Shown here one piece after another: positions 1 to 64,000 of a stretch of 64,000 nucleotides of DNA (the first letter of the stretch is position 1; each line of letters begins with the position of its first letter). The notes beneath the pieces were generated by a model. It did no database searches. It saw only the letters and a program-made list of their open reading frames with translations, and was not told the origin of the DNA. Where the stretch lies: positions 682,001-746,000 of the forward strand of contig NZ_KZ857173.1 in NCBI RefSeq assembly GCF_003350925.1, written 5' to 3'. Source of the DNA: Dyella tabacisoli (GTDB lineage: Bacteria; Pseudomonadota; Gammaproteobacteria; Xanthomonadales; Rhodanobacteraceae). A program made the position numbers and the translations under genes.

Positions 1-22
1 GGCTTGCGATAAGCCCACGTCA

Positions 23-1057
23 TCAATGTCGAGCAGGCAACCCCAGCGCACCGACCACACCCGTCAGCCAGCGCAATTGCACGCCGTGGCGGCTGTCGTA
101 ATCGGTTCCCGAATATCCCCACCAGTCCCAACATGCCTGCGGATTCAAAGGCGCCATGCTTGCGCGGGTTTGAGGATATAACACGGCCACGGCGTAGACG
201 TCGGCCCAGCGATTAAAGCCGGCGTCTTTCACGAAAGCCTCGCCTACCGCACCTGCATTCTGCTTGCAGCCATGAAACGCCACCAGCAAGCCGCAGGGCT
301 TGCCGGCGAGGCAGCTCGGCGGCAAATACACATAGCCTTCGGCGGCGAGGAAAGCATCGGCTCCGTCGGGGCGAAACGCGTTCTGATCGAAGCGCCGCAA
401 CTCGCCTTTCGCCTCGCTCGCGGCATGCGCCGGCTTGCCATAAAGCTGGCTGAAAATCTCGCCGGCCGCATCGAACCCGCAATGCCCGAGAAACGGTGTT
501 ACCGATCGATCGCAATCGTCGCTGTCAAATGCGCCGGGTTTAGCCAAGATGGGCAAGTTATGCGCGAACGCCCGCTCGCCATCGTCATGCACTTGCATCG
601 CTTTCAAGCCGGGCGTGCCATCACGCAGTTGCTGATAGAAATGCGTGGCGGCCTCAGCCACCGTGGGCGCCACCAATTTATCGTCCTTGCCGTGCAGCAC
701 GTAGACACGAGCATGGGCGAGATCTTTCAACGCACCGATGTCCCCCGCGGCAGAGCGCTGCTTGGCCCGGCCCACCAACGCATCCACATCCGGCGCCGGC
801 ACGCCCTTCATGCACGTACTCAGAGCGACGTCGAGCTTGCCGCCGGCACATCCGTACGGACCGCCGGCCACCAGTGCGGCATAAGGAAACAATTCGGGAT
901 ACGCCAGTTGCGCCTGCGTCGCCATATACGCGCCCGACGACAGGCCGGCAACGGCAACCCTGGACGGATCCAATGTGAGTTTCGGCAAGGGTGCCGCCTG
1001 CTCGGCATGAGCCACCACGCCGACCACCAACAACCCCAACATGCTTATCCAGCGCAT
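23..1057 (-). CDS. PHB depolymerase-type esterase, secreted
   Basis: A 344-residue alpha/beta hydrolase of the poly(3-hydroxybutyrate) depolymerase/esterase group. An N-terminal signal peptide is visible (hydrophobic LGLLVVGVVAHA). The nucleophile serine lies in the lipase box GLSSG near residues 39-43. A probable acid sits in HGKDDK, and an oxyanion-type segment AFHGCKQN comes late, near residue 270. A late oxyanion motif matches the type 2 catalytic domain order of extracellular depolymerases. No substrate-binding or linker domain follows, so small esters or oligomers are also possible substrates. It starts 16 bp after the stop of the upstream TonB receptor, so the two probably share a transcript. 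Confidence 0.82.
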   Translation of the reverse strand: MRWISMLGLLVVGVVAHAEQAAPLPKLTLDPSRVAVAGLSSGAYMATQAQLAYPELFPYAALVAGGPYGCAGGKLDVALSTCMKGVPAPDVDALVGRAKQRSAAGDIGALKDLAHARVYVLHGKDDKLVAPTVAEAATHFYQQLRDGTPGLKAMQVHDDGERAFAHNLPILAKPGAFDSDDCDRSVTPFLGHCGFDAAGEIFSQLYGKPAHAASEAKGELRRFDQNAFRPDGADAFLAAEGYVYLPPSCLAGKPCGLLVAFHGCKQNAGAVGEAFVKDAGFNRWADVYAVAVLYPQTRASMAPLNPQACWDWWGYSGTDYDSRHGVQLRWLTGVVGALGLPARH

Positions 1058-1073
1058 GGCATTCGCCCCTTAA

Positions 1074-3308
1074 TCAGAATTTATAGCGTGCAGTCAGCGT
1101 CACCGTGCGCGGCGCACCGTAGAAGCCGGTGACGATACCCAGCGCAGCGATGTTGTAACCGGTGGTGCGATAAGACTTGTTGGCGAGATTGGTGCCTTGC
1201 AGACTCAGGGTCCATGGGTCGTTGATTTGCCAGATCAAGCCGGCGTTCCACAAACCGTAGGACGGCTGAGCGATCAGCGGCGACAATGTGGTCTCTGGAT
1301 ACACCATGCTTTGATAGCTGTAGTTAATGCGTCCGCTGATGCTGCCACCACCAGCCAATGGATAGGTGTTTTCCACCGACAGGCCGCCCGACCACTTCGG
1401 CGCATTGGTGAAGCGCTGCTTGTCCGCGATATTCACGCCGCCGCTGACGTACTGGGTGTACTTGGTATGCAGGTAGGCGAAGTTGCCGCTGACCGTCCAG
1501 TTCTCAGAGGGTTTCCAGGCGAACTCTTCTTCCAGGCCGTCGATATGGCCCTTGCCGGCATTGGTGAAATCGCCGAAGAAACCCTGGCTGCCGTTGGGCA
1601 AGGTGTAGGAGGTGAATACCGACAACTGGATGTTGGAGTACACATTGCGGAACAGCGCCGTATTCATCATCAAGCGGTCGTCAAAGAAAGTCATCTTGCT
1701 GCCCAGCTCGTAGGCCTGCACTTTCTCGTCATTGATCGGCCGGCACGAACTGGGGATAGCCACGCAATTGGCGCGGATGTTATAGCCGCCCGAGTGAAAG
1801 CCTTCGCTGTAGCTGGCGTAAAGCTTGATCTGGTCGCTGACGCTCCACGACAGCGAGACCTTCGGCGATGCATTGCGCGACGTATGCGACCCGGTGAAGT
1901 TCGCCAGCGTGGCGGTCGGTGTTTGAAAGCTTGCATCGGCGAATGCGTAATTCTGGATCTGCGCGCTCTTGGTTTCCTCGGTGAGGCGCGCACCGACGTC
2001 GAGACTCCACTGCGGGGCGAAATCCCAACTGAAGTCGCCATAAGCCGCATAACTCTTAGTACCCATACGCCCGCCGGTGCTGCCGTACTGAGACAAACCC
2101 AAGGTGCTATAGGGCGGCGAGCCTAGAAAAATATTGTGGATCTGGCCGCTGGCCGCGCCCTTGAAGTAGTACAGGCCGAACACGCCATGCACCGAGCCGC
2201 CGGAATCGTAATTGGCCTGTAGCTCCTGGCTGAACTGGTGATCCTTATAGATCGCACTCACGTCGGCGATCTTCTCGGGCAAGGTGTCGAAATCGATATT
2301 GGTGTTGGTGGAGGAATCCCGATACGCGGTCACCGACTTCAGCGTCCAATCCTGATTGACGACCCAGTTAAGCGTTAACGCGGAGCCTTTCAATTCGGTG
2401 TGATTGAGCTGCGCCATACCGCTGCGGGTATCGAAATCGCCGGACAGCGGCTGGTAGCTCGGATCGAGCTTGTTCACCTTGAGCATCTTGGCGCCGCGCG
2501 GATTGGAGTTGTCGCGCAGGCCATCGATAGTCAGTTGGGCGTTGAAGGTGCTGGACGGAAAGAAGCCAAGAGTGGCGCGCCCGGCATTGGTGTTTTTGTT
2601 GCCGTTGCGACTGCCGGTCGTTACGTCCTTGCCGAAACCGTCGTTGTGCTCGCTGGCCACCGCCACGCGCCCACGCCACATGCCATCCGTGCTGGCACCA
2701 CCGAGATTGACCTTGATGTCCTTTTCACCATGCGTACCGAGCGTGCCTTCCACCGCACCGCCGGTGGTGGTCGGCAGCGGATTGGAAACGTATTTGATCG
2801 CACCGCCAATGGTGTTTTTGCCGTACAGGCTGCCCTGTGGTCCGCGCAGCACTTCGATGCGATTGACGTCGAAGACACTCAGCAACGCGCCCTGCGGGCG
2901 TGCCATATAAACATCGTCGAGATAAATGCCGACCGCCGGGTCGAAACCCCAGGTGGGGTCGGCCTGACCAATGCCGCGAATATAGGCGGTGAGTGTGGTA
3001 TTGGAGCCACGTGCCGCATAAACCTGCAACGACGGCACCTTGCCCTGCAGGTCGCCCAGGTTCTGCACGTTTTGTTTGAATAGCGAGGCTGCGGTGAAGG
3101 CACTGACGGCGATCGGCACGTCTTGCAAAGTTTCCTCGCGCTTGCGTGCGGTGACTTTCACTTCACCCAGTTGCTTGGCATCGGCCTGCCTGGCTGCGGT
3201 GTCGCTAGCGACGGCCTGTTGCGCCGGTGTCTGTTGTGCATGCAGCGGCACGGCCCAGATCACCCCGAACACCAAGCCCAAAGCCAGACTCAAATGCGTA
3301 CGTTTCAT
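1074..3308 (-). CDS. TonB-dependent outer-membrane receptor
   Basis: A 744-residue outer-membrane receptor with a signal peptide ending near PLHAQ. A TonB-box-like stretch (GEVKVTARKREE) precedes a plug domain with the family motifs RGIGQ, YLDDVY and RIEVLRGPQGSLYGKNTIGGAI. A beta-barrel ends in an aromatic residue (ARYKF). The start at 3308 is chosen because the signal peptide begins there; further upstream in-frame starts only add an arginine-rich non-secretory stretch. It lies just upstream of the PHB depolymerase-type esterase and divergently from a GntP permease. Hydroxyalkanoate oligomers are therefore a possible cargo, but that is inferred from context only. Confidence 0.9.
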   Translation of the reverse strand: MKRTHLSLALGLVFGVIWAVPLHAQQTPAQQAVASDTAARQADAKQLGEVKVTARKREETLQDVPIAVSAFTAASLFKQNVQNLGDLQGKVPSLQVYAARGSNTTLTAYIRGIGQADPTWGFDPAVGIYLDDVYMARPQGALLSVFDVNRIEVLRGPQGSLYGKNTIGGAIKYVSNPLPTTTGGAVEGTLGTHGEKDIKVNLGGASTDGMWRGRVAVASEHNDGFGKDVTTGSRNGNKNTNAGRATLGFFPSSTFNAQLTIDGLRDNSNPRGAKMLKVNKLDPSYQPLSGDFDTRSGMAQLNHTELKGSALTLNWVVNQDWTLKSVTAYRDSSTNTNIDFDTLPEKIADVSAIYKDHQFSQELQANYDSGGSVHGVFGLYYFKGAASGQIHNIFLGSPPYSTLGLSQYGSTGGRMGTKSYAAYGDFSWDFAPQWSLDVGARLTEETKSAQIQNYAFADASFQTPTATLANFTGSHTSRNASPKVSLSWSVSDQIKLYASYSEGFHSGGYNIRANCVAIPSSCRPINDEKVQAYELGSKMTFFDDRLMMNTALFRNVYSNIQLSVFTSYTLPNGSQGFFGDFTNAGKGHIDGLEEEFAWKPSENWTVSGNFAYLHTKYTQYVSGGVNIADKQRFTNAPKWSGGLSVENTYPLAGGGSISGRINYSYQSMVYPETTLSPLIAQPSYGLWNAGLIWQINDPWTLSLQGTNLANKSYRTTGYNIAALGIVTGFYGAPRTVTLTARYKF

Positions 3309-3477
3309 GTTGCCCCTCACCGTAAACGCACCCTTCCCCCGGATGCTGATGTCCCGCAGATTAGGCTGCGGCGGCAACGACGGCACTTGTACCTTCGTAC
3401 AGTGCCGTGACCGATGGCACACACGGATACTTGCCGCCATCGTCATTGGACGAATGACCGCGTGAGGAATTATTTCA

Positions 3478-4875
3478 ATGGCATTCCTGATCGTGCTGGC
3501 CGCGCTGTGCTTTCTGATGTTTGCGGCTTATCGCGGCTACAGCGTGATCCTGTTCGCCCCCATCGCGGCATTGGGTGCTGTGTTGCTGACCGAGCCGGCG
3601 TTGGTAGCGCCGATGTTCACCGGCTTGTTCATGGACAAGATGGTGGTTTTTCTCAAGCTGTATTTCCCGGTGTTCATGCTCGGCGCGGTGTTCGGCAAAT
3701 TGATCGAGCTGTCGGGTTTTTCCAAGGCCATCGTCGCCGCCACCATCGGATTGGTCGGGCGCAGCCGCGCGATTCTGTCGATTGTGCTGGTATGCGCGCT
3801 ACTCACCTACGGTGGCGTGTCGCTGTTCGTGGTGGTGTTCGCGGTGTATCCGTTTGCCGCCGAGTTGTTTCGCCAGGCGGATATCCCCAAGCGACTGATT
3901 CCCGGCACCATTGCGCTGGGTGCGTTTACCTTCACCATGGATTCGCTGCCCGGCACGCCGCAAATTCAAAACCTCATCCCCACCGGCTTTTTCGGCACCA
4001 CGACCTGGGCGGCGCCATGGCTGGGCACGCTAGGTGCGGTATTCATTTTTATCGTCGGCTTGCTCTATCTGGAATCCCGCCGCCGCAAAGCGGCTGCCCA
4101 TGGCGAGGGCTATGGCGACAACCTCGTCAACGAACCGGCGCCCTTCGATGGCGGCAAACTGGCGCATCCGCTGCTGGCGCTGTTGCCGCTGATCGTAGTC
4201 GGCGTCGTCAACAAACTACTTACCGATGCGATTCCCAAAATCTACGGCAGCACGCAATCATTCGTGCCAGCGGTCGTCGGTAACGCACCACCAGTGGTGC
4301 AAGAGGTATCCAAAGTCTCTGCGATCTGGGCAGTGGAAGGCGCGCTGCTGCTTGGCATTGTTTGTGTGCTGGCCTTTGCCTGGCGTCCGGTGGCGCGACA
4401 TCTCGCCGAAGGCAGCAAGGCCGCAGTCAGCGGTGCGCTGCTGGCCTCGATGAATACCGCCTCGGAATATGGTTTCGGCGCGGTCATCGCCGCCCTGCCC
4501 GGCTTCAAGCTCGTCGCCGATGCGCTGCACGCCATTCCCAATCCGTTGGCCAACGAGGCGATCACCGTAACCGCCTTGGCCGGCATCACCGGCTCGGCCT
4601 CGGGCGGCTTGAGCATCGCGCTTGGCGCGATGGCCGAAACCTTTATCCATAACGGGCAAGCAGCCGGCATTCCGATGGAGGTACTGCACCGCGTCGCCGC
4701 GATGGCCTCGGGCGGCATGGACACGCTGCCGCACAACGGCGCGGTGATTACTTTGCTGGCGGTGACGGGGCTGACCCATCGGCAATCGTATCGGGACATT
4801 TTTGCTATCACCGTCATCAAGACGCTGGCGGTGTTCGTGGTGATCGTCGCGTTCTATGTGACTGGACTGGTGTAG
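3478..4875 (+). CDS. GntP-family permease
   Basis: A 465-residue polytopic inner-membrane transporter with about 12 hydrophobic segments. It resembles the GntP family of H+ symporters for gluconate and other hydroxyacids, including D-beta-hydroxybutyrate permeases. Family-like features are the GGVSLFVVVFAVYPFA segment, TMDSLPGTPQIQN and the late GGMDTLPHNGAV segment. A GAGG-like ribosome site lies about 10 bases upstream. Its position opposite a PHB depolymerase-type esterase makes a hydroxybutyrate-type substrate attractive. The sequence alone cannot separate this from gluconate or another hydroxyacid. Confidence 0.82.
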   Translation: MAFLIVLAALCFLMFAAYRGYSVILFAPIAALGAVLLTEPALVAPMFTGLFMDKMVVFLKLYFPVFMLGAVFGKLIELSGFSKAIVAATIGLVGRSRAILSIVLVCALLTYGGVSLFVVVFAVYPFAAELFRQADIPKRLIPGTIALGAFTFTMDSLPGTPQIQNLIPTGFFGTTTWAAPWLGTLGAVFIFIVGLLYLESRRRKAAAHGEGYGDNLVNEPAPFDGGKLAHPLLALLPLIVVGVVNKLLTDAIPKIYGSTQSFVPAVVGNAPPVVQEVSKVSAIWAVEGALLLGIVCVLAFAWRPVARHLAEGSKAAVSGALLASMNTASEYGFGAVIAALPGFKLVADALHAIPNPLANEAITVTALAGITGSASGGLSIALGAMAETFIHNGQAAGIPMEVLHRVAAMASGGMDTLPHNGAVITLLAVTGLTHRQSYRDIFAITVIKTLAVFVVIVAFYVTGLV

Positions 4876-4920
4876 CCGCGACGCAACTCGACAGTCCAAC
4901 GCACGAAGAGGAAGCGAGCG

Positions 4921-5634
4921 ATGTCTATCAAGAAGTGTCTGATCGGTAAACGTCTGATCGGTTTGTTGCTCCTGCTGCTGGCACCGTTTGTCGGCCTGCA
5001 CGCGGCCTGCATCGATAACGTAGTGCTGGTACACGGCAATACCGGCAGCCCCAGCGATTTTCAGAACACCTACGACCTGCTGCGCCAGAACGGATATAGC
5101 GACGCACAGATTTATGCGCCGAGCTGGGGCAATCCCTATTGCGCCGCCTGCAACGATCACAACGGCAGCGAAGAAACACCGGTACGCGACGCGATCACCA
5201 GCGCCATCGCCAGCTCCTGCAGCGGGCATATCGACGTGATCGGCCACTCCATGGGCGCCACCCTCGCCGCACGGGAGATCGACAAACTCGGCGTGGCCGA
5301 CAAGGTCGATGTGTTCGTTGGCATCGCCGGGGCGTTTCATGGCCTGTGGTCGTGCGGCACCTATCCATTCAACGTCCCCACCGCCACCTGCGGCAGTTCG
5401 GGGCTGTCAGTCAACAGCCCCTTTCTCAACGGCATCGCCGGTCATCGCTTCGGCAAACGGATGGTCTCGATCAAGTCCTGGATCGACGAGATCAACTGCT
5501 ACTACGGCGTATGCACCGTAGGCGGCGTGCATACCTCCAGCATCGACGGCGAAGACAGTAGCCTGACCTACCCCTATGGCCACTATCAGCTACTGTGGCT
5601 CACCGCCGGCGATCAATTAAATCTGCTGCAATAA
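4921..5634 (+). CDS. Secreted alpha/beta-hydrolase lipase
   Basis: A 237-residue secreted lipase-like protein. A signal peptide (LLLLLLAPFVGLHA) is followed directly by VVLVHGN, the oxyanion-hole segment of class 2 lipases. The catalytic serine is in GHSMG. Several cysteines suggest disulfides in the periplasm or outside the cell. A late histidine in YGHYQL is a candidate third triad residue. The fold and GHSMG box also resemble PhaZ7-type lipase-like PHB depolymerases, which fits the neighbouring esterase and permease. It follows the permease by 45 bp, so the two are probably co-transcribed. Confidence 0.8.
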   Translation: MSIKKCLIGKRLIGLLLLLLAPFVGLHAACIDNVVLVHGNTGSPSDFQNTYDLLRQNGYSDAQIYAPSWGNPYCAACNDHNGSEETPVRDAITSAIASSCSGHIDVIGHSMGATLAAREIDKLGVADKVDVFVGIAGAFHGLWSCGTYPFNVPTATCGSSGLSVNSPFLNGIAGHRFGKRMVSIKSWIDEINCYYGVCTVGGVHTSSIDGEDSSLTYPYGHYQLLWLTAGDQLNLLQ

Positions 5635-5652
5635 ATCAGGAAAACCCTCTAA

Positions 5653-5690
5653 GCGGCAGCGCCTTACATGCTAGGCTGCGGCGCTGCCGC
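5653..5690 (+). terminator. Stem-loop after lipase gene
   Basis: A perfect 11-bp inverted repeat (GCGGCAGCGCC and GGCGCTGCCGC) with a 16-base loop lies 18 bases after the lipase stop. There is no T-run, so it may stabilise the 3' end rather than be a classical intrinsic terminator. Confidence 0.5.
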
Positions 5691-5749
5691 GTCAGGGAGG
5701 ACGTCCGTGTGAACGACTCTCAGCGGGCTTACTCTCGGAGAGTCATGGA

Positions 5750-7939
5750 ATGAGCACCTCACTACGCTTTACCTCACGTCGTTTGGCCTTGGTCACCGCG
5801 CTAACGGCGGGCCTGGCCCTGACCGCCTGCCATCGCGAGCAGTCCAACACACCCGATGCGGCCGCCCTGCAGCGCGCGCAGACCGAACTCTCGCAGCCGG
5901 CGTGGCTGCGCAATCATCTGCCCAATAGCACCGTCGCCTATCTGCGCATCCCATCGCCCTGGGGCATGCTCGGTGCGGTGCCCAATGGCCGCCCGCTGGA
6001 TGGCGCGATGTCCAGCGAGCAACATCTGAAAGCGGTCGCCGCATTGCGCGAGGCGATCAGCAAAGACAAGGTTCTCGCCGAAGCTGGCGTCACCCCTTAT
6101 CTGCTGCCGCTGCTGGCCGACCTGCGTTCGCCGGTCGAGGTGGCGATGATCGATCCGATCGGCATGATGTCGCCCGGCTCGCACGTGCTGGTCTCCATGC
6201 GCGTGGCGCAGAAAAACGTCGCCGAGCTGAATGCCCGTTTCAGCCAGCTCGAAGCATCGGGCTTGAAGCTGGCGGCCCCCGTGGACGACAAAGGCAACGG
6301 CAAGCTCGCCGGCGGGCCGCCGCTGCATTTCGACACCGCCAGTGGCCGCCTGTTTGTGCTTGCCGGCAAAGACGACCTCGAAGCAGCCCAGCTTGCCAAC
6401 CTGCTTGAGGAGTTGCAGCGGGCGAAGAACGACAGCGCCGCGGCCAAGGCGATTGCCGCGCAAGAGCAGTTGATCGACCAGTCCGGCCAGGGCTTATTCG
6501 GCTGGTTCGGCCTGCATGGCATCGGCGGCATTGCCGCCGGCTCCATCCCCACCGATAAAGCCGGCACCTTGCCCGGCGACCTTACCGCCAAGACCGAAAG
6601 CATCGCGTTCGGCGCCGGCACGGTCGATGGCCATGGCCGCCTGCAAGTCATCGTGCATGCGCCACAGGCGCGCTTGCTCAGCTATCTCGCACCCAAACAA
6701 TTCAAGGCGGATTTCAAAACCGCAGGGCAGCCCCGCTGGGTGATGAATCTGGCGTTGCCCAGCGCCGAGCAGGCCAACCTGATCGAGCATAATCTCTCGC
6801 TCGATTTCGGCGCGGATAAAGCTGCCGAGATCCGTAAGGGTTCCGCCGAAATGAAGCAAAAGTTCGGCTTCAGCATGGGCGATGTGGCGAGCTGGATCGG
6901 CCCGGAGATGGTCGTCTTTCAAGACGATGCCGGCACCTATACCGCCGTCCGCGCGAATGACCGCAAAGCCTTCTATGCCGCCTTGCCCACGCTCAGTGAA
7001 CGGCTGCACGGCAGCTATCGCACGCAGTCACTCGATGGCTTGACCATCCATGCGCTGATCCTGACGACACCGGATATCGCTGCGCCCGACGACAAGTCGA
7101 GCCAGCCTGTTCTCAAGACACTGATGGCGCGCCTCGGCACGCATCTGTATTGGATCGAAGACGGCGACTACCTGATTTTTGCCCAGTTGCCACAGATGCT
7201 CGCCGATCGCCATGCAGCCAAGCTCGATACCGACATCGGCACCTGGCTGAAGTCGCAAGCCTGGCAAGGCCAGCAGAATCTGCTCGCCTTTACTACGGTG
7301 TCGCGCGACGCACAGCGCAACGCGTATTACACCTATCTGCAGGTGCTGCAGATTCTCGGCGACCTCAGCGGCCAGCCGACCGACATGATGTCCCTGCCCG
7401 CCGCCTACTCGTTCAAGCTGCCCAGCCAGGGCGTGCTCGGAGCCAGCTTGGGCACCAGCACAGACGACTTATCGTTCAGCATCACCTACGAACAACAACC
7501 GCTGGAAGTGTTTAGCAATGGCGGCTCGCTGGTCGCGGTGGCCGCGATGGGGGTTGGCGCCGCGATAGCCATCCCTGCCTATGAGGACTACACCGTGCGC
7601 GCCCAGGTCAACGAAGGACTGACCCTGGCCGAAGGTGCAAAAGTCGCCTTGAGCGCCTATCACCAGAGCAAAGGCCGCTGGCCCAAGGACAATACCCAGG
7701 CCGGGATCAACTCGCCCACCGACCTCGGCGACCAGTCCGTTGACAGCATTACCGTGAAGCCGGAAGGCATGATCGAACTGCACTTCAGCAGTGCCCCGCC
7801 GCATAAGGCGAAGGCCCAGCTCAGCGAGAAGACACTCAGCCTGGTGCCCAAGCGTAACCCTGATGAGAGCTGGGCTTGGTCGTGCAAATCGGACGATATT
7901 GCCGATAAATACTTGCCCGAGAGCTGCCGCCAGCCTTAA
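5750..7939 (+). CDS. Lipoprotein with C-terminal type IV pilin-like domain
   Basis: A 729-residue protein. A lipoprotein signal with lipobox LTAC (Cys near residue 27) should anchor it to a membrane. Residues about 30-600 form a large periplasmic part with no family I recognise. The last ~150 residues closely resemble a PilA major pilin. They contain a hydrophobic helix (VAAMGVGAAIAIPAY), then EDYTVRAQVNEGLTLAEGAK, a GRWPKDN segment and a terminal Cys pair around WSCKS and LPESCRQ, as in the pilin disulfide loop. The pilin start with its prepilin peptidase motif is replaced by internal sequence, so it cannot be processed as a normal prepilin. No pilus genes are adjacent. An adaptor role toward pili is speculative. 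Confidence 0.72.
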   Translation: MSTSLRFTSRRLALVTALTAGLALTACHREQSNTPDAAALQRAQTELSQPAWLRNHLPNSTVAYLRIPSPWGMLGAVPNGRPLDGAMSSEQHLKAVAALREAISKDKVLAEAGVTPYLLPLLADLRSPVEVAMIDPIGMMSPGSHVLVSMRVAQKNVAELNARFSQLEASGLKLAAPVDDKGNGKLAGGPPLHFDTASGRLFVLAGKDDLEAAQLANLLEELQRAKNDSAAAKAIAAQEQLIDQSGQGLFGWFGLHGIGGIAAGSIPTDKAGTLPGDLTAKTESIAFGAGTVDGHGRLQVIVHAPQARLLSYLAPKQFKADFKTAGQPRWVMNLALPSAEQANLIEHNLSLDFGADKAAEIRKGSAEMKQKFGFSMGDVASWIGPEMVVFQDDAGTYTAVRANDRKAFYAALPTLSERLHGSYRTQSLDGLTIHALILTTPDIAAPDDKSSQPVLKTLMARLGTHLYWIEDGDYLIFAQLPQMLADRHAAKLDTDIGTWLKSQAWQGQQNLLAFTTVSRDAQRNAYYTYLQVLQILGDLSGQPTDMMSLPAAYSFKLPSQGVLGASLGTSTDDLSFSITYEQQPLEVFSNGGSLVAVAAMGVGAAIAIPAYEDYTVRAQVNEGLTLAEGAKVALSAYHQSKGRWPKDNTQAGINSPTDLGDQSVDSITVKPEGMIELHFSSAPPHKAKAQLSEKTLSLVPKRNPDESWAWSCKSDDIADKYLPESCRQP

Positions 7940-7962
7940 GTCCTTTCACCTTTAGCCCTTTC

Positions 7963-7989
7963 ATCGACCCGGCCATGTGCCGGGTCGAT
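7963..7989 (+). terminator. Intrinsic terminator after lipoprotein gene
   Basis: Perfect 11-bp arms ATCGACCCGGC and GCCGGGTCGAT with a 5-base loop begin 23 bases after the stop codon and are followed by a short T-rich stretch (CGTTTCT). It separates this gene from typA. Confidence 0.65.
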
Positions 7990-8050
7990 CGTTTCTGAAG
8001 GTCCCATTCAGGCTCTTAAGCCAGCGCAGACAACTTGTCACACAAGTCCG

Positions 8051-8056
8051 TATAAT
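8051..8056 (+). promoter_or_regulatory. Possible -10 element for typA
   Basis: A perfect TATAAT lies 60 bases before the typA start. No good -35 box sits at 16-18 bases; a TTGTCA occurs only 10 bases upstream. The call rests on the hexamer and its position between a terminator and a start codon. Confidence 0.35.
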
Positions 8057-8115
8057 CGACCGATTCGCCCTTCAGAAACTTACGAGACGGCCCCTGCGCC
8101 GCCCGAGCCGATCCC

Positions 8116-9942
8116 ATGTCTATCGAAAAACTGCGCAATATCGCCATCGTCGCCCACGTCGATCACGGCAAGACCACGCTCGTCGATCAGCTGCTCAAGC
8201 AGTCGGGAACGCTCTCGGAGCGCACCGTGCTGGCTGAGCGCGTGATGGACAGCAACGACCAGGAAAAGGAGCGTGGCATCACGATCCTGGCCAAGAACAC
8301 CGCCATTACCTGGCGCGACAACCGCATCAACATCGTCGATACCCCAGGCCATGCCGACTTCGGCGGCGAAGTGGAGCGCGTGTTGTCGATGGTCGACTCC
8401 GTGCTGCTGCTGGTCGATGCGATGGACGGCCCGATGCCGCAGACCCGCTTCGTCACCCAGAAAGCCTTCCAGATGGGCTTCAAGCCGATCGTGGTGGTGA
8501 ACAAGGTAGACCGTCCGGGCGCCCGTCCTGACTGGGTCGTCGACCAGGTATTCGACCTGTTCGACCGTCTGGGCGCCACCAATGAGCAGCTCGATTTCCC
8601 GATCGTCTATGCCTCGGCCCTGCACGGCTATGCCAGCCTGGACAGCGAAACCCGCGAAGGCGACATGACCCCGCTGTACGAAGCGATCATGCAGCACGTG
8701 AGCAAGCCGGACGTCGATCCCGACGGCCCGTTCCAGATGCGCATCAGCCAGCTCGACTACAACAACTTCGTCGGCCTGATCGGCATCGGCCGTGTCCAGC
8801 GCGGCAAGCTGCGCAAAAACATGCCGGTCAGCGTCATCGACCGCGAAGGCAAGAAGCGCCAGGGCAAGGTCCAGCAAGTGCTTGGCTTCATGGGCCTGGA
8901 GCGCATCGAGGTTGAAGAGGCCGAAGCCGGCGACATCATCGCCATCTCAGGCGTGCAGGATCTGAGCATCTCCGACACGGTCTGCGCCCTGGATACCCCG
9001 GAGGCGCTGACCCCGCTCACCGTCGACGAGCCGATGATCAGCATGACCTTCCAGGTCAATAACTCGCCCTTCGCCGGCAACAAGGATCACAGCGGCGGCA
9101 AGTTCATCACCAGCCGTCAGGTGCGCGAGCGCCTGGAGCGTGAAACCCTGCACAACGTCGCGCTGAAGGTCGAAGAAGGCGCCGATGCGGACAAGTTCCT
9201 GGTCTCCGGCCGCGGTGAACTGCATCTGTCGGTGCTGATCGAAAACATGCGCCGCGAAGGCTACGAGCTGGCCGTGTCGCGTCCTGAAGTCATCATCAAG
9301 GAAATCGACGGCGCCAAGATGGAGCCGATCGAGCAACTGGTGGTCGATGTGGAAGAAATCCATCAGGGCAGCATCATGGAGAAGCTGGGCACCCGTAAGG
9401 GCCAGCTCAAGAATATGGAATCGGATGGCAAGGGGCGCGTCCGCCTCGACTATCAGATTCCGGCGCGCGGCCTGATCGGTTTCCAGAACGAGTTCAAGAC
9501 GCTGACCCAGGGCTCGGGCCTGCTGTTCCACGTCTTCGATCATTACGGTCCGAAGGAAGACGGCCCCATCGCCAAGCGCAAAAACGGCGTATTGATCGCC
9601 AACGCTGCCGGCACCACGCCCGCCTACTCGCTTGGCCCGCTGCAAGAGCGCGGCAAGCTGTTTGCGGCCGAAGGCGACTCGGTTTATGAAGGCCAGCTCA
9701 TCGGCATTCACGCCAAGGACAACGACCTCACCGTCAATGCAATCAAGCCCAAGCCGCTGACCAATATGCGTGCCTCGGGCAAGGACGATGCGATCCAGCT
9801 AACCCCGGCGATCAAGTTCTCGCTGGAACAGGCACTGGACTTCATCGACGACGACGAACTGGTCGAGATCACGCCGAAGGAAATCCGCCTGCGTAAAAAG
9901 CATCTCACCGAGAACGATCGCAAGAAGGCTTCGCGCAGCTAA
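8116..9942 (+). CDS. typA: Translational GTPase TypA/BipA
   Basis: A 608-residue ribosome-associated translational GTPase, full length for TypA/BipA. The G1 motif AHVDHGKTT is near residue 13, followed by the switch segment KERGITI, G3 DTPGHADF and G4 [13 protein letters not shown]-like domains II, III and V follow, with the TypA-specific C-terminal region ([18 protein letters not shown]-like and [15 protein letters not shown]). It acts in the cytoplasm on ribosome assembly and stress responses. It stands alone between two terminators. Confidence 0.98.
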
Positions 9943-9960
9943 GCCCACGGCGAAGATCAC

Positions 9961-9987
9961 ACCGCTTCGGCTTAGGGCTGAAGCGGT
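9961..9987 (+). terminator. First stem-loop after typA
   Basis: 8-bp perfect arms ACCGCTTC and GAAGCGGT with an 11-base loop lie 19 bases after the typA stop and directly precede the stronger terminator. No T-tract follows. Confidence 0.4.
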
Positions 9988-9994
9988 AGCTCCT

Positions 9995-10028
9995 AAAACA
10001 AAGGCCCCACTTGTGGGGCCTTTGTTTT
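9995..10028. terminator. Bidirectional intrinsic terminator
   Basis: A perfect 16-bp inverted repeat (AAAACAAAGGCCCCAC and its complement) with a minimal loop. The GC core GGCCCCAC is flanked by A-rich and T-rich arms, so it can terminate both typA (+) and the lectin operon (-), whose last stop is at 10046. Confidence 0.9.
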
Positions 10029-10045
10029 GTTCAACGTCAAAAATC

Positions 10046-11161
10046 TCAGTTCTGCGGCAGCGGCAACCGCCAGCTCTGGTTGGTCGCCGTGGCGCTGCAC
10101 TTCTGCGTCGTCAACTGCACTCCGGCCGCCGACGCTGTCAGGCAAAGTCCCGACAAATCGCTGCGGAGCTGTGTGCCGACCTGGGTCCACTGCTGATTGG
10201 GGTTTCCACTGCAGCTATAGACGATCACCGGCGCACCGGGTGCGCTGTTGCTGTTGGCGACATCCAGGCACAGGTTGTTCTCCAGCCGCAGGGTGTGGTC
10301 TACCCCATGCACCCAGGCCTGGTTAGCGCCACCGGTACAGTTGTAGGTAATCGCCGGCACATTACTGGTCGCGCCGCCTTGTGCGTCTATACAGCGGTCA
10401 CCGGCGCCGATCACCGCACCACGCAACGAATTGCCGATGGCATTGCGCTGCAAACTGCCGCTGGCGGTTTTGCTGACCTCGCTATAGCTGGTGCAGGTCT
10501 TGCTGAGGCTGGTACCGGAAATACTCGCCACCGCGCTACCGCCGTTGCCAACCGGCAGATGAAATTCCGCACTTGAATAAGGCTGGTTGAAGCAGTTGGA
10601 ATCGGCGGAACTCCATTCGAAGTACTCGGTCCAGTTGACCATGCCGTTCGGCGAAATACCGTTTGCAGCGGTGCGAATACTGCCGAGTTTGAACGAGCCG
10701 TTGGTGGTCAGGTCGGTCACCGTCACGCCGAGCCACTGATTGCCTTCGTAGGCCACATGGAAACGGTAGGTATGCCCTTGTTGCCATTCGTGTGCCATGC
10801 GGCAGCTCTGCCCTACCCCTTCGCCGCCGAAGCTGACGCAATAGCTGCCCGCACTGCCCGGCTTGGATTGGGTCGCATCCCAGATCGAAAACAGAAACAT
10901 GCGCTTGCTGCCGCCGTTGCTCTGCATTCCGGTATAGCCGCCCGAACTGGTGCCGACCAGGCTGAATTGGTTGCTCCAATAGACATTGGCGCGATAGCCC
11001 GGATCGGTTTTCACGGTGATGCCGAAGTCGACGGCGTTGAGTGTGCTTACCGAGGGGTCGAACTTGTAATTGGTATAGCTGCCCGGTGTATCCCCGGCAT
11101 GCGCGGCCAAGGGAAGCGCCGCCAGCAACAACAAACCGCATAAGCCTTTTATCGCTTTCAT
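10046..11161 (-). CDS. Secreted protein with ricin B-type lectin domain
   Basis: A 371-residue secreted protein. A clear signal peptide (GLCGLLLLAALPLAAHA) is followed by an N-terminal half resembling DUF3472-type domains (GGYTGMQ, FSIWDA and a CRMAHEWQQGHTYRF segment). The C-terminal ~130 residues form a beta-trefoil lectin with QxW-type repeats (NQAWVHG, NQQWTQV, NQSWRLP). The start at 11161 is preferred because a GGAG ribosome site lies 7 bases before it; the in-frame ATG at 11173 lacks one. It is the last minus-strand gene of the galactosidase/TonB group, so galactose-containing glycans are a reasonable ligand guess. Confidence 0.8.
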   Translation of the reverse strand: MKAIKGLCGLLLLAALPLAAHAGDTPGSYTNYKFDPSVSTLNAVDFGITVKTDPGYRANVYWSNQFSLVGTSSGGYTGMQSNGGSKRMFLFSIWDATQSKPGSAGSYCVSFGGEGVGQSCRMAHEWQQGHTYRFHVAYEGNQWLGVTVTDLTTNGSFKLGSIRTAANGISPNGMVNWTEYFEWSSADSNCFNQPYSSAEFHLPVGNGGSAVASISGTSLSKTCTSYSEVSKTASGSLQRNAIGNSLRGAVIGAGDRCIDAQGGATSNVPAITYNCTGGANQAWVHGVDHTLRLENNLCLDVANSNSAPGAPVIVYSCSGNPNQQWTQVGTQLRSDLSGLCLTASAAGVQLTTQKCSATATNQSWRLPLPQN

Positions 11162-11274
11162 CGCTGACTCCATAGATGGGGGTTATTGCTCATGGCTTAC
11201 GCACAACACGTGTGGCAAGCCGATTCAAAAACACTATTCATCTGTTCGCGATCGATCTTGGATAGCTGCCGTCG

Positions 11275-13137
11275 CTATCCATGTAGCGTGACGGCACCGT
11301 GAACCGGTGCGGCTTCGGTACGGTGTAGATCAAACACCAGCACCTCGTTGTCCCCTTCTCGCAACCACGATGCGGGGCAGTACAACCTTTGTTGCGGGCC
11401 GATGCGCCAATAGCGGCCGAGCAGCCGCCGATTGACCCATAGATAACCTTTGTCCCACGCGCTCATATCGATATAACTGTCACCGAGCCGATCGAGTTTC
11501 AGCGTGGCCTTGAAGAACAGACCAGGCCGCGATGCCTTGCCCGTCAACGGACGCAGCGAAGCGATGTAGGCATCGTCCAGCGGCAGGCCATGAACCTCCC
11601 AATCGTGCAGCTCACGCTCATCGAGGCGAATCGCGCCGACGATGCCCTTGCGATCCTGCATGGCCTGGCCGTAACCGACATGGCCGAAGCTGTCGACGAG
11701 AATATCGAGCGTCGCCTCCGCATCGCCATGGATCGCCGGCAAGGCGATTTTCTGTGTCTGTCGCAAACCAGGTTTCTGTACCCGCGACAAGTAGTCGAGG
11801 TAACGGCCATCGCTGAACACAGTGGCGTAGTCCCGCATGCCGTCAATCGACAACGCGCCATCTGCGCGCAGTTTTTTCCGATACACCACCATGCCGTGAT
11901 CCTGCGCAAACAACAGCTCGTTGGGCTGCGGCCTGGTCGCCTGTTTAGCCGGTGGCAGGTTGTCCCATAGCGAAGCGTAGGGCTGCAGTGTCAGTGCAGG
12001 AAAACGGATCGCCGGCGGTGGCGAGGGAATCTCAGGCAGGCGATGCGCTGCATGCGCCGCCAGCAAGGCACGGAAGCGATGGTAGTCCGGCGTCGCTTCA
12101 CCGCGTTCGTTGATCGGCGCGCCGTAGTCGTAACTGGTAATCGCCGGCTCGAAGTTCGAGTTATCGTTATTGGCGTTGGCACCGGCGGTAAATCCGAAAT
12201 TGCTGCCGCCATGCACCACATAGAGATTGAACGAACGGCCTTGCTCAAGCAGTTGGCGCAGCGTGTCCACATAGTCGCCGCGCTGAAAATCCGCATCGCC
12301 CCAATGGGTCAGCCAACCGGGATAGCCCTCGCCCACCCATACCGGCGCATCGCCGGCCATTTTTTGCGCGGCGGCAAAATCGGTATCGCCATCGAGCCCC
12401 AGGGCGGTGCCGGGCAAATAGGTCTGTTGCTTCTGGATTTGCGATAAGCCATCGGAAATCGAAAACGGCCCCTCAATACCGCGCTGCTGCCACATCGCCT
12501 GCAATTGCTTCAGATAATCCAGATCGTGGCCGAACGAGGCGTATTCGTTCTCGATCTGCAACATCAGAATCGGGCCGCCGCGATTCACCATCAACGGCGC
12601 CACCAGCGGCGCTATCGCATCCAGATAACGCTCCACCGCCTGCATATAGTGGGCATCGTCTTTACTGCGTACGTGAATATCCGGCTGGCGCAGCAGATAG
12701 GGTGGCAAACCACCGAAATCCCATTCGGCACAGACATAAGGGCCGGGGCGCAGATAAACCCACATGCCCTCTTGCTGGCATAGCTTGATAAAACCAACGA
12801 AGTCGCGACTGCCGGTCTTCAGATCGAATACACCGGGCTCCGATTCCAGTGCATTCCACATCACATACACGGCGATGGTATTGAGACCCATCGCCTTGGC
12901 CATGCGGATACGGTGCTGCCAATACTCGGCGGGAATCCGCGCCGGATGCATTTCGCCGCTACGGATCTGCAGCGGCTTGCCGTCCAGCAGAAATTGCTGT
13001 GCGCTGAGTTCAAAGCGATGCACACGGCCATCGGGTAGCAGCTCAGGCACAGGCGGTGCGTCGCCGGCATGCCCGCGCAGACTCAACGCCACCAACGGCG
13101 TCAATACGCTGAGTCGAAGAAAATCCCGTCGCTGCAT
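11275..13137 (-). CDS. GH35 beta-galactosidase, exported
   Basis: A 620-residue glycoside hydrolase family 35 enzyme that would remove terminal beta-galactose. A Tat-like signal (RRDFLRLSVL) opens the protein. GH35 landmarks are IRSGEMHPARIP (about residues 58-69), LRPGPYVCAEWDFGGLP, the acid/base Glu198 in QIENEY and the nucleophile Glu270 in VGEGYPGW. C-terminal beta domains follow (DKGYLWVNRRLLGRYW). The start at 13137 has a strong GGGGAG site upstream; an in-frame start at 13185 would precede the signal peptide. It lies 70 bp after the GH-D-like gene and is probably co-transcribed with it. Confidence 0.93.
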   Translation of the reverse strand: MQRRDFLRLSVLTPLVALSLRGHAGDAPPVPELLPDGRVHRFELSAQQFLLDGKPLQIRSGEMHPARIPAEYWQHRIRMAKAMGLNTIAVYVMWNALESEPGVFDLKTGSRDFVGFIKLCQQEGMWVYLRPGPYVCAEWDFGGLPPYLLRQPDIHVRSKDDAHYMQAVERYLDAIAPLVAPLMVNRGGPILMLQIENEYASFGHDLDYLKQLQAMWQQRGIEGPFSISDGLSQIQKQQTYLPGTALGLDGDTDFAAAQKMAGDAPVWVGEGYPGWLTHWGDADFQRGDYVDTLRQLLEQGRSFNLYVVHGGSNFGFTAGANANNDNSNFEPAITSYDYGAPINERGEATPDYHRFRALLAAHAAHRLPEIPSPPPAIRFPALTLQPYASLWDNLPPAKQATRPQPNELLFAQDHGMVVYRKKLRADGALSIDGMRDYATVFSDGRYLDYLSRVQKPGLRQTQKIALPAIHGDAEATLDILVDSFGHVGYGQAMQDRKGIVGAIRLDERELHDWEVHGLPLDDAYIASLRPLTGKASRPGLFFKATLKLDRLGDSYIDMSAWDKGYLWVNRRLLGRYWRIGPQQRLYCPASWLREGDNEVLVFDLHRTEAAPVHGAVTLHG

Positions 13138-13207
13138 ACCCGCTCCCCACGAAGTCTTGCTGGCTTCAATCACCTTCGCTCGCATGCGGACGAAGGTGTT
13201 CGTATCG

Positions 13208-15229
13208 TTAACTCGCTGGTGTCAGCTCCAGCGTCAACACCTCGAACGGCTTCAGTTGGATCGTGCTGGGATGATCGGCATCCAGCGGCACGACAGCACG
13301 TTCGCTATCGGACTTCCATGGGCTGCGCGCGCTGTACTTGCGTGCCGTGCCTGCCGGCAGTTCGAGTTGACGCTGCAAATCGATTACCGCCGTCTGCTCG
13401 CGCGCATCGGGGTTGCGCAAGGTAATGATGGCTTTCTGTGGCGACCATGCAGCCCAACCGTAAACATCGAGCCGCTGCGGGTCACCGCCCAGCCAATGCG
13501 TGTCGCGCAACACGGCCGCGTTTGCGCGCGACCAGCGCGCGGCTTCGGCGAGTACGTCCCAGTCGTTCGTGCTCAGCAGCGAGGGGGTGATGTACATCTC
13601 CTGCAACTGCGTGCCGGTGGCGAAATACGAGCGCACCTCGTTACTGAAGTCGTGTCCCGGATCGGTATTGAGCTTGCGATTCTGCTGCGCGTAGATAATG
13701 CCGTGCAGCATCAGCGAATTGATCGGAAACAGCGGCCCCTTGAGTACGACGTTACGGTAAGTCTGCGCATCGCGATAAGTAATCCAGCGTTCGCGATTGC
13801 TGCCGACACCGGCCAGGTCATCGTCCTCGCCATCGCGCCAGATCGAATCGGCATAGCGCAGCCAGAACGGCGATGGATAGGTGCCCGTGGTGAGGTTGAT
13901 AAAGGTATCCGGCTTGGCCTCGCGCACATCCTCGATCAGCTCGATCGCCGCATCGAAGTCACTGGTAAAGCGGCTGCCCGGAAATACCTTGTCGGCATTG
14001 CCCGTGCCGTCGAACTTGAATTGGTTGATGCCATTGTCTTTGACCAGGCCCAGCACCGCATCATGGAAGCGCTGGTAATACTTGGGGCCGGACAAGGCCA
14101 GGCCGCCATCGATAATCTCGTAACCGTTCGCCTTGCCATGATCCACACGGGTCTGCTTGGGCGGGCCATAGCCACCCCAGGGCGATAGCCATACACCCGG
14201 CGCCGCACCGTACTTGGCGGCAGCATCGCGCAGCGGCAGGAAGCCATGCGGAAAATCCTTGCTGAAGCGCCAGCCGTTGAGATCGTCCCAGCCGTCATCG
14301 AACAGATACGAATCAAGCTGCACGCCGCGTTCGTCATGCAGCGCCTTGCCGAACGCATGGATGCGATCGAGTGCCTGCGCCTCGGTGTACGGCGTGAAAT
14401 AGCCGATGTCGTACCACGAGTTGTAGTGCAGAAATGGCCGATACGGATGCGCTCGCTCGCGCTCCAGATAAGCGGCGAAGTCGCGGCGCAATTGACCATC
14501 GCGTGCAACACCCACCACCGCCGAATAAGTGATGGTCTTGCCCTGCTCCAACGGCAGTCCGCGCGCCAGGGTGAATTTGGCGGTATCTCGCCTGACCGCG
14601 CTCTCGGACAAGGGATGCTCAAAGCCCACATACACGTCGCCCGCGACGACCGGCGAACCTTTGACCTCGCCGCTGACCTGCGCGCCCGCGGCCTGCACTT
14701 CCAGCAGCGATACGCTGGTGATGTTCTCGTTCTGCTTAAGTGCGGTAATCGACACCTGCTCACGCAGATAAGGTGAATCTTTGCGCTGCACCAACTGCCA
14801 GTCCACGCGGAAACGGCCATGGGCATCGGTAAAACTCGCCTGTACGGCCTTGCCCGGCAAACGCTCGGCCAGGCGCGAGGCGGTCGCGTTGACTGCCAGG
14901 CTTTGTTCGCTCGGCGCCTTCAACAGGCGCATATCCGCGGCATACAGGGTGGTGCCGTCGCCAAGTATCAGGGCAAACGGCGCCAGTACTTTCAAGGTGC
15001 GGTCGTGTGCGTGATCGACGATGAGCATGTCGTTGAGCCGCTGATCGCTCACGTTCCAGCTCGCCTCAATGGCGGCATTGCCAAAGCGCGCGGCGCCACT
15101 TTTGGCGGTGTAGGCGGGCTTGCCTGCCTGGGCGATGACGCGTTCATCGGCATGGGCCACGCAGCTCAGCGCAGCGAACAGCAGCGCGCTCAACAAAGTC
15201 TTATCGATACGGGAATAGGTGCGAAACAT
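13208..15229 (-). CDS. Clan GH-D-like alpha-galactosidase/alpha-GalNAcase candidate
   Basis: A 673-residue exported glycoside hydrolase. A signal peptide (LLSALLFAALSCVAHA) is followed by an N-terminal beta-sandwich and a (beta/alpha)8 barrel. Barrel motifs include LHYNSWYDIGYF, YLFDDGWDD, GVWLSPWGGYG and FKFDGTGN; the Asp in KFD is a candidate nucleophile by analogy with GH27/36 (KxD). A small C-terminal beta domain follows. Homologues are sometimes mislabelled enterotoxin. The GH number and exact substrate (alpha-Gal or alpha-GalNAc) cannot be fixed by eye. AgaS-type catabolic genes upstream make GalNAc-containing glycans plausible. Confidence 0.75.
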   Translation of the reverse strand: MFRTYSRIDKTLLSALLFAALSCVAHADERVIAQAGKPAYTAKSGAARFGNAAIEASWNVSDQRLNDMLIVDHAHDRTLKVLAPFALILGDGTTLYAADMRLLKAPSEQSLAVNATASRLAERLPGKAVQASFTDAHGRFRVDWQLVQRKDSPYLREQVSITALKQNENITSVSLLEVQAAGAQVSGEVKGSPVVAGDVYVGFEHPLSESAVRRDTAKFTLARGLPLEQGKTITYSAVVGVARDGQLRRDFAAYLERERAHPYRPFLHYNSWYDIGYFTPYTEAQALDRIHAFGKALHDERGVQLDSYLFDDGWDDLNGWRFSKDFPHGFLPLRDAAAKYGAAPGVWLSPWGGYGPPKQTRVDHGKANGYEIIDGGLALSGPKYYQRFHDAVLGLVKDNGINQFKFDGTGNADKVFPGSRFTSDFDAAIELIEDVREAKPDTFINLTTGTYPSPFWLRYADSIWRDGEDDDLAGVGSNRERWITYRDAQTYRNVVLKGPLFPINSLMLHGIIYAQQNRKLNTDPGHDFSNEVRSYFATGTQLQEMYITPSLLSTNDWDVLAEAARWSRANAAVLRDTHWLGGDPQRLDVYGWAAWSPQKAIITLRNPDAREQTAVIDLQRQLELPAGTARKYSARSPWKSDSERAVVPLDADHPSTIQLKPFEVLTLELTPAS

Positions 15230-15261
15230 GATTTTCCTTCAGTGTTTTACGTACTGCGGCA

Positions 15262-15290
15262 GCCTCCCCCTGCGCCAGGCAGGGGGAGGC
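15262..15290 (-). terminator. Intercistronic stem-loop after TonB receptor
   Basis: 12-bp perfect arms GCCTCCCCCTGC and GCAGGGGGAGGC with a 5-base loop lie 6 bases past the receptor stop, before the downstream hydrolase gene. With no T-tract it more likely protects the receptor mRNA or reduces downstream expression. Confidence 0.55.
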
Positions 15291-15296
15291 GCATGC

Positions 15297-18200
15297 TCAG
15301 AAACGTTGCTGGTAGCGCACGTAGATGTAGCGGCCAATGTCATACGAGGCGTTGTAGTTATACGGCGTATCGCTGCCGGCATAGCCTCCGTAGGTATACG
15401 GCCCCTTGCGATTGAAGATGTTGTTCGCACCCAGCGAGAAGGTGGCATTCCATGGCGCTTTCCAATACACCTGCGCGTCATTGAAGGTCACCGAGGCAAT
15501 CTGCGTCATCGGCTGCGGGCCCACGCCCGGAGCATAGTAGTCGGGCAAGGTGCAGGGGAACGCCGATCTCGTATCCGGCGGCGGAAATGCGCATGGCGCT
15601 TTCAGCGGTGAGAAGTAGCGCATGGTCCAGCTCGCGCCGACGTCGTGCCAGGACCAGTCCACCGTGAAATTGCCGCGCAGGCGCCACACCGACATGGACG
15701 TCTGCGCCGACGCCACGCCGGCGCCATAGCTGACCGCCGAACCGATGGTCGGCAGCATGTTGTAGCTGTCGACATAGGTGCCGTTCAAGCCGAGCTTGAA
15801 TTGCCCGAACGAATACTTGGGCAAACTGTAGGCAAACGAGAAGTCGTAGCCGGCGGTCTTCTGCCAACCCGCGTTGGTTTCGAGATTCAGCAGATTGACG
15901 ATCTGGTTCGATCCGGGCTGACGCTGAAACTGGGTGCAAGCATCGGTGAGGCCGTACTGATAGCAATTGGCCAGCACCTGATCGTTGGTGATACCGGTAA
16001 TCAGGTTGCGGATGTTGTAGCGCCAGTAGTCGACGCTGAAGTTGAAGCCCTGGAACCATGAAGGACTATAGACCAGGCCCAATTGCCCGTTGTACGACGT
16101 CTCCGGCCGCAGGTGCGGATTGCCGCCGTTGAAACTCTCGGTAATGCCGGCAGCATCGGCCTGGGTCACCGGCAGGCCGGTCAGATCGACCTGGCGGAAA
16201 TTGGGACCGACCCCCTTCAAACCACCGAATCCGGTCAGGCAACGCTGTGCCACCACCCCGCTGTAGCCATAACCGGCCGGGCCATAGACCGCGTCGCACG
16301 GGTCGGTAAAGCCGCCCGCGTTATAGCGACCCTGATAAAGATCGTTGACGGTGGGTGCGCGGAAACCGGTGCCATAGCTGGCCCGAACCAATAGATCTTC
16401 GATCGGTTGCCAGGTCAGCTTGAACGAGGTGTTGGTGGTGCTGCCGAAGTTGCTGTAATCCGAATAACGTATCGCCGCATCCAGCGAGAGACTCTTGATG
16501 GCAGGCAGGTCTTTCAGCAACGGTGCGTTGACCTCGGCATAAGCTTCGTTCAACGAATAGCTGCCGCTGTTGGGTCCGACCGCGCCGTCAGTGGAATTAC
16601 CCGCCGCCGCAAAAGCATCCGGGCTGTCATAGCCGGACACGGCACGGTGCTGAATACCCGTAGCAAAACTGAATTGACCACCGGGTAGCGTAAACAGATC
16701 GCCGCCGAAATCCGCCGACGCCGCTTTTTCATTGCTGCCGTAATGCTCGACGCTGTTGACCCGCACGTAATTGAGCATGGCCGGCGTGATATTGCCCAGC
16801 GGATTCAACGGCACGCAACCGGCGATGACATTGCCCGGCGTACCGCAGGCGACCACGCCGTCGGCGCCGAGAAAAGACGGACCCAGCGCGTTCTTCGTAT
16901 TGATTAAGTTGAAATAACCGGTGCGAGTGTTTACGCCGGTGATCTTGCTGTCGTAGTAATTGACGTCCCAGTTGAACAAGTGGTTGCCGATACCGAAGTT
17001 GCCGTCCAGGCCCACGCTGTAGCGATAGTTCTTGGGGTTGTTGTAGCTATTGAACGTGGTGCCCGCCAGCTTGCGATAGAACTTCACATTCTGCGGCGTC
17101 AACCCCGGCTGGTTATACGGGTTGTAGTAACTGTCGGCCGATAGCTGGGACGGAAAATCGTCATGTCCGCCCATGCCGCTGTAAAGCGTGGCCGTTCCGG
17201 CGGTCGCTTTCTCATGGTCGATGTTGTAACCGGCGTTGAACTTGGCCGTGATGTTCGAGGTGATGTTGTAGTGCGCGTCCAGATACAGGTTTTTCGTCGT
17301 ATCGGCGGTGCGCAGCATGTTCTGATGACCGCTGTCGTTGTTGTAGGTGTAGTCGCCTGCATCGGCGAGACTGCCTACGTCGCCGCCGGCATTGAAGGTA
17401 CGCGGCACGATCCGGTGGTAGTCACCGAGGTTGGCCGGATTGCCACCCGGGTTGAGCACCACGCCATGATGGCTTCCATCGGGGAAGGCCGCGTTGCTGA
17501 TAATCGGCTGCAGGCCCACATAGGTACGGCCGTAGTACGGATGCCGGTCGGTCCAGGGGTAGCTTGAGAAATCGCGCGAGCTGGTCCATACCGGCCGCTG
17601 ATCCTGGTACGAGGCGCTGAGCACCAGGCCCCATTTCGGCGTGGTCTTGCCGAAGGTGACGTCGTACTGGCTCTGCGCGCCATCTCCGTGCGGCGAGTAA
17701 ATGCCGTTATAGGTGTTGATTTCGGCGCCATTGAAATTCTTGCGGGTGATGATGTTGATGACGCCGGCAATCGCATCGGAACCATAGACGGCCGAAGCAC
17801 CGTTGGCCAACACGTCGATGTGATCGATGATCGCCACCGGAATCACGTTGACATTGGTGTAGCCACCGTGCGCGGCGCCAATGCGTTGACCGTCGACCAG
17901 AATCAGCGTGCGCGGTGCGCCGAGACCGCGCAGATTGATGAACTGGCCACCCTGGTTGGGGCCGAGGTCACCGGGTGCGGACATGCTCAAATCGGGTGTG
18001 CTGGCAGACGATACGTTCTGCAAAAGCTGTCCGACGGTAGCAAAACCTTGTCGCTCGATATCGACACGGCTGATGGTGATGACTGGCTGGGCATCGGCCA
18101 CATCGACGCTGCGAATATTGGAGCCGGTCACGGTGACTTGCTGCAAACGCACGGCCTTGCCGTCTGCTGCCTGGTCGGCTGTCTTCTTGGTCGGTGTTTT

Positions 18201-18404
18201 CACCGTGGTATCGGTGCTGGCGCTGTCTTGCGCCATCGCGATGCCGGTATGCGCCAGGCTGCTCATTGCGCACATCATCAACGATGCGCGAATAGCCAGC
18301 GTCAGTGCCCGCGCACTTTTATTCGTTTTATTTTTTTTGGCTGTGCTTTTTTCGGCCATGACCTTGCCATCGACCGTACGACAACCACCCTGCTGCGTGT
18401 ACAT
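15297..18404 (-). CDS. TonB-dependent receptor, large (galactoside locus)
   Basis: A 1035-residue outer-membrane receptor of the large class common in Xanthomonadales carbohydrate loci. The N-terminus is basic and then hydrophobic, ending near GIAMAQ. A TonB-box-like QQVTVTGSNI is followed by a plug with ILVDGQRIG, VLANGASAVYGSDAIAGVINIIT, then a long barrel ending in QQRF. The start at 18404 has a GGGAGGAG ribosome site upstream; an alternative start is 18359. It lies between two PfkB kinase genes and two galactosidases, suggesting uptake of galactose-containing oligosaccharides. That role is contextual. Confidence 0.9.
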   Translation of the reverse strand: MYTQQGGCRTVDGKVMAEKSTAKKNKTNKSARALTLAIRASLMMCAMSSLAHTGIAMAQDSASTDTTVKTPTKKTADQAADGKAVRLQQVTVTGSNIRSVDVADAQPVITISRVDIERQGFATVGQLLQNVSSASTPDLSMSAPGDLGPNQGGQFINLRGLGAPRTLILVDGQRIGAAHGGYTNVNVIPVAIIDHIDVLANGASAVYGSDAIAGVINIITRKNFNGAEINTYNGIYSPHGDGAQSQYDVTFGKTTPKWGLVLSASYQDQRPVWTSSRDFSSYPWTDRHPYYGRTYVGLQPIISNAAFPDGSHHGVVLNPGGNPANLGDYHRIVPRTFNAGGDVGSLADAGDYTYNNDSGHQNMLRTADTTKNLYLDAHYNITSNITAKFNAGYNIDHEKATAGTATLYSGMGGHDDFPSQLSADSYYNPYNQPGLTPQNVKFYRKLAGTTFNSYNNPKNYRYSVGLDGNFGIGNHLFNWDVNYYDSKITGVNTRTGYFNLINTKNALGPSFLGADGVVACGTPGNVIAGCVPLNPLGNITPAMLNYVRVNSVEHYGSNEKAASADFGGDLFTLPGGQFSFATGIQHRAVSGYDSPDAFAAAGNSTDGAVGPNSGSYSLNEAYAEVNAPLLKDLPAIKSLSLDAAIRYSDYSNFGSTTNTSFKLTWQPIEDLLVRASYGTGFRAPTVNDLYQGRYNAGGFTDPCDAVYGPAGYGYSGVVAQRCLTGFGGLKGVGPNFRQVDLTGLPVTQADAAGITESFNGGNPHLRPETSYNGQLGLVYSPSWFQGFNFSVDYWRYNIRNLITGITNDQVLANCYQYGLTDACTQFQRQPGSNQIVNLLNLETNAGWQKTAGYDFSFAYSLPKYSFGQFKLGLNGTYVDSYNMLPTIGSAVSYGAGVASAQTSMSVWRLRGNFTVDWSWHDVGASWTMRYFSPLKAPCAFPPPDTRSAFPCTLPDYYAPGVGPQPMTQIASVTFNDAQVYWKAPWNATFSLGANNIFNRKGPYTYGGYAGSDTPYNYNASYDIGRYIYVRYQQRF

Positions 18405-18574
18405 GAACGTGCTCCTCCCGTGGTTTGCTATCGCACTGCACCGGTACGGATGACGCACCTGTTGCAGGCGACGATGGTTGCCACGGAGAACTCCCCTTCT
18501 ACGTGGACTTTCTTTTTTTGTTACTAAAAAATCCCTACTGCAGCGAAACAACTCGCCGCCAGTTCCAGCGCTTC

Positions 18575-19507
18575 CTAAAGGGTCAACCGCTGCACGCGCA
18601 CCCGCGGCAACAACATCTCGACAGTCCGTCGTTCGACAAAACCGGTTTCATCGGCCAATGCATTGGCCGCACCGCAGGCCACGCCCAGACGCAGCACCTG
18701 ATCCAGCGGCATGCGGCGTTTCACGCCGACTGCCATACCGGCCAGCAGGCAATCGCCCGAGCCGACGCTGTTGCGTACTTGATCGAGGGTAAGTTCGGCA
18801 TGCCAGACGCCGGCGGCATCGGCGACGACCGCACCCAACGCCCCCATCGACACCACCGGCATGGCCACGCCACGTCCGTGCAACTGTGCCGCCGCGTCGA
18901 TGGCTGCACTTAAATCGTCTACCGGGCGGCCAAGCAACTCAGCGATTTCGTCGCGATTAGGTTTAATCAAAAAGGGCTGCGCTTGCAGCGCATGTCGCAT
19001 CACGATGCCGCTGGCATCGACCAGACAACGTTTGCCGACATCGCGCACCTGGGCCACCAACTCGGCGTAGGTGGTCGGCGGAAAACCGCGCGGCAGACTG
19101 CCGGATAAAACCACCAGCTCGCTTTCATCGACACTGCGACGAAAATCCAGCAACAACGACGCCCGCTGTGCCTCGCTAAGCAACGGCCCCTGACCGAGAA
19201 TTTCAGTCATCTGTCCACCGGCCTCTTGCAAGGCCAGGCAATGACGGATGCTGTCGCTGATCTCGATGCCGTGAAACAACACGCCGCGCTCGCTCATCCG
19301 GCGACCGATCAAATTACGATGCGCCGCGTCGATCAAGCCGATCAATTGCACTCGCTCACCCAGCGCGGCAATGGTCTGCGCGACATGCAGGCCTTTACCG
19401 CCGGGATAAACCTGCTCGTCCAGCGCACGACTGACTTGACCGGGACGCAGCGCATCGAGCCGAATAAAACGGTCGATCGCCGTATTGAATCCGGCGACGG
19501 TAATCAT
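18575..19507 (-). CDS. PfkB-family hexose-phosphate kinase (1-phosphofructokinase/tagatose-6-P kinase type)
   Basis: A 310-residue ribokinase-fold kinase. The N-terminal MITVAGFNTAIDRF and GGKGLHVA segments are typical of the FruK/LacC branch, which phosphorylates fructose-1-P or tagatose-6-P. The ATP/anion-hole signature is NSVGSGDCLLAG near residue 245. The start at 19507 makes an ATGA overlap of 4 bp with the upstream kinase, indicating translational coupling. With AgaS-like isomerase and an aldolase nearby, tagatose-6-phosphate to tagatose-1,6-bisphosphate is the best guess. Confidence 0.85.
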   Translation of the reverse strand: MITVAGFNTAIDRFIRLDALRPGQVSRALDEQVYPGGKGLHVAQTIAALGERVQLIGLIDAAHRNLIGRRMSERGVLFHGIEISDSIRHCLALQEAGGQMTEILGQGPLLSEAQRASLLLDFRRSVDESELVVLSGSLPRGFPPTTYAELVAQVRDVGKRCLVDASGIVMRHALQAQPFLIKPNRDEIAELLGRPVDDLSAAIDAAAQLHGRGVAMPVVSMGALGAVVADAAGVWHAELTLDQVRNSVGSGDCLLAGMAVGVKRRMPLDQVLRLGVACGAANALADETGFVERRTVEMLLPRVRVQRLTL

Positions 19508-20427
19508 GGCGACCGCGCCAGCAAGGCTTGCACTTCTTTGGCATCCGCTTGCCCGGTGGTGCCGCCGATGGCGCGGGTGGATAAGCTGCCGCAGGCACTG
19601 CCCCAGCGCATGCATTCGTGCAACGACATACCACGCAGCCAGGCATGCAAAAACCCCGCATCGAAGGAATCGCCCGCACCGGTGCTGTCCACCGCATCGA
19701 CTGCATAGGCAGGCACTTCGAGCAGTTGCACGCCATCGAAAACGGCACAACCCTGACGCCCCCGCTTGACCACGGTGCGGGTGCGACCGTTGTCCAAGGC
19801 GCGTAGCGCGCTCGGCACATCGTCGCGACTGGTGATCGCTTGCAGTTCCAATTCGTTGGGCAGAAACAGATCGACCTCATGCAAGGTGTCGAGCAGCCCG
19901 ACATCCCATTGCTGATCCGGGTCAAAGCCGGGATCGAGCGAGGTACTCAGCCCCGCCGCATGCGCACGCGCCAGCAATTGGCGACAACCGGGGCGCAGGG
20001 CTTTTTGCAAAAAGTACGACGAGATATGCAGATGGTCTGCGTTCGCCAATAGTTCGTCGCTGACCTCATCCGCTCGCAGCGCGGCAATGGCCCCGGCGAA
20101 AGTCACCAGGGCGCGGTCTTGCGGGGTGGATAGCGAAGCCGTCACCCCGGTGCGCAGCGCGGCATCGGGCCGCAGCGAGGACACATCAATGCCGGCGCCC
20201 TGCAAGGCATCCAGGCAATAGCTGCCCCAGGTGTCGGCACCGAGTTTGCCGTGGAAGGCCACCTGATTGCCGAGCCGGGCCAGACCCATCGCGCAAATCA
20301 TCGATGAGCTGCCCGGCGTCATGATGAAGTCGTCGGCCAGCACTTCTTTGCCCAGCATCGGCGCGGCATGGCAGCCCTTGAAGACCAGATCGAGATTGAT
20401 CTCGCCGATCACCAAAATACGTTTCAT
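19504..20427 (-). CDS. PfkB-family carbohydrate kinase
   Basis: A 307-residue ribokinase-like sugar kinase. It opens with RILVIGEINLDLVF, has the family segment TPGSSSMICAMGLARLG, and carries the catalytic signature DSTGAGDSFDAG near residue 250. The start at 20427 fits the family. In-frame starts at 20451 (ATG) and 20460 (GTG, overlapping the upstream stop as GTGA) are alternatives. In this locus it could phosphorylate the free sugar (galactosamine, GalNAc or tagatose) after uptake, upstream of AgaS. No residue I can see settles the substrate. Confidence 0.83.
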   Translation of the reverse strand: MKRILVIGEINLDLVFKGCHAAPMLGKEVLADDFIMTPGSSSMICAMGLARLGNQVAFHGKLGADTWGSYCLDALQGAGIDVSSLRPDAALRTGVTASLSTPQDRALVTFAGAIAALRADEVSDELLANADHLHISSYFLQKALRPGCRQLLARAHAAGLSTSLDPGFDPDQQWDVGLLDTLHEVDLFLPNELELQAITSRDDVPSALRALDNGRTRTVVKRGRQGCAVFDGVQLLEVPAYAVDAVDSTGAGDSFDAGFLHAWLRGMSLHECMRWGSACGSLSTRAIGGTTGQADAKEVQALLARSP

Positions 20428-20456
20428 CGGGCCGGGCCTCACTTGAGCCATGGGCT

Positions 20457-21671
20457 TCACACCCGCTCCTGCTGGCCGCTGCCCTGATGAGTGGTGTCCT
20501 GATGAATCACGAAGTCCTCGACCACGCGCGTCAGCACGCCCTGGGCTGGCGCATCCGGCTTGCCGTCCAGATGCAGGCAGCGGAAGAAGGCCAGCAACTG
20601 CCCTACCGCCACGTGCGCCAGCAACGCCGGCACTTCGCCGTCCTCGGCTAGTCCCGGTGCTTCAATAGCGAGATCGTGTGGACCCAGCAGATCGGCTGGA
20701 ATGCCCTCGCCCACCAAGACCTTGGCCATGCCAAGCTGCTTGCGCGACAACTCGCGCAGCAAATCGGCCTCGTAAGCGCGTACCGAAGGATCGGGCGACA
20801 GCAAGGCCACGATCAAGGTCGATGCATTGATGCTGGACATCGGCCCATGGCGCAAACCGAGATAGGTTTCCGCCATGGTGACGACGCGGCCGCCGGTCAT
20901 CTCCAGCATCTTCAGCGCGCATTCGTGCGCTGCGCCGATCGCCCCGCCATTGCCCAGATAGACGGCCGAAGTGAATTCACGCCGCGCCATCTGCGCCAGC
21001 GCATCGGACTGGCGGTCGAAAACATCTTGCACGCCCGCCGTCAGACGATCGATAGCCGCTGGTGCAAGCCCTTCGCGCAACAGCCCCGTGCCGGCCAGCA
21101 ACAGATTGGTAAAGCTGCTGGTCATCACCAGGCTGCGGTCGTTGGTACGTTCGTCGAGTACCAGTACGGTGACGCGCGGATCGTCGCGGTAATACGTGGC
21201 GAGCTTGCCGTTGGCGTTGCAGGTAATCACCAGATGGCGATAAGCCGGCGCGTCGACCAGCAAGCGGCTCACCACGCCACAGCTTTCCGGGCTGTCGCCC
21301 GAGCGTGCCAGCGAAATCAGCAGGCCCGGCCCCGGCGGCAACACGCTGCGCCAATGGGTGAGCAAGGTGCCGGCGGCAATCGCCTGTACCGGCAGGCCCA
21401 GACCCGACTGCAGGCTCGGCGCCAGACCCTCGCCGATATACATCGAGCTGCCTGAGCCGGTCAGCACGATATGGCTAGGCAGCGGCATCAGCGCCTGCGC
21501 GAGCCGCTCGCGGATGGCAGCGCTGCGCAGCAAATCGGCGGTAGCGCGCCAGGTCGTCGGCTGCTGCAGGATCTCGCGCAAGGTATCGGCATAACCCGCC
21601 GCCTGTTGCTGTGCGAACGAGCGAGCCAAGAGGCCTTCAATTTCTTTCGTTTTCTTATCAAGTATTGACAT
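20457..21671 (-). CDS. agaS: AgaS-like SIS-domain sugar-phosphate isomerase/deaminase
   Basis: A 404-residue protein with two SIS (sugar isomerase) domains, the length and layout of AgaS. AgaS converts galactosamine-6-phosphate to tagatose-6-phosphate plus ammonia. Phosphosugar-binding segments are LTGSGSSMYIGEG and ISLARSGDSPES in domain 1, and YLGNGGAIGAAHECALKMLEMT followed by ETYLGLRHGPMS in domain 2. The start at 21671 avoids overlap with the divergent aldolase gene; in-frame codons further upstream (to 21737) would overlap it. It heads the minus-strand kinase/receptor group. Confidence 0.82.
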   Translation of the reverse strand: MSILDKKTKEIEGLLARSFAQQQAAGYADTLREILQQPTTWRATADLLRSAAIRERLAQALMPLPSHIVLTGSGSSMYIGEGLAPSLQSGLGLPVQAIAAGTLLTHWRSVLPPGPGLLISLARSGDSPESCGVVSRLLVDAPAYRHLVITCNANGKLATYYRDDPRVTVLVLDERTNDRSLVMTSSFTNLLLAGTGLLREGLAPAAIDRLTAGVQDVFDRQSDALAQMARREFTSAVYLGNGGAIGAAHECALKMLEMTGGRVVTMAETYLGLRHGPMSSINASTLIVALLSPDPSVRAYEADLLRELSRKQLGMAKVLVGEGIPADLLGPHDLAIEAPGLAEDGEVPALLAHVAVGQLLAFFRCLHLDGKPDAPAQGVLTRVVEDFVIHQDTTHQGSGQQERV

Positions 21672-21728
21672 TTGGCTCAATTCACTCGAATGTGAAACCA
21701 TCCGATTACGGATTTCAGGGTATTCGAA

Positions 21729-22646
21729 ATGAAACAAAGCTTACAAGCCCTTTCGAAAGCTTCCGAAAAGTTTTCGCAACTTTCGCTCTCTCACGGCAAA
21801 CGCACCCGGTTATGGCGGCTGCTGTACGGCCACGGTCCGCGTAACGGCAGCCTGCTGGTGCTGCCGCTGGATCAAGGGTTGGAACATGGCCCCACCGACT
21901 TTTTCCCGAACCCGCCGGCGCTGGACCCGGACTACCAGTTCCGGCTTGCGGTCGAGGGCAACTTCTCGGCGATCGCGCTGGGCATCGGCCTGGCCGAGAA
22001 GTACATGGCCGAGTACTGCGGGCGCATTCCGCTGATCCTCAAGCTCAACGGCAAGACCAATATTGCTAGCGATGCGGAGGCCACGTCGCCGCTATTCGCT
22101 TCGGTCGAAGACGCCGTGCGGCTCGGCGCCGATGCGGTCGGCTACACCATGTACGTAGGCTCGCCACGCCAGCACGACGAAATCCGCCAGTTCGAAAAAG
22201 TGCGCCAAGACTGCGAGCGCTTCGGCATGCCGCTGGTGTTGTGGTCGTATCCGCGCGGTGCCGCGATCGACGCCAAGGGCGGCAAGAACAGCCTGTACGC
22301 GCAGGACTACGCAGCACGCGTTGCGCTGGAGCTGGGTGCCGATATCGTCAAATTGCACGAGCCCAACGACGAGCGCACTAACGCACCCGCGCCTTACGAC
22401 ACCCTGGTGGAAGACGCCGCTGCGCGCAGTCAACGCGTGGTGCGTTCGGCCGGCCGCACCATGGTGCTGTTCTCCGGTGGTGAAAAGAACGACGACGATG
22501 CGGCCGTATTGCGCAAGGTCGAGTTTTATATGGCCTCGGGCGCCAGCGGCGTGATGTTCGGCCGCAATATGTGGCTGCGGCCGCTGGACCAAGCCATTGC
22601 GCTGACCAAGTCGGTGCACGAAATCATGGCCAAGTACCCACGCTGA
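21729..22646 (+). CDS. Class I (DhnA/FbaB-type) bisphosphate aldolase
   Basis: A 305-residue class I aldolase of the archaeal-type FbaB/DhnA family, which cleaves fructose- or tagatose-1,6-bisphosphate through a Schiff base. Visible features are LPLDQGLEHGP near the N-terminus, LKLNGKTN, the candidate Schiff-base lysine in ADIVKLHEPN, and a phosphate-binding end with LFSGGEK and ASGVMFGRNMW. It starts 57 bp from the divergent AgaS gene. Context points to tagatose-1,6-bisphosphate cleavage, completing the isomerase-kinase-aldolase series. Confidence 0.87.
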   Translation: MKQSLQALSKASEKFSQLSLSHGKRTRLWRLLYGHGPRNGSLLVLPLDQGLEHGPTDFFPNPPALDPDYQFRLAVEGNFSAIALGIGLAEKYMAEYCGRIPLILKLNGKTNIASDAEATSPLFASVEDAVRLGADAVGYTMYVGSPRQHDEIRQFEKVRQDCERFGMPLVLWSYPRGAAIDAKGGKNSLYAQDYAARVALELGADIVKLHEPNDERTNAPAPYDTLVEDAAARSQRVVRSAGRTMVLFSGGEKNDDDAAVLRKVEFYMASGASGVMFGRNMWLRPLDQAIALTKSVHEIMAKYPR

Positions 22647-22683
22647 CGATGAACCACCCTGTGCGCGAAAAACCTTCAAGGCA

Positions 22684-23949
22684 ATGCCTGCAGGGTGGGC
22701 TTCTATACCGAGTAACCATGCGATGAGCCGCTCACCCTCCTGCCTTTGCTGTGCGCCGCCCACCGGCGCAGGCACCGTCCGCATCCAGGACGAGAAAAGC
22801 CTGGGCGACAAAAACCCGCTCAAGACTGTCGCCCATGCGGGCGGCAGCGATGTACGGCTGAAAGATTTCCAGCCGCGCAGCATGTTGCATGTGCCCAGGA
22901 CACCGATCGAGCACCCGCGTTTTCCGGTGATCGACGTGCATACGCATCTGACGTGGTCCAGCCATACCCGCAATGGTGTCTCGGTCGGCGAGGAAATCAC
23001 TTTGTTCGCCCGCCCGGAGGACTTGCTGCCAGTGATGGATCGCAAGCACATCCGCACCCTGGTCAATCTCACCGGCGGTATCGGCGCCGGCCTGGAACAA
23101 AGCATCCGCAGCTTCGACCACGTCGCCCCCGGCCGCTTTTTGACGCTTACCGAACCGTCCTACGCCTACTTCCCCGAGCCGAACTACGCCCAGTTGCAGG
23201 GCGATGCCATCGCCCATGCCCGGCGTGTGGGCGCACGCGGCCTCAAGCTGCTGAAAACCCTGGGGCTGTATCTACGCGAGCGGATCGACGAAGGCCCGCT
23301 GGTGGCGGTGGATGACCGCCGTTTCGATCCGATGTGGGAGGCCTGCGCGGCCTACAACATGCCGGTATTCCTGCATGTCTCCGACCCGGAAGCGTTCTTT
23401 TTGCCGGCCGACGCTCACAACGAACGCTACGAAGAACTAAGCCAACATCCCGATTGGTCGTTCTATGGGCCTGAATTTCCCAGCAACGACGAGTTGATCG
23501 CGGCGCGCAACCGGATGATTGCGCGCCATCCGAAAACCACGTTCGCCTTGATGCACGTGGGCAACGGCGCCGAGAATCTGGCCGCCGTGGCCGACTGCCT
23601 GGACCGCTTTCCCAACACCATGGTCGACATCAGCGCGCGCATCGGCGAGCTGGGCCGGCAGCCGCGTAACGCCCGGCGCTTCTTTGACCGCTACCAGGAC
23701 CGCATCCTGTTCGGCACCGATGCCGTGCCCTCGCCCTATGGCGACGACGTACCGCAACAACTGTTTGGAGACGAGCTGTACGAGATCTACTACCGCTTTC
23801 TGGAAACCGAAGACGAATACTTCGATTACGCCCCTGCGGCGACGCCCCCGCAGGGGCGATGGTCGATCTATGGGCTGGGGCTGACAGACGACATCCTTCG
23901 CAAGATATACCATGACAACGCTGCCCGGCTTTTGCAGATTCTGTCCTGA
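22684..23949 (+). CDS. Amidohydrolase-family metal hydrolase
   Basis: A 421-residue TIM-barrel amidohydrolase of the amidohydrolase_2 type. Metal-site candidates are VIDVHTHL, the histidines in FLHVSDPE and LMHVGNGAEN, and the late Asp in LFGTDAVPSP. The substrate is unknown; hydrolysis of a lactone or amide from the sugar pathway would fit the locus. It is not a NagA-type deacetylase by motif. The start could also be 22723, since the first residues are not conserved-looking. It lies 37 bp after the aldolase, in the same probable operon. Confidence 0.75.
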   Translation: MPAGWASIPSNHAMSRSPSCLCCAPPTGAGTVRIQDEKSLGDKNPLKTVAHAGGSDVRLKDFQPRSMLHVPRTPIEHPRFPVIDVHTHLTWSSHTRNGVSVGEEITLFARPEDLLPVMDRKHIRTLVNLTGGIGAGLEQSIRSFDHVAPGRFLTLTEPSYAYFPEPNYAQLQGDAIAHARRVGARGLKLLKTLGLYLRERIDEGPLVAVDDRRFDPMWEACAAYNMPVFLHVSDPEAFFLPADAHNERYEELSQHPDWSFYGPEFPSNDELIAARNRMIARHPKTTFALMHVGNGAENLAAVADCLDRFPNTMVDISARIGELGRQPRNARRFFDRYQDRILFGTDAVPSPYGDDVPQQLFGDELYEIYYRFLETEDEYFDYAPAATPPQGRWSIYGLGLTDDILRKIYHDNAARLLQILS

Positions 23950-24022
23950 GTAGATGTCCTCAGTAATGCGCTCCAAATGAACTAGCCTCAAGTGAACCAG
24001 CCCCTAGTGAAGCTTGTAAGCC

Positions 24023-24829
24023 ATGAATGAACCCCTCGCCGCCACGCCTTCACGCCGCCTGCTGGTCGAAGAGCGCCGACGCCTGATCGTCGAATTCGTG
24101 GAGCAGCACGGCCGCGCCACCGTTGAAGAGCTAGCGACCAAGTTCGACACCTCCACCGTCACCATTCGTGCCGACCTGGAGGTACTGGCGCGCAGCGCTG
24201 CCATCGCCCGTTCGCACGGCGGCGCCCTGCCGGTGATGCCGCCGTCCAGCAACGACACGCCGCTGAATATCAAAGAGACGCGCTGGCATGCGCAAAAATT
24301 GCGCATCGGCCTGGCCGCGGCCAAGCTGATCGGCGACGGCGAGACGATCATCCTCGACTCGGGCTCGACCACGGTGGAGATCGCACGACAGATCCGCCAG
24401 ATGAAATTCGAGTCGCTGACGGTGATTACTAATGCGCTGAACATCGCGCTAGAGCTTTCCGGCCTGCCGCAAATCCGCGTGATGATGCTTGGCGGCCTGC
24501 TGCGTCAAACCTCGTACTCGCTGGTCGGCCCCGATGCCGAGCAAGCGTTGGCCAAGCTTTCCGCCGACCGCCTGTTTCTCGGTGTCGATGGTCTCGACCC
24601 AGTGGTCGGGGTAACCACCCCCGACCCGCTGGAGGCTTCGCTCAATGCGCTGATGATCCGCGTATCGCGCGAGACCATTGGCGTGTTCGATGCCAGCAAG
24701 CTGGGCCAGCGCAGCTTGTCGGTGATAACCCCGCTACAGAACCTGCATCGGGTCATCACCGACACCAGCGCCGACCCGGAGATGGTCGAAACGCTACGCG
24801 GTGCGGGCGTCGAGGTGATCCTGGTCTGA
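24023..24829 (+). CDS. DeoR-family transcriptional regulator (AgaR-like)
   Basis: A 268-residue DeoR-family regulator. A winged HTH covers about residues 13-68 (RLIVEFVEQHGRATVEELA and STVTIRADLEVL) with the usual SHGGA after it. A phosphosugar-binding DeoRC domain follows (ILDSGSTTVEIA, TNALNIALEL, MLGGLLR, LGVDGLD). Such proteins usually repress their sugar operon until a phosphorylated sugar binds. Its position in a tagatose-type pathway suggests an AgaR-like role controlling the divergent galactoside operons. Confidence 0.9.
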   Translation: MNEPLAATPSRRLLVEERRRLIVEFVEQHGRATVEELATKFDTSTVTIRADLEVLARSAAIARSHGGALPVMPPSSNDTPLNIKETRWHAQKLRIGLAAAKLIGDGETIILDSGSTTVEIARQIRQMKFESLTVITNALNIALELSGLPQIRVMMLGGLLRQTSYSLVGPDAEQALAKLSADRLFLGVDGLDPVVGVTTPDPLEASLNALMIRVSRETIGVFDASKLGQRSLSVITPLQNLHRVITDTSADPEMVETLRGAGVEVILV

Positions 24830-24880
24830 CTTGGTCAGGTCTGACCTGGTCTGATCTTCTGATCTCGCCTGATCTCAGGT
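24825..24880. repeat. Degenerate short tandem repeat (ggtctga units)
   Basis: Several near-copies of a CTGGTCTGA / CTGATCT unit follow one another from the end of the DeoR gene to the stop of the facing methyltransferase gene. The tract may act as slippage-prone sequence or a shared 3' region. No clear hairpin with a T-run is present. Confidence 0.5.
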
Positions 24881-25480
24881 CGGCATCTGCGCCCGCTCCA
24901 GCGCCGCAATATGCCGTTCCAGTCGCGGCCCGAGATAACAATGCGAGCCGCACGGCAGCAAACCGGCCTTGCTGAATTCGCGCAGATACCAATTCGGCGC
25001 GCGCGAATTGAATCCGTCATGGTCACCCGCCACGTCGTCGCGATTGGTGAACACCTCTAAAAATGCGATGCCTTCGAGCATCTCGCCAACGCCTATCAGG
25101 CCAGCGCGAATCTCGGCAGGCTTCAGGTAATGCAGTACGTCAGTGCAAACGATCAGATCGAAGCGATGATCGAAACGCAGCTCGGCCAACTGACCGAAAC
25201 GGGCCAGCCCGATATTGCGGCTACGCCCGTAGCGCATCACCGCATATTCGCTAGCATCCAGGCCACGGTAATGAATATCCGGCCGTAGCGCGCGCAACGG
25301 CGCCCGCCATGTCGCCTCACCGCAGCCGATATCCAAGACATTGCGAATCGGCCGGCCCAGGTAATACTCGGCCTGCGCCACCACCATCGCTACCTTGCGC
25401 TTGAGTTCGGCTTGAGAACCCACCGAGTGCTGCGGGTCGCGATACCACTTGTCGAAATAGGCACGGTCGTAAGTCTTCAT
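24875..25480 (-). CDS. Class I SAM-dependent methyltransferase
   Basis: A 201-residue Rossmann-fold methyltransferase. Motif I is VLDIGCGEATW near residue 48; the acidic strand-2 residue is in YRGLDASEYA; motif IV-like FDLIVCTDVLHYL follows. The substrate is unknown. It faces the DeoR regulator convergently, so it is probably not part of the sugar operon. Confidence 0.82.
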   Translation of the reverse strand: MKTYDRAYFDKWYRDPQHSVGSQAELKRKVAMVVAQAEYYLGRPIRNVLDIGCGEATWRAPLRALRPDIHYRGLDASEYAVMRYGRSRNIGLARFGQLAELRFDHRFDLIVCTDVLHYLKPAEIRAGLIGVGEMLEGIAFLEVFTNRDDVAGDHDGFNSRAPNWYLREFSKAGLLPCGSHCYLGPRLERHIAALERAQMPT

Positions 25481-25718
25481 AACGCCGCATGGTAACCGTG
25501 GTGCCGCTTCAGAACGAGGATTTGAATGCGGCCGAGCGCAAATTCATGCGAAACGGCACCGCCCGTTTATTTCCTACGTGAACCGATATCGAATACGACA
25601 CACTCTCGTACGAACATTACGTCGGCCGATACGCGATTGCCGCGTTAAAGCTGTCCAGACCCGATCGACATGACTCGATCGACATGCTCGCCTTATGGCC
25701 AAGGGAAGTTCACCACGT

Positions 25719-27272
25719 ATGCGAATCTCCTGTTCCGTTCCCCGCGCGTCATTCTCGCTACTTCTTCTAAGCCTGCTGCTGACGTCATCGTTGGCGCCCG
25801 TGTGCGCACTCGCACGAGACGCCAACCCGCTCAGCAGTGAAGACATCGCCTGGTTGCGGCGCGACGGTTTCGACCTCGATAGCGCCAGCGTCGAGCACTA
25901 CCGCGCGGTGGGACGCTCGCGCTTTCTCGACGAACAGCTCGACAGCCACACCCCCGACAACCTGCCGCCGGAGATCGCCGCGCTCATCAGCAGCTACGAA
26001 GCCGTGCGCACACCGCCGGAGCAATTGCTGGCCGCGCAGGAAGAGGAACAAAAGCGGATCAAGAGCATGCCCGATGGCGACGCCCAGGTCGCGGCGAGAA
26101 AGGCCGAACAGCAACACGCCAACGATTTGCTGCAGCAAGCGCAGCAAACCGAATTGCTGCGTGCGGTATACGGCTCGAACCAGTTGAAGGAACAGATGGT
26201 GTGGTTCTGGCTCAACCACTTCAGCATCTACGGCACTAAGGGCCGGTTACGCTGGGTGGCCGGCGACTATGCCGAAGGTGCGATCCGTCCGCGTGCTTTG
26301 GGCAAGTTCAAAGACCTGGTAATGGCCACGTTGGAGAGCCCAGCCATGCTGGAGTTTCTGGACAACGCGCAAAATGCCAAAGGCAAGGTCAACGAAAACT
26401 ATGCGCGCGAGCTGATGGAGTTGCATACGCTGGGCGTCGGCTCCGGTTATAGCCAGCAAGACGTGCAACAACTTGCCCTTATTCTCACCGGTGTCGGCAT
26501 CACGCCGCGACGCGAGCAGCCGCTAAAGCTCGGCCCGAAACTTATGCCGCTCTACGTTCACAACGGCCTGTTTGAATTCAACCCAGGGCGGCACGACTTC
26601 AGCGACAAGGTACTGCTTGGCCAGCACATCAAAGGCAGCGGCTTCACTGAAGTAGAGCAAGCGGTGGACCTGATTACGCGCCAACCGGCCTGCGCGCAGT
26701 TCATCTCGCGCAAGCTCGCCGAGTATTTCGTCGCCGATGAACCGCCGCCGGCTTTAGTGGCGAAAATGGCGAAGACCTTCCAGCGCACCGATGGCGATAT
26801 CACCAAAGTGCTGCGCACGATGTTCGAGTCGAAAGAACTACTCGCCAGCGCCGGCAAGAAATTCAAAGACCCCACCCAGTTCGTGGTGTCATCGGTGCGC
26901 CTGGCCTATGCCGGCAAGCCCGTCGCCAATGCCAAGCCCATGCTTAACTGGTTGAACCAGTTGGGTGAGCCAGTCTTTGGCCGGCTCACCCCCGATGGCT
27001 GGCCGCTGGAAGCCAGCGGCTGGGCCAGCTCAGGACAGATGGCCAAACGCTTCGAGATTGCTCGCGCTATCGGCACCGGCAATAACCAGCTATTCACCCC
27101 CGAAGGCAGCCCCAAGGTCGGCGCCGGCTTCCCGATGCTGACCACGCGGCTCTATTACGACGCGATGGAGCCGCAACTGGCCCCGGCCACTCATAGCGCC
27201 CTGAGCAAGGCTATCTCGCAGCAGGAATGGAACACCTTTTTATTGTCGTCGCCCGACTTCAATTACCGCTGA
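25719..27272 (+). CDS. DUF1800 family exported protein
   Basis: A 517-residue protein with a signal peptide (SLLLLSLLLTSSLAPVCALA) and the DUF1800 pattern: MVWFWLNHFS, KGKVNENYARELMELHTLGVGSGYSQQDVQ, a LTGVGITPR segment, and the C-terminal GWPLEASGWAS. The function of the family is unsettled. These genes typically stand just before a DUF1501 gene, as here, and the pair is thought to work together in the periplasm. The start at 25719 gives a cleaner signal peptide than the in-frame ATG at 25695. Confidence 0.85.
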   Translation: MRISCSVPRASFSLLLLSLLLTSSLAPVCALARDANPLSSEDIAWLRRDGFDLDSASVEHYRAVGRSRFLDEQLDSHTPDNLPPEIAALISSYEAVRTPPEQLLAAQEEEQKRIKSMPDGDAQVAARKAEQQHANDLLQQAQQTELLRAVYGSNQLKEQMVWFWLNHFSIYGTKGRLRWVAGDYAEGAIRPRALGKFKDLVMATLESPAMLEFLDNAQNAKGKVNENYARELMELHTLGVGSGYSQQDVQQLALILTGVGITPRREQPLKLGPKLMPLYVHNGLFEFNPGRHDFSDKVLLGQHIKGSGFTEVEQAVDLITRQPACAQFISRKLAEYFVADEPPPALVAKMAKTFQRTDGDITKVLRTMFESKELLASAGKKFKDPTQFVVSSVRLAYAGKPVANAKPMLNWLNQLGEPVFGRLTPDGWPLEASGWASSGQMAKRFEIARAIGTGNNQLFTPEGSPKVGAGFPMLTTRLYYDAMEPQLAPATHSALSKAISQQEWNTFLLSSPDFNYR

Positions 27273-27280
27273 CATTTTTT

Positions 27281-27304
27281 ATCTCCCCCGCTTACCGGGG
27301 AGAT
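27281..27304 (+). other. Intercistronic hairpin
   Basis: 8-bp arms ATCTCCCC and GGGGAGAT with an 8-base loop lie between the DUF1800 and DUF1501 genes, after a T-run rather than before one. On the plus strand it is more likely an mRNA-stabilising element than a terminator. Confidence 0.45.
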
Positions 27305-27354
27305 GCGCATGTGCTTATCGACATCACCTTATCGAGATCAGGCTGAGGTATCCC

Positions 27355-28557
27355 ATGAACCGCCGTGAATTTCTGCTCGCCGCCGCCAGTGCCGCTGTTG
27401 CGGCACCCGCCCTCAGCTTCTCCGGCAAATTGTTCGCTGCACCGGCCAATACGCCGCGCTTCCTGATGGTATTTCTGCGCGGCGGCTACGACTGCAACAA
27501 CTTGCTGGTGCCTTATAGCAGCGATTTTTACTACCAGTCGCGGCCGAGTCTGGCGATTGCCAAACCCGATGGCGCCAACCCCAACAGCGCCATCGCGCTC
27601 GACGCGAACTGGGGCCTGAACCCGATACTGCGCGATTCGATTTATCCGCTATGGCAACGCAAGCAAGTGGCCTTCGTGCCGTTTGCCGGCACCGACGACA
27701 TGAGCCGCAGCCACTTCGAGACGCAGGACAATATCGAATCGGGCGAACCGACCGAGCAACGCAACAACTACCGCTCGGGCTTTCTGGCGCGGCTGTCCGG
27801 CGCGCTGACCAGCGTGCCGGCCATCGCCTTTACCGATGCTTTGCCGCTGAGTTTTCAGGGTGGCGGCAAAGACATTCCCAATATCTCATTGCGTGGCGTA
27901 GCCAAGCCCGCCTTCGACGAACGCCAATCGGCGATCCTTTCCGAGATGTACAAAGGCACCTCGCTGGCCGCGGCGGCCACCGATGGCCTGGACCTGCGCC
28001 AGAAAGTTTCCAAAGATCTGCAAGACGAAATGGCCAAGGCCAATCGCGGCGCGGCCAGTGCGAAAAACTTCGCCGAAGAAACCCAGCGCATCGCCACCTT
28101 GATGCGACAGCAATATCGGCTGGGCTTTGTCGATGTCGGCGGCTGGGATACCCACGTCAATCAAGGCAGCACTACCGGCCAACTCGCCAACAACCTGTCC
28201 AACCTGGGTCAAGGCCTGGCCGCTTATGCCGAAGCGATGGGCGACGAGTGGAACAACACCGTGGTAGTGGTGGCCTCCGAATTTGGCCGCACCTTCCGCG
28301 AGAACGGTAACAAAGGCACCGACCATGGTCACGGCACCGCGTACTGGGTGCTCGGCGGCAAGATCAACGGCGGCCGCATTGCCGGCTCGCAAGTGGCGGT
28401 GAACCAAAAGAACTTGCTGCAAGACCGCGATTATCCCGTGCTCAACAACTACCGCGATGTGCTGGGTGGTTTGCTTGGCCGCACCTGGGGCTTGTCCGCC
28501 AGTCAATTGCAGGCGGTGTTCCCGCAATCGAAACCGCGGGATCTGCAATTGGTGTAG
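27355..28557 (+). CDS. DUF1501 family Tat-exported protein
   Basis: A 400-residue protein with a Tat-type signal (NRREFLLAAASAAVAAPALS). DUF1501 features are FLRGGYDCNNLLVPY, the DDMSRSHFETQDNIESG segment, a GGWDTHVNQG segment and VVVASEFGRTFREN followed by TDHGHGTAYWVLGG, a layout related to alkaline phosphatase/sulfatase-like folds. A GAGG ribosome site lies 6 bases upstream. It is paired with the preceding DUF1800 gene. Confidence 0.88.
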   Translation: MNRREFLLAAASAAVAAPALSFSGKLFAAPANTPRFLMVFLRGGYDCNNLLVPYSSDFYYQSRPSLAIAKPDGANPNSAIALDANWGLNPILRDSIYPLWQRKQVAFVPFAGTDDMSRSHFETQDNIESGEPTEQRNNYRSGFLARLSGALTSVPAIAFTDALPLSFQGGGKDIPNISLRGVAKPAFDERQSAILSEMYKGTSLAAAATDGLDLRQKVSKDLQDEMAKANRGAASAKNFAEETQRIATLMRQQYRLGFVDVGGWDTHVNQGSTTGQLANNLSNLGQGLAAYAEAMGDEWNNTVVVVASEFGRTFRENGNKGTDHGHGTAYWVLGGKINGGRIAGSQVAVNQKNLLQDRDYPVLNNYRDVLGGLLGRTWGLSASQLQAVFPQSKPRDLQLV

Positions 28558-28565
28558 TCAATGCG

Positions 28566-28590
28566 CCCCTCTCCCGCTGCAGGAGAGGGG
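28566..28590. terminator. Convergent terminator hairpin
   Basis: Perfect 9-bp arms CCCCTCTCC and GGAGAGGGG with a 7-base loop lie between the stop of the DUF1501 gene and the stop of the facing membrane-protein gene. No long T-run is present on either side. Confidence 0.55.
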
Positions 28591-28598
28591 CATATCGC

Positions 28599-29519
28599 TC
28601 AATCGGCCGAGCCGCGCACCAGCAGATGCTTGGCGATATCGCCTTGCATCAGCCCCAGCGCGCGAACCAGGTGCAAAGTGGTAAACAGTAACCCGATACC
28701 GATCAGGCTAAGGGCCAGGGCATCGCCGATACCCGGGGTATGTGCGCCAAAACCAAAATCGACCGTGACACGGCTTTCAAAATCGCTAAAAAGCCAGGCA
28801 AATGGTGCACCGATAAAGCCGACCGAAAGACTTAACAAGGTGACGGTGAGTGTGAAGTAGACGACGCCTAGCGGAAGCATCAACAGCATGTAAAACAAGG
28901 TCGACCATGTGCGCGCATCAGTGAACATAGCGCCAATCCGTTTCATCAACGACATGGCCGCCTGTTCGGGATACGGCGGCCGGCGCGGCATGCGCACCCC
29001 AAGCATGGCCTCGACGATGCGCCCCTCCACCAATGACAGCGCGCGTACGGTTCCGAAGAACAGCACCACGAACGGAACGCCGATAATCAATACCGAAAAG
29101 CCAGCCGATAACGCGATGCCGGTGACCGCCCAGGTAAAGTAAAAAATGCCGGTCGCCAACGACAACAACATGTAAAACATCGCGCCGTAGGTGCGTGGAT
29201 CGGCGGCGACACCAAAGAAGCGTCCAGTCAGCGAGCGACGCTTAGGCGCCGGCGGCGGACGCAGTGCACGCTGGATTTTGATCTCCTGATCGCGATAAAG
29301 CTCGGCCACCTCTTCAGGTGCGCCATAGCTACCGACCACATGAGCCAGCATCTCGGCCTCACTACGGCCGGGTTGTTCGGCCAGTTCGGCGCGCAAGTGT
29401 TCCTCGGCGTCGTACAAGGCATCTTGAATCAAGGCCGGATCGGCGCCGCGCAACGCGGCACGTAGTTGATCCAGGTATTGCGCAATCGTGCGCGGCGCAT
29501 TGGTGTCCTGCGTATTCAT
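28599..29519 (-). CDS. Membrane protein with HAAS-like N-terminus and sensor domains
   Basis: A 306-residue inner-membrane protein. Residues 10-70 resemble the DUF1700/HAAS helical signalling region (YLDQLRAALRGADPALIQDALYDAEEHLRAEL). Two similar membrane blocks of the putative-sensor type follow, each with paired hydrophobic segments (MFYMLLSLATGIFYF and LFYMLLMLPLGVVYF), suggesting internal duplication. Its start overlaps the PadR stop as TGATG, behind an AGGAGGGG site, so the two are translationally coupled. Such pairs often regulate envelope stress or antimicrobial responses. Confidence 0.8.
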   Translation of the reverse strand: MNTQDTNAPRTIAQYLDQLRAALRGADPALIQDALYDAEEHLRAELAEQPGRSEAEMLAHVVGSYGAPEEVAELYRDQEIKIQRALRPPPAPKRRSLTGRFFGVAADPRTYGAMFYMLLSLATGIFYFTWAVTGIALSAGFSVLIIGVPFVVLFFGTVRALSLVEGRIVEAMLGVRMPRRPPYPEQAAMSLMKRIGAMFTDARTWSTLFYMLLMLPLGVVYFTLTVTLLSLSVGFIGAPFAWLFSDFESRVTVDFGFGAHTPGIGDALALSLIGIGLLFTTLHLVRALGLMQGDIAKHLLVRGSAD

Positions 29520-29881
29520 CACACCCCTCCTTGCAAAACGGTATCGACAGAATCACGGGTGGCGGTCCAGGCAGCGACCCACTCACGCAACACCTCGCGC
29601 CCCAACTTAGTCATGCGGTAATAACGTCGTGGCGGCCCACTCACCGAAGGCTCCACTTCGCTGGCCAGCAGCTCGGCCGCCTCCAGATTGCGCAACACCG
29701 GATACAGCGCACTCTGCTTACCAGCCAGCACGCCCTCCCCCACTTCTTCCAAGCGTTTGGCGATCTGGTAGCCGTACATCGGCTGACGACTTTGACTAAG
29801 CACAGCCAGCAACACCAGCGACACGGTGCCGGAGGCCAGCTCCTTCTGGAATTTCTTCAGTTGGCTGGCGTTGTCGTCCAC
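29519..29881 (-). CDS. PadR-family transcriptional regulator
   Basis: A 120-residue PadR-like winged-helix regulator. The HTH region reads GTVSLVLLAVLSQSRQPMYGYQIAKRLEE, followed by the family wing (SALYPVLRNLEAAELL and PPRRYYRMTKLGREVL). Start is GTG with an AGGTGA site upstream. It is coupled to the downstream membrane sensor gene and probably autoregulates the pair. Confidence 0.88.
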   Translation of the reverse strand: MDDNASQLKKFQKELASGTVSLVLLAVLSQSRQPMYGYQIAKRLEEVGEGVLAGKQSALYPVLRNLEAAELLASEVEPSVSGPPRRYYRMTKLGREVLREWVAAWTATRDSVDTVLQGGV

Positions 29882-29967
29882 TTAACTCACCTGCACGGCT
29901 ACTTACCCATGACTGAATCATAGTGTTTAGTTAACACTAGTGAATGAGCCGGAAGTCATGGGGGACG

Positions 29968-30053
29968 AGACTTTGGTGTGTGGGCATGACACCAATGTAT
30001 GTACGCGTTGTACAAACATTGGTGTCATGGGGGATGTACAAACAATGGTGTCA
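29968..30053. repeat. Inverted-repeat element, left flank of the cassette array
   Basis: A 14-bp perfect inverted repeat (CATGACACCAATGT at 29985-29998 and its complement at 30016-30029), plus a third partial arm near 30038-30053. The segment TGTGTGGGCATGACACCAA (29977-29995) recurs exactly at 38643-38661, on the other side of the cassette array. No gene is seen between the PadR start (29881) and 30199. Confidence 0.75.
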
Positions 30054-30198
30054 GTTGGCGCAGCTACCCTTGAGACAGGAGGGGCGAGCGATCCCTTAGG
30101 GCATTAAACGCCTACCCAAGAAGGGGCCTGGCTTGGACGCCAAAATGGGGGACCGACCTATAAGGTCGAAAGCGGACATTCTCCGTACTGTCCAGCAG

Positions 30199-30568
30199 TC
30201 ATTCGGTGGGTCGCCGCCGATGTGAGTCTTCGCTTGGGACCAGCTTGCCTACAAAGAGCCATAGCAAGCGGGCAATCACAACTATGAGTAGCGTTGTGCG
30301 CGAAGGGCCAAACTCGGACTCCCTGCCGCAGTAGTCGTTGCGGAGGTACACCTCAACCCGCTGGCCCTTCTTGGCGAAATCATGCGAACTGTCCACGACA
30401 TCTGTAAGGACACCGCCGCCGGTGGGCACGTAAACAGATACCTCGGCCGGTCCGACCTCATGTTGAACGCCGGGGGGACAGGAAGCGAATACCAATGGCA
30501 TACCAGGTATTGACCAACACGATCAGGACTATGGAGATAGTCAAAATCCGCCGTTGAATCCTTCCCAA
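30199..30568 (-). pseudogene. Frameshifted small two-helix membrane protein (cassette)
   Basis: Two overlapping frames together give a sensible protein. The N-terminal frame carries a membrane helix (ILTISIVLIVLVNTWYAIGI); the C-terminal frame carries GPAEVSVYVPTGGGVL, KKGQRVEVYLRNDYCG and a second helix (TTLLIVVIARLLWLFVGKL). They join if the six-G run at 30472-30477 (plus strand) loses one base. The start is unclear (TTG at 30568 or GTG at 30587). The stop is 18 bp from the leftmost half-copy of the hairpin. Function unknown. Confidence 0.5.
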
Positions 30569-30614
30569 GACACACCCCTTTGTTCACGTTTTAAGAAGTG
30601 ACATCAATAGCGCA

Positions 30615-30896
30615 TCAAAGCAGGTGCCAAATAGGGACCGTTGACAATAGCCCGCCCGCCACTAGAGCAAGAATTGAACGCCTGGTTGCAGATTGGAAGG
30701 CGAACCCCGCCAGCCATGTACCAACCAGAAGAGAAATTTGACCGAAGCCAAACCAACGAGCGATCACGTAAGGATTGGGCATGGGAACTGGGCCCGGGCC
30801 CGGATCAACCTGAGATGCGCCTAGTGCCATCGCTATCCCGATACCGCCTAAGAGCACAAATACCAGCGCCAGATTGGCGGCGAAGGTTTTCGTCAT
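30615..30896 (-). CDS. Small membrane protein (cassette)
   Basis: A 93-residue protein with three hydrophobic stretches: a signal-like N-terminus (LALVFVLLGGIGIAMALG), a middle segment with GFGQISLLVGTWLAGFAF, and LALVAGGLLSTVPIW. A GGGAGG site precedes the start at 30896. No family recognised. It lies between the 30950 hairpin and the frameshifted membrane gene, with no hairpin between the two. Confidence 0.6.
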   Translation of the reverse strand: MTKTFAANLALVFVLLGGIGIAMALGASQVDPGPGPVPMPNPYVIARWFGFGQISLLVGTWLAGFAFQSATRRSILALVAGGLLSTVPIWHLL

Positions 30897-30974
30897 CTGG
30901 CGCACCTCCCTTTGTAGCTCAGCAAGGAAAACTCCTTATATCGGTTTGGGTCCGCTTCGGGTCGGAAGCGGACC

Positions 30975-31488
30975 TTACCTTTTCGCATCCGCCCAATACA
31001 TAGCCCGGGCGAGGCTATCAGCATCATGACGTCCTGACTGGGCGGCAAGCTCATTGAGCTTTGCCTTGACCACGTCTCGGCCAAAAGTCCGCAGACACGG
31101 GGCTATGAAGAGCCGATTCGCACTTGGGTTCCATGTTGTGATGGAACGCAATGACCTCGTCCGTTCCATCGCAGCGGATACCCCACAGCTCGTCCGCAGA
31201 TGAGGAGCCAAAGAACACGTACGGGCTGAGATCAAGATCAGGCCAAGTGCCTTTGAATTCCGTCCAACAGAACATCGTCAAGCTCTTCAACGAACCAATG
31301 TGGTCTTCATCGGTTAATGAGAGTAGGTACTTGGCATTCCCCCTGTCTTCTCTGAACCCATCACATTCAAGGTACAGAGCCCGGAGCTGCTCCGGAAGAC
31401 GGACGCCTAACGCCGTCTCGACGGCCGCTATGTCTTCACCGGTCGCGGCCGCCCCGAACTCGCCATATGGATACATCATCCTTAGCAT
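30975..31488 (-). pseudogene. SUKH (SMI1/KNR4) family protein, frameshifted (cassette)
   Basis: The first frame carries the SUKH fold pattern: EDIAAVETALGVRLPEQLRALYLECDG, then a YLLSLT segment and ELWGIRCDGTDEVIAFHH. It then runs into a foreign-looking tail. Dropping one base in the T4 run (AAAA at 31083-31086 on the plus strand) continues it as DFGRDVVKAKLNELAAQSG and on to a stop at 30975, one base from the 30950-30973 hairpin, which is the normal cassette spacing. SUKH proteins are frequent immunity proteins against polymorphic toxins. An AAGGAG site precedes the start at 31488. Confidence 0.7.
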
Positions 31489-31546
31489 TTATTTCTCCTT
31501 GTAATCCAAAGTCCCGATGTCTGCTTTGGGTCGGAAGCTGACCTAA

Positions 31547-31801
31547 CTAGCCTTTGAGCTCTACAACTTCTCCGACCGCCAGCTTGGTCAAATCCGCTGG
31601 CGAAAGCACCTGAAAGGCAAATACGGACAAGTCCGGCGTGCCATCCGGCTTCATGGACCGAGGCTGGTTAACGCCTCTCGCGATTGGGACGTCATTGAAA
31701 GTTGGTTTCTCCCCAAGCTGAAAGTCACCGGGCTCCAACCGCCGAACGATCACGTAAGGCGATGGCGTTGGTCCGGATATGTATTCAACCTTGAACTGCA
31801 T
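31547..31801 (-). CDS. Small hypothetical protein (cassette)
   Basis: An 84-residue cytosolic-looking protein without signal peptide or membrane helix. Notable segments are VIVRRLEPGDFQLGE and the end LSPADLTKLAVGEVVELKG. No family recognised. The stop lies 4 bp before the hairpin at 31519-31542, and the start is 36 bp from the 31837 copy. Confidence 0.6.
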   Translation of the reverse strand: MQFKVEYISGPTPSPYVIVRRLEPGDFQLGEKPTFNDVPIARGVNQPRSMKPDGTPDLSVFAFQVLSPADLTKLAVGEVVELKG

Positions 31802-31874
31802 AAATCAACGCCCCCCCCTATTTCGTCGACCGAACTGTCCGCTCTGGGTCGAAAGTGGACATCAAGACCAACGC

Positions 31875-32177
31875 TTAGAGCTCTTCAAATTCACCCGTTT
31901 CGGCGACATAGAAGCGCGCGCTCAACCGATTGCACAGCTGTCGCAGAACGGCCCGCTCCTCGTCTCCCCATACGCCGCTAACGGTGATGGCGCGTGGGTC
32001 GGCGCTCTCCTCAGGGCCTTCGATATTGGCTGTAAGCATCAGGTGTTCCGTGCCTGACATGAGCTCCGCGACAATGCTTTCCACGACTTGCCTTTGTCCA
32101 AGCGGAGCCGGCATCCAGTCCTGGCTTAACGACCCCGCATTTGCGTCCGCTCGCACGATGATTCCAATGCTGCTCAT
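31875..32177 (-). CDS. Small hypothetical protein (cassette)
   Basis: A 100-residue soluble protein. It opens MSSIGIIVRADANAG and ends ARFYVAETGEFEEL, with a central GTEHLMLTANIEGPEE segment. The alternating strand/helix pattern suggests a compact alpha/beta domain, but I do not recognise the family. The stop is 14 bp from the hairpin at 31837-31860, and the start 22 bp from the one at 32200. A GGGAGG ribosome site precedes the start. Confidence 0.62.
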   Translation of the reverse strand: MSSIGIIVRADANAGSLSQDWMPAPLGQRQVVESIVAELMSGTEHLMLTANIEGPEESADPRAITVSGVWGDEERAVLRQLCNRLSARFYVAETGEFEEL

Positions 32178-32230
32178 TCACACCTCCCTGTCAGAAAGTG
32201 TCCGCTATGGGTCGAAAGCGGACATTGAGG

Positions 32231-32482
32231 TTAGACCAGTTCGATGTATAGAACTTGGTCTGGATGATGTTCCCTGATCGTCGCCGTAGCCTCTTCCACG
32301 GCGGACTCATCGACAGGATCAATCCAGTGCACGAAGTCTGTTAGATCGAAGCCCTCGGTGCGGAGCTCCTTCATTTCAAGCTCATCAAGCAGCCCCCGGT
32401 TCACCCAGATTGCTGTCTTGCTTCCCCTGGCAAGATCGAACATCTCGCTTAGGCCATGCTTCGTAAGTGCGAAGATAACCAA
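32231..32482 (-). CDS. Small hypothetical protein, TTG start (cassette)
   Basis: An 83-residue acidic protein (IFALTKHGLSEMFDLARGSK, then DFVHWIDPVDESAVEEA). The start is set at the TTG at 32482, because a perfect GGAGG lies 5 bases before it. The longer frame to 32626 would read through the hairpin at 32510-32533, giving a spurious DVRFRPEAG stretch. The stop is 7 bp from the next hairpin. Function unknown. Confidence 0.6.
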   Translation of the reverse strand: MVIFALTKHGLSEMFDLARGSKTAIWVNRGLLDELEMKELRTEGFDLTDFVHWIDPVDESAVEEATATIREHHPDQVLYIELV

Positions 32483-32570
32483 ATGCGCCTCCTTAGTGTT
32501 ACCTGGTATGCCCGCCTCGGGTCGGAAGCGGACATCCCCAGGCGCTGATGGACCGCCGTCCGTACAACCA

Positions 32571-33623
32571 CTAGCTGCCGAACGCTTGGGTGGCACGATC
32601 AAGTCGATCATCATCCTTGGGATCACCAGAGTGCAGGGTGTGCTCCAGCAGCAGTCCCTTGAGATGCGCCGGTATCAAGTCGACATCCTGCGGGTGGTAG
32701 CGCTTGAAACCCCATCCGGCGAAATACCGCGCAGCCCCCTCAAGCAAGGCGTCTTCGGCGCCGGGACTCTGCGCCACTGTCACGATTCGCTCAGTCGGAA
32801 AATCCAGCAATAGGGCATTTGCGATGTCCTCGTAAGCAGGATAGCCGCTCCAAGGGCCCACCCCTGACCCATTCAAGGTCAACAGCCTCCGAATCCGCTC
32901 ATCGCGATCGGCGACTTCGGCTTGAAGGGCGCTCTTCAGGTCGTCCAATGCTTTCCCATGGGGATTCATGCCCATGCGAAACTGCGGATCAGTATCCCAG
33001 ACGCGACGGATTGACGTCGGCATCGCTGGAAGCCATCGCCTCATTCCCTCGTCATACTTCTTCTGCTGTTCTCGCTGACTCGCCAGCGAATCTTCCAGCG
33101 AGTGGGAAAGCGGAACGTGAAGACTATTCATCAGTTCGTTTAGTGCCGCCGGCGAGCCCGCGGCACCGACAGATTCCAGAAGGTGACTATCGCGGTAAAT
33201 CTCAAGCTGATGACAGGAATAGCAGAGCAGGAAGTCGTAGGTGTGACCGTTGGCTTGTATCCGCAATGCATGGCGTGGATCGAAGCATGCGGCAACGATG
33301 TTATCGAACCCGGCGATGGCTGAATCAATAGCTGCAACGGCGTTCGCTCGCTGAGAAGGGTTCAATGGCGACTGCCCGAGAATCTCAAAGCTCTGAAGCC
33401 TCGCTACTTTCTCCTCAGGATCAGCCCAAGGCTCAAGCGAATAGAGGACAGCCGAACCTCCCGAATGAAGCGCGGCCGCAACCTCGGCAGATAGCACGTT
33501 GGGCCGGGCGTAGACAAATGCAGGTGCGGCAAGCAAAACGATGGAGAGAATTCTGGTAACGAAGGCGGCCACCTTTCTAGAGACCGTCAAAGTTTGATTC
33601 TTGTTCATTTCCTGGTTCCATCG
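32571..33623 (-). CDS. Secreted hypothetical protein, about 350 residues (largest cassette gene)
   Basis: A signal peptide or N-terminal anchor (VTRILSIVLLAAPAFVYA) is followed by a soluble region. Conspicuous segments are FDNIVAACFDPRHALRI, YDFLLCYSCHQLEIYRD (a CYSC pair) and a C-terminal helical part (RIRRLLTLNGSG, ANALLLDFPTERI). The middle resembles proteins that end up in the periplasm, but no family is recognised. The start at 33623 has AAGGA 9 bases upstream; ATGs at 33632 and 33608 are alternatives. It lies between hairpins at 33671 and 32510. Confidence 0.65.
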   Translation of the reverse strand, partial: RWNQEMNKNQTLTVSRKVAAFVTRILSIVLLAAPAFVYARPNVLSAEVAAALHSGGSAVLYSLEPWADPEEKVARLQSFEILGQSPLNPSQRANAVAAIDSAIAGFDNIVAACFDPRHALRIQANGHTYDFLLCYSCHQLEIYRDSHLLESVGAAGSPAALNELMNSLHVPLSHSLEDSLASQREQQKKYDEGMRRWLPAMPTSIRRVWDTDPQFRMGMNPHGKALDDLKSALQAEVADRDERIRRLLTLNGSGVGPWSGYPAYEDIANALLLDFPTERIVTVAQSPGAEDALLEGAARYFAGWGFKRYHPQDVDLIPAHLKGLLLEHTLHSGDPKDDDRLDRATQAFGS

Positions 33624-33725
33624 CATGCTCATCAATCCTTGTCTGATTGAAAAATCGACCAGTTCTGAGTGTCCGCTCTGGGTCGAAAGCGGACGGTTGA
33701 GTCTTACATCGCGGGTTAGTAGCCG

Positions 33726-34205
33726 TCAGCTATCACCGTCAGCACCATGCCCCCCAATCTTGCTGTCTTCGGCAAAACTGACCTCGATGTTGCTTCCGCG
33801 CGACTCAGTCCCGTAATAGAAGCTCACGTCTACGCGATCCAGGCTCACGCGGGATGAAAACTGCGTCGCCGGCGCCAGGCAGACGATGACGTCTTTTGCG
33901 TTATTGCCGGAAAACTCGATGGCGCCATGGTCCATCAGGTAGTCGCAGACAGACCGGGCAGGTTCATAGCTTGAAAACGTGCACCTTTTTGCAGCGAATA
34001 CGTAGCCTTGTGAAGACGAGTCCTTGAAATCACTACCCCACGAAGTATGAAACTCCAATGTCCTTGACTCGCCCTTCTTGACCGACGCGACGAAGGCCCT
34101 GAGAGGAGAGCACAGCGGATCTCCTTTAGCTTTGGCTGCACCAAGACAAGGAAGGCCGGCTACGGCCAAGGCCGCTGATGCGATAGCCAAAATTTGAATC
34201 TTCAT
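33726..34205 (-). CDS. Secreted hypothetical protein (cassette)
   Basis: A 159-residue exported protein with a clean signal peptide (ILAIASAALAVAGLPCLGAAKA) and several cysteines (PLCSPL, KRCTFS, SVCDYL, VIVCLA) that could form disulfides. The start at 34205 has a GGGAGGGG site. Starting at 34271 would read the hairpin at 34246-34269 as MSAFGPKRT and is rejected. The stop lies 31 bp before the 33671 hairpin. Function unknown. Confidence 0.65.
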   Translation of the reverse strand: MKIQILAIASAALAVAGLPCLGAAKAKGDPLCSPLRAFVASVKKGESRTLEFHTSWGSDFKDSSSQGYVFAAKRCTFSSYEPARSVCDYLMDHGAIEFSGNNAKDVIVCLAPATQFSSRVSLDRVDVSFYYGTESRGSNIEVSFAEDSKIGGHGADGDS

Positions 34206-34270
34206 TCGCCCCTCCCGCACCCCTTTAATTAGCACCATTAAAAGCGTCCGCTTTGGGCCGAAAGCGGACA

Positions 34271-34504
34271 TTAGAACCCTCTCCAGGTGTCCTTACAGCG
34301 ACCGCAGGGACAATCCAGAAGCCACGCGGTTCCACGCGCCTCCACCGATATGACGTCACCACAGTATGGACATACCTGATCTACCGGAAGTCCTCTGGAG
34401 TATTCGCACATCGCTATGTACGAAGGCTTGGCATGCGCAGGGAGTGACTTACCTCTGACGAATTCATCAGCCTCTCGCTCAATGTTTTCGATGATCGAAT
34501 CCAT
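34271..34504 (-). CDS. Small putative zinc-ribbon protein (cassette)
   Basis: A 77-residue protein whose N-terminal half is helical (ENIEREADEFVRGK). Its C-terminal half has paired cysteines, CPYCGD and then LDCPCGRCKD, a likely zinc ribbon. The stop is directly adjacent (1 bp) to the hairpin at 34246-34269. Function unknown; nucleic-acid or protein binding would be usual for such a module. Confidence 0.62.
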   Translation of the reverse strand: MDSIIENIEREADEFVRGKSLPAHAKPSYIAMCEYSRGLPVDQVCPYCGDVISVEARGTAWLLDCPCGRCKDTWRGF

Positions 34505-34588
34505 GACTTCCCCTAAGCAAAGGTCCGGCAGCTAAAAGGTCCGCTCTGGGTGGGAAGCGGACACTTCGAACCTTGCTAACCGCTGCCG

Positions 34589-34807
34589 CTACTCCATATT
34601 TTTGTAGCGATAGGTTCGAAAGCCGTCGCCCTGCAAAAAGCTATCCGGCTCCCAACCTCGCTTCAGTACGTGATCCGTGATGATCGCCATATTGATGCCT
34701 ACCGGGTCCAGCAACTGCTGAGAAATCGTCAGTCGAAAATCCGACGCTTGGCCCTCAAACGCAGCCACCTGCTGCACCGCATCCTGTACAGAATCAATGA
34801 TCTTCAT
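34589..34807 (-). CDS. Small hypothetical protein (cassette)
   Basis: A 72-residue protein (IIDSVQDAVQQVAAFEGQAS and a C-terminal HVLKRGWEPDSFLQGDGFRTY). It has no signal peptide. Both ends lie 26 bp from flanking hairpins (34539 and 34834). No family recognised. Confidence 0.58.
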   Translation of the reverse strand: MKIIDSVQDAVQQVAAFEGQASDFRLTISQQLLDPVGINMAIITDHVLKRGWEPDSFLQGDGFRTYRYKNME

Positions 34808-34866
34808 CGACCGTCCCCTGTCTCCTTGAAAGTGTCCACTTCGAGTCGAAAGCGGACATTTCCCTG

Positions 34867-35094
34867 TCAGCTATTTGTAGGCACAACCTCGTAGCGCGGT
34901 TGCCCGGGTATCGGACTGTCAGGCATCACTCGAATCCTACGATCCCTGATCAACTCGTTTATTGCTGGCATGAGAGACGTGGTCATCTCGGGGTTGGCTC
35001 CCATAAGACGCCGGTCCAATTGGTACCAAGTCCAACGACCATCGTTTTGCGCGATAGCCTCGAAAACCAGTTCCTTGAACTCAACGAAGTCCAT
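34867..35094 (-). CDS. Small hypothetical protein, possible winged-helix fold (cassette)
   Basis: A 75-residue protein. FKELVFEAIAQNDGRWTWYQ, then LMPAINELIRDRRIRVM and PRYEVV, read like a small helix-turn-helix with a beta wing (an LRDRGLI-like ending). That reading is by pattern only. The stop is 9 bp before the 34834 hairpin. Confidence 0.58.
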   Translation of the reverse strand: MDFVEFKELVFEAIAQNDGRWTWYQLDRRLMGANPEMTTSLMPAINELIRDRRIRVMPDSPIPGQPRYEVVPTNS

Positions 35095-35174
35095 TCAGCC
35101 CCACCTGTTCACTAGATCGTGGTCTCGATACGTAAGGTCCGCTATGGGTCGGAAGCAGACCTTACCAATGATGG

Positions 35175-35414
35175 CTAGGGCTCCGAAATTTCGAACCTGA
35201 TGGTAACTCCTGCTCCGTCGTCGGCACCCTGATAGCCAACAAGGAAGCCCTCATATATTGATGCTTGGAGCCATCGAAGCCCCATAGCCAAATCCACTGA
35301 TTCCCATTCAGGGATAAGGCATGTCACCGGCTCACGCCCGCCAACTAGCGCGAGCAGGTTGGCTCTCGCCTCTAGCCATCTATCCTCCACACCGCGATCC
35401 ATGGACTTCCCCAT
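35175..35414 (-). CDS. Small hypothetical protein (cassette)
   Basis: A 79-residue soluble protein with EDRWLEARANLLALVGG, LAMGLRWLQASIYEGFLVGY and a final TIRFEISEP strand. No family recognised. The stop is 14 bp from the hairpin at 35137-35160, and the start 29 bp from the 35444 copy. Confidence 0.58.
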   Translation of the reverse strand: MGKSMDRGVEDRWLEARANLLALVGGREPVTCLIPEWESVDLAMGLRWLQASIYEGFLVGYQGADDGAGVTIRFEISEP

Positions 35415-35506
35415 CTAGAGCTTTGAAGGGCAATTTAAAAAGCGTCCGCTTCGGGTCGGAAGCGGACGCTATTGAAGTCTGGTGATTGTACGCGACGGAG
35501 GCACCA

Positions 35507-35959
35507 TCACTTGGAGACGGATCGTTGGAACGACCAAACTCGCTCGAAGATTAAGCGACCTTTGGCCTCGTTGCCCCAGAACTCGCCAGCAGGCCTTGGC
35601 GTGTAAGTTCCTGAGACGTCTATCTCGAACTCTACCAACTGGTGCGAAAGCGCGTGCTCTTCAGTCGCTTCATCAAAGCGCTGAACACTCTCATGAACCG
35701 GATCGCTCATCATCAGCCCCTTTTGTATAACCAGCCCCTTGCATTTGGGGTCGTCAAGAAAGGCGCCGTGCCGAAGATCGGTAACGAAGTGTGCCCTGAC
35801 GTGAGCACGAATCGCGTCGGCCGGCCTGGCCTTTTCGGCCAGCTCGCAAATCGAGATGGTGCGCTCGCCTGCTTGAGCAACGTATTCCTCCGCGTGTGTA
35901 GGAGATACCGTGTAAGCCAATAGAAGAACTGCTCTAAAACCAGAGGCCACATACCTCAT
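35507..35959 (-). CDS. Secreted hypothetical protein (cassette)
   Basis: A 150-residue protein with a short signal peptide (GFRAVLLLAYTVSPTHA), then AGERTISICELAEKA, DPKCKGLVIQKGLMM and a C-terminal strand-rich part (VEFEIDVSGTYTPRPAGEFWG). It is probably periplasmic. No family recognised. It sits between hairpins at 36002 and 35444. Confidence 0.62.
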   Translation of the reverse strand: MRYVASGFRAVLLLAYTVSPTHAEEYVAQAGERTISICELAEKARPADAIRAHVRAHFVTDLRHGAFLDDPKCKGLVIQKGLMMSDPVHESVQRFDEATEEHALSHQLVEFEIDVSGTYTPRPAGEFWGNEAKGRLIFERVWSFQRSVSK

Positions 35960-36027
35960 GCTCCCCTCCCAGGGAATCGCCCGCCAGGCACCCTAATGCA
36001 AGTCCGCTTCGGGTCGGAAGCGGACAT

Positions 36028-36363
36028 CTACGATCCCTCAACAATCTCCCCAGCCTCAAGCTTCTTAACGAGCGCAGCGATCAACAACTCGTATACCGAA
36101 TTTGCCGCGCTCTCGCTCGGAAGATAGAAGATCTTTGAGAGGCAATAGCTGGTACCCAGCTCCCGATTGATTTCAGCCAGCCCGGCAGTCACTTGCCTAA
36201 GCACTTCTCCAGGTTCAGCGCGCACCTTGCGGGTATCCTCTGCCCCCAACGCAACAAGCTCAATTTCCCCTGGATGATCGGAAAACGTCACGCCAAGAAG
36301 ATTGTCTTGCGCGCCCGTGATTCTGGCGATCTTGTAAACGTCCCCGCTTTTTACAAGTTGCAT
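36028..36363 (-). CDS. Small hypothetical protein (cassette)
   Basis: A 111-residue soluble protein: a beta-rich N-terminus (SGDVYKIARITGAQDN, then EIELVALG) and a helical C-terminus (LRQVTAGLAEINRELGTSYC, ELLIAALVKKLEAGEIVE). The start at 36363 has GGAG 7 bases upstream; the longer frame to 36396 begins inside the shortened hairpin at 36391. The stop is 2 bp from the 36002-36025 hairpin. It recalls small immunity-type proteins, but no family is assigned. Confidence 0.62.
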   Translation of the reverse strand: MQLVKSGDVYKIARITGAQDNLLGVTFSDHPGEIELVALGAEDTRKVRAEPGEVLRQVTAGLAEINRELGTSYCLSKIFYLPSESAANSVYELLIAALVKKLEAGEIVEGS

Positions 36364-36429
36364 CCACCCACTCCATAAGGCGCCAGAAGTGTCCACTATG
36401 GGAAGCAGACACTGGCTCCTGTCGAAATA

Positions 36430-36699
36430 TCACTGTCCAGGCTGCCAGAGGACTCTGGTCCCAATGGGAACCTGCTCTTTCCGCAGCTCAGGTAAATAGA
36501 CAACCAGCTTGTAGCCGCCGGGTCGGAAGTGTTCGACAGTTAGGCGCGCCTGAGCCTGGATAGACAAACCGTCCGGGCGTTCGACCAGAACATCATGGAT
36601 CGAATCTTTGGTCCGATCGTGGAGCAGTAAATCGGGAGCCAACGCCAATCCGCGGCCAGCGATCTCAAAGGTGTCCTTTACTTCTAAAAGCAGTTCCAT
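36430..36699 (-). CDS. Small beta-barrel-like hypothetical protein (cassette)
   Basis: An 89-residue protein opening MELLLEVKDTFEIAGRGLAL, with a late YKLVVYLPELRKEQVPIG and TRVLW. The order of strands resembles a domain II-type translation-factor barrel, as small stand-alone proteins of this sort sometimes show; this is a weak resemblance. The stop is 19 bp from the shortened hairpin at 36391-36410. Confidence 0.6.
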   Translation of the reverse strand: MELLLEVKDTFEIAGRGLALAPDLLLHDRTKDSIHDVLVERPDGLSIQAQARLTVEHFRPGGYKLVVYLPELRKEQVPIGTRVLWQPGQ

Positions 36700-36762
36700 G
36701 TTGTCCCTCGATGACCGATTTCTGGCCGAGCTGCGATGTCCGCTTCGGGTCGAAAGCGGACA

Positions 36763-37350
36763 TTAAGTACGCTTCGACAGTTCGCCTTCGCGTCGACAAA
36801 TTTCCCGAACGAGAACGTCAGATAGCTTCATTGGCTCGTCGCCATGGCCCTCAACTATCGGAATCGCCCAGTCACAACCAGAGAGGCGGAAGTGCCGCTT
36901 CCAGTCAGGCAACGCCAATAGCTCATCGGTCCTCATTCGCCTTGATCCACCCATCTCACCGTGGCCGCCACCAATGGATTCACCTACATCAAATAGGTTG
37001 GCGCTGAACGGAAACAGATAGACGCCATAGACGTGGTGAGTTGGATGGGTCTCCGTAGGGGCCTGATTCTTGTAGCTTAAACGAAGTACTTGGTGCTCTA
37101 GGCCTTCTTTCGTGAGAGGCGTCGAGTTCCGATAAAGGTAGGCGGCGGATAGCTCACCAATCTCGGGCCATGTGATGGAACTGACCGTATAGGACAGGTT
37201 CTTTAGCCTGTTGGGATAGGCCAGCGCCGGCCAGCTCATCTCTTTTCGCGCAATCTCTGCGTCGAACAATCTGTGTTCGGCTCCGCCAAACTCGATGACC
37301 AACTGCCAAGTTTCATTGGGTACGACCCGCTCAAGTCCAGGTGCCGTCAT
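36763..37350 (-). CDS. Hypothetical protein with DUF2442-like N-terminal region (cassette)
   Basis: A 195-residue protein. Residues about 15-80 follow the DUF2442 pattern (a GG.EHRLFD strand, WPALAYPNRLKNLSY, then ITWPEIGELSAAYLY). The rest is unassigned (HHVYGVYLFPFSAN, RMRTDELLALPDW and a C-terminal LSDVLVREICRRE helix). The stop abuts the hairpin at 36738-36761 (1 bp), and the start is 36 bp from the 37387 copy. Confidence 0.62.
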   Translation of the reverse strand: MTAPGLERVVPNETWQLVIEFGGAEHRLFDAEIARKEMSWPALAYPNRLKNLSYTVSSITWPEIGELSAAYLYRNSTPLTKEGLEHQVLRLSYKNQAPTETHPTHHVYGVYLFPFSANLFDVGESIGGGHGEMGGSRRMRTDELLALPDWKRHFRLSGCDWAIPIVEGHGDEPMKLSDVLVREICRREGELSKRT

Positions 37351-37416
37351 AGAGGTGCCTTTGTTAGATCCTCGCTCAGGAATAGTGTCCGCTTCGGGTC
37401 CGAAGCAGACACCCGA

Positions 37417-37927
37417 CTAGCGATCATGGAACCATTCCAGAAATTGTTCGGCAACATCCGAATCGAGCTCCAAGACGGCCTCTGCAATAGCGGCCTCACC
37501 TTTCGCGGCAGCTATGGCAGCGAGAGCTGCATTGCATGAAGCCATCATCGCAACGGCGTTTACTTGCATCCGCGACCAGCTGGGGAAGCTGCGACATGGC
37601 GCGTTTGTAGGTCAGTATCAGGTCGTCAGGTATGGAGATGTTCTTGCGTGCACGGCAGCACTCGACCCACGCCGGAAATTGAAAGTAGTTGGAGTCCGCT
37701 TTTAGAGGATCGATCGCGAGGGCCGCGATCACGTGCGGAACTGCGGCAAACGAGGCGGGATACACGCCTCCCTGATGGGCAAGTGAGCTCCATAGAGTCG
37801 CCCACGGCTCCTCCTCACAATCGCACGGAGGCACGCCATATAGCTGGCGAAGAAGATCCGGGATATCCGAGGCCGGCCCAAAAGCATGCCTCAACTCTTC
37901 CCATCGAGGGCTGTCCAGACTGAGCAC
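37417..37927 (-). pseudogene. Conserved hypothetical protein, frameshifted (cassette)
   Basis: The start is a GTG at 37927 behind a perfect AGGAGG. The first frame reads LSLDSPRWEELRHAFG, IPDLLRQLYG, WATLWSSLAHQGGVYPASFA and AVPHVIAALA, a pattern I recognise from a common hypothetical family. After VADAS it breaks. Removing one base of the TTT at 37559-37561 (plus strand) restores NAVAMMASCNAALAAIAAAK and runs to a stop at 37417, 6 bp from the hairpin at 37387-37410. That spacing supports the repaired reading. Confidence 0.62.
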
Positions 37928-37991
37928 CGATACCTCCTGTAAGTTGCCCACTAACGCGCCTTGCTTGATGTCGGCCTTGGGTCGCAAGCGG

Positions 37992-38256
37992 TCAGTCGAA
38001 TCTGATCGTCACATGCTTGGACTCGGCCGCCAATCCACGCAAGAACTGGCAAAGTTGGCCGCCGCCAACGGTCCGTAAGCCGTCAAAATTCTTCAGCCGA
38101 AGAACACACTCGCCCGGCCAACCCGGTCCACCTCCAACGGAAGGCATCCATGTTGCAGCCGAAACTGGCGGCACCCTCTGGCCTGACAGCGTCTAGATAT
38201 GCCAGCCAGAACCCGGCCTCATCTCGAACGCCAGAGCATTGAACAGCGAACTCCAT
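37992..38256 (-). pseudogene. Barstar-like protein, frameshifted (cassette)
   Basis: Two frames combine into a barstar-family pattern. The first gives MEFAVQCSGVRDEAGFWLAY, DAVRPEGAASFGCNMDAFR; the second continues GGGPGWPGECVLRLKNFDGL and ends FLRGLAAESKHVTIRFD. Barstar relatives have FGRNLDAFWDA..GGGPGWPG here, so the break just after MDAF (near 38135) is a one-base indel or small deletion. The start at 38256 has GAGGA 6 bases upstream. The stop overlaps the 37970-37993 hairpin. Barstar homologues inhibit RNase toxins. Confidence 0.6.
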
Positions 38257-38304
38257 TTCCATTCCTCATCATCGCTTTGAAGTGTCCGCTCCGGGTCGTC
38301 GGAC

Positions 38305-38930
38305 CTTCCCAGAATATAGCCGTAAGCGCTCGTCGGCATCCTGCCTACGTTCTTGAGTGCTACGGTGAAGATCCAGCACATCATCGATGCCATCAGAAGC
38401 GGCTGACCGCCACTTTTCCTTCTCGGAGGCACGCCCCGCATGACGCGTCCTAGCGGCCTGTCTGACACATACTTTGGTTGTCAAATCAAAAATGCACCCA
38501 GCCGGCATGATCGGCTAAGCATCTGTTTCAATTAGCCATATACTTACTTAGCTGTTCAACAGTCAGCAAAGTACGTACACGAGGCACCTCCACTGCACAC
38601 ACTTTGATCTCCAAGACTGCGCAGACTTTGCTGTCATGCCCATGTGTGGGCATGACACCAACCGATCATAGGCACCGCGTTGCGCAATCGGCCACTCAAA
38701 ATCGCAGCCACCGGCCCGAACCATCCGCTGACTCGAAGGCCTCGGGGCTCACGCCCCCCAGAGTGGCTTTGGCGATGTCAACGCTCCCAAACGGACAGAA
38801 TCCATCAATCCGTCGCTGCTCACCATCGAACTTGACTTGGCCAAACCCGCGGCGGGAAAATTGTTACCCCCTTCGCGGCCGGGTCTCGCTGCGACATGTT
38901 GGTGTGTGCGTACCTTCAATGGAGGTTCGT
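38305..38930. repeat. Gene-free stretch with repeat copy flanking the cassette array
   Basis: No convincing gene is seen. It holds a hairpin TGTCATGCCCA (38632-38642) / TGGGCATGACA (38647-38657) and the 19-bp segment 38643-38661 that recurs exactly at 29977-29995. Just upstream, CACACACTTTGATCTCCAA (near 38596) matches a motif repeated near 43595 and 44280. This is probably the right boundary of the array. Confidence 0.65.
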
Positions 38931-39533
38931 ATGAGCTATCACCTGGAAGGTCGGCTGCTCGAAGTTTGCAACTGCAAGGTCCTGTGCCCTTGCTGGATCG
39001 GAGAGGATCCTGACAACGGCACCTGCGACACCATTGTCGCGTGGCATATAGACAAGGGAACCGTCGACGGCGTTGATGTTGCCGGTAGTACGATCGCGGC
39101 CGTGGCCCATGTGCCCGGCAATATCCTGCAAGGCAACTGGACTGCCGCGATCTACATCGACGACCAAACTTCCAAGGCGCAGGAAGAGGCACTGCTAAAG
39201 GTCTACACCGGCCAGGCCGGCGGACCGGTCGCCGATCTCGCCAAGCTCATCGGCCAGGTCGTATCGGTGGAGCGAGCGCCTATCCGGTTCACTGTGGTTG
39301 CGGGTAAGGGCGAACTCGAGATCGGCACGAACTACTACGCCGAACTCGAACCGTATCTCGGCGCGACCGGCGGTCAAACCACCCTCTCCGATACCGTGTT
39401 CTCAACCGTGCCGGGGGCGCCGGTGTTTGTCGGCAAGGCCCCGACCTATCGATCCAGCAACGCCGCCCTCGGCATCAACCTCGACATCAAGAACCACAAC
39501 GCCCTGCAGAGCACGTTCGTCTTCGACGCATGA
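38931..39533 (+). CDS. DUF1326 domain protein
   Basis: A 200-residue cytosolic protein of the DUF1326 family. The N-terminal signature MSYHLEGRLLEVCNCKVLCP followed by CWIGEDPDNGTC carries four or five cysteines likely to bind metal. The start at 38931 has GGAGG 5-9 bases upstream. Its end overlaps the DUF2182 gene by 4 bp (ATGA). The two families almost always travel together; metal handling is suspected but the function is not established. Confidence 0.88.
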   Translation: MSYHLEGRLLEVCNCKVLCPCWIGEDPDNGTCDTIVAWHIDKGTVDGVDVAGSTIAAVAHVPGNILQGNWTAAIYIDDQTSKAQEEALLKVYTGQAGGPVADLAKLIGQVVSVERAPIRFTVVAGKGELEIGTNYYAELEPYLGATGGQTTLSDTVFSTVPGAPVFVGKAPTYRSSNAALGINLDIKNHNALQSTFVFDA

Positions 39534-40345
39534 ACACAACGGCAGGCCCTTCGCCGCCTGGCGCCTCGCGCCATGTTCGCGTGTTCCTGCCGATCTTGGC
39601 CGCGCTGACTGCTTTCGCGTGGGTTGCGTTGTGGGCGTGGACGCGCAGCCCTTATGGACGCTATGTCGAACACGGTAACTGGATAGCCTCAGGATCGGTT
39701 GCGTTTCTATGCCGTGTCGTTCCGGCTGGCGATGTGGTCGTGCCGGTGTTACTTGAAGCCGTCGCGTGGATCCTCATGGCAGCGGCCATGATGTTGCCTA
39801 CCACCTTGCCGCTGTTCAACGCCTTCGACCGATTGACGGCCGAGCGACCAGACCATGGGCGTCTCCTTATGTTGCTCGGCCTGGGCTATATGACAGTGTG
39901 GGGAGCCTTCGGACTCCTGGCGCATGCACTTCACAGTGCCCTGCTGTCCGTGCTCGCGAGCATACCCATGCTGGCGTGGAATGGCTGGCTGATTGGTGTC
40001 GCCATTATCGCGTTGGCCGGCGCATTTCAGTTCAGCAAGCTCAAATATCAGTGCTTGGAAAAGTGCCGTACGCCGTTGAGCTTCGTCATTGAGCACTGGC
40101 GAGGGCAAGCGCAAGCGCGGCAGGCGTTCGCGCTCGGCGCGCAGCACGGTTTATTCTGCGTCGGGTGTTGCTGGGCGTTGATGCTATTGATGTTCGCACT
40201 TGGTACCGGCAGCCTCGGGTGGATGCTCTTGCTTGCAGCCGTGATGGCGATCGAAAAGAACGTTCGCTGGGGCAAGCGTCTCAGTGCGCCCCTCGGCGTG
40301 GCGTTGCTATCGTGGGCAGTCGTTCTGGTGGCGACCCATGCATGA
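39530..40345 (+). CDS. DUF2182 membrane protein
   Basis: A 271-residue polytopic inner-membrane protein of the DUF2182 (putative metal-binding integral membrane) family. Typical parts are AWILMAAAMMLPTTLPLFNAF, QFSKLKYQCLEKCRTPLSF and GAQHGLFCVGCCWALMLLMFALG with clustered cysteines. Coupled by a 4-bp overlap to the DUF1326 gene, and overlapped by 8 bp with the following transporter, it is the centre of a compact three-gene operon. Confidence 0.87.
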   Translation: MNTTAGPSPPGASRHVRVFLPILAALTAFAWVALWAWTRSPYGRYVEHGNWIASGSVAFLCRVVPAGDVVVPVLLEAVAWILMAAAMMLPTTLPLFNAFDRLTAERPDHGRLLMLLGLGYMTVWGAFGLLAHALHSALLSVLASIPMLAWNGWLIGVAIIALAGAFQFSKLKYQCLEKCRTPLSFVIEHWRGQAQARQAFALGAQHGLFCVGCCWALMLLMFALGTGSLGWMLLLAAVMAIEKNVRWGKRLSAPLGVALLSWAVVLVATHA

Positions 40346-41213
40346 AACGCGCGATCGACTGCTCATCTTGCAGACGACCGTCCTCACTACGGTGGCCATG
40401 CTCGCCTTCGCGGCCAATTCGCTGTTGTGCCGGTTTGCGTTGCAGCAATGGAAAATCGACCCGGTCAGCTTCGCCGCCATCAGGCTCGTTTCCGGAGCCA
40501 TTATGCTCGCCGTCATCGTTCGGCTCAGGCCGGGGCGGTCCTCGCCCAGCCATGCCGACTGGCTTGCTGCGACCATGCTGTTTGCCTATGTCGCCTTCTT
40601 CTCCTTCGCGTATCTCACCTTGCCCGCAGGCACGGGGGCATTGATTCTGTTCGGCGCGGTTCAATTGACCATGTTCAGCGTCGGCTTGGGCTCCGGCGAG
40701 AAATTCGGATACCTCGCTTGGCTCGGTCTCGCGCTGGCCGTAGCAGGGCTTTTCTACCTGGTGTCGCCGGGTATCGCAGCGCCGCCGCTCCTCGGCGCTG
40801 CGTTGATGGCGATCGCTGGCGTGGCGTGGGGCGTGTACTCATTGCGCGGCCGCCGCCTGACCAACCCGCTTGCCGCAACAGCGGGAAATTTCGCGAGGGC
40901 AGCGTTGCTTGCCCCCTTTCTTAGCTTGCTTTTCATCGTCAATGCCCGCGCTTATGCGGATGCGACCGGGGTCGCCTTGGGTATTGCCTCAGGCGCGCTC
41001 ACTTCCGGCATCGGGTATGTCATCTGGTATACAGCGCTGAGCAGGCTTTCTGCCATGCGCGCCGCCACGGTACAGTTGTCGGTGCCGCTGATCGCGGCAT
41101 TTGGCGGAGTGGTGTTCCTATCGGAAGCGATCACTCCGCGGCTGACCGTCGCTTCTACCGCGATTCTTGGCGGCATCGCGATGGTGATGACCAGCAGGTC
41201 GCGGAACCATTGA
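40338..41213 (+). CDS. EamA/DMT-family transporter
   Basis: A 291-residue drug/metabolite transporter with ten hydrophobic segments in two EamA repeats (AANSLLCRFALQQW in repeat 1; AIAGVAWGVYSLRGR and TSGIGYVIWYTALSRL in repeat 2). Start at 40338 inside the end of the DUF2182 gene. Substrate unknown. Close coupling to DUF1326/DUF2182 may indicate export of the same small molecule or metal ligand. Confidence 0.87.
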   Translation: MHETRDRLLILQTTVLTTVAMLAFAANSLLCRFALQQWKIDPVSFAAIRLVSGAIMLAVIVRLRPGRSSPSHADWLAATMLFAYVAFFSFAYLTLPAGTGALILFGAVQLTMFSVGLGSGEKFGYLAWLGLALAVAGLFYLVSPGIAAPPLLGAALMAIAGVAWGVYSLRGRRLTNPLAATAGNFARAALLAPFLSLLFIVNARAYADATGVALGIASGALTSGIGYVIWYTALSRLSAMRAATVQLSVPLIAAFGGVVFLSEAITPRLTVASTAILGGIAMVMTSRSRNH

Positions 41214-41329
41214 AGGCGGACCTTACTGTAAAGCGACGCGCCGCTTGTGGGATCGCCTATGCATAAGACCACGGCGCTTTGAGGCTTCGCTTCGTACCAG
41301 ATCCCATCTGGATTGATCGAATACCAAAT

Positions 41330-42679
41330 TCAGTAAGACAGCGACAACGAACTCATCCACGTCAAAGCTTCCGGCTGTTTCGGCGCCTGAATGGGGTTGG
41401 CGGTATAGCTCAGTTGGTTGGAGAGATAAACGCCGCGCGCCACACGGTAGACATAGGACAGCGCATAGTTGCGACTGTAGTCCACAGCGGCGATCCCGCT
41501 TGCCTGTTGCATGCGCTGGGAAGAGCGACTCAATCGGTTGAAGGTATAGCCCAGAGCGAGCGCGTCATCGGGCTGCCCGAAAGGACCCAGTACGTACAAC
41601 GTAGCGCCGATATCTCCGGTATAGACGTTACGATCGGGTGGCGCATAGTCGGCTTTTACATTGACGTAAAATCCTCGATACGGCTTTGCCGCATCGGTCT
41701 GGAAAAACTGATAGTCGCCGACCAAGTAATAGGCATAGTTGCCACCCGCATAGCCTCCGCGGAACCTTGAGAAACGGCTTTCGTTATACATCACGCCCTG
41801 CCGCAGCCACATCATCCGTTGGCTGGGAGCGGCTTCGACCTGGTACCCCAACTCATTGATGAAGAGCGCCTTGGCACCGGGAATATGCCACTTCAGCCCC
41901 AGGAAATTATTGTGGTCCCAATCCGCTTGCGCCCCCTCGGGATCCACACTGCGGGTCACGCCGATCCGCTCATAGAAATGCTTATTGGCCGAAGCCAGGC
42001 GCAGGTTGATCTCGGGTGCCGTCTTGTTGAAGATGAAGCCGACTTCGTAGGGGATGGAACTTCCGACACCTGCCGGCGACGTCGTCGAACTGGTGCCGAG
42101 TGCAAACCCATAGAACTGGTTGCCTAGCTCCTCAAAGCCATATTGCAACTGCACGCGCCCCTCGTTGAAGCGCTGACTGACATAGAGGCTGTTGATGGCG
42201 AAACCGGTTGGATTTTCCCCGGCGTACCAGAACCGTTGCACGTTCGCATTGAACACGAGTTGCGAAGCGCCGGCAAAACCCACGCGGGATAGATCGTAGG
42301 TAGTGGTTACATACCCGTTAGCCCGATAAGTAGGATTTTGCCCGATGTAAAGCTGAGGATGCGCACCATGATGCAGCAGGTCGAAGGTTCCGCCCAGAGT
42401 GATGCCACCTTGAATCAGCCAGCCATGCTCGGCCGACTTTTCGCGAAACTTGCCCAAATCCGGTGACATGGTTTCACAGGTGCTGATCGCCGGATTGGTG
42501 GTGCCTTGCGGCTGCAAGCCGTCATACCGATGGCAAGGAAGGATCTCAGTAGCCATGTTGGCATCGGCGGAATCCGCCGCGACTACAAGTTCAGCGTGCA
42601 CGTCATTGCAAACGGCCCATGAGACCAGCCATAGGCTTCCAGCTAACACGGGCGCAAAGCGGCGGAGATTTTTGGACAT
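41330..42679 (-). CDS. OprB-like carbohydrate-selective porin
   Basis: A 449-residue outer-membrane protein. A signal peptide (APVLAGSLWLVSWAVCNDVHA) is followed by KSAEHGWLIQGGITLGGTFD and a barrel with alternating strands ending in the aromatic terminus SLSLSY. YVLGPFGQPDDALALGYTFN and the FEELGNQFYGFALG loop match the OprB family, whose members pass sugars. The start at 42679 excludes a GTG-led extension. No catabolic genes are adjacent, so the substrate is unknown. Confidence 0.75.
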   Translation of the reverse strand: MSKNLRRFAPVLAGSLWLVSWAVCNDVHAELVVAADSADANMATEILPCHRYDGLQPQGTTNPAISTCETMSPDLGKFREKSAEHGWLIQGGITLGGTFDLLHHGAHPQLYIGQNPTYRANGYVTTTYDLSRVGFAGASQLVFNANVQRFWYAGENPTGFAINSLYVSQRFNEGRVQLQYGFEELGNQFYGFALGTSSTTSPAGVGSSIPYEVGFIFNKTAPEINLRLASANKHFYERIGVTRSVDPEGAQADWDHNNFLGLKWHIPGAKALFINELGYQVEAAPSQRMMWLRQGVMYNESRFSRFRGGYAGGNYAYYLVGDYQFFQTDAAKPYRGFYVNVKADYAPPDRNVYTGDIGATLYVLGPFGQPDDALALGYTFNRLSRSSQRMQQASGIAAVDYSRNYALSYVYRVARGVYLSNQLSYTANPIQAPKQPEALTWMSSLSLSY

Positions 42680-43131
42680 AAGGGTTTCTCGCACCCGCGC
42701 GTGACGGGTGCAAAAGCGAAAAGCGTTGCGTTGGGGAAAGCCTGGGGACGTTCAATATAGTAGCTGCGCTAACTCCCCATATACAGTGCCAGAGCCACTC
42801 GCCATGCCCCTACTAATGGGCCTTCCATTTCGATGGAGGCGGTCGCTTGCGTGCTCAGCATGGGCTAGTAGCGAAAAAGCATTACGACCTTCACATGACG
42901 CGCCTAGGCCTGCTCGGTTAATTTAAACCCGCCTTCGTCATGGATCATCCAACGGATCGATTCAGGCGATCAGGTGTGATCCAAGACGTCACAAGAAGAG
43001 ACGCCTCTCCAACAAGGAAGATAAGTACCTCGGCAGCCACCCCACTGCCGTGATCCATTGACATCGATTGCAAACCGACCACTGCGCGAGCAGTTGAGCG
43101 GTTTGTCGCGCCACAACTTTTGAGCCCCCAC
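42680..43131. other. Intergenic stretch, no gene seen
   Basis: About 450 bp between the porin and the Oar-like gene. I find only short spurious frames, no terminator and no repeat from the families seen elsewhere. It presumably holds the two divergent promoters. Confidence 0.5.
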
Positions 43132-43527
43132 ATGAAAACCAGCAAGAAATCCGCAGCCATTGGGCACCAGCATCAAAATCGCCACTACGCGCTCAAGCTC
43201 ATGACGGCGATAGCCGTGAGCGCATTCGGCACCATCGCAGTTAACGCTGCATACGCGCAGTCAACCAGCTCCAGCATTCTGGGCAAGGCCCCAACCGGCA
43301 GCACCATCACGGTGCACAGCGACAAGGGCATTACCCGCCACGGGTCCCCTAACGACACCGGTCGCTACAACCTCCCCGCGCTGATACCCGGAACCTTCGT
43401 GGTGTCGCTGGAAAGGGACGGCAAGACGCTCGCCACGGTGCAGGGTGTTCCGCTCTTTGCTGGCAGGGCATCCGAAGTGGATTTTGCTTGCGACAACGAC
43501 CAGTGCACTGGATCGTTCAATCACTGA
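43132..43527 (+). CDS. Orphan Oar-type N-terminal (carboxypeptidase regulatory-like) domain protein
   Basis: A 131-residue secreted protein. A long signal peptide (LKLMTAIAVSAFGTIAVNAAYA) precedes one beta-sandwich domain: SSSILGKAPTGSTITVHSDK, GRYNLPALIPGTFVVSLERD, then GRASEVDFACDNDQC. This is the N-terminal extension found on Oar-like TonB receptors of Xanthomonadales, but the plug and barrel are missing and the frame stops cleanly. It may be a free-standing domain or the remnant of a receptor gene. A perfect hairpin follows 13 bp after the stop. Confidence 0.72.
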   Translation: MKTSKKSAAIGHQHQNRHYALKLMTAIAVSAFGTIAVNAAYAQSTSSSILGKAPTGSTITVHSDKGITRHGSPNDTGRYNLPALIPGTFVVSLERDGKTLATVQGVPLFAGRASEVDFACDNDQCTGSFNH

Positions 43528-43540
43528 TCGCGCGGGCCTC

Positions 43541-43632
43541 GGTGTCATGCCCCTCGGGCATGACACCGAACATCCGGGCGCACGCCCTACGGCATACACT
43601 TTGGTTTCCAAAAGTGCGCGGACTGGTACGCT
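43541..43632. repeat. Hairpin plus ACTTTGGTTT-motif repeat copy
   Basis: 12-bp perfect arms GGTGTCATGCCC and GGGCATGACACC with a 3-base loop (43541-43567), then GGCATACACTTTGGTTTCCA (43591-43610). Same repeat family as the flanks of the cassette array and the copy near 44271. The hairpin may also terminate the preceding gene. Confidence 0.65.
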
Positions 43633-43753
43633 CACGCGGTGAAGTCAGAGATGAGTGATGCAATAGCTGGATAGAGCCCCGCGCTGACACGGCTTCTGAA
43701 TAGTTATCCCACGGTCCGTTGTCAGAATAATGGCCACCTTGTAGGTTGGGCAC

Positions 43754-44191
43754 ATGGCGCTTAAACGGATGGACAACGTAGGCATCGTCGTCGATGACCT
43801 CGAAGCGACGATCGCTTTCTTTTGCGAGCTCGGCCTCGATCTCGAAGGGCGGGCCACGATTGAAGAAGAATGGGCCGGACGTGTCACTGGACTGGGCGAT
43901 CAGCGCGTTGAGATCGCCATGATGTGCACGCCGGACGGCCACGGCCGGCTTGAGCTCTCCCGGTTTCTCGCACCGCCTGCTATCGCGGATCACCGGAACG
44001 CTCCGGTGAACGCTTTAGGCTACCTGCGCGTCATGTTCACCGTGGACGACATCGACGAGACGCTCGAAAGGCTCCGCAAGCGCGGCGCGCAGCTCGTGGG
44101 TGAAGTTGTTCAATATAAAAACGCGTATCGGCTTTGCTACATCCGCGGCCCTGAAGGGATTCTCATCGGACTCGCCCAAGAACTTGGATGA
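43754..44191 (+). CDS. VOC-family (glyoxalase-like) protein
   Basis: A 145-residue vicinal-oxygen-chelate protein with two beta-alpha-beta-beta-beta halves: MDNVGIVVDDLEATIAFFCE at the start, VEIAMMCTPDGHGRLELSRF, LRVMFTVDDIDETLERLRKR, and RLCYIRGPEGILIGLAQEL at the end. Metal ligands expected in His/Glu positions are plausible (a GHGRLELS Glu and the final Glu of RGPEG). Substrate unknown; it could be a small-molecule resistance or dioxygenase-like protein. Confidence 0.85.
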   Translation: MALKRMDNVGIVVDDLEATIAFFCELGLDLEGRATIEEEWAGRVTGLGDQRVEIAMMCTPDGHGRLELSRFLAPPAIADHRNAPVNALGYLRVMFTVDDIDETLERLRKRGAQLVGEVVQYKNAYRLCYIRGPEGILIGLAQELG

Positions 44192-44270
44192 TAGCCGACA
44201 CCACAACGCAGAGCGCTTGCATTCGACTATTGAGTACTTGACCCCTCTGAAATTCAAAGCGATGTGGCCA

Positions 44271-44340
44271 CCCTGCGGTACACACTTTGGTTTTCCAAAG
44301 CGCGCATATCCTTGGCGCCATGCCCAATGTGGGCACTAAA
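44271..44340. repeat. Repeat copy related to the cassette-array flanks
   Basis: CCCTGCGGTACACACTTTGG (44271-44290) is followed by TTTTCCAAAGCGCGC and a degenerate GCCATGCCC..GGGCA hairpin. The same two blocks occur near 38593-38661 and, in the other order, near 43541-43632. Confidence 0.6.
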
Positions 44341-44453
44341 CCGTAGATGGCTGCCCCGTATGCAGGGACATGACAGTTGCGATCAAGACCTGGTTTAGGA
44401 GCTAGAGCGCCATCCATGGCGCAGCGCGGATCCAGGTATCCACGGTTATCGGC

Positions 44454-45212
44454 TCAAGCGCCGCCAAAGATCGCTAGTGCCTGCTCGTTGAAGCCATTGA
44501 CGAAACCGTGCTCGCTCGGGCCGACATTGGCACGGAACATCTTGGCGGCCTCGACCACGATCTCGTCCGCATCCGTGCCAAGGATCGCCATCGCTTCGGC
44601 AATGAACAGATCAAGCGGCATGGCTTGTTCGGCCTCCTGGCTGTTCATGAGTTCGGTGCGTACCCAGGGCGGCGCAATCTCAATCACACGAACGCCCGTA
44701 TGCCGGAGCATGAAGCGCTGCGACAGAATGTAGGAATGAAGCGCCGCCTTGGTCGATGAGTAAATACCGGTAACGGCCAGCGGTACGAAGGCAAGCACGG
44801 AACTCGTGTACGCCACGACCGCGTTGTCCTTGCCCTTCAGGTGCTCGATCAGCGCCGATGTCGTGCGAATCGGCCCCAGCAGATTGGTCGAGACGGTCGA
44901 GGTCAACAGGGCGTCGTCGATCTTCCCGGCAACGGCATCGGGTTGCATGATGCCGGCGTTGTTGATGAGGACATTGAGTTCGGGATGATCGACGATCAAT
45001 TTCGCTGCCACGCGATCGATGCTGATCGGATCGGTGATATCGAGCTCGACCGCTTCCATACCGGGATTGGCTGCGATCACGGCGTTGAGATGACTGCGCC
45101 GCCGGCCGGCGATAATGACCTTGTTACCCAGCTTATGCAGCGCTTCGGCGAGCCCGCGGCCGATGCCCGAGCCGCCGCCAGTAATAAAGATGGTGTTGCC
45201 TGTGAGTTTCAT
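44454..45212 (-). CDS. Short-chain dehydrogenase/reductase (DltE-like)
   Basis: A 252-residue SDR oxidoreductase. The cofactor motif TGGGSGIG is at residues 11-18, NAGR-type specificity in IIAGRRRSHL hints at NADP, NNAG follows near residue 86, and the catalytic set is a Ser in AYTSSVLAF and YSSTK near residue 155. An AAGGAG site precedes the start. It lies 21 bp after the NTF2-like gene and is probably under the TetR regulator that reads away on the other strand. Confidence 0.9.
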   Translation of the reverse strand: MKLTGNTIFITGGGSGIGRGLAEALHKLGNKVIIAGRRRSHLNAVIAANPGMEAVELDITDPISIDRVAAKLIVDHPELNVLINNAGIMQPDAVAGKIDDALLTSTVSTNLLGPIRTTSALIEHLKGKDNAVVAYTSSVLAFVPLAVTGIYSSTKAALHSYILSQRFMLRHTGVRVIEIAPPWVRTELMNSQEAEQAMPLDLFIAEAMAILGTDADEIVVEAAKMFRANVGPSEHGFVNGFNEQALAIFGGA

Positions 45213-45233
45213 GAGAGTTCTCCTTAGATAAGA

Positions 45234-45635
45234 TCAGGCGGGGAAGCGATTGCCAAACATCGGCAATCCACTTTTGGATTCGGCTTGCGTTGCTTCGTCT
45301 TGCAGTACGTCCCAGTGCTCGGCGAGCTTGCCGTCTTCGATGCGCACGACATCCGCGGCGATCCATGCCGCTGGACGTCCGATGCCGGAGAACCGTCCAT
45401 GCACGATGACGTAATCACCCTCGGCCAGGATCAGGCCGTGCTCGTAACGCAAGGTGCCGGGGATGCTGCGAACGAGGTTGAACAAGCCTTCGCGGCCCGG
45501 TTCGATATGTGCGCTGTGCTGGATGTAGTTACCAGACCAATAGCCTACGGCGGCTTCGTAGTCTCGCTTGTTGAACAGTGTGTCGAATGCCTCGAGGACA
45601 AGGGCTTTGTTCTGTTCGGATGAGGTCTTTGACAT
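45234..45635 (-). CDS. SnoaL/NTF2-like protein
   Basis: A 133-residue NTF2-fold protein of the SnoaL-like type (KALVLEAFDTLFNKRDYEAAVGYW, YIQHSAHIEPGREGLFNLVR, and KLAEHWDVLQDEA with the typical HWD). Such proteins act as small cyclases, isomerases or hydrolases, or simply bind ligands. GAGGAAG lies before the start. It is the first gene of a two-gene operon with the SDR enzyme. Confidence 0.85.
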   Translation of the reverse strand: MSKTSSEQNKALVLEAFDTLFNKRDYEAAVGYWSGNYIQHSAHIEPGREGLFNLVRSIPGTLRYEHGLILAEGDYVIVHGRFSGIGRPAAWIAADVVRIEDGKLAEHWDVLQDEATQAESKSGLPMFGNRFPA

Positions 45636-45744
45636 GGTCGCTTCCTCTTCGATGGTTGGTAGTTCAGGTGACGGTGTACTTGGTGCGGATTCGTCGATCT
45701 CACCCTAAGCACTCGGGTTAGCTGCTGGCATTAGCCTCAAATCA

Positions 45745-45762
45745 CAATGGTGACCACCATTG
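45745..45762. promoter_or_regulatory. Probable TetR operator 1
   Basis: Perfect palindrome CAATGGTG-AC-CACCATTG, about 100 bp before the TetR start and 110 bp before the NTF2-like start. The half-site is repeated in operator 2. Confidence 0.7.
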
Positions 45763-45798
45763 ATGTGAGTTATCATGGCGCCACCTTCAGGCCATTGT

Positions 45799-45816
45799 CA
45801 ATGGTGATCGCCATTG
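45799..45816. promoter_or_regulatory. Probable TetR operator 2
   Basis: Near-perfect palindrome CAATGGTG-AT-CGCCATTG, sharing the CAATGGYG half-site with operator 1 and spaced 54 bp from it start to start (about five helical turns). It lies 47 bp before the TetR start, fitting autoregulation. Confidence 0.68.
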
Positions 45817-45862
45817 TCATTCCATGCAAACCATGGCCGGGTTGCCAGACAGGAGTGGTCAT

Positions 45863-46456
45863 ATGGGCGTTTCAAAGCAACAAGCCATTGAAAACAAAAG
45901 ATCTATTGTCGCCGCCGCGGAAAAACTCTTTCGCGAGCGTGGCGTAGCGGCAGTGGGCTTGACCGAGCTGACCAAGGCTGCCGGCTTCACCCAAGGCGGC
46001 TTCTACAACCACTTCAAATCGAAGGACGCCTTGGTCGCTGCCGTCATGGAGAAGGCGATGGAAGATGGTGCAGCCCAGCTCATCGCCGGTATCCAGGCGT
46101 CGAAGACCAGCGCGGCCGATCCGATGAAGCGGCACATCGAGTGGTACTTGTCCCCGGATCACCTGACCAACATCGAAGCGGGTTGCCCATTGACAGCGTT
46201 CGCCGGCGATGTCCGGCGACTTGGTAAGGAGGCGCGTCAGTCCTATGCGCGCGGACTGAGGTGGAATGTCGATCAGCTAGCGAACGTAATCGACGACGAG
46301 AACCCACAAGAGAGAAGAAGAAAGGCCATCGCGCTATTCAGCCAGATGGTTGGCTCGCTGATGCTTTCGCGTGCAGTGGCCGAGGTTGATCCTGACTTCG
46401 CCGATGAAATACTGAAAGATGGACGCCAGCAACTGCTGCAAGCCATCAAGGCCTGA
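45863..46456 (+). CDS. TetR-family transcriptional regulator
   Basis: A 197-residue TetR-family repressor. The N-terminal HTH region reads IVAAAEKLFRERGVAAVGLT, ELTKAAGFTQGGFYNHFKSK, followed by a helical ligand domain with GCPLTAFAGDVRRL, as in the branch that controls oxidoreductases and efflux. The start at 45863 has AGGAG 8 bases upstream; an in-frame start at 45824 would lie inside the leader. Two palindromes between it and the NTF2-like/SDR operon are its likely binding sites. Confidence 0.92.
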   Translation: MGVSKQQAIENKRSIVAAAEKLFRERGVAAVGLTELTKAAGFTQGGFYNHFKSKDALVAAVMEKAMEDGAAQLIAGIQASKTSAADPMKRHIEWYLSPDHLTNIEAGCPLTAFAGDVRRLGKEARQSYARGLRWNVDQLANVIDDENPQERRRKAIALFSQMVGSLMLSRAVAEVDPDFADEILKDGRQQLLQAIKA

Positions 46457-46678
46457 GTAAAACCAACGAACTCAAAATAAGGGGTCAGAAAATAAGGCGA
46501 CAGTGACATTTACCCCAAAAGAAAATCTCACTGCCCCCTTTGTTTTTGCGCGTCAGGCGTGCCGGCTGGATGCGCGACGACTGCCAAAGTCATGCCCATC
46601 GACACGCGCGTAAATATCTACGGTGGTGATAGCGTACTTGCGATGTGACGATTCGCCGATCCTACCTGTGAGGGCCGT

Positions 46679-47941
46679 ATGCAGCACCATCTCTCGACTG
46701 CATTGTTTGGGCTTGTTGCACTATGCACTTCAGCGGCCTGCATGGCCCAGGCCACGCCGACGCCGACGCCTCCATTGCGAGGCGCCGCATTAGACAAAGA
46801 AGTACAACGGCTGATGGCTGAAGGGCACGTACCCGGTTTCGCCCTGGCGGTGATCGAGAACGGTAAGGTCGTACACCTGCGTGCTTACGGTGAACGCGAT
46901 ACACAAAAGAAACTGCCGCTGACCGTCGACACGGTGATGTACGCGGCCTCGATCACCAAGGCTGCTTTTAGCTACAGCGTCATGAGCCTGGTCGATCGAC
47001 AACGCCTGAACCTGGACACGTCGATCGCCGATCTGTTGCCCAAGCCCTTGCCCGACTACCCCAAATACACCGACCTCACCGACGATCCGCGCTGGCGCAA
47101 GATCACCCCGCGCATGCTGCTAAGCCATAGCACCGGGTTTCCCAACTTTCGCTCCTATCCGCCTGACGGCAACGGCTACGACCCGAATAGCAAGCTGAAG
47201 ATTTACGCGGAACCGGGCAGCCGTTTCGCTTACTCCGGCGAAGGCATCAATCTGATGCAATTCGTGCTTGAGAACGGTCAGGACACCGATGTTGTGACCT
47301 TGATGCAGAAGCAACTGTTCACCCCTTTCGGCATGACCCATAGCAGCATGACCTGGCGCAAGGATTTCGCCGACAATCTGGCCATCGGTTATGACGAATC
47401 GGGCAAGCCACTTGGTCACAAGCAACGCGAGTCGGCGCGTGCCGCCGGGTCGATGGATACCACGATCAGTGACTATGCGAAGTTGTTGGCGGGCATGGTG
47501 CGTGGCGATGGACTGAGCGCCAAGACGCATGCCGAGTGGCTCAAACCCGTGCAACGCATCCGCTCCATCCAGCAATTTCCCACGCTGGATACGGCAACCA
47601 CCACGGACAATGACGGCATCAAGCTCTCCTATGCGCTGGGGGTGGCGGTATATCAATCGCCCCAGGGGCCGGCCTGGTTCAAAAGCGGCCATGAGGAAGG
47701 CACCAACAATCTCGCACTGTGTCTGCAACAGTCTCGCAACTGTGTGCTGATCATGAGCAACAGCTCAAACGGCGAAAGCATCTACAAGTACGTGATCGAC
47801 GCCGCCCTTGGACCTAGCTGCTTTCCGTGGTTCTGGGAAAGCGATATTCCGTATGACCATCCCGAGTGGCGCCGCCCCGAGCATCGAAACCAGCCACATC
47901 CGCCCTGCGGCGCCCCACAACCGCAACCTACCGCTGCCTAG
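46679..47941 (+). CDS. Beta-lactamase-family serine hydrolase, exported
   Basis: A 420-residue class C beta-lactamase/esterase-like hydrolase. It has a signal peptide (FGLVALCTSAACMAQA), the serine motif S91-ITK94, a second motif candidate in FAYSGEG, and the HxG-like element FKSGHEEG. MLLSHSTGFPNF is a hallmark of the family. A proline-rich C-terminal tail after the domain is unusual. The substrate may be a D-peptide or ester rather than a beta-lactam. It is a single gene with a GAGGG site. Confidence 0.85.
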   Translation: MQHHLSTALFGLVALCTSAACMAQATPTPTPPLRGAALDKEVQRLMAEGHVPGFALAVIENGKVVHLRAYGERDTQKKLPLTVDTVMYAASITKAAFSYSVMSLVDRQRLNLDTSIADLLPKPLPDYPKYTDLTDDPRWRKITPRMLLSHSTGFPNFRSYPPDGNGYDPNSKLKIYAEPGSRFAYSGEGINLMQFVLENGQDTDVVTLMQKQLFTPFGMTHSSMTWRKDFADNLAIGYDESGKPLGHKQRESARAAGSMDTTISDYAKLLAGMVRGDGLSAKTHAEWLKPVQRIRSIQQFPTLDTATTTDNDGIKLSYALGVAVYQSPQGPAWFKSGHEEGTNNLALCLQQSRNCVLIMSNSSNGESIYKYVIDAALGPSCFPWFWESDIPYDHPEWRRPEHRNQPHPPCGAPQPQPTAA

Positions 47942-48009
47942 CCAGGGCGTGCACGCGTAACTTTGGGATCGAAACCCTATCAACGCACATGTCAGCGTGG
48001 AGATGAGAA

Positions 48010-48921
48010 ATGGGTACGTGGGGAAGTGGACTCTACTCGGGCGATTTCGCCATGGATCTGCGTACAACCGTTGGTGCGGTTGCACGACTGCCTTACGACG
48101 CCGACCGGCTCGTCGATATCCTGTGCGAGACGGAGCCAGGAGCAGCAAACGATTCCACCCATGAAGACCACCTCACCTTCTGGCTGATCGTTGCGGATCA
48201 GTTCGCTAAACGCGGCATCGTTTGCGACCGCGTGCGGGAGAATGCGCTGCAGATTATCGACAACGGTGCGGATATCGCCAGACTTCAAGAGCTTGGCATG
48301 AATGAGCCTGGTCTCCGCAAGCGGCGTAACCAGCTACAAAACGTGCGCACGCGAATAGCAGCGGCGAATGCTGCCAAGCCGCGCGCCGTCCTAAAGAAGC
48401 CACAACCGCTATTGATGGATGTCGGGGACGTGATCGCTTACCCGATCCGACGCGGGGCTCCAATCAACCCTTACTACACCACCATCCGAATGGAGAACGG
48501 CCGGCCCTGGATACAGGACGGCTGGGGAGTAGCGGTAATCATCGACCGGGGACGCGCCTTCGAATTTCTGTCGTGGTACAGGCCACTGACCATGGCGGAG
48601 GCCAGCAATGAGAAGCCGCCATTGGACTCATTGCGCGGCAATGTGCGTTGGCGGCTCCAACAGCCGGGAACTTGCTCGGCGAGTCATTTCAAACGCATGG
48701 AGATAGAGAAGATCGGCAGTCTGGCGATCGATCCGGGGAAGCTGAAAAACCTCTGGCCGCGACTTAGTCCTGGAACCCTGCATGCGGCCAGCGATATTTC
48801 CCTGGGGAATAACTTGCGCGCAACTCCCCATGGCGAAGAAGAACCCAAGCGGTTCAAGCGCCAAGACTTGATCACCAGCCTTGAGCAGATGCTATGCGAC
48901 GAGCATCGCCCCGCCACATAG
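48010..48921 (+). CDS. Hypothetical protein with DUF4259-like N-terminus
   Basis: A 303-residue soluble protein. The opening MGTWGSGLYSGDFAMDLRTT resembles the DUF4259-type start (MGTW..G.F..D.A.D). The middle is a basic helical stretch (RKRRNQLQNVRTRIAAANAAK), followed by a beta-rich part (MDVGDVIAYPIRRGAP, GWGVAVIIDRGRAFEF). Function unknown. A GGAGATGAG site precedes the start. It converges on the next secreted protein gene. Confidence 0.7.
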   Translation: MGTWGSGLYSGDFAMDLRTTVGAVARLPYDADRLVDILCETEPGAANDSTHEDHLTFWLIVADQFAKRGIVCDRVRENALQIIDNGADIARLQELGMNEPGLRKRRNQLQNVRTRIAAANAAKPRAVLKKPQPLLMDVGDVIAYPIRRGAPINPYYTTIRMENGRPWIQDGWGVAVIIDRGRAFEFLSWYRPLTMAEASNEKPPLDSLRGNVRWRLQQPGTCSASHFKRMEIEKIGSLAIDPGKLKNLWPRLSPGTLHAASDISLGNNLRATPHGEEEPKRFKRQDLITSLEQMLCDEHRPAT

Positions 48922-48932
48922 TCCACTACCCT

Positions 48933-49430
48933 TTACCTCTTTGAACAACTTTCATTCTCGCTAGTCACACCGACGAGTTGCCCCTTGGCAAACTCCAGAT
49001 TGACCGTCGCGCTCTGCGAAGTCGTTGGCGCGCCATGGGATGTAAGGCGATTAATGTTTAGCTGGATAAGCACCCCCAGACGATTGCACTTGGTGAAATC
49101 ACCTTTAATCAGGGTGCGACCGACTAGCTCCGCGTTGATGCGAGCCAATGAGGCAGAAGTTACTTCAACAGAGTCCAGCGTGACTCGGCTGACCTTAAGC
49201 GTGTAGTAGCCCGAATCGTTATCGAACTCCTGATCTATTGAATACGAACCTTTGCCTCCGTTGCAGGTAAATGACACTTCTTTCTTAATTGACTGAGACA
49301 CGGCGAAGTGACTATCTAAATTGTCCTGCACTATCTTGGCTGGACTGATGACAACGGGAGCAGTCGTTTGCTGAGCGCTAGCGAGTCCAACCATCATGAT
49401 CGATGCCATGATTGCAGCCGAAATCTTCAT
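48933..49430 (-). CDS. Secreted hypothetical protein
   Basis: A 165-residue exported protein with a signal peptide (ISAAIMASIMMVGLASAQ) and a soluble domain containing VSFTCNGGKGSYSI, FTKCNRLGVLIQLNIN and a final ENESCSKR; the three cysteines could pair. The start at 49430 has GAGG 7 bases upstream. No family recognised. Confidence 0.65.
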   Translation of the reverse strand: MKISAAIMASIMMVGLASAQQTTAPVVISPAKIVQDNLDSHFAVSQSIKKEVSFTCNGGKGSYSIDQEFDNDSGYYTLKVSRVTLDSVEVTSASLARINAELVGRTLIKGDFTKCNRLGVLIQLNINRLTSHGAPTTSQSATVNLEFAKGQLVGVTSENESCSKR

Positions 49431-49597
49431 GAATAACCTCAAGGAATAAAGACACCGTTCTTCAGTCCGACCGCCTCAAATCACGCCCCCGCACTGAAGC
49501 CGTGAGATCAGGCGATCAATAACGCGGAACTGGATTATCTAGCGACACCTTTTTTGCCCCTCGGCCAGAGCGCGGCACACGAGGCAGACCCATACCA

Positions 49598-51445
49598 TCA
49601 ATTCAACGGAGCCAGGCGCACGGGCATGGGAAGCATCCTGTGACGGTATTGGGGCGCGTTGCCTGCAACTAGCCAAAAAGCCAACAAAGCAGGCAGGCCA
49701 AGAATTAATCCGGTAACGGCCCATGCCAGGATGCCCATGCCACGACTACCGAGGCGGCTTGCATAGGCAGCGGACAACGCTGCGCTAAGCAAAGTCATGA
49801 TGGTCGCCAGCCACAGCACTTCTGGCGGCGGTAAGTTGGGGTCGGCTGGGTTCAAACGCTCGTGACCTGCGAAGAGTGTGGTCGCCCATTGAGTGACGTG
49901 CTCGATCACAGGCGAGATCCACATGTCGATATAGCGAAACCACACGGGAAAGTCTTGCGTGATGGTACGCGTGGCGATCATTTGCCAGCGCCCTTGCCGA
50001 TCCACGTGCAGTACATATTGCGCCCGCTGGAACGACTCGTAACGGAGCGCTCGGTAATACGCCATCGACACTACGTAGCCATCGTCGACATCGGCTATGT
50101 TCACGCGCGACAACACGTTGATCGGTCCCTGCAGCGGGACACGCACGCCGACCCTTCCATCATGTTGCGCATTGGCGTCTGCGTCGATGTGGAGCGCCTG
50201 ATCGCTTAAGGCCAGCACATGCGTGCCGATCATCATCGGTGGCGCAGCGAAGACTTCACCGGCGGAAAGAGTCTGCCACGACTCTACGGCGCGCGAGTGC
50301 TGGTCATAACGCCAAGCCATGTTGTGGCCCAGCAGGGTCACGCGATCGTTCGTCTCTGATGGGTCCAGAAACGCCATGGTCGGGGTGGGAAACATAGCGG
50401 CGCCTGGTGGCGTCAACCGACCACGATCACTGAGGCCGTCAGCCAGTCCATGACCCACGAACTGCATCCGATCGTGGCTGAAAGTCCAGCGTGCGTCGTT
50501 GGTCTCATCGGCGAAACTGAGCGGCGCCAGGTTGGTGAACTGCTGACGCTCGGGCAACGCGTCCAGCATCGGTCCGTAGCGATCCACTTTGCCCGACTGA
50601 ACTTGAGTCAACCAGCGCCCCGCTGACGAATCCTTGCTGGCGCGCAGGCCCATGACCAAGAGGGCTTTGTCCGTAGCCCGCTGGCTCTCCTGCGCAGTGC
50701 CATGCTCGGGTGCGGATGCCGTCGCTTGTGCCGACCCCAACGCAATCCAAGTCATTTGCAAGCCGATTCTAAGGGCCGCGACCAGCACGACATAGATACA
50801 TACGCTGGTTGGGATGAATGCCGCGATCAGTGGCAGCGGGCGGGCCGGTGCGCTGACGCGGTCTGGCCGAAAGGTTATCCATACCAGCGTGGCCATGCAG
50901 CCGAGAACCAGTACCTGTAGCAGTAGCGACCACCAGGCCTGTGCATGTGCCTGCAAGATCAGCAGCAAGAACACCAGCGCGCCAAAGCCGTACCTTCGGT
51001 TCGCCAACGCAAGGTAGCCACCCGTCAGGTATCCAATCAATGCCACCAACAGCGCAGGTAGCGCCATCAGCCAGTGCCGAGTGTCGACCACTCGCGCCGT
51101 GGCTTCCGTTTGCCACAGCGCGATCAGCAAGATCGGCAATGCCGTGGTCACGGCTAGCCATACCGCACCAGCAGCGAAAATCGCGCCGCCGATGCGCCAT
51201 GAGGGCAGTGGCCGGTGGATAAGCTGAGCCCAAGCGGCCGGCTTGGTGTAGCCGGTGATCTGGTAAAGGCCCAGCAGAAGTCCTCCAAGGGCATAGCAGG
51301 CGCCAATGACGATGTAGCCGATCGGCGCCTGTTGAGCCAAGTCGTTGGTCTTGGACATGAAGCCGAGCATCAGCAGGTGGCCGACACCGGCGATGGCGGC
51401 CCAGATACGAAAGCGGCGCAATTCGGCCGCAAATAGATGCCACAT
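49598..51445 (-). CDS. ABC-2-like membrane permease with large periplasmic insert
   Basis: A 615-residue membrane protein. About six to seven hydrophobic segments fill residues 1-240 (IAGVGHLLMLGFM, IGYIVIGACYALGGLLLGLY, LPALLVALIGYLTGGYLAL and others). A ~260-residue soluble domain follows (TNLAPLSFADETND onward), and C-terminal helices close it (ATIMTLLSAALSAAYA, MGILAWAVTGLILGLPALLAFWL). The insert looks like a beta-propeller-type read-out but has no assigned family. It ends the GntR-ATPase-permease operon and should pair with the ATPase as an exporter or sensor. Confidence 0.75.
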   Translation of the reverse strand: MWHLFAAELRRFRIWAAIAGVGHLLMLGFMSKTNDLAQQAPIGYIVIGACYALGGLLLGLYQITGYTKPAAWAQLIHRPLPSWRIGGAIFAAGAVWLAVTTALPILLIALWQTEATARVVDTRHWLMALPALLVALIGYLTGGYLALANRRYGFGALVFLLLILQAHAQAWWSLLLQVLVLGCMATLVWITFRPDRVSAPARPLPLIAAFIPTSVCIYVVLVAALRIGLQMTWIALGSAQATASAPEHGTAQESQRATDKALLVMGLRASKDSSAGRWLTQVQSGKVDRYGPMLDALPERQQFTNLAPLSFADETNDARWTFSHDRMQFVGHGLADGLSDRGRLTPPGAAMFPTPTMAFLDPSETNDRVTLLGHNMAWRYDQHSRAVESWQTLSAGEVFAAPPMMIGTHVLALSDQALHIDADANAQHDGRVGVRVPLQGPINVLSRVNIADVDDGYVVSMAYYRALRYESFQRAQYVLHVDRQGRWQMIATRTITQDFPVWFRYIDMWISPVIEHVTQWATTLFAGHERLNPADPNLPPPEVLWLATIMTLLSAALSAAYASRLGSRGMGILAWAVTGLILGLPALLAFWLVAGNAPQYRHRMLPMPVRLAPLN

Positions 51446-51467
51446 GTTGCGATCCTCGAATGTGTGT

Positions 51468-52379
51468 TTAGGCAGCTACGGGCATGCGATGCCCTTTCGC
51501 CAGGAAGCCGTTGACGGCGCGGTCGAGGCTGACCGGCATACTTTGCGTGGAGCGCGCTCCATGTTGCTGCAGGAATAGTGCGAAGGCATCGTCTTGGTCC
51601 AGCACCAGATAGTGGTGCAGCCCGTCAATGCGCTGTACTTCCAGCAGGCCAGGGATTGAGCTCGGGTCAGGTCCGCGGAAGGGCATCTCGGCGATCCAGT
51701 ATCGGACGCGGGCGCGGAAATCATCCGGCGGTGACGTATGACGCAACGCGCCACGCTCAAGGATCACCAGGTTGTCCGCAACACGCTCGATTTCGTCCAT
51801 CTGGTGCGAGCAATAGACCACCGTGCATGACTGCGTTGTATTGGAGTAAAGCAACGCCTCAAGAAATGCGCGTTTGGCGACAACGTCAAGACCCAGCGTC
51901 GGCTCATCCAGAATGAGCAACTTCGGTTGCTGCGCCAGATTGACCGCCAAGTTCACACCGGCGCGCTCGCCACGAGATAACTCACTGATGCGTTGGCGGG
52001 CTCTGACGTCGTAGTGGCCGATGACCTCATCGTAGATAGCCTGGTCCCAGTTCGCGTAATGCTGTCGCTGCATCGCTATGAGTTGTTCGACGCGCATCCA
52101 TGACGGCAACGTGTGCTCCTCGTTGACGAAACCGATGAGGCCGCGGTCTGCTGGCGTCAGTGCATCACTAGCGCGCCCCAGTACCCACGCACGCCCTGCT
52201 GTCGGCTGCAAGAAACCCAACAGAATGCGAAAGAGCGTGGACTTACCGGCACCATTGGCACCAACGATGGCATGTATGGCACCTGGGTCCATGATGAGAT
52301 TCAGATTATCCAATGCCATCTTGTCGCCGAAGCGCAAACTCAACCCTTCGGTGCGGATGACAGGAGTGTGGTTGCTCAT
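51468..52379 (-). CDS. ABC transporter ATP-binding protein
   Basis: A 303-residue ABC ATPase. Walker A is VGANGAGKST near residue 40; the signature is ELSRGERAGVNLA, Walker B is LLILDEPTLGLD and the switch His is in CSHQMDEIERVAD. A C-terminal extension of ~80 residues is typical of the YtrB/CcmA-like antibiotic-response group. The start at 52379 has GAGGAGC upstream. It is the middle gene of the operon with the YtrA-type regulator and the 615-residue permease. Confidence 0.92.
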   Translation of the reverse strand: MSNHTPVIRTEGLSLRFGDKMALDNLNLIMDPGAIHAIVGANGAGKSTLFRILLGFLQPTAGRAWVLGRASDALTPADRGLIGFVNEEHTLPSWMRVEQLIAMQRQHYANWDQAIYDEVIGHYDVRARQRISELSRGERAGVNLAVNLAQQPKLLILDEPTLGLDVVAKRAFLEALLYSNTTQSCTVVYCSHQMDEIERVADNLVILERGALRHTSPPDDFRARVRYWIAEMPFRGPDPSSIPGLLEVQRIDGLHHYLVLDQDDAFALFLQQHGARSTQSMPVSLDRAVNGFLAKGHRMPVAA

Positions 52380-52392
52380 TGCGGCTCCTCGC

Positions 52393-52800
52393 TCAGGCAG
52401 ACAGGCGTGACACAGCACGCAGGGCGTCATCTAGACGGGCGAGAGCGTCGCTGGCGGGCACGCCCAAAGCGACGACCTCGTTGACGAATCGATCAATGGC
52501 CTCGGCAAGGCGACGCTCGCGTTCGGCCGAAGAGAATCTTGCTCTCGGCGCAGTGACATACAGGCCCAGCCCCTGCCGGGGTTGCAGCCATCCTTCTGCC
52601 GTAAGTTCGGCATAGGCTTTGGCAACGGTGTTCGGGTTGATCGACAACTGCTGGGCGAGGCCTCGCACGCTAGGTACTTGCATGCCTGGTTCGAGTTCAC
52701 CGCGGGCAACCTGCATGCGTATCGCATCGACGATCTGCTTGCTGATAGGTCGAGAGTCACCGGTGGCGACACTTATCATCAAGGGATTAGTTCTCGCCAT
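52393..52800 (-). CDS. GntR-family regulator, YtrA subfamily
   Basis: A 135-residue YtrA-type GntR regulator. The wHTH covers about residues 10-75 (PISKQIVDAIRMQVARGELE, SVRGLAQQLSINPNTVAKAY, AELTAEGWLQPRQGLGLYV), with a short helical dimerisation tail and no FadR/HutC effector domain. The start at 52800 has GGAG 7 bases upstream; the longer reading adds an implausible leader. It probably represses its own ABC operon through the palindrome just upstream. Confidence 0.9.
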   Translation of the reverse strand: MARTNPLMISVATGDSRPISKQIVDAIRMQVARGELEPGMQVPSVRGLAQQLSINPNTVAKAYAELTAEGWLQPRQGLGLYVTAPRARFSSAERERRLAEAIDRFVNEVVALGVPASDALARLDDALRAVSRLSA

Positions 52801-52814
52801 GGGGCGACTCCATA

Positions 52815-52843
52815 CATGTGTACTGTGCGTACTAGTACACATG
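52815..52843. promoter_or_regulatory. Probable GntR(YtrA) operator
   Basis: 10-bp perfect arms CATGTGTACT and AGTACACATG spaced by 9 bases, with an inner perfect palindrome GTACTAGTAC at 52829-52838. It lies 15-43 bp before the GntR start, the usual place for YtrA autoregulation. Confidence 0.72.
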
Positions 52844-53005
52844 ACTGATGAGCACCTGTCAACAAGGCTCCAAGCGATTTTTCGCACCAAAGCGATCATT
52901 GGCGCTTTCGCCCCAAGATATTGTTTGGCGCCATCGATGGCATGACATGGGTCAGGTCGCCCCCTGCGCGTCGACGTGCGCGAAGTGATACCCAACGTGG
53001 CGGAT

Positions 53006-53257
53006 GTTGGGGTTCGCGGTGATGCCTAATACCGCGCAACGTTGCAGTTGCATGTGCACATGGTCCGATGCGCTTTGCGCCATGTCGATCATTTGGCGAT
53101 GACAGCGAACACGCTGGAGAGGTGGTTGAAATCCACTTCGGCGTTCGGGGTAGGTTGGGGTGAGCGCGAGCGAACCCCAACGTGGCGCAACGTTGGGGTT
53201 CGCGGTGATGCCTAATGCCGCGCAACGTTGGGGTTCGCTTTGCTCACCCCAACCTAC
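53006..53257. repeat. Palindromic MITE-like repeat block with 16-bp inverted ends
   Basis: GTAGGTTGGGGTGAGC (53150-53165) and its complement (53242-53257) bracket inner arms built from GCGAACCCCAACG. A ~38-bp stretch beginning GTTGGGGTTCGCGGTGATGC occurs twice, near 53006 and 53190. No transposase is present. With the GntR operator it accounts for the gene-free 52801-53338 interval. Confidence 0.75.
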
Positions 53258-53338
53258 GCATCATCCAGCATCTCGTTGATATCGTCGCGCAGGCTCTCGG
53301 GCGTGGACCTCTTAGATCCGCCGAGCTGTCACCTCTGT

Positions 53339-54493
53339 TTAAGCCATCCAGATGTCATTGAAGACACGACTGAAATTGAGTCCAAGCACCTTTTCCGCCA
53401 CCCGCGCACTGTAGCCGTGACTCAGCAATGCATCGGCCACTCGCTCCAGCTTGCGCGGGGTATTGAGGTCAGGGATGTAAAGAGGACGGTTTTCACCCGG
53501 CGCGGCAACTCCCTTTTTGATTCGCTCCTGGGTGTACGCCGCCATCGCCTTGAGGTCACTCTCCGTGACTTCAAAAACGTTTGTATCGGTACCCATGCCG
53601 ACATGATCCTCGCCGCAGACATTCAGCGCATGCGTCATATGGCGCATGTAGTCTTCGAGCATGGGCTGCCTGGTGTCCTCCGTTAGAAACGGCAGCATAT
53701 AGATGCCCATGACACCGCCCTTGTCGGCAAGCGCCTTCATCTCGCGGTCGTCCTTATTTCGCGGATGCGAAAAAACAGCGCGGCAGCCTGCATGAGAGAT
53801 GAGCACGGGCTTGGTCGATAGGGCAATGCCGTCGGCCGTGGTGGCCGTATTGGCGTGACTAAGATCCAACGCCACGCCCAAGGCGTTCATTTTGGCTATG
53901 GCCTCGCGCCCCAGCTTGGTGACGCCATCCGAATCGCCGTCCAGACAACCGCAGCCCAATGGGGATTTGTGGTTATAGGACAACTGCATCACTAGAACGC
54001 CGAGCTTTCGGAATAGCTCAATGCGATCGAGCTTGTCCCCCAACATGGTGGCCGCCTCAAACGAAAAGATCAGGGCGACTTTTTTCTCGCGTTTCGCGCG
54101 GCCAAGATCGTCGTGCCGGGCAACTTTGATAAAAAGATCAGGGTATCTTTCGATCAGATTCTGCGCATCGGCGATGTCGTTCACCGCCTCCTCAAAGGAC
54201 CCCTGAAATCCACCAAGGGTTGTCTTCAGCGCAGTAATTCCGCAATCGCGCACGACCGCCAAGTCTGCTTTCGTTTGCTCATTGCAGCACAACTGACCGA
54301 TCGACGGCGTGCTGTTGCCATCGAGAACCAATGCGTCGCGATAAAGATGGTCGCCGAGTGTTGGCGGCGGGACGCTAGCCGGACTGGGTTGGCGACCGGC
54401 TTCGCCCGAGATCGCCACGGGTGACATGGCCGCCGCAAGCAATGCCTTGCCTGAAAGCGACAGAAACTTCCTACGTGCTCCAAGTCCGCTCAC
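53339..54493 (-). CDS. Membrane-dipeptidase (M19) family protein, atypical metal site
   Basis: A 384-residue exported protein of the renal/membrane dipeptidase family. A GTG start at 54493 behind two GAGG sites gives a Tat-like signal (ARRKFLSLSGKALLAAA). Retained landmarks are the Glu in IFSFEAATML, the His of LDLSHANT and that of ISHAGCRAVF, and GMGTDTNVFE. The N-terminal zinc pair HxD, normally in DGHxD, is replaced by D58-G-N60-S-T62, so the binuclear site is incomplete. It may be inactive or use a different site. Monocistronic. Confidence 0.82.
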   Translation of the reverse strand: MSGLGARRKFLSLSGKALLAAAMSPVAISGEAGRQPSPASVPPPTLGDHLYRDALVLDGNSTPSIGQLCCNEQTKADLAVVRDCGITALKTTLGGFQGSFEEAVNDIADAQNLIERYPDLFIKVARHDDLGRAKREKKVALIFSFEAATMLGDKLDRIELFRKLGVLVMQLSYNHKSPLGCGCLDGDSDGVTKLGREAIAKMNALGVALDLSHANTATTADGIALSTKPVLISHAGCRAVFSHPRNKDDREMKALADKGGVMGIYMLPFLTEDTRQPMLEDYMRHMTHALNVCGEDHVGMGTDTNVFEVTESDLKAMAAYTQERIKKGVAAPGENRPLYIPDLNTPRKLERVADALLSHGYSARVAEKVLGLNFSRVFNDIWMA

Positions 54494-54562
54494 TAACCTC
54501 ACCTCACGCCATATAAAAAGAGAACGCCTTCGTCCAAGCATCTCAAATAGCGAGGACTCCAT

Positions 54563-54827
54563 CGCTTCAGATGCATGTCCAGTTTATGGAGCCGAGACAC
54601 TTTCATTGGCCTGACGCATGACCTCACCCCGGCCAAAATCCAGCTTTGGCCGGTTGTATCGAAGGCATGTCAGACAGCACACCGACCGTCTCTCTCCCCT
54701 GCCCCAGTCTGCGACCAGGTTGGGTTCTTGTCATATGCTCGTGGTCATGCTCGCGCGCCGGACGGCAACTGAACCCAAGAATGTTTACGACATGCAAGGG
54801 CTTGATCGGGGTGTCAGGTCAGCCTAA
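54563..54827. other. Intergenic, nothing recognised
   Basis: About 265 bp between the dipeptidase start and the small lipoprotein. No frame with a ribosome site and no inverted repeat stands out. Confidence 0.4.
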
Positions 54828-55034
54828 TCACAGCACGCCGGATAATGTCGGCACGATTCGCACATGGCCGACGCTGTTGACGTTGCGATAGACCAGTTTC
54901 ATGTGCGCGGATGCGAAATTGTGGCACTGCGAGCAGTTATAGGTTTCACACCCTGCCAGGGATGCGCAGGCCACGACCAGACTCAGCGCGATGGCGATGC
55001 GACGGGTAAGACGACATAGCAGTAGCGTGGTCAT
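54828..55034 (-). CDS. Very small lipoprotein with CXXCH motif
   Basis: A 68-residue protein. The signal ends in lipobox LAGC (Cys29), followed almost at once by C34-S-Q-C37-H38, a formal heme c-binding CXXCH. No other cytochrome feature or Met ligand pattern is obvious, although a Met follows in AHMKLVYRNV. A GGAG site 7 bases upstream supports it as a real gene. It could be a mini-cytochrome, a metal-binding lipoprotein, or a chance motif. Confidence 0.65.
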   Translation of the reverse strand: MTTLLLCRLTRRIAIALSLVVACASLAGCETYNCSQCHNFASAHMKLVYRNVNSVGHVRIVPTLSGVL

Positions 55035-55220
55035 GGCAATCTCCGAGCGTTGATTATGAGCGGACTGAAAACTTTTACAGCCGGTTACGACATCATCGAA
55101 AACAAAACGGGCTTGTTAGCAGAGCGTCGGTTAACGCGAAGTGACAACATTTGGCGTTGCCCCCCATCTTGTACTGTCCCGTTCGTCGTATTAGCATGCT
55201 AGCAAACTAGCACCAACGGT

Positions 55221-55400
55221 ATGGCACTGCCCATGACGGACCCCGTTAAGCAATTCAACGTGTACTTGCCGAGCGAACTGATTCGCGAGGTCAAACACCA
55301 TGCCGTCGAGACAGAGCAATCGCTGTCGGCCATTGTGGCTACGGCCTTGCGTGCCTATCTCGACGCACATCAACGAAAGCGGAGGAAGCATGAAAACTAA
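55221..55400 (+). CDS. Ribbon-helix-helix (CopG-type) DNA-binding protein
   Basis: A 59-residue protein: a beta strand [20 protein letters not shown] is followed by a helix-turn-helix-like [20 protein letters not shown] and a basic tail, the RHH/CopG pattern of small dimeric repressors or antitoxins. An alternative start is 55233. Its end overlaps the VOC gene by 11 bp, indicating coupled translation. No toxin gene is adjacent, so regulation of the VOC gene is more likely than toxin-antitoxin function. Confidence 0.78.
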
Positions 55401-55743
55401 AGGCATCAACGGCATCCTGATCGAAACGCATAACTGGGGCCAAACGGTTGCGTTCTGGCAAGAGCTTGGATACGAGCTGGAATTCGAGACGGATCACAAC
55501 TCAGGCCGCCTGCGTCATCCCAATGGCGGGCCCTACATTTTTATTGCGGAACGGCCGAGTCATCATGTGCTTCAGGTAGTACTCGGCTTAGCGGTTGCCG
55601 ATGCGAGTCAGTTCACGCCACCGCACAGCGGTACGGTCCTGCGGCCGTTCGAGGAGCAGCATTGGCCGGTACTGCAAATGCTGCTCGCAGACCCTGATGG
55701 CCGGCAGCTTGCGGTGGATGCGCCGCTGCCGTCAGAAAAGTAG
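55390..55743 (+). CDS. VOC-family protein
   Basis: A 117-residue glyoxalase/bleomycin-resistance fold protein ([40 protein letters not shown], then [20 protein letters not shown]). The short form suggests a dimeric enzyme or binding protein. The start has a GGAGG site located inside the coupled RHH gene. Its ligand is unknown; small RHH-VOC pairs may sense or detoxify a metabolite. Confidence 0.83.
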
Positions 55744-55774
55744 CCGAGATGACATAGCGATTTCATCAAGCTGT

Positions 55775-56617
55775 TTAGCGGCGTGTCGCCAGGACACCGT
55801 CCAGCGCCAGTTGCGCCTTGAAACCCGCCTTCTCCAAACGTTTCTCCACTTCGCGCGGGACGTCGCGGCCACTGGTGAGCTTGTTCGGACTCCCCGTATA
55901 GTGAAACAGGCGTCCGCCGCGACGGAGCACGCGTGCAAGTTGATCGTAGAACGCCTGTGAGTAGAGCTCACCGGCGATACCGAAACGCGGCGGGTCGTGC
56001 AGCAGCGCATCCACCGAGGCGTCGGCGATCTGCATGATCGCCTGTGACACGTCGGCATGGTTGAGTTGCAGACGGCCGCCGCTGGCGGGCGCATCCGGAT
56101 CCGGTGACCAGGGGTTAAGCGTACGCAGCCACAGCACGTCGGGATTCTTCTCGAACGAATGGATGCGCGCCACGCCAGCCTCAAGACAGCAGGCCGCGAA
56201 GTAGCCAAGGCCACCGCAAGTATCGAGCAGCACCTTGCCGTGCGGCTCGACCAATGCCACTTTACGGCGCGCATCCTCAAACGGCGATTCCTTCGCCGTG
56301 GGTAGCATCTTGATACCGTCGATCTCGAAGGTGGGAGCGCCCCACTCCGTAGGCACCAGTTTGATAAGCGAGCCGGAAAAGCGCGATACCGGCGCGAACT
56401 CATCGCCGTCCCAGTAATAAATCGTGCGGTCTTTCAGCTTGTGCGGATACGGGTAGTACTGACCGCCCCATTGCCAAGCATCCGTCTGCAGCAACGCGCT
56501 GCCGTTTGAACGCCCCAGATCCAGTGACCCGGTCCATTCGCCCGCAGCGGCAGCGTGTGCAGCCAGCAGTGTCTCGGCGATGGGACGTGTGAGCAGGGGG
56601 CCGGAATAATGCGACAC
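55775..56617 (-). CDS. Class I SAM-dependent methyltransferase (RlmI-like)
   Basis: A 280-residue methyltransferase. The SAM site is VLLDTCGGLGYFAACCLEAG, the acidic residue is in HSFEKNPDVLWL, and motif IV is LLHDPPRFG, the DPPxx type of RNA/DNA or small-molecule methylases. The start is a GTG at 56617 with AGGAG about 10 bases upstream; an ATG at 56659 is the alternative. The target may be a nucleic acid, but no PUA or THUMP domain is visible. Confidence 0.78.
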   Translation of the reverse strand: MSHYSGPLLTRPIAETLLAAHAAAAGEWTGSLDLGRSNGSALLQTDAWQWGGQYYPYPHKLKDRTIYYWDGDEFAPVSRFSGSLIKLVPTEWGAPTFEIDGIKMLPTAKESPFEDARRKVALVEPHGKVLLDTCGGLGYFAACCLEAGVARIHSFEKNPDVLWLRTLNPWSPDPDAPASGGRLQLNHADVSQAIMQIADASVDALLHDPPRFGIAGELYSQAFYDQLARVLRRGGRLFHYTGSPNKLTSGRDVPREVEKRLEKAGFKAQLALDGVLATRR

Positions 56618-56691
56618 GAAGGGTAATCTCCTGGAATAGCAGCGAAAAAGATGTCTCACCGCCGAATGCAGTCCACGGTGTACTCAAGCAG

Positions 56692-56955
56692 ATGAAGGGA
56701 CAGCGGTCGATTCAAGAGACTTATGACTATCTCTTCGAATTTATTTACTTGGCTACCAAGTACGACCTGAAAATCGATCAGAAAGACCTCAGCGAACTCT
56801 CGCATGGAGAATGCTTCGGCTTGCTTCTCGTTTTCTATCTCATGCTGGATCGACAGGACATTCTATGGGTTATTGACCAACCAGAAGATAACCCTGGATT
56901 GCCCCCGCAAGCAGGGCGCTTTATCTGCCTCGCGGGGGCCTGCTCAAAGGTTTGA
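56692..56955 (+). pseudogene. Remnant of a large SMC/AAA-type ATPase
   Basis: An 87-residue open frame whose middle matches the C-terminal ATPase part of large AAA-family proteins (TrlF and relatives). The signature-like LSELSHGECFGLLLVFYLML is followed by Walker B/D-loop ILWVIDQPEDN. In intact relatives this continues LDN and a switch His. Here the homology stops after EDN, and an unrelated tail with a GC-rich hairpin (about 56903-56938) follows. Walker A is absent. The frame stays open upstream into the methyltransferase 5' end without a start. Best read as the debris of a deleted gene. Confidence 0.65.
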
Positions 56956-57027
56956 GGACCGATGCCTTCGAGTTCGCATAGCTACATCAACATTATTCCC
57001 CCCGGTACGATGGGAAAGCACGCGTGC

Positions 57028-58020
57028 TTAGGCCCAAACCGTCGAAACACCGAGGCGAGCCTCCACGTTAGCGATCAATGACATCATGCCAAAGTGCCCA
57101 GCAGGGGCGAAGGCTCCACCACGACTTGCACCGTACAGAAGGCCCAGCGCAGTCGACCCAACACCGTCGAGAACCAGCGATCCGGAGTCGCCGCCATCCA
57201 CGAAGACACCGCCATTTCCGAAGATCTCCACCTGTTCAACGAGGTAAGTATTGCCCCCCCCTGGCGACCAATTGATAGTCATCCATTTGCCGACAACCTG
57301 AGCACCCAAGATGCTCCCATTCGTCGGTCCGGTCATAAAGCCTCGCTTGCGCACAGTTTGGAATATCGCCGGCTCGGCCGTCGCGGTCACTGCGGGTATC
57401 AAATCAGGAAAACCAAGGCCTTGGCCGGAAATTGCTCGCGAGACACCACGCCCCTGTGCTGCCGCCCCATTGGTCCGAAACACACCAGAATCGGTCGTGC
57501 TCACCCTTATCGGCGAAAGCGGCAACGGTGGCGTGTCCGGAAAATCAACACGAAGAACATCACCGACAAGGTCATCTAGTATCGGCGGGACACTTGCGAT
57601 CAGATTCGGCGTCTTTGACTGCCAGATCTGCGTTCCAACTGGACCGGTGACATGGAAGTTACTCAGCCCAAGTATCTCCCCCGTTGCGGTATCCATCACC
57701 AGAGCACCCATTGTGCCGAAACCGCGTGCTTGGGACTCGATCCTGATTCCACCACGAAGCTCGGGGTAACGATCCACGTCCGGGAACGCGACCGGCTCAT
57801 ATACACGCTCGATGATGCAGACCGCGACACCTGCGATTTCACTGGGTAATCCATCAGGCACCCGTGAGGCATCCTCCACGAGGATCCTTACGGCAAGCTC
57901 ATCAGAAAACTCGCCGTTCTCCTCTCGTGCACCAAGCCCTATGCCAACCACGCCAGGAAGGGCAAGCAAGCCAAACTCGACCTGAGCCTTCGCCTGTATG
58001 AGTTCTTCCGGAATGTCCAT
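57028..58020 (-). CDS. Trypsin-like serine protease, no signal peptide
   Basis: A 330-residue chymotrypsin-fold protease. The serine is in DGGDSGSLVLDG near residue 280, the catalytic His is in SNFHVTG near residue 121, and an Asp candidate is in LRVDFPDT. The N-terminal ~100 residues form a separate region (VVGIGLGAREENGEFSDELAVRILVED). No signal peptide is seen, so it is either cytoplasmic or exported by another route. The start at 58020 has GGAGG 5 bases upstream. It is one of several genes between the ATPase remnant and the lanthipeptide locus; a link is not shown. Confidence 0.75.
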   Translation of the reverse strand: MDIPEELIQAKAQVEFGLLALPGVVGIGLGAREENGEFSDELAVRILVEDASRVPDGLPSEIAGVAVCIIERVYEPVAFPDVDRYPELRGGIRIESQARGFGTMGALVMDTATGEILGLSNFHVTGPVGTQIWQSKTPNLIASVPPILDDLVGDVLRVDFPDTPPLPLSPIRVSTTDSGVFRTNGAAAQGRGVSRAISGQGLGFPDLIPAVTATAEPAIFQTVRKRGFMTGPTNGSILGAQVVGKWMTINWSPGGGNTYLVEQVEIFGNGGVFVDGGDSGSLVLDGVGSTALGLLYGASRGGAFAPAGHFGMMSLIANVEARLGVSTVWA

Positions 58021-58360
58021 GAGCGCCTCCATATTTGGTGAATAAGATGGCTACACGTTTCAACGGATTGTCGGGATGTTCCCGGCCACAAGCCGGATAG
58101 AGCAGCGAAGATCATGGCACAGTTCTCTGGGATTGGGACTCGACTACATATCAGCCTCATCCGCATAAAGAAGTCCATCTGCGCGCAATGGATCAAAGCG
58201 CATAGGGGTCATTTGGACTAGCCTAGGGCCGTGGCTACTGAGACTCAGCGCAACGTCCCTACCCTGTCGATGACTGATGATCCCTGCGCCTCGGTGGTTA
58301 ACCACGAGTGCTACGCAAGTGGGTTATGCCACGGCCATGACTGCCGAGCAGCTATTGACG
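58021..58360. other. Intergenic, nothing recognised
   Basis: About 340 bp between the protease start and the end of the aminotransferase gene. No convincing frame, hairpin or repeat. Confidence 0.4.
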
Positions 58361-59536
58361 CTACGCCAGTCGCGTCAATGCGGTAGCCAAGCGCTCCACA
58401 TCCTCGTCGGTATTGAGATATGAAACCGAAGCACGGGCGATCCAATCGAGCCGCCGTGCCCGCATGTCCAGCGGAGTAAAAGGAATGCCGTTGGCCGCGA
58501 TCTGGATCTGTTCTGCCGCGAGAATGGATTTGAGATCGAGCGCTTGATGTCCGCGCAGGTTGAACGATACCAGGCCCGAACGAACACCTTCGCCCAAGTC
58601 ATGGACGGTCAGGCCAGGCACGCGCAAAAGTCGTGTTCTCAGCGCTTGTGCGCGAACAGCGATCTCCGCGGCGATATGGTGTGCGCCTAAGGTCAACGCC
58701 AGGGCGATCGATTCGGCTAAGCCGAGCAGAAGTGCTATCGGCTGCTCGTCAGCCTCGAAGCGGCGTACGTCGGCGCGCAACGAGAAATTCCCGCTAGTAA
58801 GGGGCGCATCGCGCGACGATGGTTCCAGATGTTCCAAGAACGCACGACGGACATAGAGAATGCCCGTATCGGACGGCCCACGCAGATGCTTTCGTCCTGG
58901 GCATACCAGCACATCGCATTGCAGCTCCTTAACGTCGACGGGAATCTGGCCGACCGCCTGCGCAGCATCAATAAAATAAGGGATGCCGGCTTGCCTGGTC
59001 ACCTTGCCAACGGCGACTGCGTCGTTAATCAAACCACCATTGGCAGGCAACCAGGTCAGCGAGACCAGACGCACCCGCTCATCGACGACCTTGGCCAGCG
59101 CTTGCGCATCGACACTGCCATCCGCCTGAGTAGGAATGACCTCAACGCTAGCCCCGAAGCGCTGAGCCGCACGCTCGAATGCGGCCAGGCTACCACCCCA
59201 TTCCTGTCGCCCCACGAGGATGCGCTCCCCCGGCTTGAGCGGTGGAAACGCGGCAAAAAAACAGTCGAAACCGTTGGAGCATGAGCTAGTAAACGCGATC
59301 TCATCGACGTCGGCATTGAGCAACGTTGCAGCGTCGCTGCGAGCCTTATCCAGTCGTTCGGCGACGTGGGCTGCCGCCGCCATCGGGCCAAGTTTCGACT
59401 CCAATGCGAGGTGTTCGCGTATCGCGTCGATGGCCGCAAGCGGCGGTAGCGACAAGCCTGCATGATTGAGGTGCACGGCATCACTCAGGCCCGGCGTCTG
59501 CGCACGCAGGTGTGCAAGCGTGGTCACCGGAATCAT
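58361..59536 (-). CDS. Class V aminotransferase / cysteine desulfurase-like PLP enzyme
   Basis: A 391-residue PLP enzyme of the class V aminotransferase group (NifS/isopenicillin epimerase/EgtE-like). It has HLNHAGLSLPP near the N-terminus, a TSSCSNGFDCFFAA cofactor segment, the Asp in FIDAAQAVGQ, and the Schiff-base lysine in CPGRKHLRGP. No conserved catalytic Cys loop of SufS is obvious, so a lyase or epimerase role is possible. Any link to the downstream lanthipeptide genes is unproven. Confidence 0.83.
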   Translation of the reverse strand: MIPVTTLAHLRAQTPGLSDAVHLNHAGLSLPPLAAIDAIREHLALESKLGPMAAAAHVAERLDKARSDAATLLNADVDEIAFTSSCSNGFDCFFAAFPPLKPGERILVGRQEWGGSLAAFERAAQRFGASVEVIPTQADGSVDAQALAKVVDERVRLVSLTWLPANGGLINDAVAVGKVTRQAGIPYFIDAAQAVGQIPVDVKELQCDVLVCPGRKHLRGPSDTGILYVRRAFLEHLEPSSRDAPLTSGNFSLRADVRRFEADEQPIALLLGLAESIALALTLGAHHIAAEIAVRAQALRTRLLRVPGLTVHDLGEGVRSGLVSFNLRGHQALDLKSILAAEQIQIAANGIPFTPLDMRARRLDWIARASVSYLNTDEDVERLATALTRLA

Positions 59537-59801
59537 GCCGACACACCTTCGTGAAGCAGAACTTGAGCATCCGCCTCGGCCAAGGCCAGCAGGCGCCCTA
59601 CTATCGACATGCGTGCCATACCCAACTGCGGCACATCGCGGATTTTCATCGAATCTTGCATCTGGTGCTGGTGCCGGGCCGTATTCGATCGGAGCTTATC
59701 TGTGCCAGATCCGGCTAACAACCGGATGCAGCACGGGACTCAGCAAGGTATGACGTCGCGCAGCCATCGGCTTGCGCAACGTCGATTTCAAACGTGCCCA
59801 A

Positions 59802-60566
59802 TCAGGCGGCAGGCTTGCGGAACCGGTAGATGAACTGATCGGTCTGGCCGCGGATGGATTTGTCGAAGACCTGTTTGGTATGTGCATCGGTCGTATTGCG
59901 AAGCACGTTCAACTCGCCATCGAAAACGAAACCCGCCGCTTCTACCTGTTGCTTGACGATCGCCGGATCGATGCGATGAAGCGTGTCGGTGTCTCGCATG
60001 CCCGAGCCAGCCTGCGCCGCGTGATCGATAATCACGAACAAACCACCTGGACGCAATGCATCGAATACCTGCTTATTGAGTACAGCCGGATCCACGCTGC
60101 CCATGAACTTATCTGGATAGTCATGGTAATTCTGCGAGGTGAACACCAGGTCTACCGGCGCGGGAGCGGTGAGCTTGTCGGCGGGCTGCAGCATCACTTC
60201 GATGTTGCCGTAATGCGGCTGCTTGGCGACCTCGCGCAGCTTATCCGCAAAGCCCGGCTCCACCTTCTCGTAGGCGGTGGGAAAAACGGCGTAGACGTGG
60301 CCTTGCGGCCCGACCACGGCGCTGAATACGCGACTGAAATACCCACCGCCGGGAATCAGTTCGAGCACCCGGCTGCCTGGCTTGATCTCGGTGAAGGCGA
60401 TCACGTCGACCACCTTTCGGCGAGCGTCATTGGCCGCATCCGATTTTCGGGCCGGATCATTCAAGGCCGTGCTGAGCGTGCCCGGCGCCGCAGGTGCTGC
60501 GGGTTGAGCATGTGCCGCGGCAGGTAAGGCAAACGCGATCAGAACGGCAAACAGAGTGTGACGCAT
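59802..60566 (-). CDS. Exported class I methyltransferase-like protein
   Basis: A 254-residue protein with a signal peptide (LFAVLIAFALPAAAHAQ) and a methyltransferase fold: VLELIPGGGYFSRVF (motif I), VYAVFPTAYEKVEP, VDLVFTSQNYHDYPD (motif IV) and LRPGGLFVIIDHAAQ. Secreted SAM-like proteins of this type are common in Proteobacteria with unknown role, because SAM is not normally available outside. The start at 60566 has GGAG 6 bases upstream. Confidence 0.83.
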   Translation of the reverse strand: MRHTLFAVLIAFALPAAAHAQPAAPAAPGTLSTALNDPARKSDAANDARRKVVDVIAFTEIKPGSRVLELIPGGGYFSRVFSAVVGPQGHVYAVFPTAYEKVEPGFADKLREVAKQPHYGNIEVMLQPADKLTAPAPVDLVFTSQNYHDYPDKFMGSVDPAVLNKQVFDALRPGGLFVIIDHAAQAGSGMRDTDTLHRIDPAIVKQQVEAAGFVFDGELNVLRNTTDAHTKQVFDKSIRGQTDQFIYRFRKPAA

Positions 60567-60763
60567 CAGAGGCTCCATGGATGGGTGAGGACGAGTATGC
60601 GTGTTGCGCTTCTTTCGCACTACTTCATCGACTGACGATTATAAGAAGCGCCCACCCGACCTGGTAAGCGATGCGTCCAAGCGGTAGATCGGCGCGATGC
60701 ATCGAGTTGGCATCGTCGGCGCCGATTCGCACGGCTAACGGATTACTCCGCTAACCGCATCCA

Positions 60764-63598
60764 TCACGCGGCTTGATTCAGGCGCTCAAGCAGCAGCGGC
60801 GAGGCCAGCTTGCAGTCTGGATGCATCCGGTTGAGGCTATGGATCGCACCAGCCAGACCGGTCATCAGACCCGGTGTAAAGGCGGCACGAGTCATTCCGC
60901 CGATCACCCCGTGATGCTCCTCAATGGCCGAAATAACCTGCGCGGTCGGCTCATCCCGGTCGGCGCTGGAGACATCGGGATCCAGCGCCGCGGCGCGCAC
61001 GAACAGCTCCCACAACGACAGGTCGCCGTGGCAAAGGGTGTGACTTGAACCCCACTGTCCATGCGAAGCCGTAACGGCGCGACGCAAGGTGCGCAAATGA
61101 CGCGGATCACGCGTGCGCGCGTACAGATCGCCGGCGGCCAAACCGATGCCGACACTGCCATTGCACCAGGTGTGAAAGGTCTCAGTGACGCCCAGTTGGC
61201 GCATGTCGAGCCAATTGCCCAGCGTCTCGTCGTACAACGAATCCTGGAACGCGAACGCAGCGTTGGCGAGCGCACTCCAACGCGCGCGATCGGCCTCGTC
61301 GCCTGCACCGGCCAGCGCCAGTCGCGCCAATGACCAACCGACGCCGACGGCGCCGTGCGCGAATCCGCCGATCGGCTCGGCGAACACCGGCGTCTGCCAG
61401 CGCGCGCCGCGCGCATCGACAATAGCCGCTGCCTCCAAGTGCCGTGCCGCCCGCGCAGCCAGTGCGAGCCAGCGTGCATCGCCGGTGGCCTCGGCCAGTT
61501 GCAATAACGGCACGATGGCACCACTGGCCCCATCGATGATGTCGAAATAGGTATCGTTGCCGAAGCCTTCGAGCGCCAAAGCCTCGGCACAAGTCACCGC
61601 GTTAGCCAGCAACTCGGGACGCCGCAACAGATCATGCAGGGTCAGCCAGGTCCATATCTGCGCACCGTAGCCGCTAAAGCCGCCAATCGTCCGGGGCTTG
61701 TCGGCTATGACCAATGCCTGCAGGATTTTCAAGGCACCGTTGAGTGCGTCGTCAACACCGGGCACCACGTCTGCACGGCCGCACTCAACCTCGTATACGT
61801 AGCCAGCCAACGCGACCACGACCCCACCGAGGCCAAAGTAGACATCGGCCTGCAGCGGTTGGACCAGCCAGCCGCTCTGGGTCGTTTCCGGGGTAATCCA
61901 GGTCACCGAGCCATCGTCGCCGCGCACGGCAAGCCGTAGCAGGCGCTCGACCGCTTCCACAGCAAGCTTGCGGCGGCGTGCATCAAGACGATCAGTATGC
62001 GGATGGCGAGCGAAGTAATGACGCCCGCTTGCCACGGGCTCGTCAACGCTGCGATTGAGCTTGGTCGCGACTAACGCGCTGCGGATGGTCAGCTCCTCCA
62101 GATCGATGCGCATCGCCCGCCAGTCGGCCAGCGCTGCATCGATCCGCGCGCGATTCAGCGGCGCTGCGAAAACCGGCACATCGCCGTAGCGCAGATCGTC
62201 GATCTCGGCCGCTATCTCCTGCGCTGCCGATGGCGCGATCGGCACCACGAGAGCATTGCGTGCGAGCAAGTCGCGGGCACGCTCGATCGCCTTGGCTTCG
62301 TCGTACAGCGAAGCCGGGTGCCATAGCATGCGCCCGATTTCCATATAGGCCTGGGTCGGCCGGAGGATATCGCGAGCCTGGCAGTGCTCGAATGCAGCCA
62401 GCAACGGCATGAGTTCGCCATCGGCATCGAGCTTGCGCAACTGCGTTGTGGCAGCGAGAAAACCTTCGCTGATCTGGTCCCAATACAACGACACGTCAGG
62501 ATTCCGGCCGGGGTGATTCCGGGCCGGAGTCACGTCGACATTGATGACCTTTACTCGCGCCTCCGTCGTGCCCTCGCCCACGATAACCGGCGCATGCACT
62601 TGCGGCTGCTGGTTCGGTAATGCGCCGGCCGCGGAGATGTCGACGCCATCAAAGCCTAACGCCGGCGCGCGGTAGGGGACGATACCGGTGCGCAGCACCG
62701 AGCTGCGGATCAGTACTTGGGCAACATCGTAAGCGTGGCCGTATGGCGATGGCAGGCCCTTGTCGATGACGGCGAACAAACTCTCGACGTCGATGACTAC
62801 GGGTACCGGACCTGCGGCGATCAGATTTTCCAAATGGATGTCTGTGCCACCGAGCAGGCGCAACACCGCCAACCAATGACCCAGGCCGCGATAAAAGACC
62901 CGCAGCTCGTCTTCGCTTTCACAATAGCGCTGGACAACGAAGGCGGCCCAGCCATAGTCGCCGCGGTCGATCACCTCGGGCACGCGGATGCGGTTGGCGG
63001 CGGTGCCGAAAACGCCGGCAAGAAATGCATCGAGCACGCTGTCGATGCGTAGCGAACGCGGCTTGTACATTACCTCGCCGCCCTCCAGCGACAGCCGCGC
63101 TACGGCTTGGCCGCCCGCGTGCAGATCGCCCTGACCCAGGGCCAGTGCGGTCAGCCGCCCGGCCCGGCGGCCGAGCAGGCGCGCCAGCGCGGCACGGTCG
63201 GTGATAAACCGCATCAATAGTGTTTCGATGGATATTCGCTGCTGGCTGAGTACACGCTGCAGGCGCTTGCGCAGTGCCGGATAGCGACGATCCAGATGCT
63301 CGGCAAATTCCGCTTGCAGCGAGCGTTCGACGAATTGGGCAAAACGACCGGCGTCGTCTTCGGCAACCAATTCACCGGCCCGTTTGGCGGCGTGCAGCTC
63401 CAACAGCAGCACGCGATTGAGCTTGAGTCGCGCCGTATGGTGCACGGCCTCTTCGACCGCCGAGCGAATCAATGCCGCTTCGCCGAGATCGAGCCCTGTG
63501 GATAGTTCCGCGAGGCGGGCAGCGAACGCTGCACGTGTGGAGGCGGTGAAGTGTTCAATGATGCGGGTGAAGGCATCAGGTGTACTTGTCTCGACCAT
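60764..63598 (-). CDS. lanM: Class II lanthipeptide synthetase LanM
   Basis: A 944-residue bifunctional lanthionine synthetase. The N-terminal dehydratase (DUF4135-like) covers about residues 100-490 with MYKPRSLRIDSVLDAF and the family segment GGTDIHLENLIAAGPVPVVI. The C-terminal LanC-like cyclase (about 560-940) has Zn ligands Cys812 (TWCNGSVG), Cys856 and His857 (LCHGDLSLWEL) and GGFAHGAVGVG. It should phosphorylate/eliminate Ser/Thr and add Cys in the adjacent precursor. Full length. The precursor lies 98 bp upstream with a hairpin between. Confidence 0.95.
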   Translation of the reverse strand: MVETSTPDAFTRIIEHFTASTRAAFAARLAELSTGLDLGEAALIRSAVEEAVHHTARLKLNRVLLLELHAAKRAGELVAEDDAGRFAQFVERSLQAEFAEHLDRRYPALRKRLQRVLSQQRISIETLLMRFITDRAALARLLGRRAGRLTALALGQGDLHAGGQAVARLSLEGGEVMYKPRSLRIDSVLDAFLAGVFGTAANRIRVPEVIDRGDYGWAAFVVQRYCESEDELRVFYRGLGHWLAVLRLLGGTDIHLENLIAAGPVPVVIDVESLFAVIDKGLPSPYGHAYDVAQVLIRSSVLRTGIVPYRAPALGFDGVDISAAGALPNQQPQVHAPVIVGEGTTEARVKVINVDVTPARNHPGRNPDVSLYWDQISEGFLAATTQLRKLDADGELMPLLAAFEHCQARDILRPTQAYMEIGRMLWHPASLYDEAKAIERARDLLARNALVVPIAPSAAQEIAAEIDDLRYGDVPVFAAPLNRARIDAALADWRAMRIDLEELTIRSALVATKLNRSVDEPVASGRHYFARHPHTDRLDARRRKLAVEAVERLLRLAVRGDDGSVTWITPETTQSGWLVQPLQADVYFGLGGVVVALAGYVYEVECGRADVVPGVDDALNGALKILQALVIADKPRTIGGFSGYGAQIWTWLTLHDLLRRPELLANAVTCAEALALEGFGNDTYFDIIDGASGAIVPLLQLAEATGDARWLALAARAARHLEAAAIVDARGARWQTPVFAEPIGGFAHGAVGVGWSLARLALAGAGDEADRARWSALANAAFAFQDSLYDETLGNWLDMRQLGVTETFHTWCNGSVGIGLAAGDLYARTRDPRHLRTLRRAVTASHGQWGSSHTLCHGDLSLWELFVRAAALDPDVSSADRDEPTAQVISAIEEHHGVIGGMTRAAFTPGLMTGLAGAIHSLNRMHPDCKLASPLLLERLNQAA

Positions 63599-63653
63599 CG
63601 TTTGCTCGGAATCCTTCCAGTTCAGGAGGCAGTTCGCAAAACTATCGATGATA

Positions 63654-63682
63654 AACGCGCAGCCAAAAGCGGACTGCGCGTT
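63654..63682 (-). terminator. Hairpin between precursor and lanM
   Basis: 9-bp perfect arms AACGCGCAG and CTGCGCGTT with an 11-base loop lie 14 bases after the precursor stop, followed by a short T-poor region. Such partial terminators let precursor mRNA exceed synthetase mRNA. Confidence 0.6.
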
Positions 63683-63696
63683 GATTGAAGCTTAGT

Positions 63697-63900
63697 TCAA
63701 CAGCAGTCACACCCGCCGAACCCGCCGCACGAAACGGTGGTCGCGCTGGTAAACATATTCATCCCCGCGGTCGAGCTGGTCAGTGCCGCCTCGGTCGCTG
63801 CCGCACCTTCGATGTAGAGTGGACCGGCCGGATTCTCCATGCCGTCAATGCTGTCCGAACCGCTGAGCCAGCCCGAAACGATATCGTCAGTCTGTTGCAT
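63697..63900 (-). CDS. lanA: Lanthipeptide precursor peptide (LanA)
   Basis: A 67-residue peptide. The acidic leader (QTDDIVSGWLSGSDSIDGME) leads into ENPAGPLYIEGAAATEAAL. The probable core is the last ~27 residues with nine Ser/Thr (T41, S42, S43, T44, T51, S52, T54, T55, S57) and four cysteines (C58, C64, C66, C67) in SCGGFGGCDCC. No GG/GA cleavage site is unambiguous. AGGAG 7 bases before the start supports it. The neighbouring LanM is the evident modifying enzyme. The end of the window cuts off upstream genes. Confidence 0.85.
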   Translation of the reverse strand: MQQTDDIVSGWLSGSDSIDGMENPAGPLYIEGAAATEAALTSSTAGMNMFTSATTVSCGGFGGCDCC

Positions 63901-64000
63901 AGCGTTACTCCTAAGCTATCGAGTTGGATTTGAATGGCAGCCAATCCCACTTCTCCGGGATTGAAGCCATTCCCGAACATTGATATTCAAGACGTATGCG
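63901..64000. promoter_or_regulatory. Upstream region of the lanthipeptide operon
   Basis: The last 100 bases hold the precursor ribosome site AGGAG and presumably its promoter. I see no confident -10/-35 pair. A weak AATCCC/GGGATT inverted repeat is present. Confidence 0.3.

Follow-up and report, generated by a model that had tools for sequence, protein, structure and literature searches.

The window, by which is meant the whole 64,000-nucleotide stretch of the genome of the soil bacterium Dyella tabacisoli that was analysed, carries an array of small minus-strand genes separated by copies of a 24-bp inverted repeat (Table 1). Fifteen copies with ≤4 mismatches lie at 30950-37970, all on the plus strand, and three broken ones accompany them, namely half-sites at 30154 (right) and 38284 (left) and one degenerate copy near 36391. 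Each site is made up of the arms GTCCGCT and RAAGCGGAC with 8 bp, NYGGGTCG, between them. Sequence simulated under a second-order Markov model yielded a mean of 0 copies even at ≤5 mismatches (40 simulations). The longest open reading frame (ORF) was on the minus strand in 13/13 gaps between neighbouring window copies (≤3 mismatches), with a median distance of 14 bp between its stop and one site and of 34 bp between its start and the next. Random segments outside the array gave 208 plus versus 192 minus, and the stop distance there had a median of 119 bp. Eighteen of the 19 window ORFs scanned had no Pfam match. A first-pass annotation made from the sequence alone had reported about 18 copies and one small gene in almost every gap, always on the same strand with its stop near a site, and both statements held.

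Table 1. Sites and genes of the array, in window coordinates.
Feature	Position	Strand	Remarks
Right half-site, broken copy, array 3' end	30154..30177	+	
Possible remnant cassette gene, 100 aa	30199..30501	-	no Pfam match
Cassette gene, 96 aa, GTG start	30615..30905	-	no Pfam match
24-bp site, 0 mismatches	30950..30973	+	
Cassette gene, 145 aa	31051..31488	-	SMI1/KNR4 (SUKH-1) family
24-bp site, 2 mismatches	31519..31542	+	
Cassette gene, 84 aa	31547..31801	-	no Pfam match
24-bp site, 2 mismatches	31837..31860	+	
Cassette gene, 100 aa	31875..32177	-	74% homologue between two sites, Dyella silvatica (L033)
24-bp site, 1 mismatch	32200..32223	+	
Cassette gene, 79 aa as query, true start probably slightly upstream	32231..32470	-	homologues between two sites in D. 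jiangningensis (76%, L123) and genome G141 (68%, L166)
24-bp site, 2 mismatches	32510..32533	+	
Cassette gene, 354 aa	32571..33635	-	54% homologue 37 bp from site, Lysobacteraceae bacterium P (L082)
24-bp site, 1 mismatch	33671..33694	+	
Cassette gene, 159 aa	33726..34205	-	no Pfam match
24-bp site, 1 mismatch	34246..34269	+	
Cassette gene, 77 aa	34271..34504	-	74% homologue within array of genome G020 (L025)
24-bp site, 2 mismatches	34539..34562	+	
Cassette gene, 72 aa	34589..34807	-	no Pfam match
24-bp site, 2 mismatches	34834..34857	+	
Cassette gene, 75 aa	34867..35094	-	no Pfam match
24-bp site, 2 mismatches	35137..35160	+	
Cassette gene, 79 aa	35175..35414	-	no Pfam match
24-bp site, 0 mismatches	35444..35467	+	
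Cassette gene, 150 aa	35507..35959	-	60% homologue between two sites, genome G152 (L173)
24-bp site, 0 mismatches	36002..36025	+	
Cassette gene, 122 aa, GTG start	36028..36396	-	no Pfam match
Degenerate site, left part alone recognisable	36391..36414	+	family D5 copy 36386-36405
Cassette gene, 89 aa	36430..36699	-	no Pfam match
24-bp site, 0 mismatches	36738..36761	+	
Cassette gene, 195 aa	36763..37350	-	no Pfam match
24-bp site, 2 mismatches	37387..37410	+	
Cassette gene, about 155 aa	37496..37963	-	no Pfam match
24-bp site, 4 mismatches	37970..37993	+	
Partial cassette gene	37992..38174	-	62% similar to barstar-family cassette gene of G152
Remnant cassette gene, reads through decayed terminal site	38193..38468	-	partial relative only in second array of same genome
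Left half-site, decayed copy, array 5' end	38284..38307	+	48 bp at and right of it resemble array end in genome G152

Within the genome, 26/26 copies at ≤2 mismatches fall in two arrays, the second located on contig C12, and a looser pattern found three lone matches outside both (C11:47898, C14:60121 and C1:258484). The earlier statement that the repeat occurs only in this 8 kb therefore failed in part, while the genome-wide scatter that was to refute the cassette reading was not met. At ≤1 mismatch, the site is present in 59 of 197 genomes of the family and missing from the other 138. Neighbouring site pairs 120-1500 bp apart had the same orientation in 206/206 cases from 36 loci, with the longest ORF opposite in 186, and an independent set gave 120/120 and 110/120, respectively. 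In alphaproteobacterial loci, the longest ORF was opposite to the site in just 6 of 17 gaps. Across 606 distinct sites, pairing between the arms equalled expectation at eight of nine pairs and no compensatory change was found. Without covariation of its arms, the site behaves as a double-stranded recombinase site rather than a hairpin, and the name hairpin given to it at first was misleading.

Complete cassettes, bounded by a site at either end, are found again in other species and genera, where the genes next to them differ. Examples are shared by D. japonica and Dyella sp. SG609 (96%), by two arrays of genome G020 (96%), by D. mobilis and Rhodanobacter DHG33 (95%), and by D. silvatica and Rhodanobacter 7MK24 (89%). 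Cross-locus pairs with both neighbours in common were limited to one Lysobacter pair and one pair representing the same genome under two names. The first-pass annotation had asked whether repeat and gene move as a unit and whether gene order differs between strains; they do so between species as well as between different arrays within a genome, and gene order is not kept.

The breakpoints of this sharing lie at the sites. Where the shared cassette was on the right, site position 15 agreed in 22/22 pairs, position 7 in 10/22 and position 8 in 9/22. Where it was on the left, positions -8 to 6 agreed in 12-15 of 15 pairs, the left arm through position 6 being kept with the cassette in 14-15, and agreement was 10/15 at position 7, 8/15 at position 8 and 10/15 at position 15. 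Background agreement at positions 7, 8 and 15 was 0.50, 0.48 and 0.48. From these footprints, strand exchange is inferred to fall inside the 8-bp stretch of the site. The pairs are not independent: a single cassette family supplies several of them, the set of 22 includes one genome counted twice (L018/L125), and the set of 15 includes one pair internal to a single locus (L073). There was no vertical cross-genome pair with which to gauge the mutation rate at positions 7-8. The suggestion of a gene-capture or gene-shuffling system is supported, with recombination itself still inferred from footprints: neither recombination activity nor a circle nor a recent excision event was observed.

The candidate enzyme is a tyrosine recombinase of ~207-222 residues that contains a catalytic domain and no recognisable core-binding domain. 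In 4/4 loci, a nearly whole copy of this short recombinase sits at the pivot of opposite-facing sites: L263:4471-5091 in genome G152, L282:7183-7806 in Dyella sp. OK004 (89% identical to the G152 copy), L284:9019-9687 in Lysobacter changpingensis and L121:3914-4552 in Pseudoxanthomonas (both about 60% identical). In that order, its 3' side carries only plus sites (24, 1, 1 and 1 copies) and its 5' side only minus sites (7, 17, 1 and 2 copies), the nearest 5' site being 61, 61, 31 and 73 bp from the recombinase start. An integron-type head, with the integrase divergent from the cassettes and a site between them, is met in G152 and Dyella sp. OK004. The architecture of L284 and L121 is consistent with such a head and rests on few sites, with one or two on the array side and L284 truncated by the contig end.

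R58, K86, H155, R158, H181 and Y190 are invariant in eight aligned sequences; R, K, H-x-x-R, H and Y are the catalytic residues of tyrosine recombinases. A PF00589 match was obtained in L263 and L121, and the protein aligns with the catalytic domains of XerH and XerD. Because it starts ~34 residues ahead of the catalytic domain, it seems to be without the usual core-binding domain, a difference from XerH and XerD, as is its linkage to cassette arrays rather than dif. A PF00589 search found it intact in just 3 of 19 distinct genomes, with fragments near arrays in G001 and G050. It was not seen in the window's genome, and the fetched bacterial genome loci yielded no further nearly whole copy. 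A co-occurring recombinase thus exists at array heads elsewhere and not in the window, for which the initial remark that no integrase was in view held. Relatives were found in 434 plasmid records. Five fetched plasmids with relatives (54-66% identical) contained no array of the 24-bp site, indicating that close relatives of the enzyme exist without an array.

Taken together, the array in the window likely consists of mobile cassettes without an integrase gene and belongs to an integron-like system, one that has a site and an integrase of its own and in which the action of the enzyme on the site is inferred. A cassette is one small gene followed by the 24-bp inverted-repeat site about 14 bp past the stop. 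A tyrosine recombinase, probably the short one, would bind the two arms of the double-stranded site and swap strands within NYGGGTCG, the asymmetry of which would keep cassettes in one orientation. Circular intermediates are likewise inferred. In complete arrays the recombinase gene stands at the head, divergent from the cassettes, and the site 31-73 bp from its start could act like the attI of integrons as the point of entry. Array genomes without an intact recombinase, such as that of the window, may depend on an enzyme supplied in trans or may hold fossil arrays.

Integrons are defined by attC sites, whose R and L boxes pair and which fold single-stranded (PMC8352920); the boxes read RYYYAAC/GTTRRRY. 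Integrons and integrase-less CALINs share with the arrays described here rows of single-gene cassettes that all face one way, each with a site just past the stop, many arrays without an integrase, and cassettes common to several species. The divergent integrase gene at the head, with a site between it and the first cassette, is also shared with integrons, and the arrays of the window's genome, where no intact recombinase was seen, are like CALINs. In contrast, attC is folded whereas the 24-bp site is a double-strand-type inverted repeat of unrelated sequence, and in place of IntI there is a ~207-222-residue enzyme that the IntI model matches weakly, far under its cut-off. The dif modules of Acinetobacter, in which genes lie between 28-bp sites with the crossover inside the site (PMC13141974), similarly have short two-arm sites with a central spacer and shuffle their modules. 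However, they alternate in orientation and have unequal dif-like arms, whereas array sites are direct with symmetric GC-rich arms, and some arrays have a dedicated recombinase instead of XerC/XerD.

That the arrays are the CALINs of a classical integron whose IntI acts on them in trans can practically be ruled out. Single-gene, one-orientation cassettes without an adjacent integrase are CALIN features, and IntI (TIGR02249) genes occur in G001, G173 and G191, in the last of which the nearest of three array sites is ~2.1 kb away. However, no RYYYAAC/GTTRRRY boxes were present in the 259-site profile, the arms do not covary, and IntI exceeded the cut-off in only 3 of 33 site-bearing entries, the window's genome not among them; its four 20-kb regions held 0, 1, 0 and 3 sites, so that two were site-free. 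As CALINs may be without IntI, its absence alone is not decisive. Movement by the host XerC and XerD, as with dif modules, is highly improbable. It is favoured by two strong Xer-like matches in the searched genomes (no Xer-specific model was used), a 9-6-9 site layout resembling Xer sites, and the parallel of genes between sites with crossover within. Against it, a dif-like site found in 7/7 genomes does not resemble the array site, the two arms of an Xer site are not alike, dif modules alternate in orientation whereas array pairs agree without exception in both sets, and most family genomes have no copy of the site. Equally close to exclusion as the CALIN reading is the view that nothing moves and that the repeats act as operators, terminators or REP/REPIN-like hairpins. 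Insertion of genes between REP-like hairpins, as first suggested, is not supported. The site is indeed a palindrome located between each stop codon and the start codon that follows, and inverted doublets of about 83 bp in Lysobacter resemble REPINs in length. REPINs, which are served by RAYT (Y1) transposases, are nevertheless not clustered with one gene per gap in one orientation and gene and site mobile together; the copies here are clustered rather than dispersed, their arms do not covary, and cassettes recur beside different neighbours. Six of 11 site-rich genomes gave no hit to the Y1 transposase (PF01797), and in the window's genome it stayed below the cut-off.

The short recombinase might instead be a reversed cargo cassette, with another enzyme moving cassettes site-specifically. 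This is unlikely, though a site lies 25-60 bp past the recombinase stop in three of four loci, as after any cassette, and the intact gene is absent from most array genomes searched. The recombinase marks the very point at which the sites change orientation, the fetched bacterial genome loci gave no further nearly whole copy, and no other recombinase family was consistently linked to arrays in the genomes and loci searched. Still less credible is shuffling by homologous recombination or slippage between short repeats, aided by transformation. Recombination between direct repeats of about 26 bp, spaced every 300-600 bp, is possible, and most searched array genomes lack the intact enzyme, but breakpoints end before position 15 in all 22 left-site pairs, the cassette keeps its left arm up to and including position 6 in 14-15 of 15 pairs, and a recombinase gene is found at array heads. 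A 553-aa large serine recombinase with resolvase and recombinase domains, two copies of which are found in G152 next to the ends of arrays, each separated by 773-783 bp from the first array site, is all but eliminated as the mover. It occurs in just 2 of 17 genomes searched (G152 and G230), no site was present in the 15-30 kb fetched for the G230 copies, mutual homology of the G152 copies ends ~100 bp before the sites, its relatives come from viral contigs, and exchange at positions 7-8 is at odds with a 2-bp overlap at the centre.

No description of a system like this integron-like one was found in the literature searched. On a bolder reading, which could as easily prove wrong as right, it is a second, independent kind of integron, with promoter-poor single-gene cassettes, a 24-bp double-strand site and head capture by a short non-IntI tyrosine recombinase, working in Rhodanobacteraceae, Lysobacter and Pseudoxanthomonas, and with an enzyme family that may run sister systems with other sites. 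If so, software based on attC or IntI misses the whole system. Interchangeable single-gene cassettes are known to be gathered chiefly through integrons and dif modules. A second system running in parallel, with a site and an integrase of its own, would open up a pool of small mobile genes that no survey has covered, and comparison of two independent designs could address what makes an integron. As the enzyme is very small and the site short and double-stranded, the claim is directly testable in a laboratory strain, and the pair might serve as a DNA tool. Separately, the site was found in Lysobacter as the inverted doublets mentioned above, a layout differing from that of the arrays.

At no more than four mismatches, 15 copies of the site GTCCGCTTYGGGTCGRAAGCGGAC were found in the window array, without exception on the plus strand, and a Markov model of the window gave an expected mean of 0 copies at up to five mismatches. 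The first-pass annotation had counted about 18 copies, and this count held once two half-sites and a degenerate copy were added to these 15. Its description of one small gene per gap, always on the same strand and with a stop codon near the next site, also held, the longest open reading frame (ORF) lying on the minus strand in 13/13 gaps at a median stop-to-site distance of 14 bp. What needed correction was the claim that the palindrome is confined to this 8 kb. Within the 5.07-Mb genome, whose contig C1 supplies the 64-kb window, 26 copies with no more than two mismatches were listed, divided between the window array (14) and a second one on contig C12 (12), and a looser pattern gave three additional single places. 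The GC content of the array, 0.54-0.57, lies below that of most of the window, with some windows to the right also at 0.56. Relatives of 7/19 window ORFs were found in other fetched loci, six of them in other genomes, and several of these relatives sit between two sites in their own loci. Searches of 10 window proteins with PADLOC and eight with NCBIfam returned zero matches, and Rfam returned a single, sub-threshold match. One cassette gene belongs to the SMI1/KNR4 family and another window gene is similar to the barstar family. Both are immunity-type families, and such a function might account for the retention of these cassettes.

The site was carried at no more than one mismatch by 59/197 family genomes. 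A scan of named genomes gave at least 119 site-bearing stretches, in Dyella, Rhodanobacter, Luteibacter, Lysobacter, Pseudoxanthomonas, Sphingomonas, Caulobacter, Massilia and other genera, and nine stretches with the site came from viral contigs. Across 36 chosen loci, neighbouring sites spaced 120-1500 bp apart had the same orientation in 206/206 pairs, and the longest ORF ran opposite to the site in 186 of these gaps; the 21 pairs left out as too near or too far likewise agreed in orientation. A separate set of 10 loci from four genomes (G141, G152, G077 and G130) gave 120/120 for orientation and 110/120 for the opposing ORF, with 21 pairs beyond 1500 bp and one below 120 bp excluded, the former including an opposite-facing G152 pair about 3.2 kb apart. 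Alphaproteobacterial loci agreed in orientation in 17/17 pairs and had the longest ORF opposite in only 6/17; the rule of one gene opposing each site is shown for the other sets and not for these. In G141, same-orientation sites with long gaps between them extend over about 109 kb, possibly as one very large decaying array. A longer version of the site, in which a second, inverted site follows about 59 bp on, was found as 49 elements at 18 loci, mostly in Lysobacter, where these doublets stand in arrays with the same layout as the single-site arrays. Inverted doublets were seen at the Lysobacter loci L049, L066, L120, L130, L135 and L156, usually spaced 59 bp start to start, and the Lysobacter halves could pair except at the fixed positions 9 and 16, which is reminiscent of the unpaired bases of attC.

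Movement of cassettes was inferred from sequence footprints. Among 321 site-to-site segments compared, homology blocks that begin and end at sites, with unrelated sequence outside, were found between different species or between arrays of one genome, with cassettes 96% identical in D. japonica and Dyella sp. SG609, 96% identical in a pair of arrays within genome G020, and 95% identical in D. mobilis and Rhodanobacter DHG33. The remaining shared blocks were partial or did not end at a site. The only different loci sharing both neighbours were a Lysobacter pair and a pair representing one Luteibacter genome twice. The first-pass annotation had asked whether site and gene form a moving unit and whether gene order differs between genomes; the recurrence of these blocks across species and arrays supports the former, and gene order is not kept outside those two pairs. 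It is therefore likely that gene and site move together as a cassette.

The same annotation had read the palindrome as a hairpin, and this reading failed, as no arm covariation was detected beyond one weak excess. Watson-Crick matches in 606 distinct sites outside Lysobacter were as numerous as independent columns would give at eight of nine arm pairs (for example, 438 observed vs 442 expected at pair 3/20), the excess being at pair 8/15 (319 vs 288, P = 0.013). These statistics suggest that the site most likely acts as double-stranded DNA bound by two subunits. Site positions are numbered 0-23. Where a cassette was shared on the right (22 pairs), position 15 was identical in 22/22, and positions 7 and 8 in 10/22 and 9/22, which is the background level. 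Where it was shared on the left (15 pairs), positions -8 to 6 were identical in 12-15/15, and positions 7, 8 and 15 in 10/15, 8/15 and 10/15. A switch point between positions 6 and 15 is thus likely. Positions 7-8 differ from the adjoining flank (P = 1e-4) and follow neither neighbour reliably, a pattern that a staggered overlap would be expected to leave once replication has sorted it. Established enzymology assigns tyrosine recombinases the longer type of overlap and serine recombinases a 2-bp overlap, and an overlap inside NYGGGTCG may fit the former better. This evidence is only suggestive because the number of pairs is small and some are not independent. The comparison excluded Lysobacter-type loci and some others, homology below 85% or 100 bp, and homology stopping short of the site. 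Two doubtful pairs, one from the same genome twice (L018/L125) and one within a locus (L073), were retained in the counts and the test.

A search of the fetched loci with a profile of 15 recombinases identified a short tyrosine recombinase of about 207-222 residues. At 4/4 loci with a nearly whole gene, it stands where the orientation of the sites flips (see table), and the majority of cassette genes in OK004 and G152 point away from it. This arrangement matches the integron layout of integrase, inferred entry site and cassettes. The protein retains R, K, H-x-x-R, H and Y and matches PF00589. Its alignment with the XerH and XerD catalytic domains starts at residue 35 or 42, and the usual core-binding domain is therefore apparently missing. 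From its position, and without activity data, it is inferred to be the likely enzyme of the site. A PF00589 search of 11 + 10 genome entries, representing 19 distinct genomes (G065 entered twice; G145 = G228), found intact genes within this size class in 3/19 (G152, G065 and G061), and fragments lie near arrays in G001 (Dyella silvatica) and G050. It was not seen in the window genome, where six PF00589 matches were all of other sizes and where the window and fetched pieces gave matches only at the Xer-like genes. A co-occurring recombinase, also raised in the first-pass annotation, was found at array heads elsewhere and not in the window, whose arrays would therefore be the counterpart of CALINs, the integron-type arrays without an adjacent integrase. 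CALINs can be mobilised in trans (PMC12444791).

Features with coordinates; for short recombinases, flanking sites are given as number and orientation
Feature	Location	3' side sites	5' side sites	Nearest 5' site	Nearest 3' site
Short recombinase, G152	L263:4471-5091	24 +	7 -	61 bp	893 bp
Short recombinase, Dyella sp. OK004	L282:7183-7806	1 +	17 -	61 bp	25 bp
Short recombinase, Lysobacter changpingensis	L284:9019-9687	1 +	1 -	31 bp	60 bp
Short recombinase, Pseudoxanthomonas PXM01	L121:3914-4552	1 +	2 -	73 bp	26 bp
Window array at PadR locus	window 29519-38298				
Window site copies	window 30950-37970				
SMI1/KNR4-family cassette gene	window 31051-31488				
Barstar-like gene	window 37992-38174				
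TGTGTGGGCATGACACCAA and related motifs	window 29977-30053 and 38618-38661				
Second array, window genome	C12:106642-126068				
G152 array at PadR locus	L172:5989-15306				
Serine recombinase and following gene, G152	L173:6413-8758				
Serine recombinase and following gene, G152	L174:5392-7770				
Same-orientation sites, G141	C1:258915-367968				

The arrays resemble integrons in behaviour and layout (PMC8352920, PMC12444791) and Acinetobacter dif modules in site design (PMC13141974; PMC12907356 is also cited for comparison with known systems), but fail the sequence tests of both. The integron-integrase model scored at best 26 against a cut-off of 265 bits on the short recombinase, and the array site does not resemble the dif-like site identified in seven genomes. 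Integron integrase (IntI) exceeded the cut-off in 3/33 site-bearing entries, among which G065 and G109 are apparently one genome, and of four 20-kb IntI regions, two held zero sites, one held a single site and one held three, with a minimum site-to-IntI distance of about 2.1 kb. In Dyella silvatica, a separate IntI followed by an attC-like sequence (L183, contig C2) has zero array sites in the surrounding 20 kb. Neither the site nor an enzyme of this kind was found described in the literature search; the majority of subscription papers were outside reach, and absence from print is unproven.

Other enzymes were considered for the site. Other tyrosine recombinases near sites were single cases of differing types: in OK004, a 422-residue integrase lying 53 bp from the final array site; in Dyella silvatica, a truncated gene 216 bp from a site; and in G020, a phage-type gene at a distance of about 6.9 kb from an array. 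No non-Xer family was common to the window genome and G019 at E 1e-10, in a comparison of 20 recombinase loci from five genomes that did not include every match per genome. A Y1 transposase had no match in 6/11 genomes. Clustering of ORFs near sites gave common families and IS30-like transposases at six loci, and overlooked the short recombinase, which too few loci carried for it to be picked up. Two nearly identical copies of a 553-residue serine recombinase, each with a following gene without a Pfam match, adjoin the ends of different G152 arrays. This enzyme is probably unrelated, because its copies in genome G230 have no nearby sites and its relatives come from viral contigs. The short recombinase remains the likely enzyme.

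Half-sites at array ends were initially plausible as attL/attR junctions. This reading was dropped because the right one in the window is a decayed full site beside a remnant cassette and several others are apparently IS insertions. Transposase genes that we take, from sequence and without a search, to be of the IS30 family lie in or beside array sites at L030, L034, L090, L123, L178 and G152d, and such elements apparently split some sites, as if the palindrome were an IS target. The window array and an unrelated array in G152, a genome of a different genus, occupy the upstream side of a shared PadR gene. PadR matched in 148/197 family genomes. Of 20 PadR loci fetched, 19 had no site in the stretch and only G013 had sites, 4-14 kb distant; in G109, PadR and a porin gene lie close to each other with the array absent. 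The exact insertion junction was not readable from this empty-site comparison. An exact 19-bp repeat, TGTGTGGGCATGACACCAA, borders the window array together with related motifs; these lie upstream of PadR and of a putative DUF1326-like gene and are possibly shared operators.

Relatives of the short recombinase occur in 434 plasmid records, and the five fetched contained zero arrays of the 24-bp site. In 7/9 relatives examined, a 24-bp palindrome with 9-bp arms lies 5-13 bp past the stop codon (plasmids L292, L293 and L296 and viral contigs L288, L289 and L290 among the bearers; absent in L294 and L295), and in a Cupriavidus relative its core is CGGTCG. These palindromes could be terminators or sites of sister systems in other lineages. 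Without the Dyella 24-bp site but in a cassette-like setting, the Roseomonas gilardii plasmid L293 carries two copies of the short-recombinase family amid small genes (VOC, NUDIX, toxin-antitoxin and catB).

Follow-up and report, generated by a model that had tools for sequence, protein, structure and literature searches.

A compact DUF6229-type class II lanthipeptide locus in Dyella tabacisoli and its predicted product

In class II lanthipeptide systems, a LanT transporter with a C39 peptidase and a double-glycine leader are usual, although not strictly required, and the clusters of LicM2 and CylM carry both LanT and immunity genes. Rhodanocin, the LanII of Dyella sp. 333MFSha, has a DUF6229 precursor and was shown by experiment to be a class II lanthipeptide (Nat Commun 2022, PMC9576775); it is dehydrated four times by its LanM and carries three rings (T6-C11, C8-S14 and T12-C23), and its structure was solved by NMR (PMC9576775). 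It is weakly active on Klebsiella (126 uM), and it is the only peptide for which a growth-inhibition value is reported in the DUF6229 literature covered here (PMC9576775). In a Lysobacter survey, 21 of the 27 unique class II precursors belong to DUF6229; the precursors fall into six families and are uncharacterised (PMC11451712).

The precursor and its lanthipeptide synthetase

The window, a stretch of 64,000 nucleotides of the D. tabacisoli genome (contig NZ_KZ857173.1, positions 682,001 to 746,000), had been proposed from its letters to contain a class II lanthipeptide locus. The proposal is supported by profile matches to DUF6229, TIGR03897, DUF4135 and LANC_like, and the reading frames of the precursor and the LanM lie exactly where they had been placed. 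The whole 5.07-Mb genome contains a single LANC_like match (lanM) and a single DUF6229 match (lanA). The elements of the locus, with the evidence for each in brackets, are the following:

63697..63900, minus strand: lanA, 67-aa DUF6229 precursor, MQQTDDIVSGWLSGSDSIDGMENPAGPLYIEGAAATEAALTSSTAGMNMFTSATTVSCGGFGGCDCC (open reading frame, profile match, family alignment, dN/dS)
60764..63598, minus strand: lanM, 944-aa type 2 lanthipeptide synthetase (TIGR03897, Pfam, phmmer, active-site residues, dN/dS)
63654..63682, minus strand: G+C-rich stem-loop between lanA and lanM, AACGCGCAG...CTGCGCGTT (fold z-score)
63907..63913, minus strand: AGGAG-type ribosome-binding site directly 5' of the lanA start (read from the sequence)
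60764..64000, minus strand: the part inside the window of a putative transferable cassette (3334-bp match to Dyella sp. OK004)

The two genes are separated by 98 bases, and the sequence upstream of lanA, AGGAGTAACGCTATG, is identical in Dyella sp. OK004 (loci L037 and L047, genome G088). A promoter and terminator scan of the locus found none. The stem-loop could possibly be an attenuator or a processing site; no T-run terminator was found, and we set this candidate aside as weak, the fold z-score of the intergenic stretch being only -1.8.

Aligned from end to end, the precursor scores 82.4 bits against PF19740 (DUF6229; cut-off 25), and it has both hallmarks of the family, namely the NPAG(P/S)L(Y/F) leader motif and the C-terminal Cys pair. 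The conserved leader is of the type MQQxDDIVSGWL...NPAGPLYIEG..ATEAAL, and the family motif NPAGPLYIEG..ATEAAL is carried by the window precursor. In the family alignment, the end of the leader shows no recognisable GG, GA or GS site. As claimed in the original prediction, the peptide has 67 residues and the C-terminus SCGGFGGCDCC (C58, C64, C66 and C67), with nine Ser/Thr that follow the leader and precede the first Cys (T41, S42, S43, T44, T51, S52, T54, T55 and S57). DUF6229 is present in 42 of 233 genomes and in 13 of 26 genera of the same bacterial family, and it can also be found in a second family of the order and in one actinomycete, Kitasatospora (L044). In the latter, Kitasatospora sp. 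GAS204B, a DUF6229-type precursor (L044 9470-9745) is accompanied by a LanM that is 49% identical, a pair that hints at a transfer between phyla.

The description of the core as unusual, and of such peptides as little characterised, was overstated, because the precursor belongs to DUF6229, in which the C-terminal CC is near-invariant and from which peptides have been produced, characterised structurally by NMR (rhodanocin) and mined in numbers from Lysobacter (PMC9576775, PMC11451712). What stands is that no characterisation of the TTxSC..GCxCC core was found in the literature searched. The precursor-LanM pair is thus of an already known family, and the core is its uncharacterised part.

LanM is complete, as had been claimed, and its 944 residues comprise a DUF4135 dehydratase domain (residues 106-478) and a LanC-like cyclase domain (LANC_like, 581-928). 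It matches TIGR03897 with 489 bits (cut-off 304), and its phmmer matches with solved structures are LicM2 (6st5, 173 bits) and CylM (5dzt, 102 bits). The active residues known from structure work on CylM, D252/H254/K274/D347/H349/N352/D364/R506/T512, map onto D158/H160/K179/D253/H255/N258/D270/R409/T415 of the window LanM in the phmmer alignments. The Cys-Cys-His zinc ligands of the cyclase (C812, C856 and H857) and the catalytic H748 are all present. Since these mapped residues are intact, and invariant in 43 LanM relatives except for T415 and H748 (42 of 43 each), the degenerate active site that had been named as evidence against the prediction is not what the enzyme has. In the LanM tree, the window sequence is paired with that of OK004 (support 100/100) inside a 25-sequence clade (support 100/98) that excludes the rhodanocin-pattern LanMs.

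Core types and predicted rings

The cores of 43 distinct DUF6229 precursors were compared; the leader is conserved among them, and most of them end in CC. The groups observed were the rhodanocin pattern (L081, L083 and L084), CGTxCTGS..CC, CSxC[ST]AS..CC, TTCS..CxCC and TTxSC..GCxCC, the last of which includes the window peptide and those of L037, L041, L043 and L076 (genera g1, g9, g8 and g14). The pattern T.C..CT.S...T....C, built from the ring positions published for rhodanocin (PMC9576775), is absent from the window peptide.

Within the TTxSC..GCxCC group, T54, T55, S57 and all four Cys are conserved, and the counterpart of T51 is a Thr a few residues upstream. The other core Ser/Thr are variable (S42 is replaced by G in OK004, and S52 by A in L076), and D65 is not conserved (S, I, A or L in its place). 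In this core type, which is shared with other genera of the Rhodanobacteraceae, there are therefore four conserved dehydratable residues for four Cys, which suggests that the peptide carries four thioether rings. As no Ser/Thr follows C58, every ring would need a Ser/Thr on its N-terminal side.

Surroundings of the locus and peptide export

A LanT gene was sought in the window from 55.7 kb on and in the 14 kb past the window end (L003). None was found in these flanks, in agreement with the original prediction for the window, and a genome-wide C39 search gave no match inside the window. The extension of the analysis beyond position 64000, which had been recommended, revealed no linked LanT, C39 peptidase or immunity gene in these 14 kb. 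The claim that the window has no protease was not strictly right, in that the reading frame at 57028-58032 (minus strand), 2.7 kb downstream of lanM, encodes a 334-aa protein that appears trypsin-like by eye and has SNFHV and GDSGSLV motifs. This protein matches nothing in Pfam or NCBIfam, is rare (a single distant match among the genomes of 60 relatives) and is possibly an orphan serine protease. A downstream methyltransferase, a PLP enzyme and this GDSGS protein were rejected as cluster members, as none of them has a conserved linkage with lanM.

Just past the window, a 117-aa reading frame (L003 5345-5698, plus strand) looks, on inspection by eye, like the N-terminal part of an AraC-family regulator; it has no match in Pfam and is possibly a truncated regulator. 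Further genes within the 14 kb encode an alginate lyase, a cyclophilin-type isomerase and a phospholipid-methyltransferase-like protein, and two more proteins are considered below:

L003 6058-6738: Asp_Arg_Hydrox protein, with the lipid hydroxylases OlsC/LpxO as best matches
L003 9668-11647: MsbA-like ABC transporter without C39, 4.8 kb upstream

In OK004 and in a genome of the same genus as the window (G001), relatives of the ABC transporter, the isomerase and the lyase are located away from lanAM. Clustering of the reading frames of 51 neighbourhoods yielded lanA and lanM as the only widely shared families, and no immunity gene linked to lanAM was found in the window locus or in the neighbourhoods of its relatives.

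A phmmer search of the 51 neighbourhoods with a single C39 query detected no C39 protein, and with the Pfam model none was close to a precursor in 20 of these genomes, the nearest being 28 kb away (G225). In OK004, G100 and G001, the only C39 match per genome is a short protein (open frames of 243-288 aa), and there is no C39-ABC transporter, an absence that allows for a missed gene, as the assemblies are about 99-100% complete and some are not closed. It is therefore improbable that a classic LanT matures the OK004 peptide. Because no LanT is linked and no C39 transporter was seen in OK004, leader removal and export probably use unlinked, non-C39 functions. The rhodanocin leader resisted the C39 protease LahT150 (PMC9576775), which fits such a route.

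Exporters of other types were found beside some other DUF6229 loci. A SyrD/PvdE-like ABC exporter is near lanAM in all five CSxCTAS-type loci (L048, L049, L050, L051 and L053), and a different ABC exporter is near three CGTxCTGS loci. L051 and L053 also bear a prolyl-oligopeptidase-like gene. No SyrD-like or other such ABC exporter was found beside lanAM of the TTxSC group in the 51 neighbourhoods. The SyrD/PvdE-like ABC was rejected as the exporter here, as it is not near the lanAM of the window and has only weak matches elsewhere in the genome.

Outside the window, on contig C7 of the same genome (G000:C7, L098 5501-9379), genes for an HlyD-like protein, a C39-ABC transporter and a 56-aa double-glycine peptide (MSKMESLSFEQVQAVSGGVTAYELG...) form what looks like a class II microcin locus. 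The C39 protein encoded there is the one long C39 protein of the genome (open frame of 727 aa), and OK004 has no counterpart of it. It likely has its own substrate, because the HlyD-like protein and the double-glycine peptide adjoin it; it might still serve as a helper for the window peptide.

Selection, mobility and function of the cassette

Compared with OK004, lanA has a dN of 0.0065 and a dS of 0.42 (dN/dS 0.015), and lanM a dN of 0.040 and a dS of 0.46 (dN/dS 0.087, near-equal in both halves of the gene). These values indicate that both genes are under strong purifying selection, as a maintained pair. The homology to OK004 comprises 3334 bp with 88.3% identity. It starts at the stop codon of lanM and extends beyond lanA by about 197 bp of upstream sequence, so that the far edge of the cassette is at L003 5098, 97 bp past the window end; the flanks of this match are unrelated between the two genomes. 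An unlinked ABC gene of the same genomes has a dS of 1.07. As the dS of the cassette is less than half of this value, with this one gene as the reference, the cassette has probably passed from one genus to another since the two genomes split, and it is probably a compact unit that moves horizontally. In G001, a remnant (C157:104022-104105, about 9023-9106 of L086) preserves the sequence upstream together with the first codons of the leader (about 22), after which the sequence is unrelated, with the core and LanM gone; we consider it a deletion scar of the same cassette. G001 also holds a different DUF6229-LanM pair at C22. In a search of plasmid records, only distant LanMs were found (27-42% identity, on five records).

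Very probably, lanA and lanM together form a working cassette of just two genes for a class II lanthipeptide of the rhodanocin-related DUF6229 family, most likely with four rings in the product, with unlinked export and probably with an action on competitors. The scar in G001, together with the lack of a linked LanT, LanP or immunity gene, could instead be read as a sign that lanAM is a degraded or silent relic from which no product is made any longer. We consider this highly improbable, as dN/dS is very low for both genes (only one of the 67 precursor residues differs, at a dS of 0.42), and the catalytic residues of LanM are intact; moreover, the whole subgroup as a rule lacks LanT, so that the gene has not been lost at this locus in particular. 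Just as improbable is a larger cluster, in which the MsbA-like ABC transporter would export the peptide and the Asp_Arg_Hydrox protein would hydroxylate D65 of the core. An ABC exporter is indeed encoded in the same region, D65 sits between Cys residues, and DUF6229 and the ABC co-occur slightly above expectation in the bacterial family (10/31 vs 32/202, Fisher p 0.04, uncorrected for phylogeny). However, the ABC gene is unlinked to lanAM in the nearest relatives and the homology ends at the cassette edge, for which this candidate was rejected; moreover, the hydroxylase is best matched by lipid hydroxylases, and D65 varies within the subgroup.

The tight C-terminal arrangement of the four Cys (C..C.CC), and the lack of an antibiotic context and of linked export machinery, might also be expected of a Cys-rich peptide with another job, such as metal binding or disulfide redox, the LanM only dehydrating or acting on another substrate. 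This is very unlikely, given that the precursor adjoins a LanM in the loci examined, that it shares its leader with an experimentally modified lanthipeptide precursor, and that the subgroup has as many conserved Ser/Thr directly upstream as it has Cys.

For the functional cassette, we infer the number and direction of the rings, the export and the activity from sequence. LanM would bind the conserved leader of LanA and would phosphorylate and then eliminate T51, T54, T55 and S57; some of T41-T44 and S52 might also be dehydrated and left as Dha/Dhb. The zinc site would then add the Cys thiols to the dehydrated residues, most likely forming four overlapping (methyl)lanthionine rings from T51, T54, T55 and S57 to C58, C64, C66 and C67. 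The modified peptide would be released and exported by unlinked host functions, not by a C39 LanT, and would probably act outside the cell against competitors. This antibacterial action is an assumption taken over from rhodanocin; the gene context, in which an exporter, a protease and an immunity gene are all missing, supports neither secretion nor antibiotic action.

A broader and tentative idea, which we regard as possible but rather doubtful, is that the TTxSC..GCxCC peptides have a new ring topology and are encoded by a minimal mobile lanA-lanM pair without dedicated exporter, leader peptidase or immunity, being matured by shared housekeeping functions. If true, the subgroup would offer an uncharacterised ring topology within a family of which the single member assayed is active on a Gram-negative species, and would pose the question of how the leader is removed and the peptide exported in a genome in which no C39 transporter was found (OK004). 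Owing to its two-gene size, the cassette should be easy to test in E. coli.

Rhodanocin and the window peptide share the Pfam precursor family, the LanM class and the bacterial family Rhodanobacteraceae, whereas the ring pattern T.C..CT.S...T....C is that of rhodanocin and the window peptide ends in GCDCC, with four Cys. Between the window LanM and those encoded at rhodanocin-pattern loci, the identity is only 38-40%, and the window LanM lies in a separate clade; the experimental proof therefore stems from a different branch of the family. The Lysobacter DUF6229 precursors and WP_036102482.1 from a lysobactin neighbourhood, compared at the level of their published description, are of the same precursor family and class II, with differing predicted rings (PMC11451712). 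LicM2 and CylM have the same domain order and the same catalytic and zinc residues as the window LanM, with low overall similarity. The locus of Dyella sp. OK004 has the same core, a precursor with one substitution (S42G) and a LanM that is 92% identical, in different genomic surroundings.
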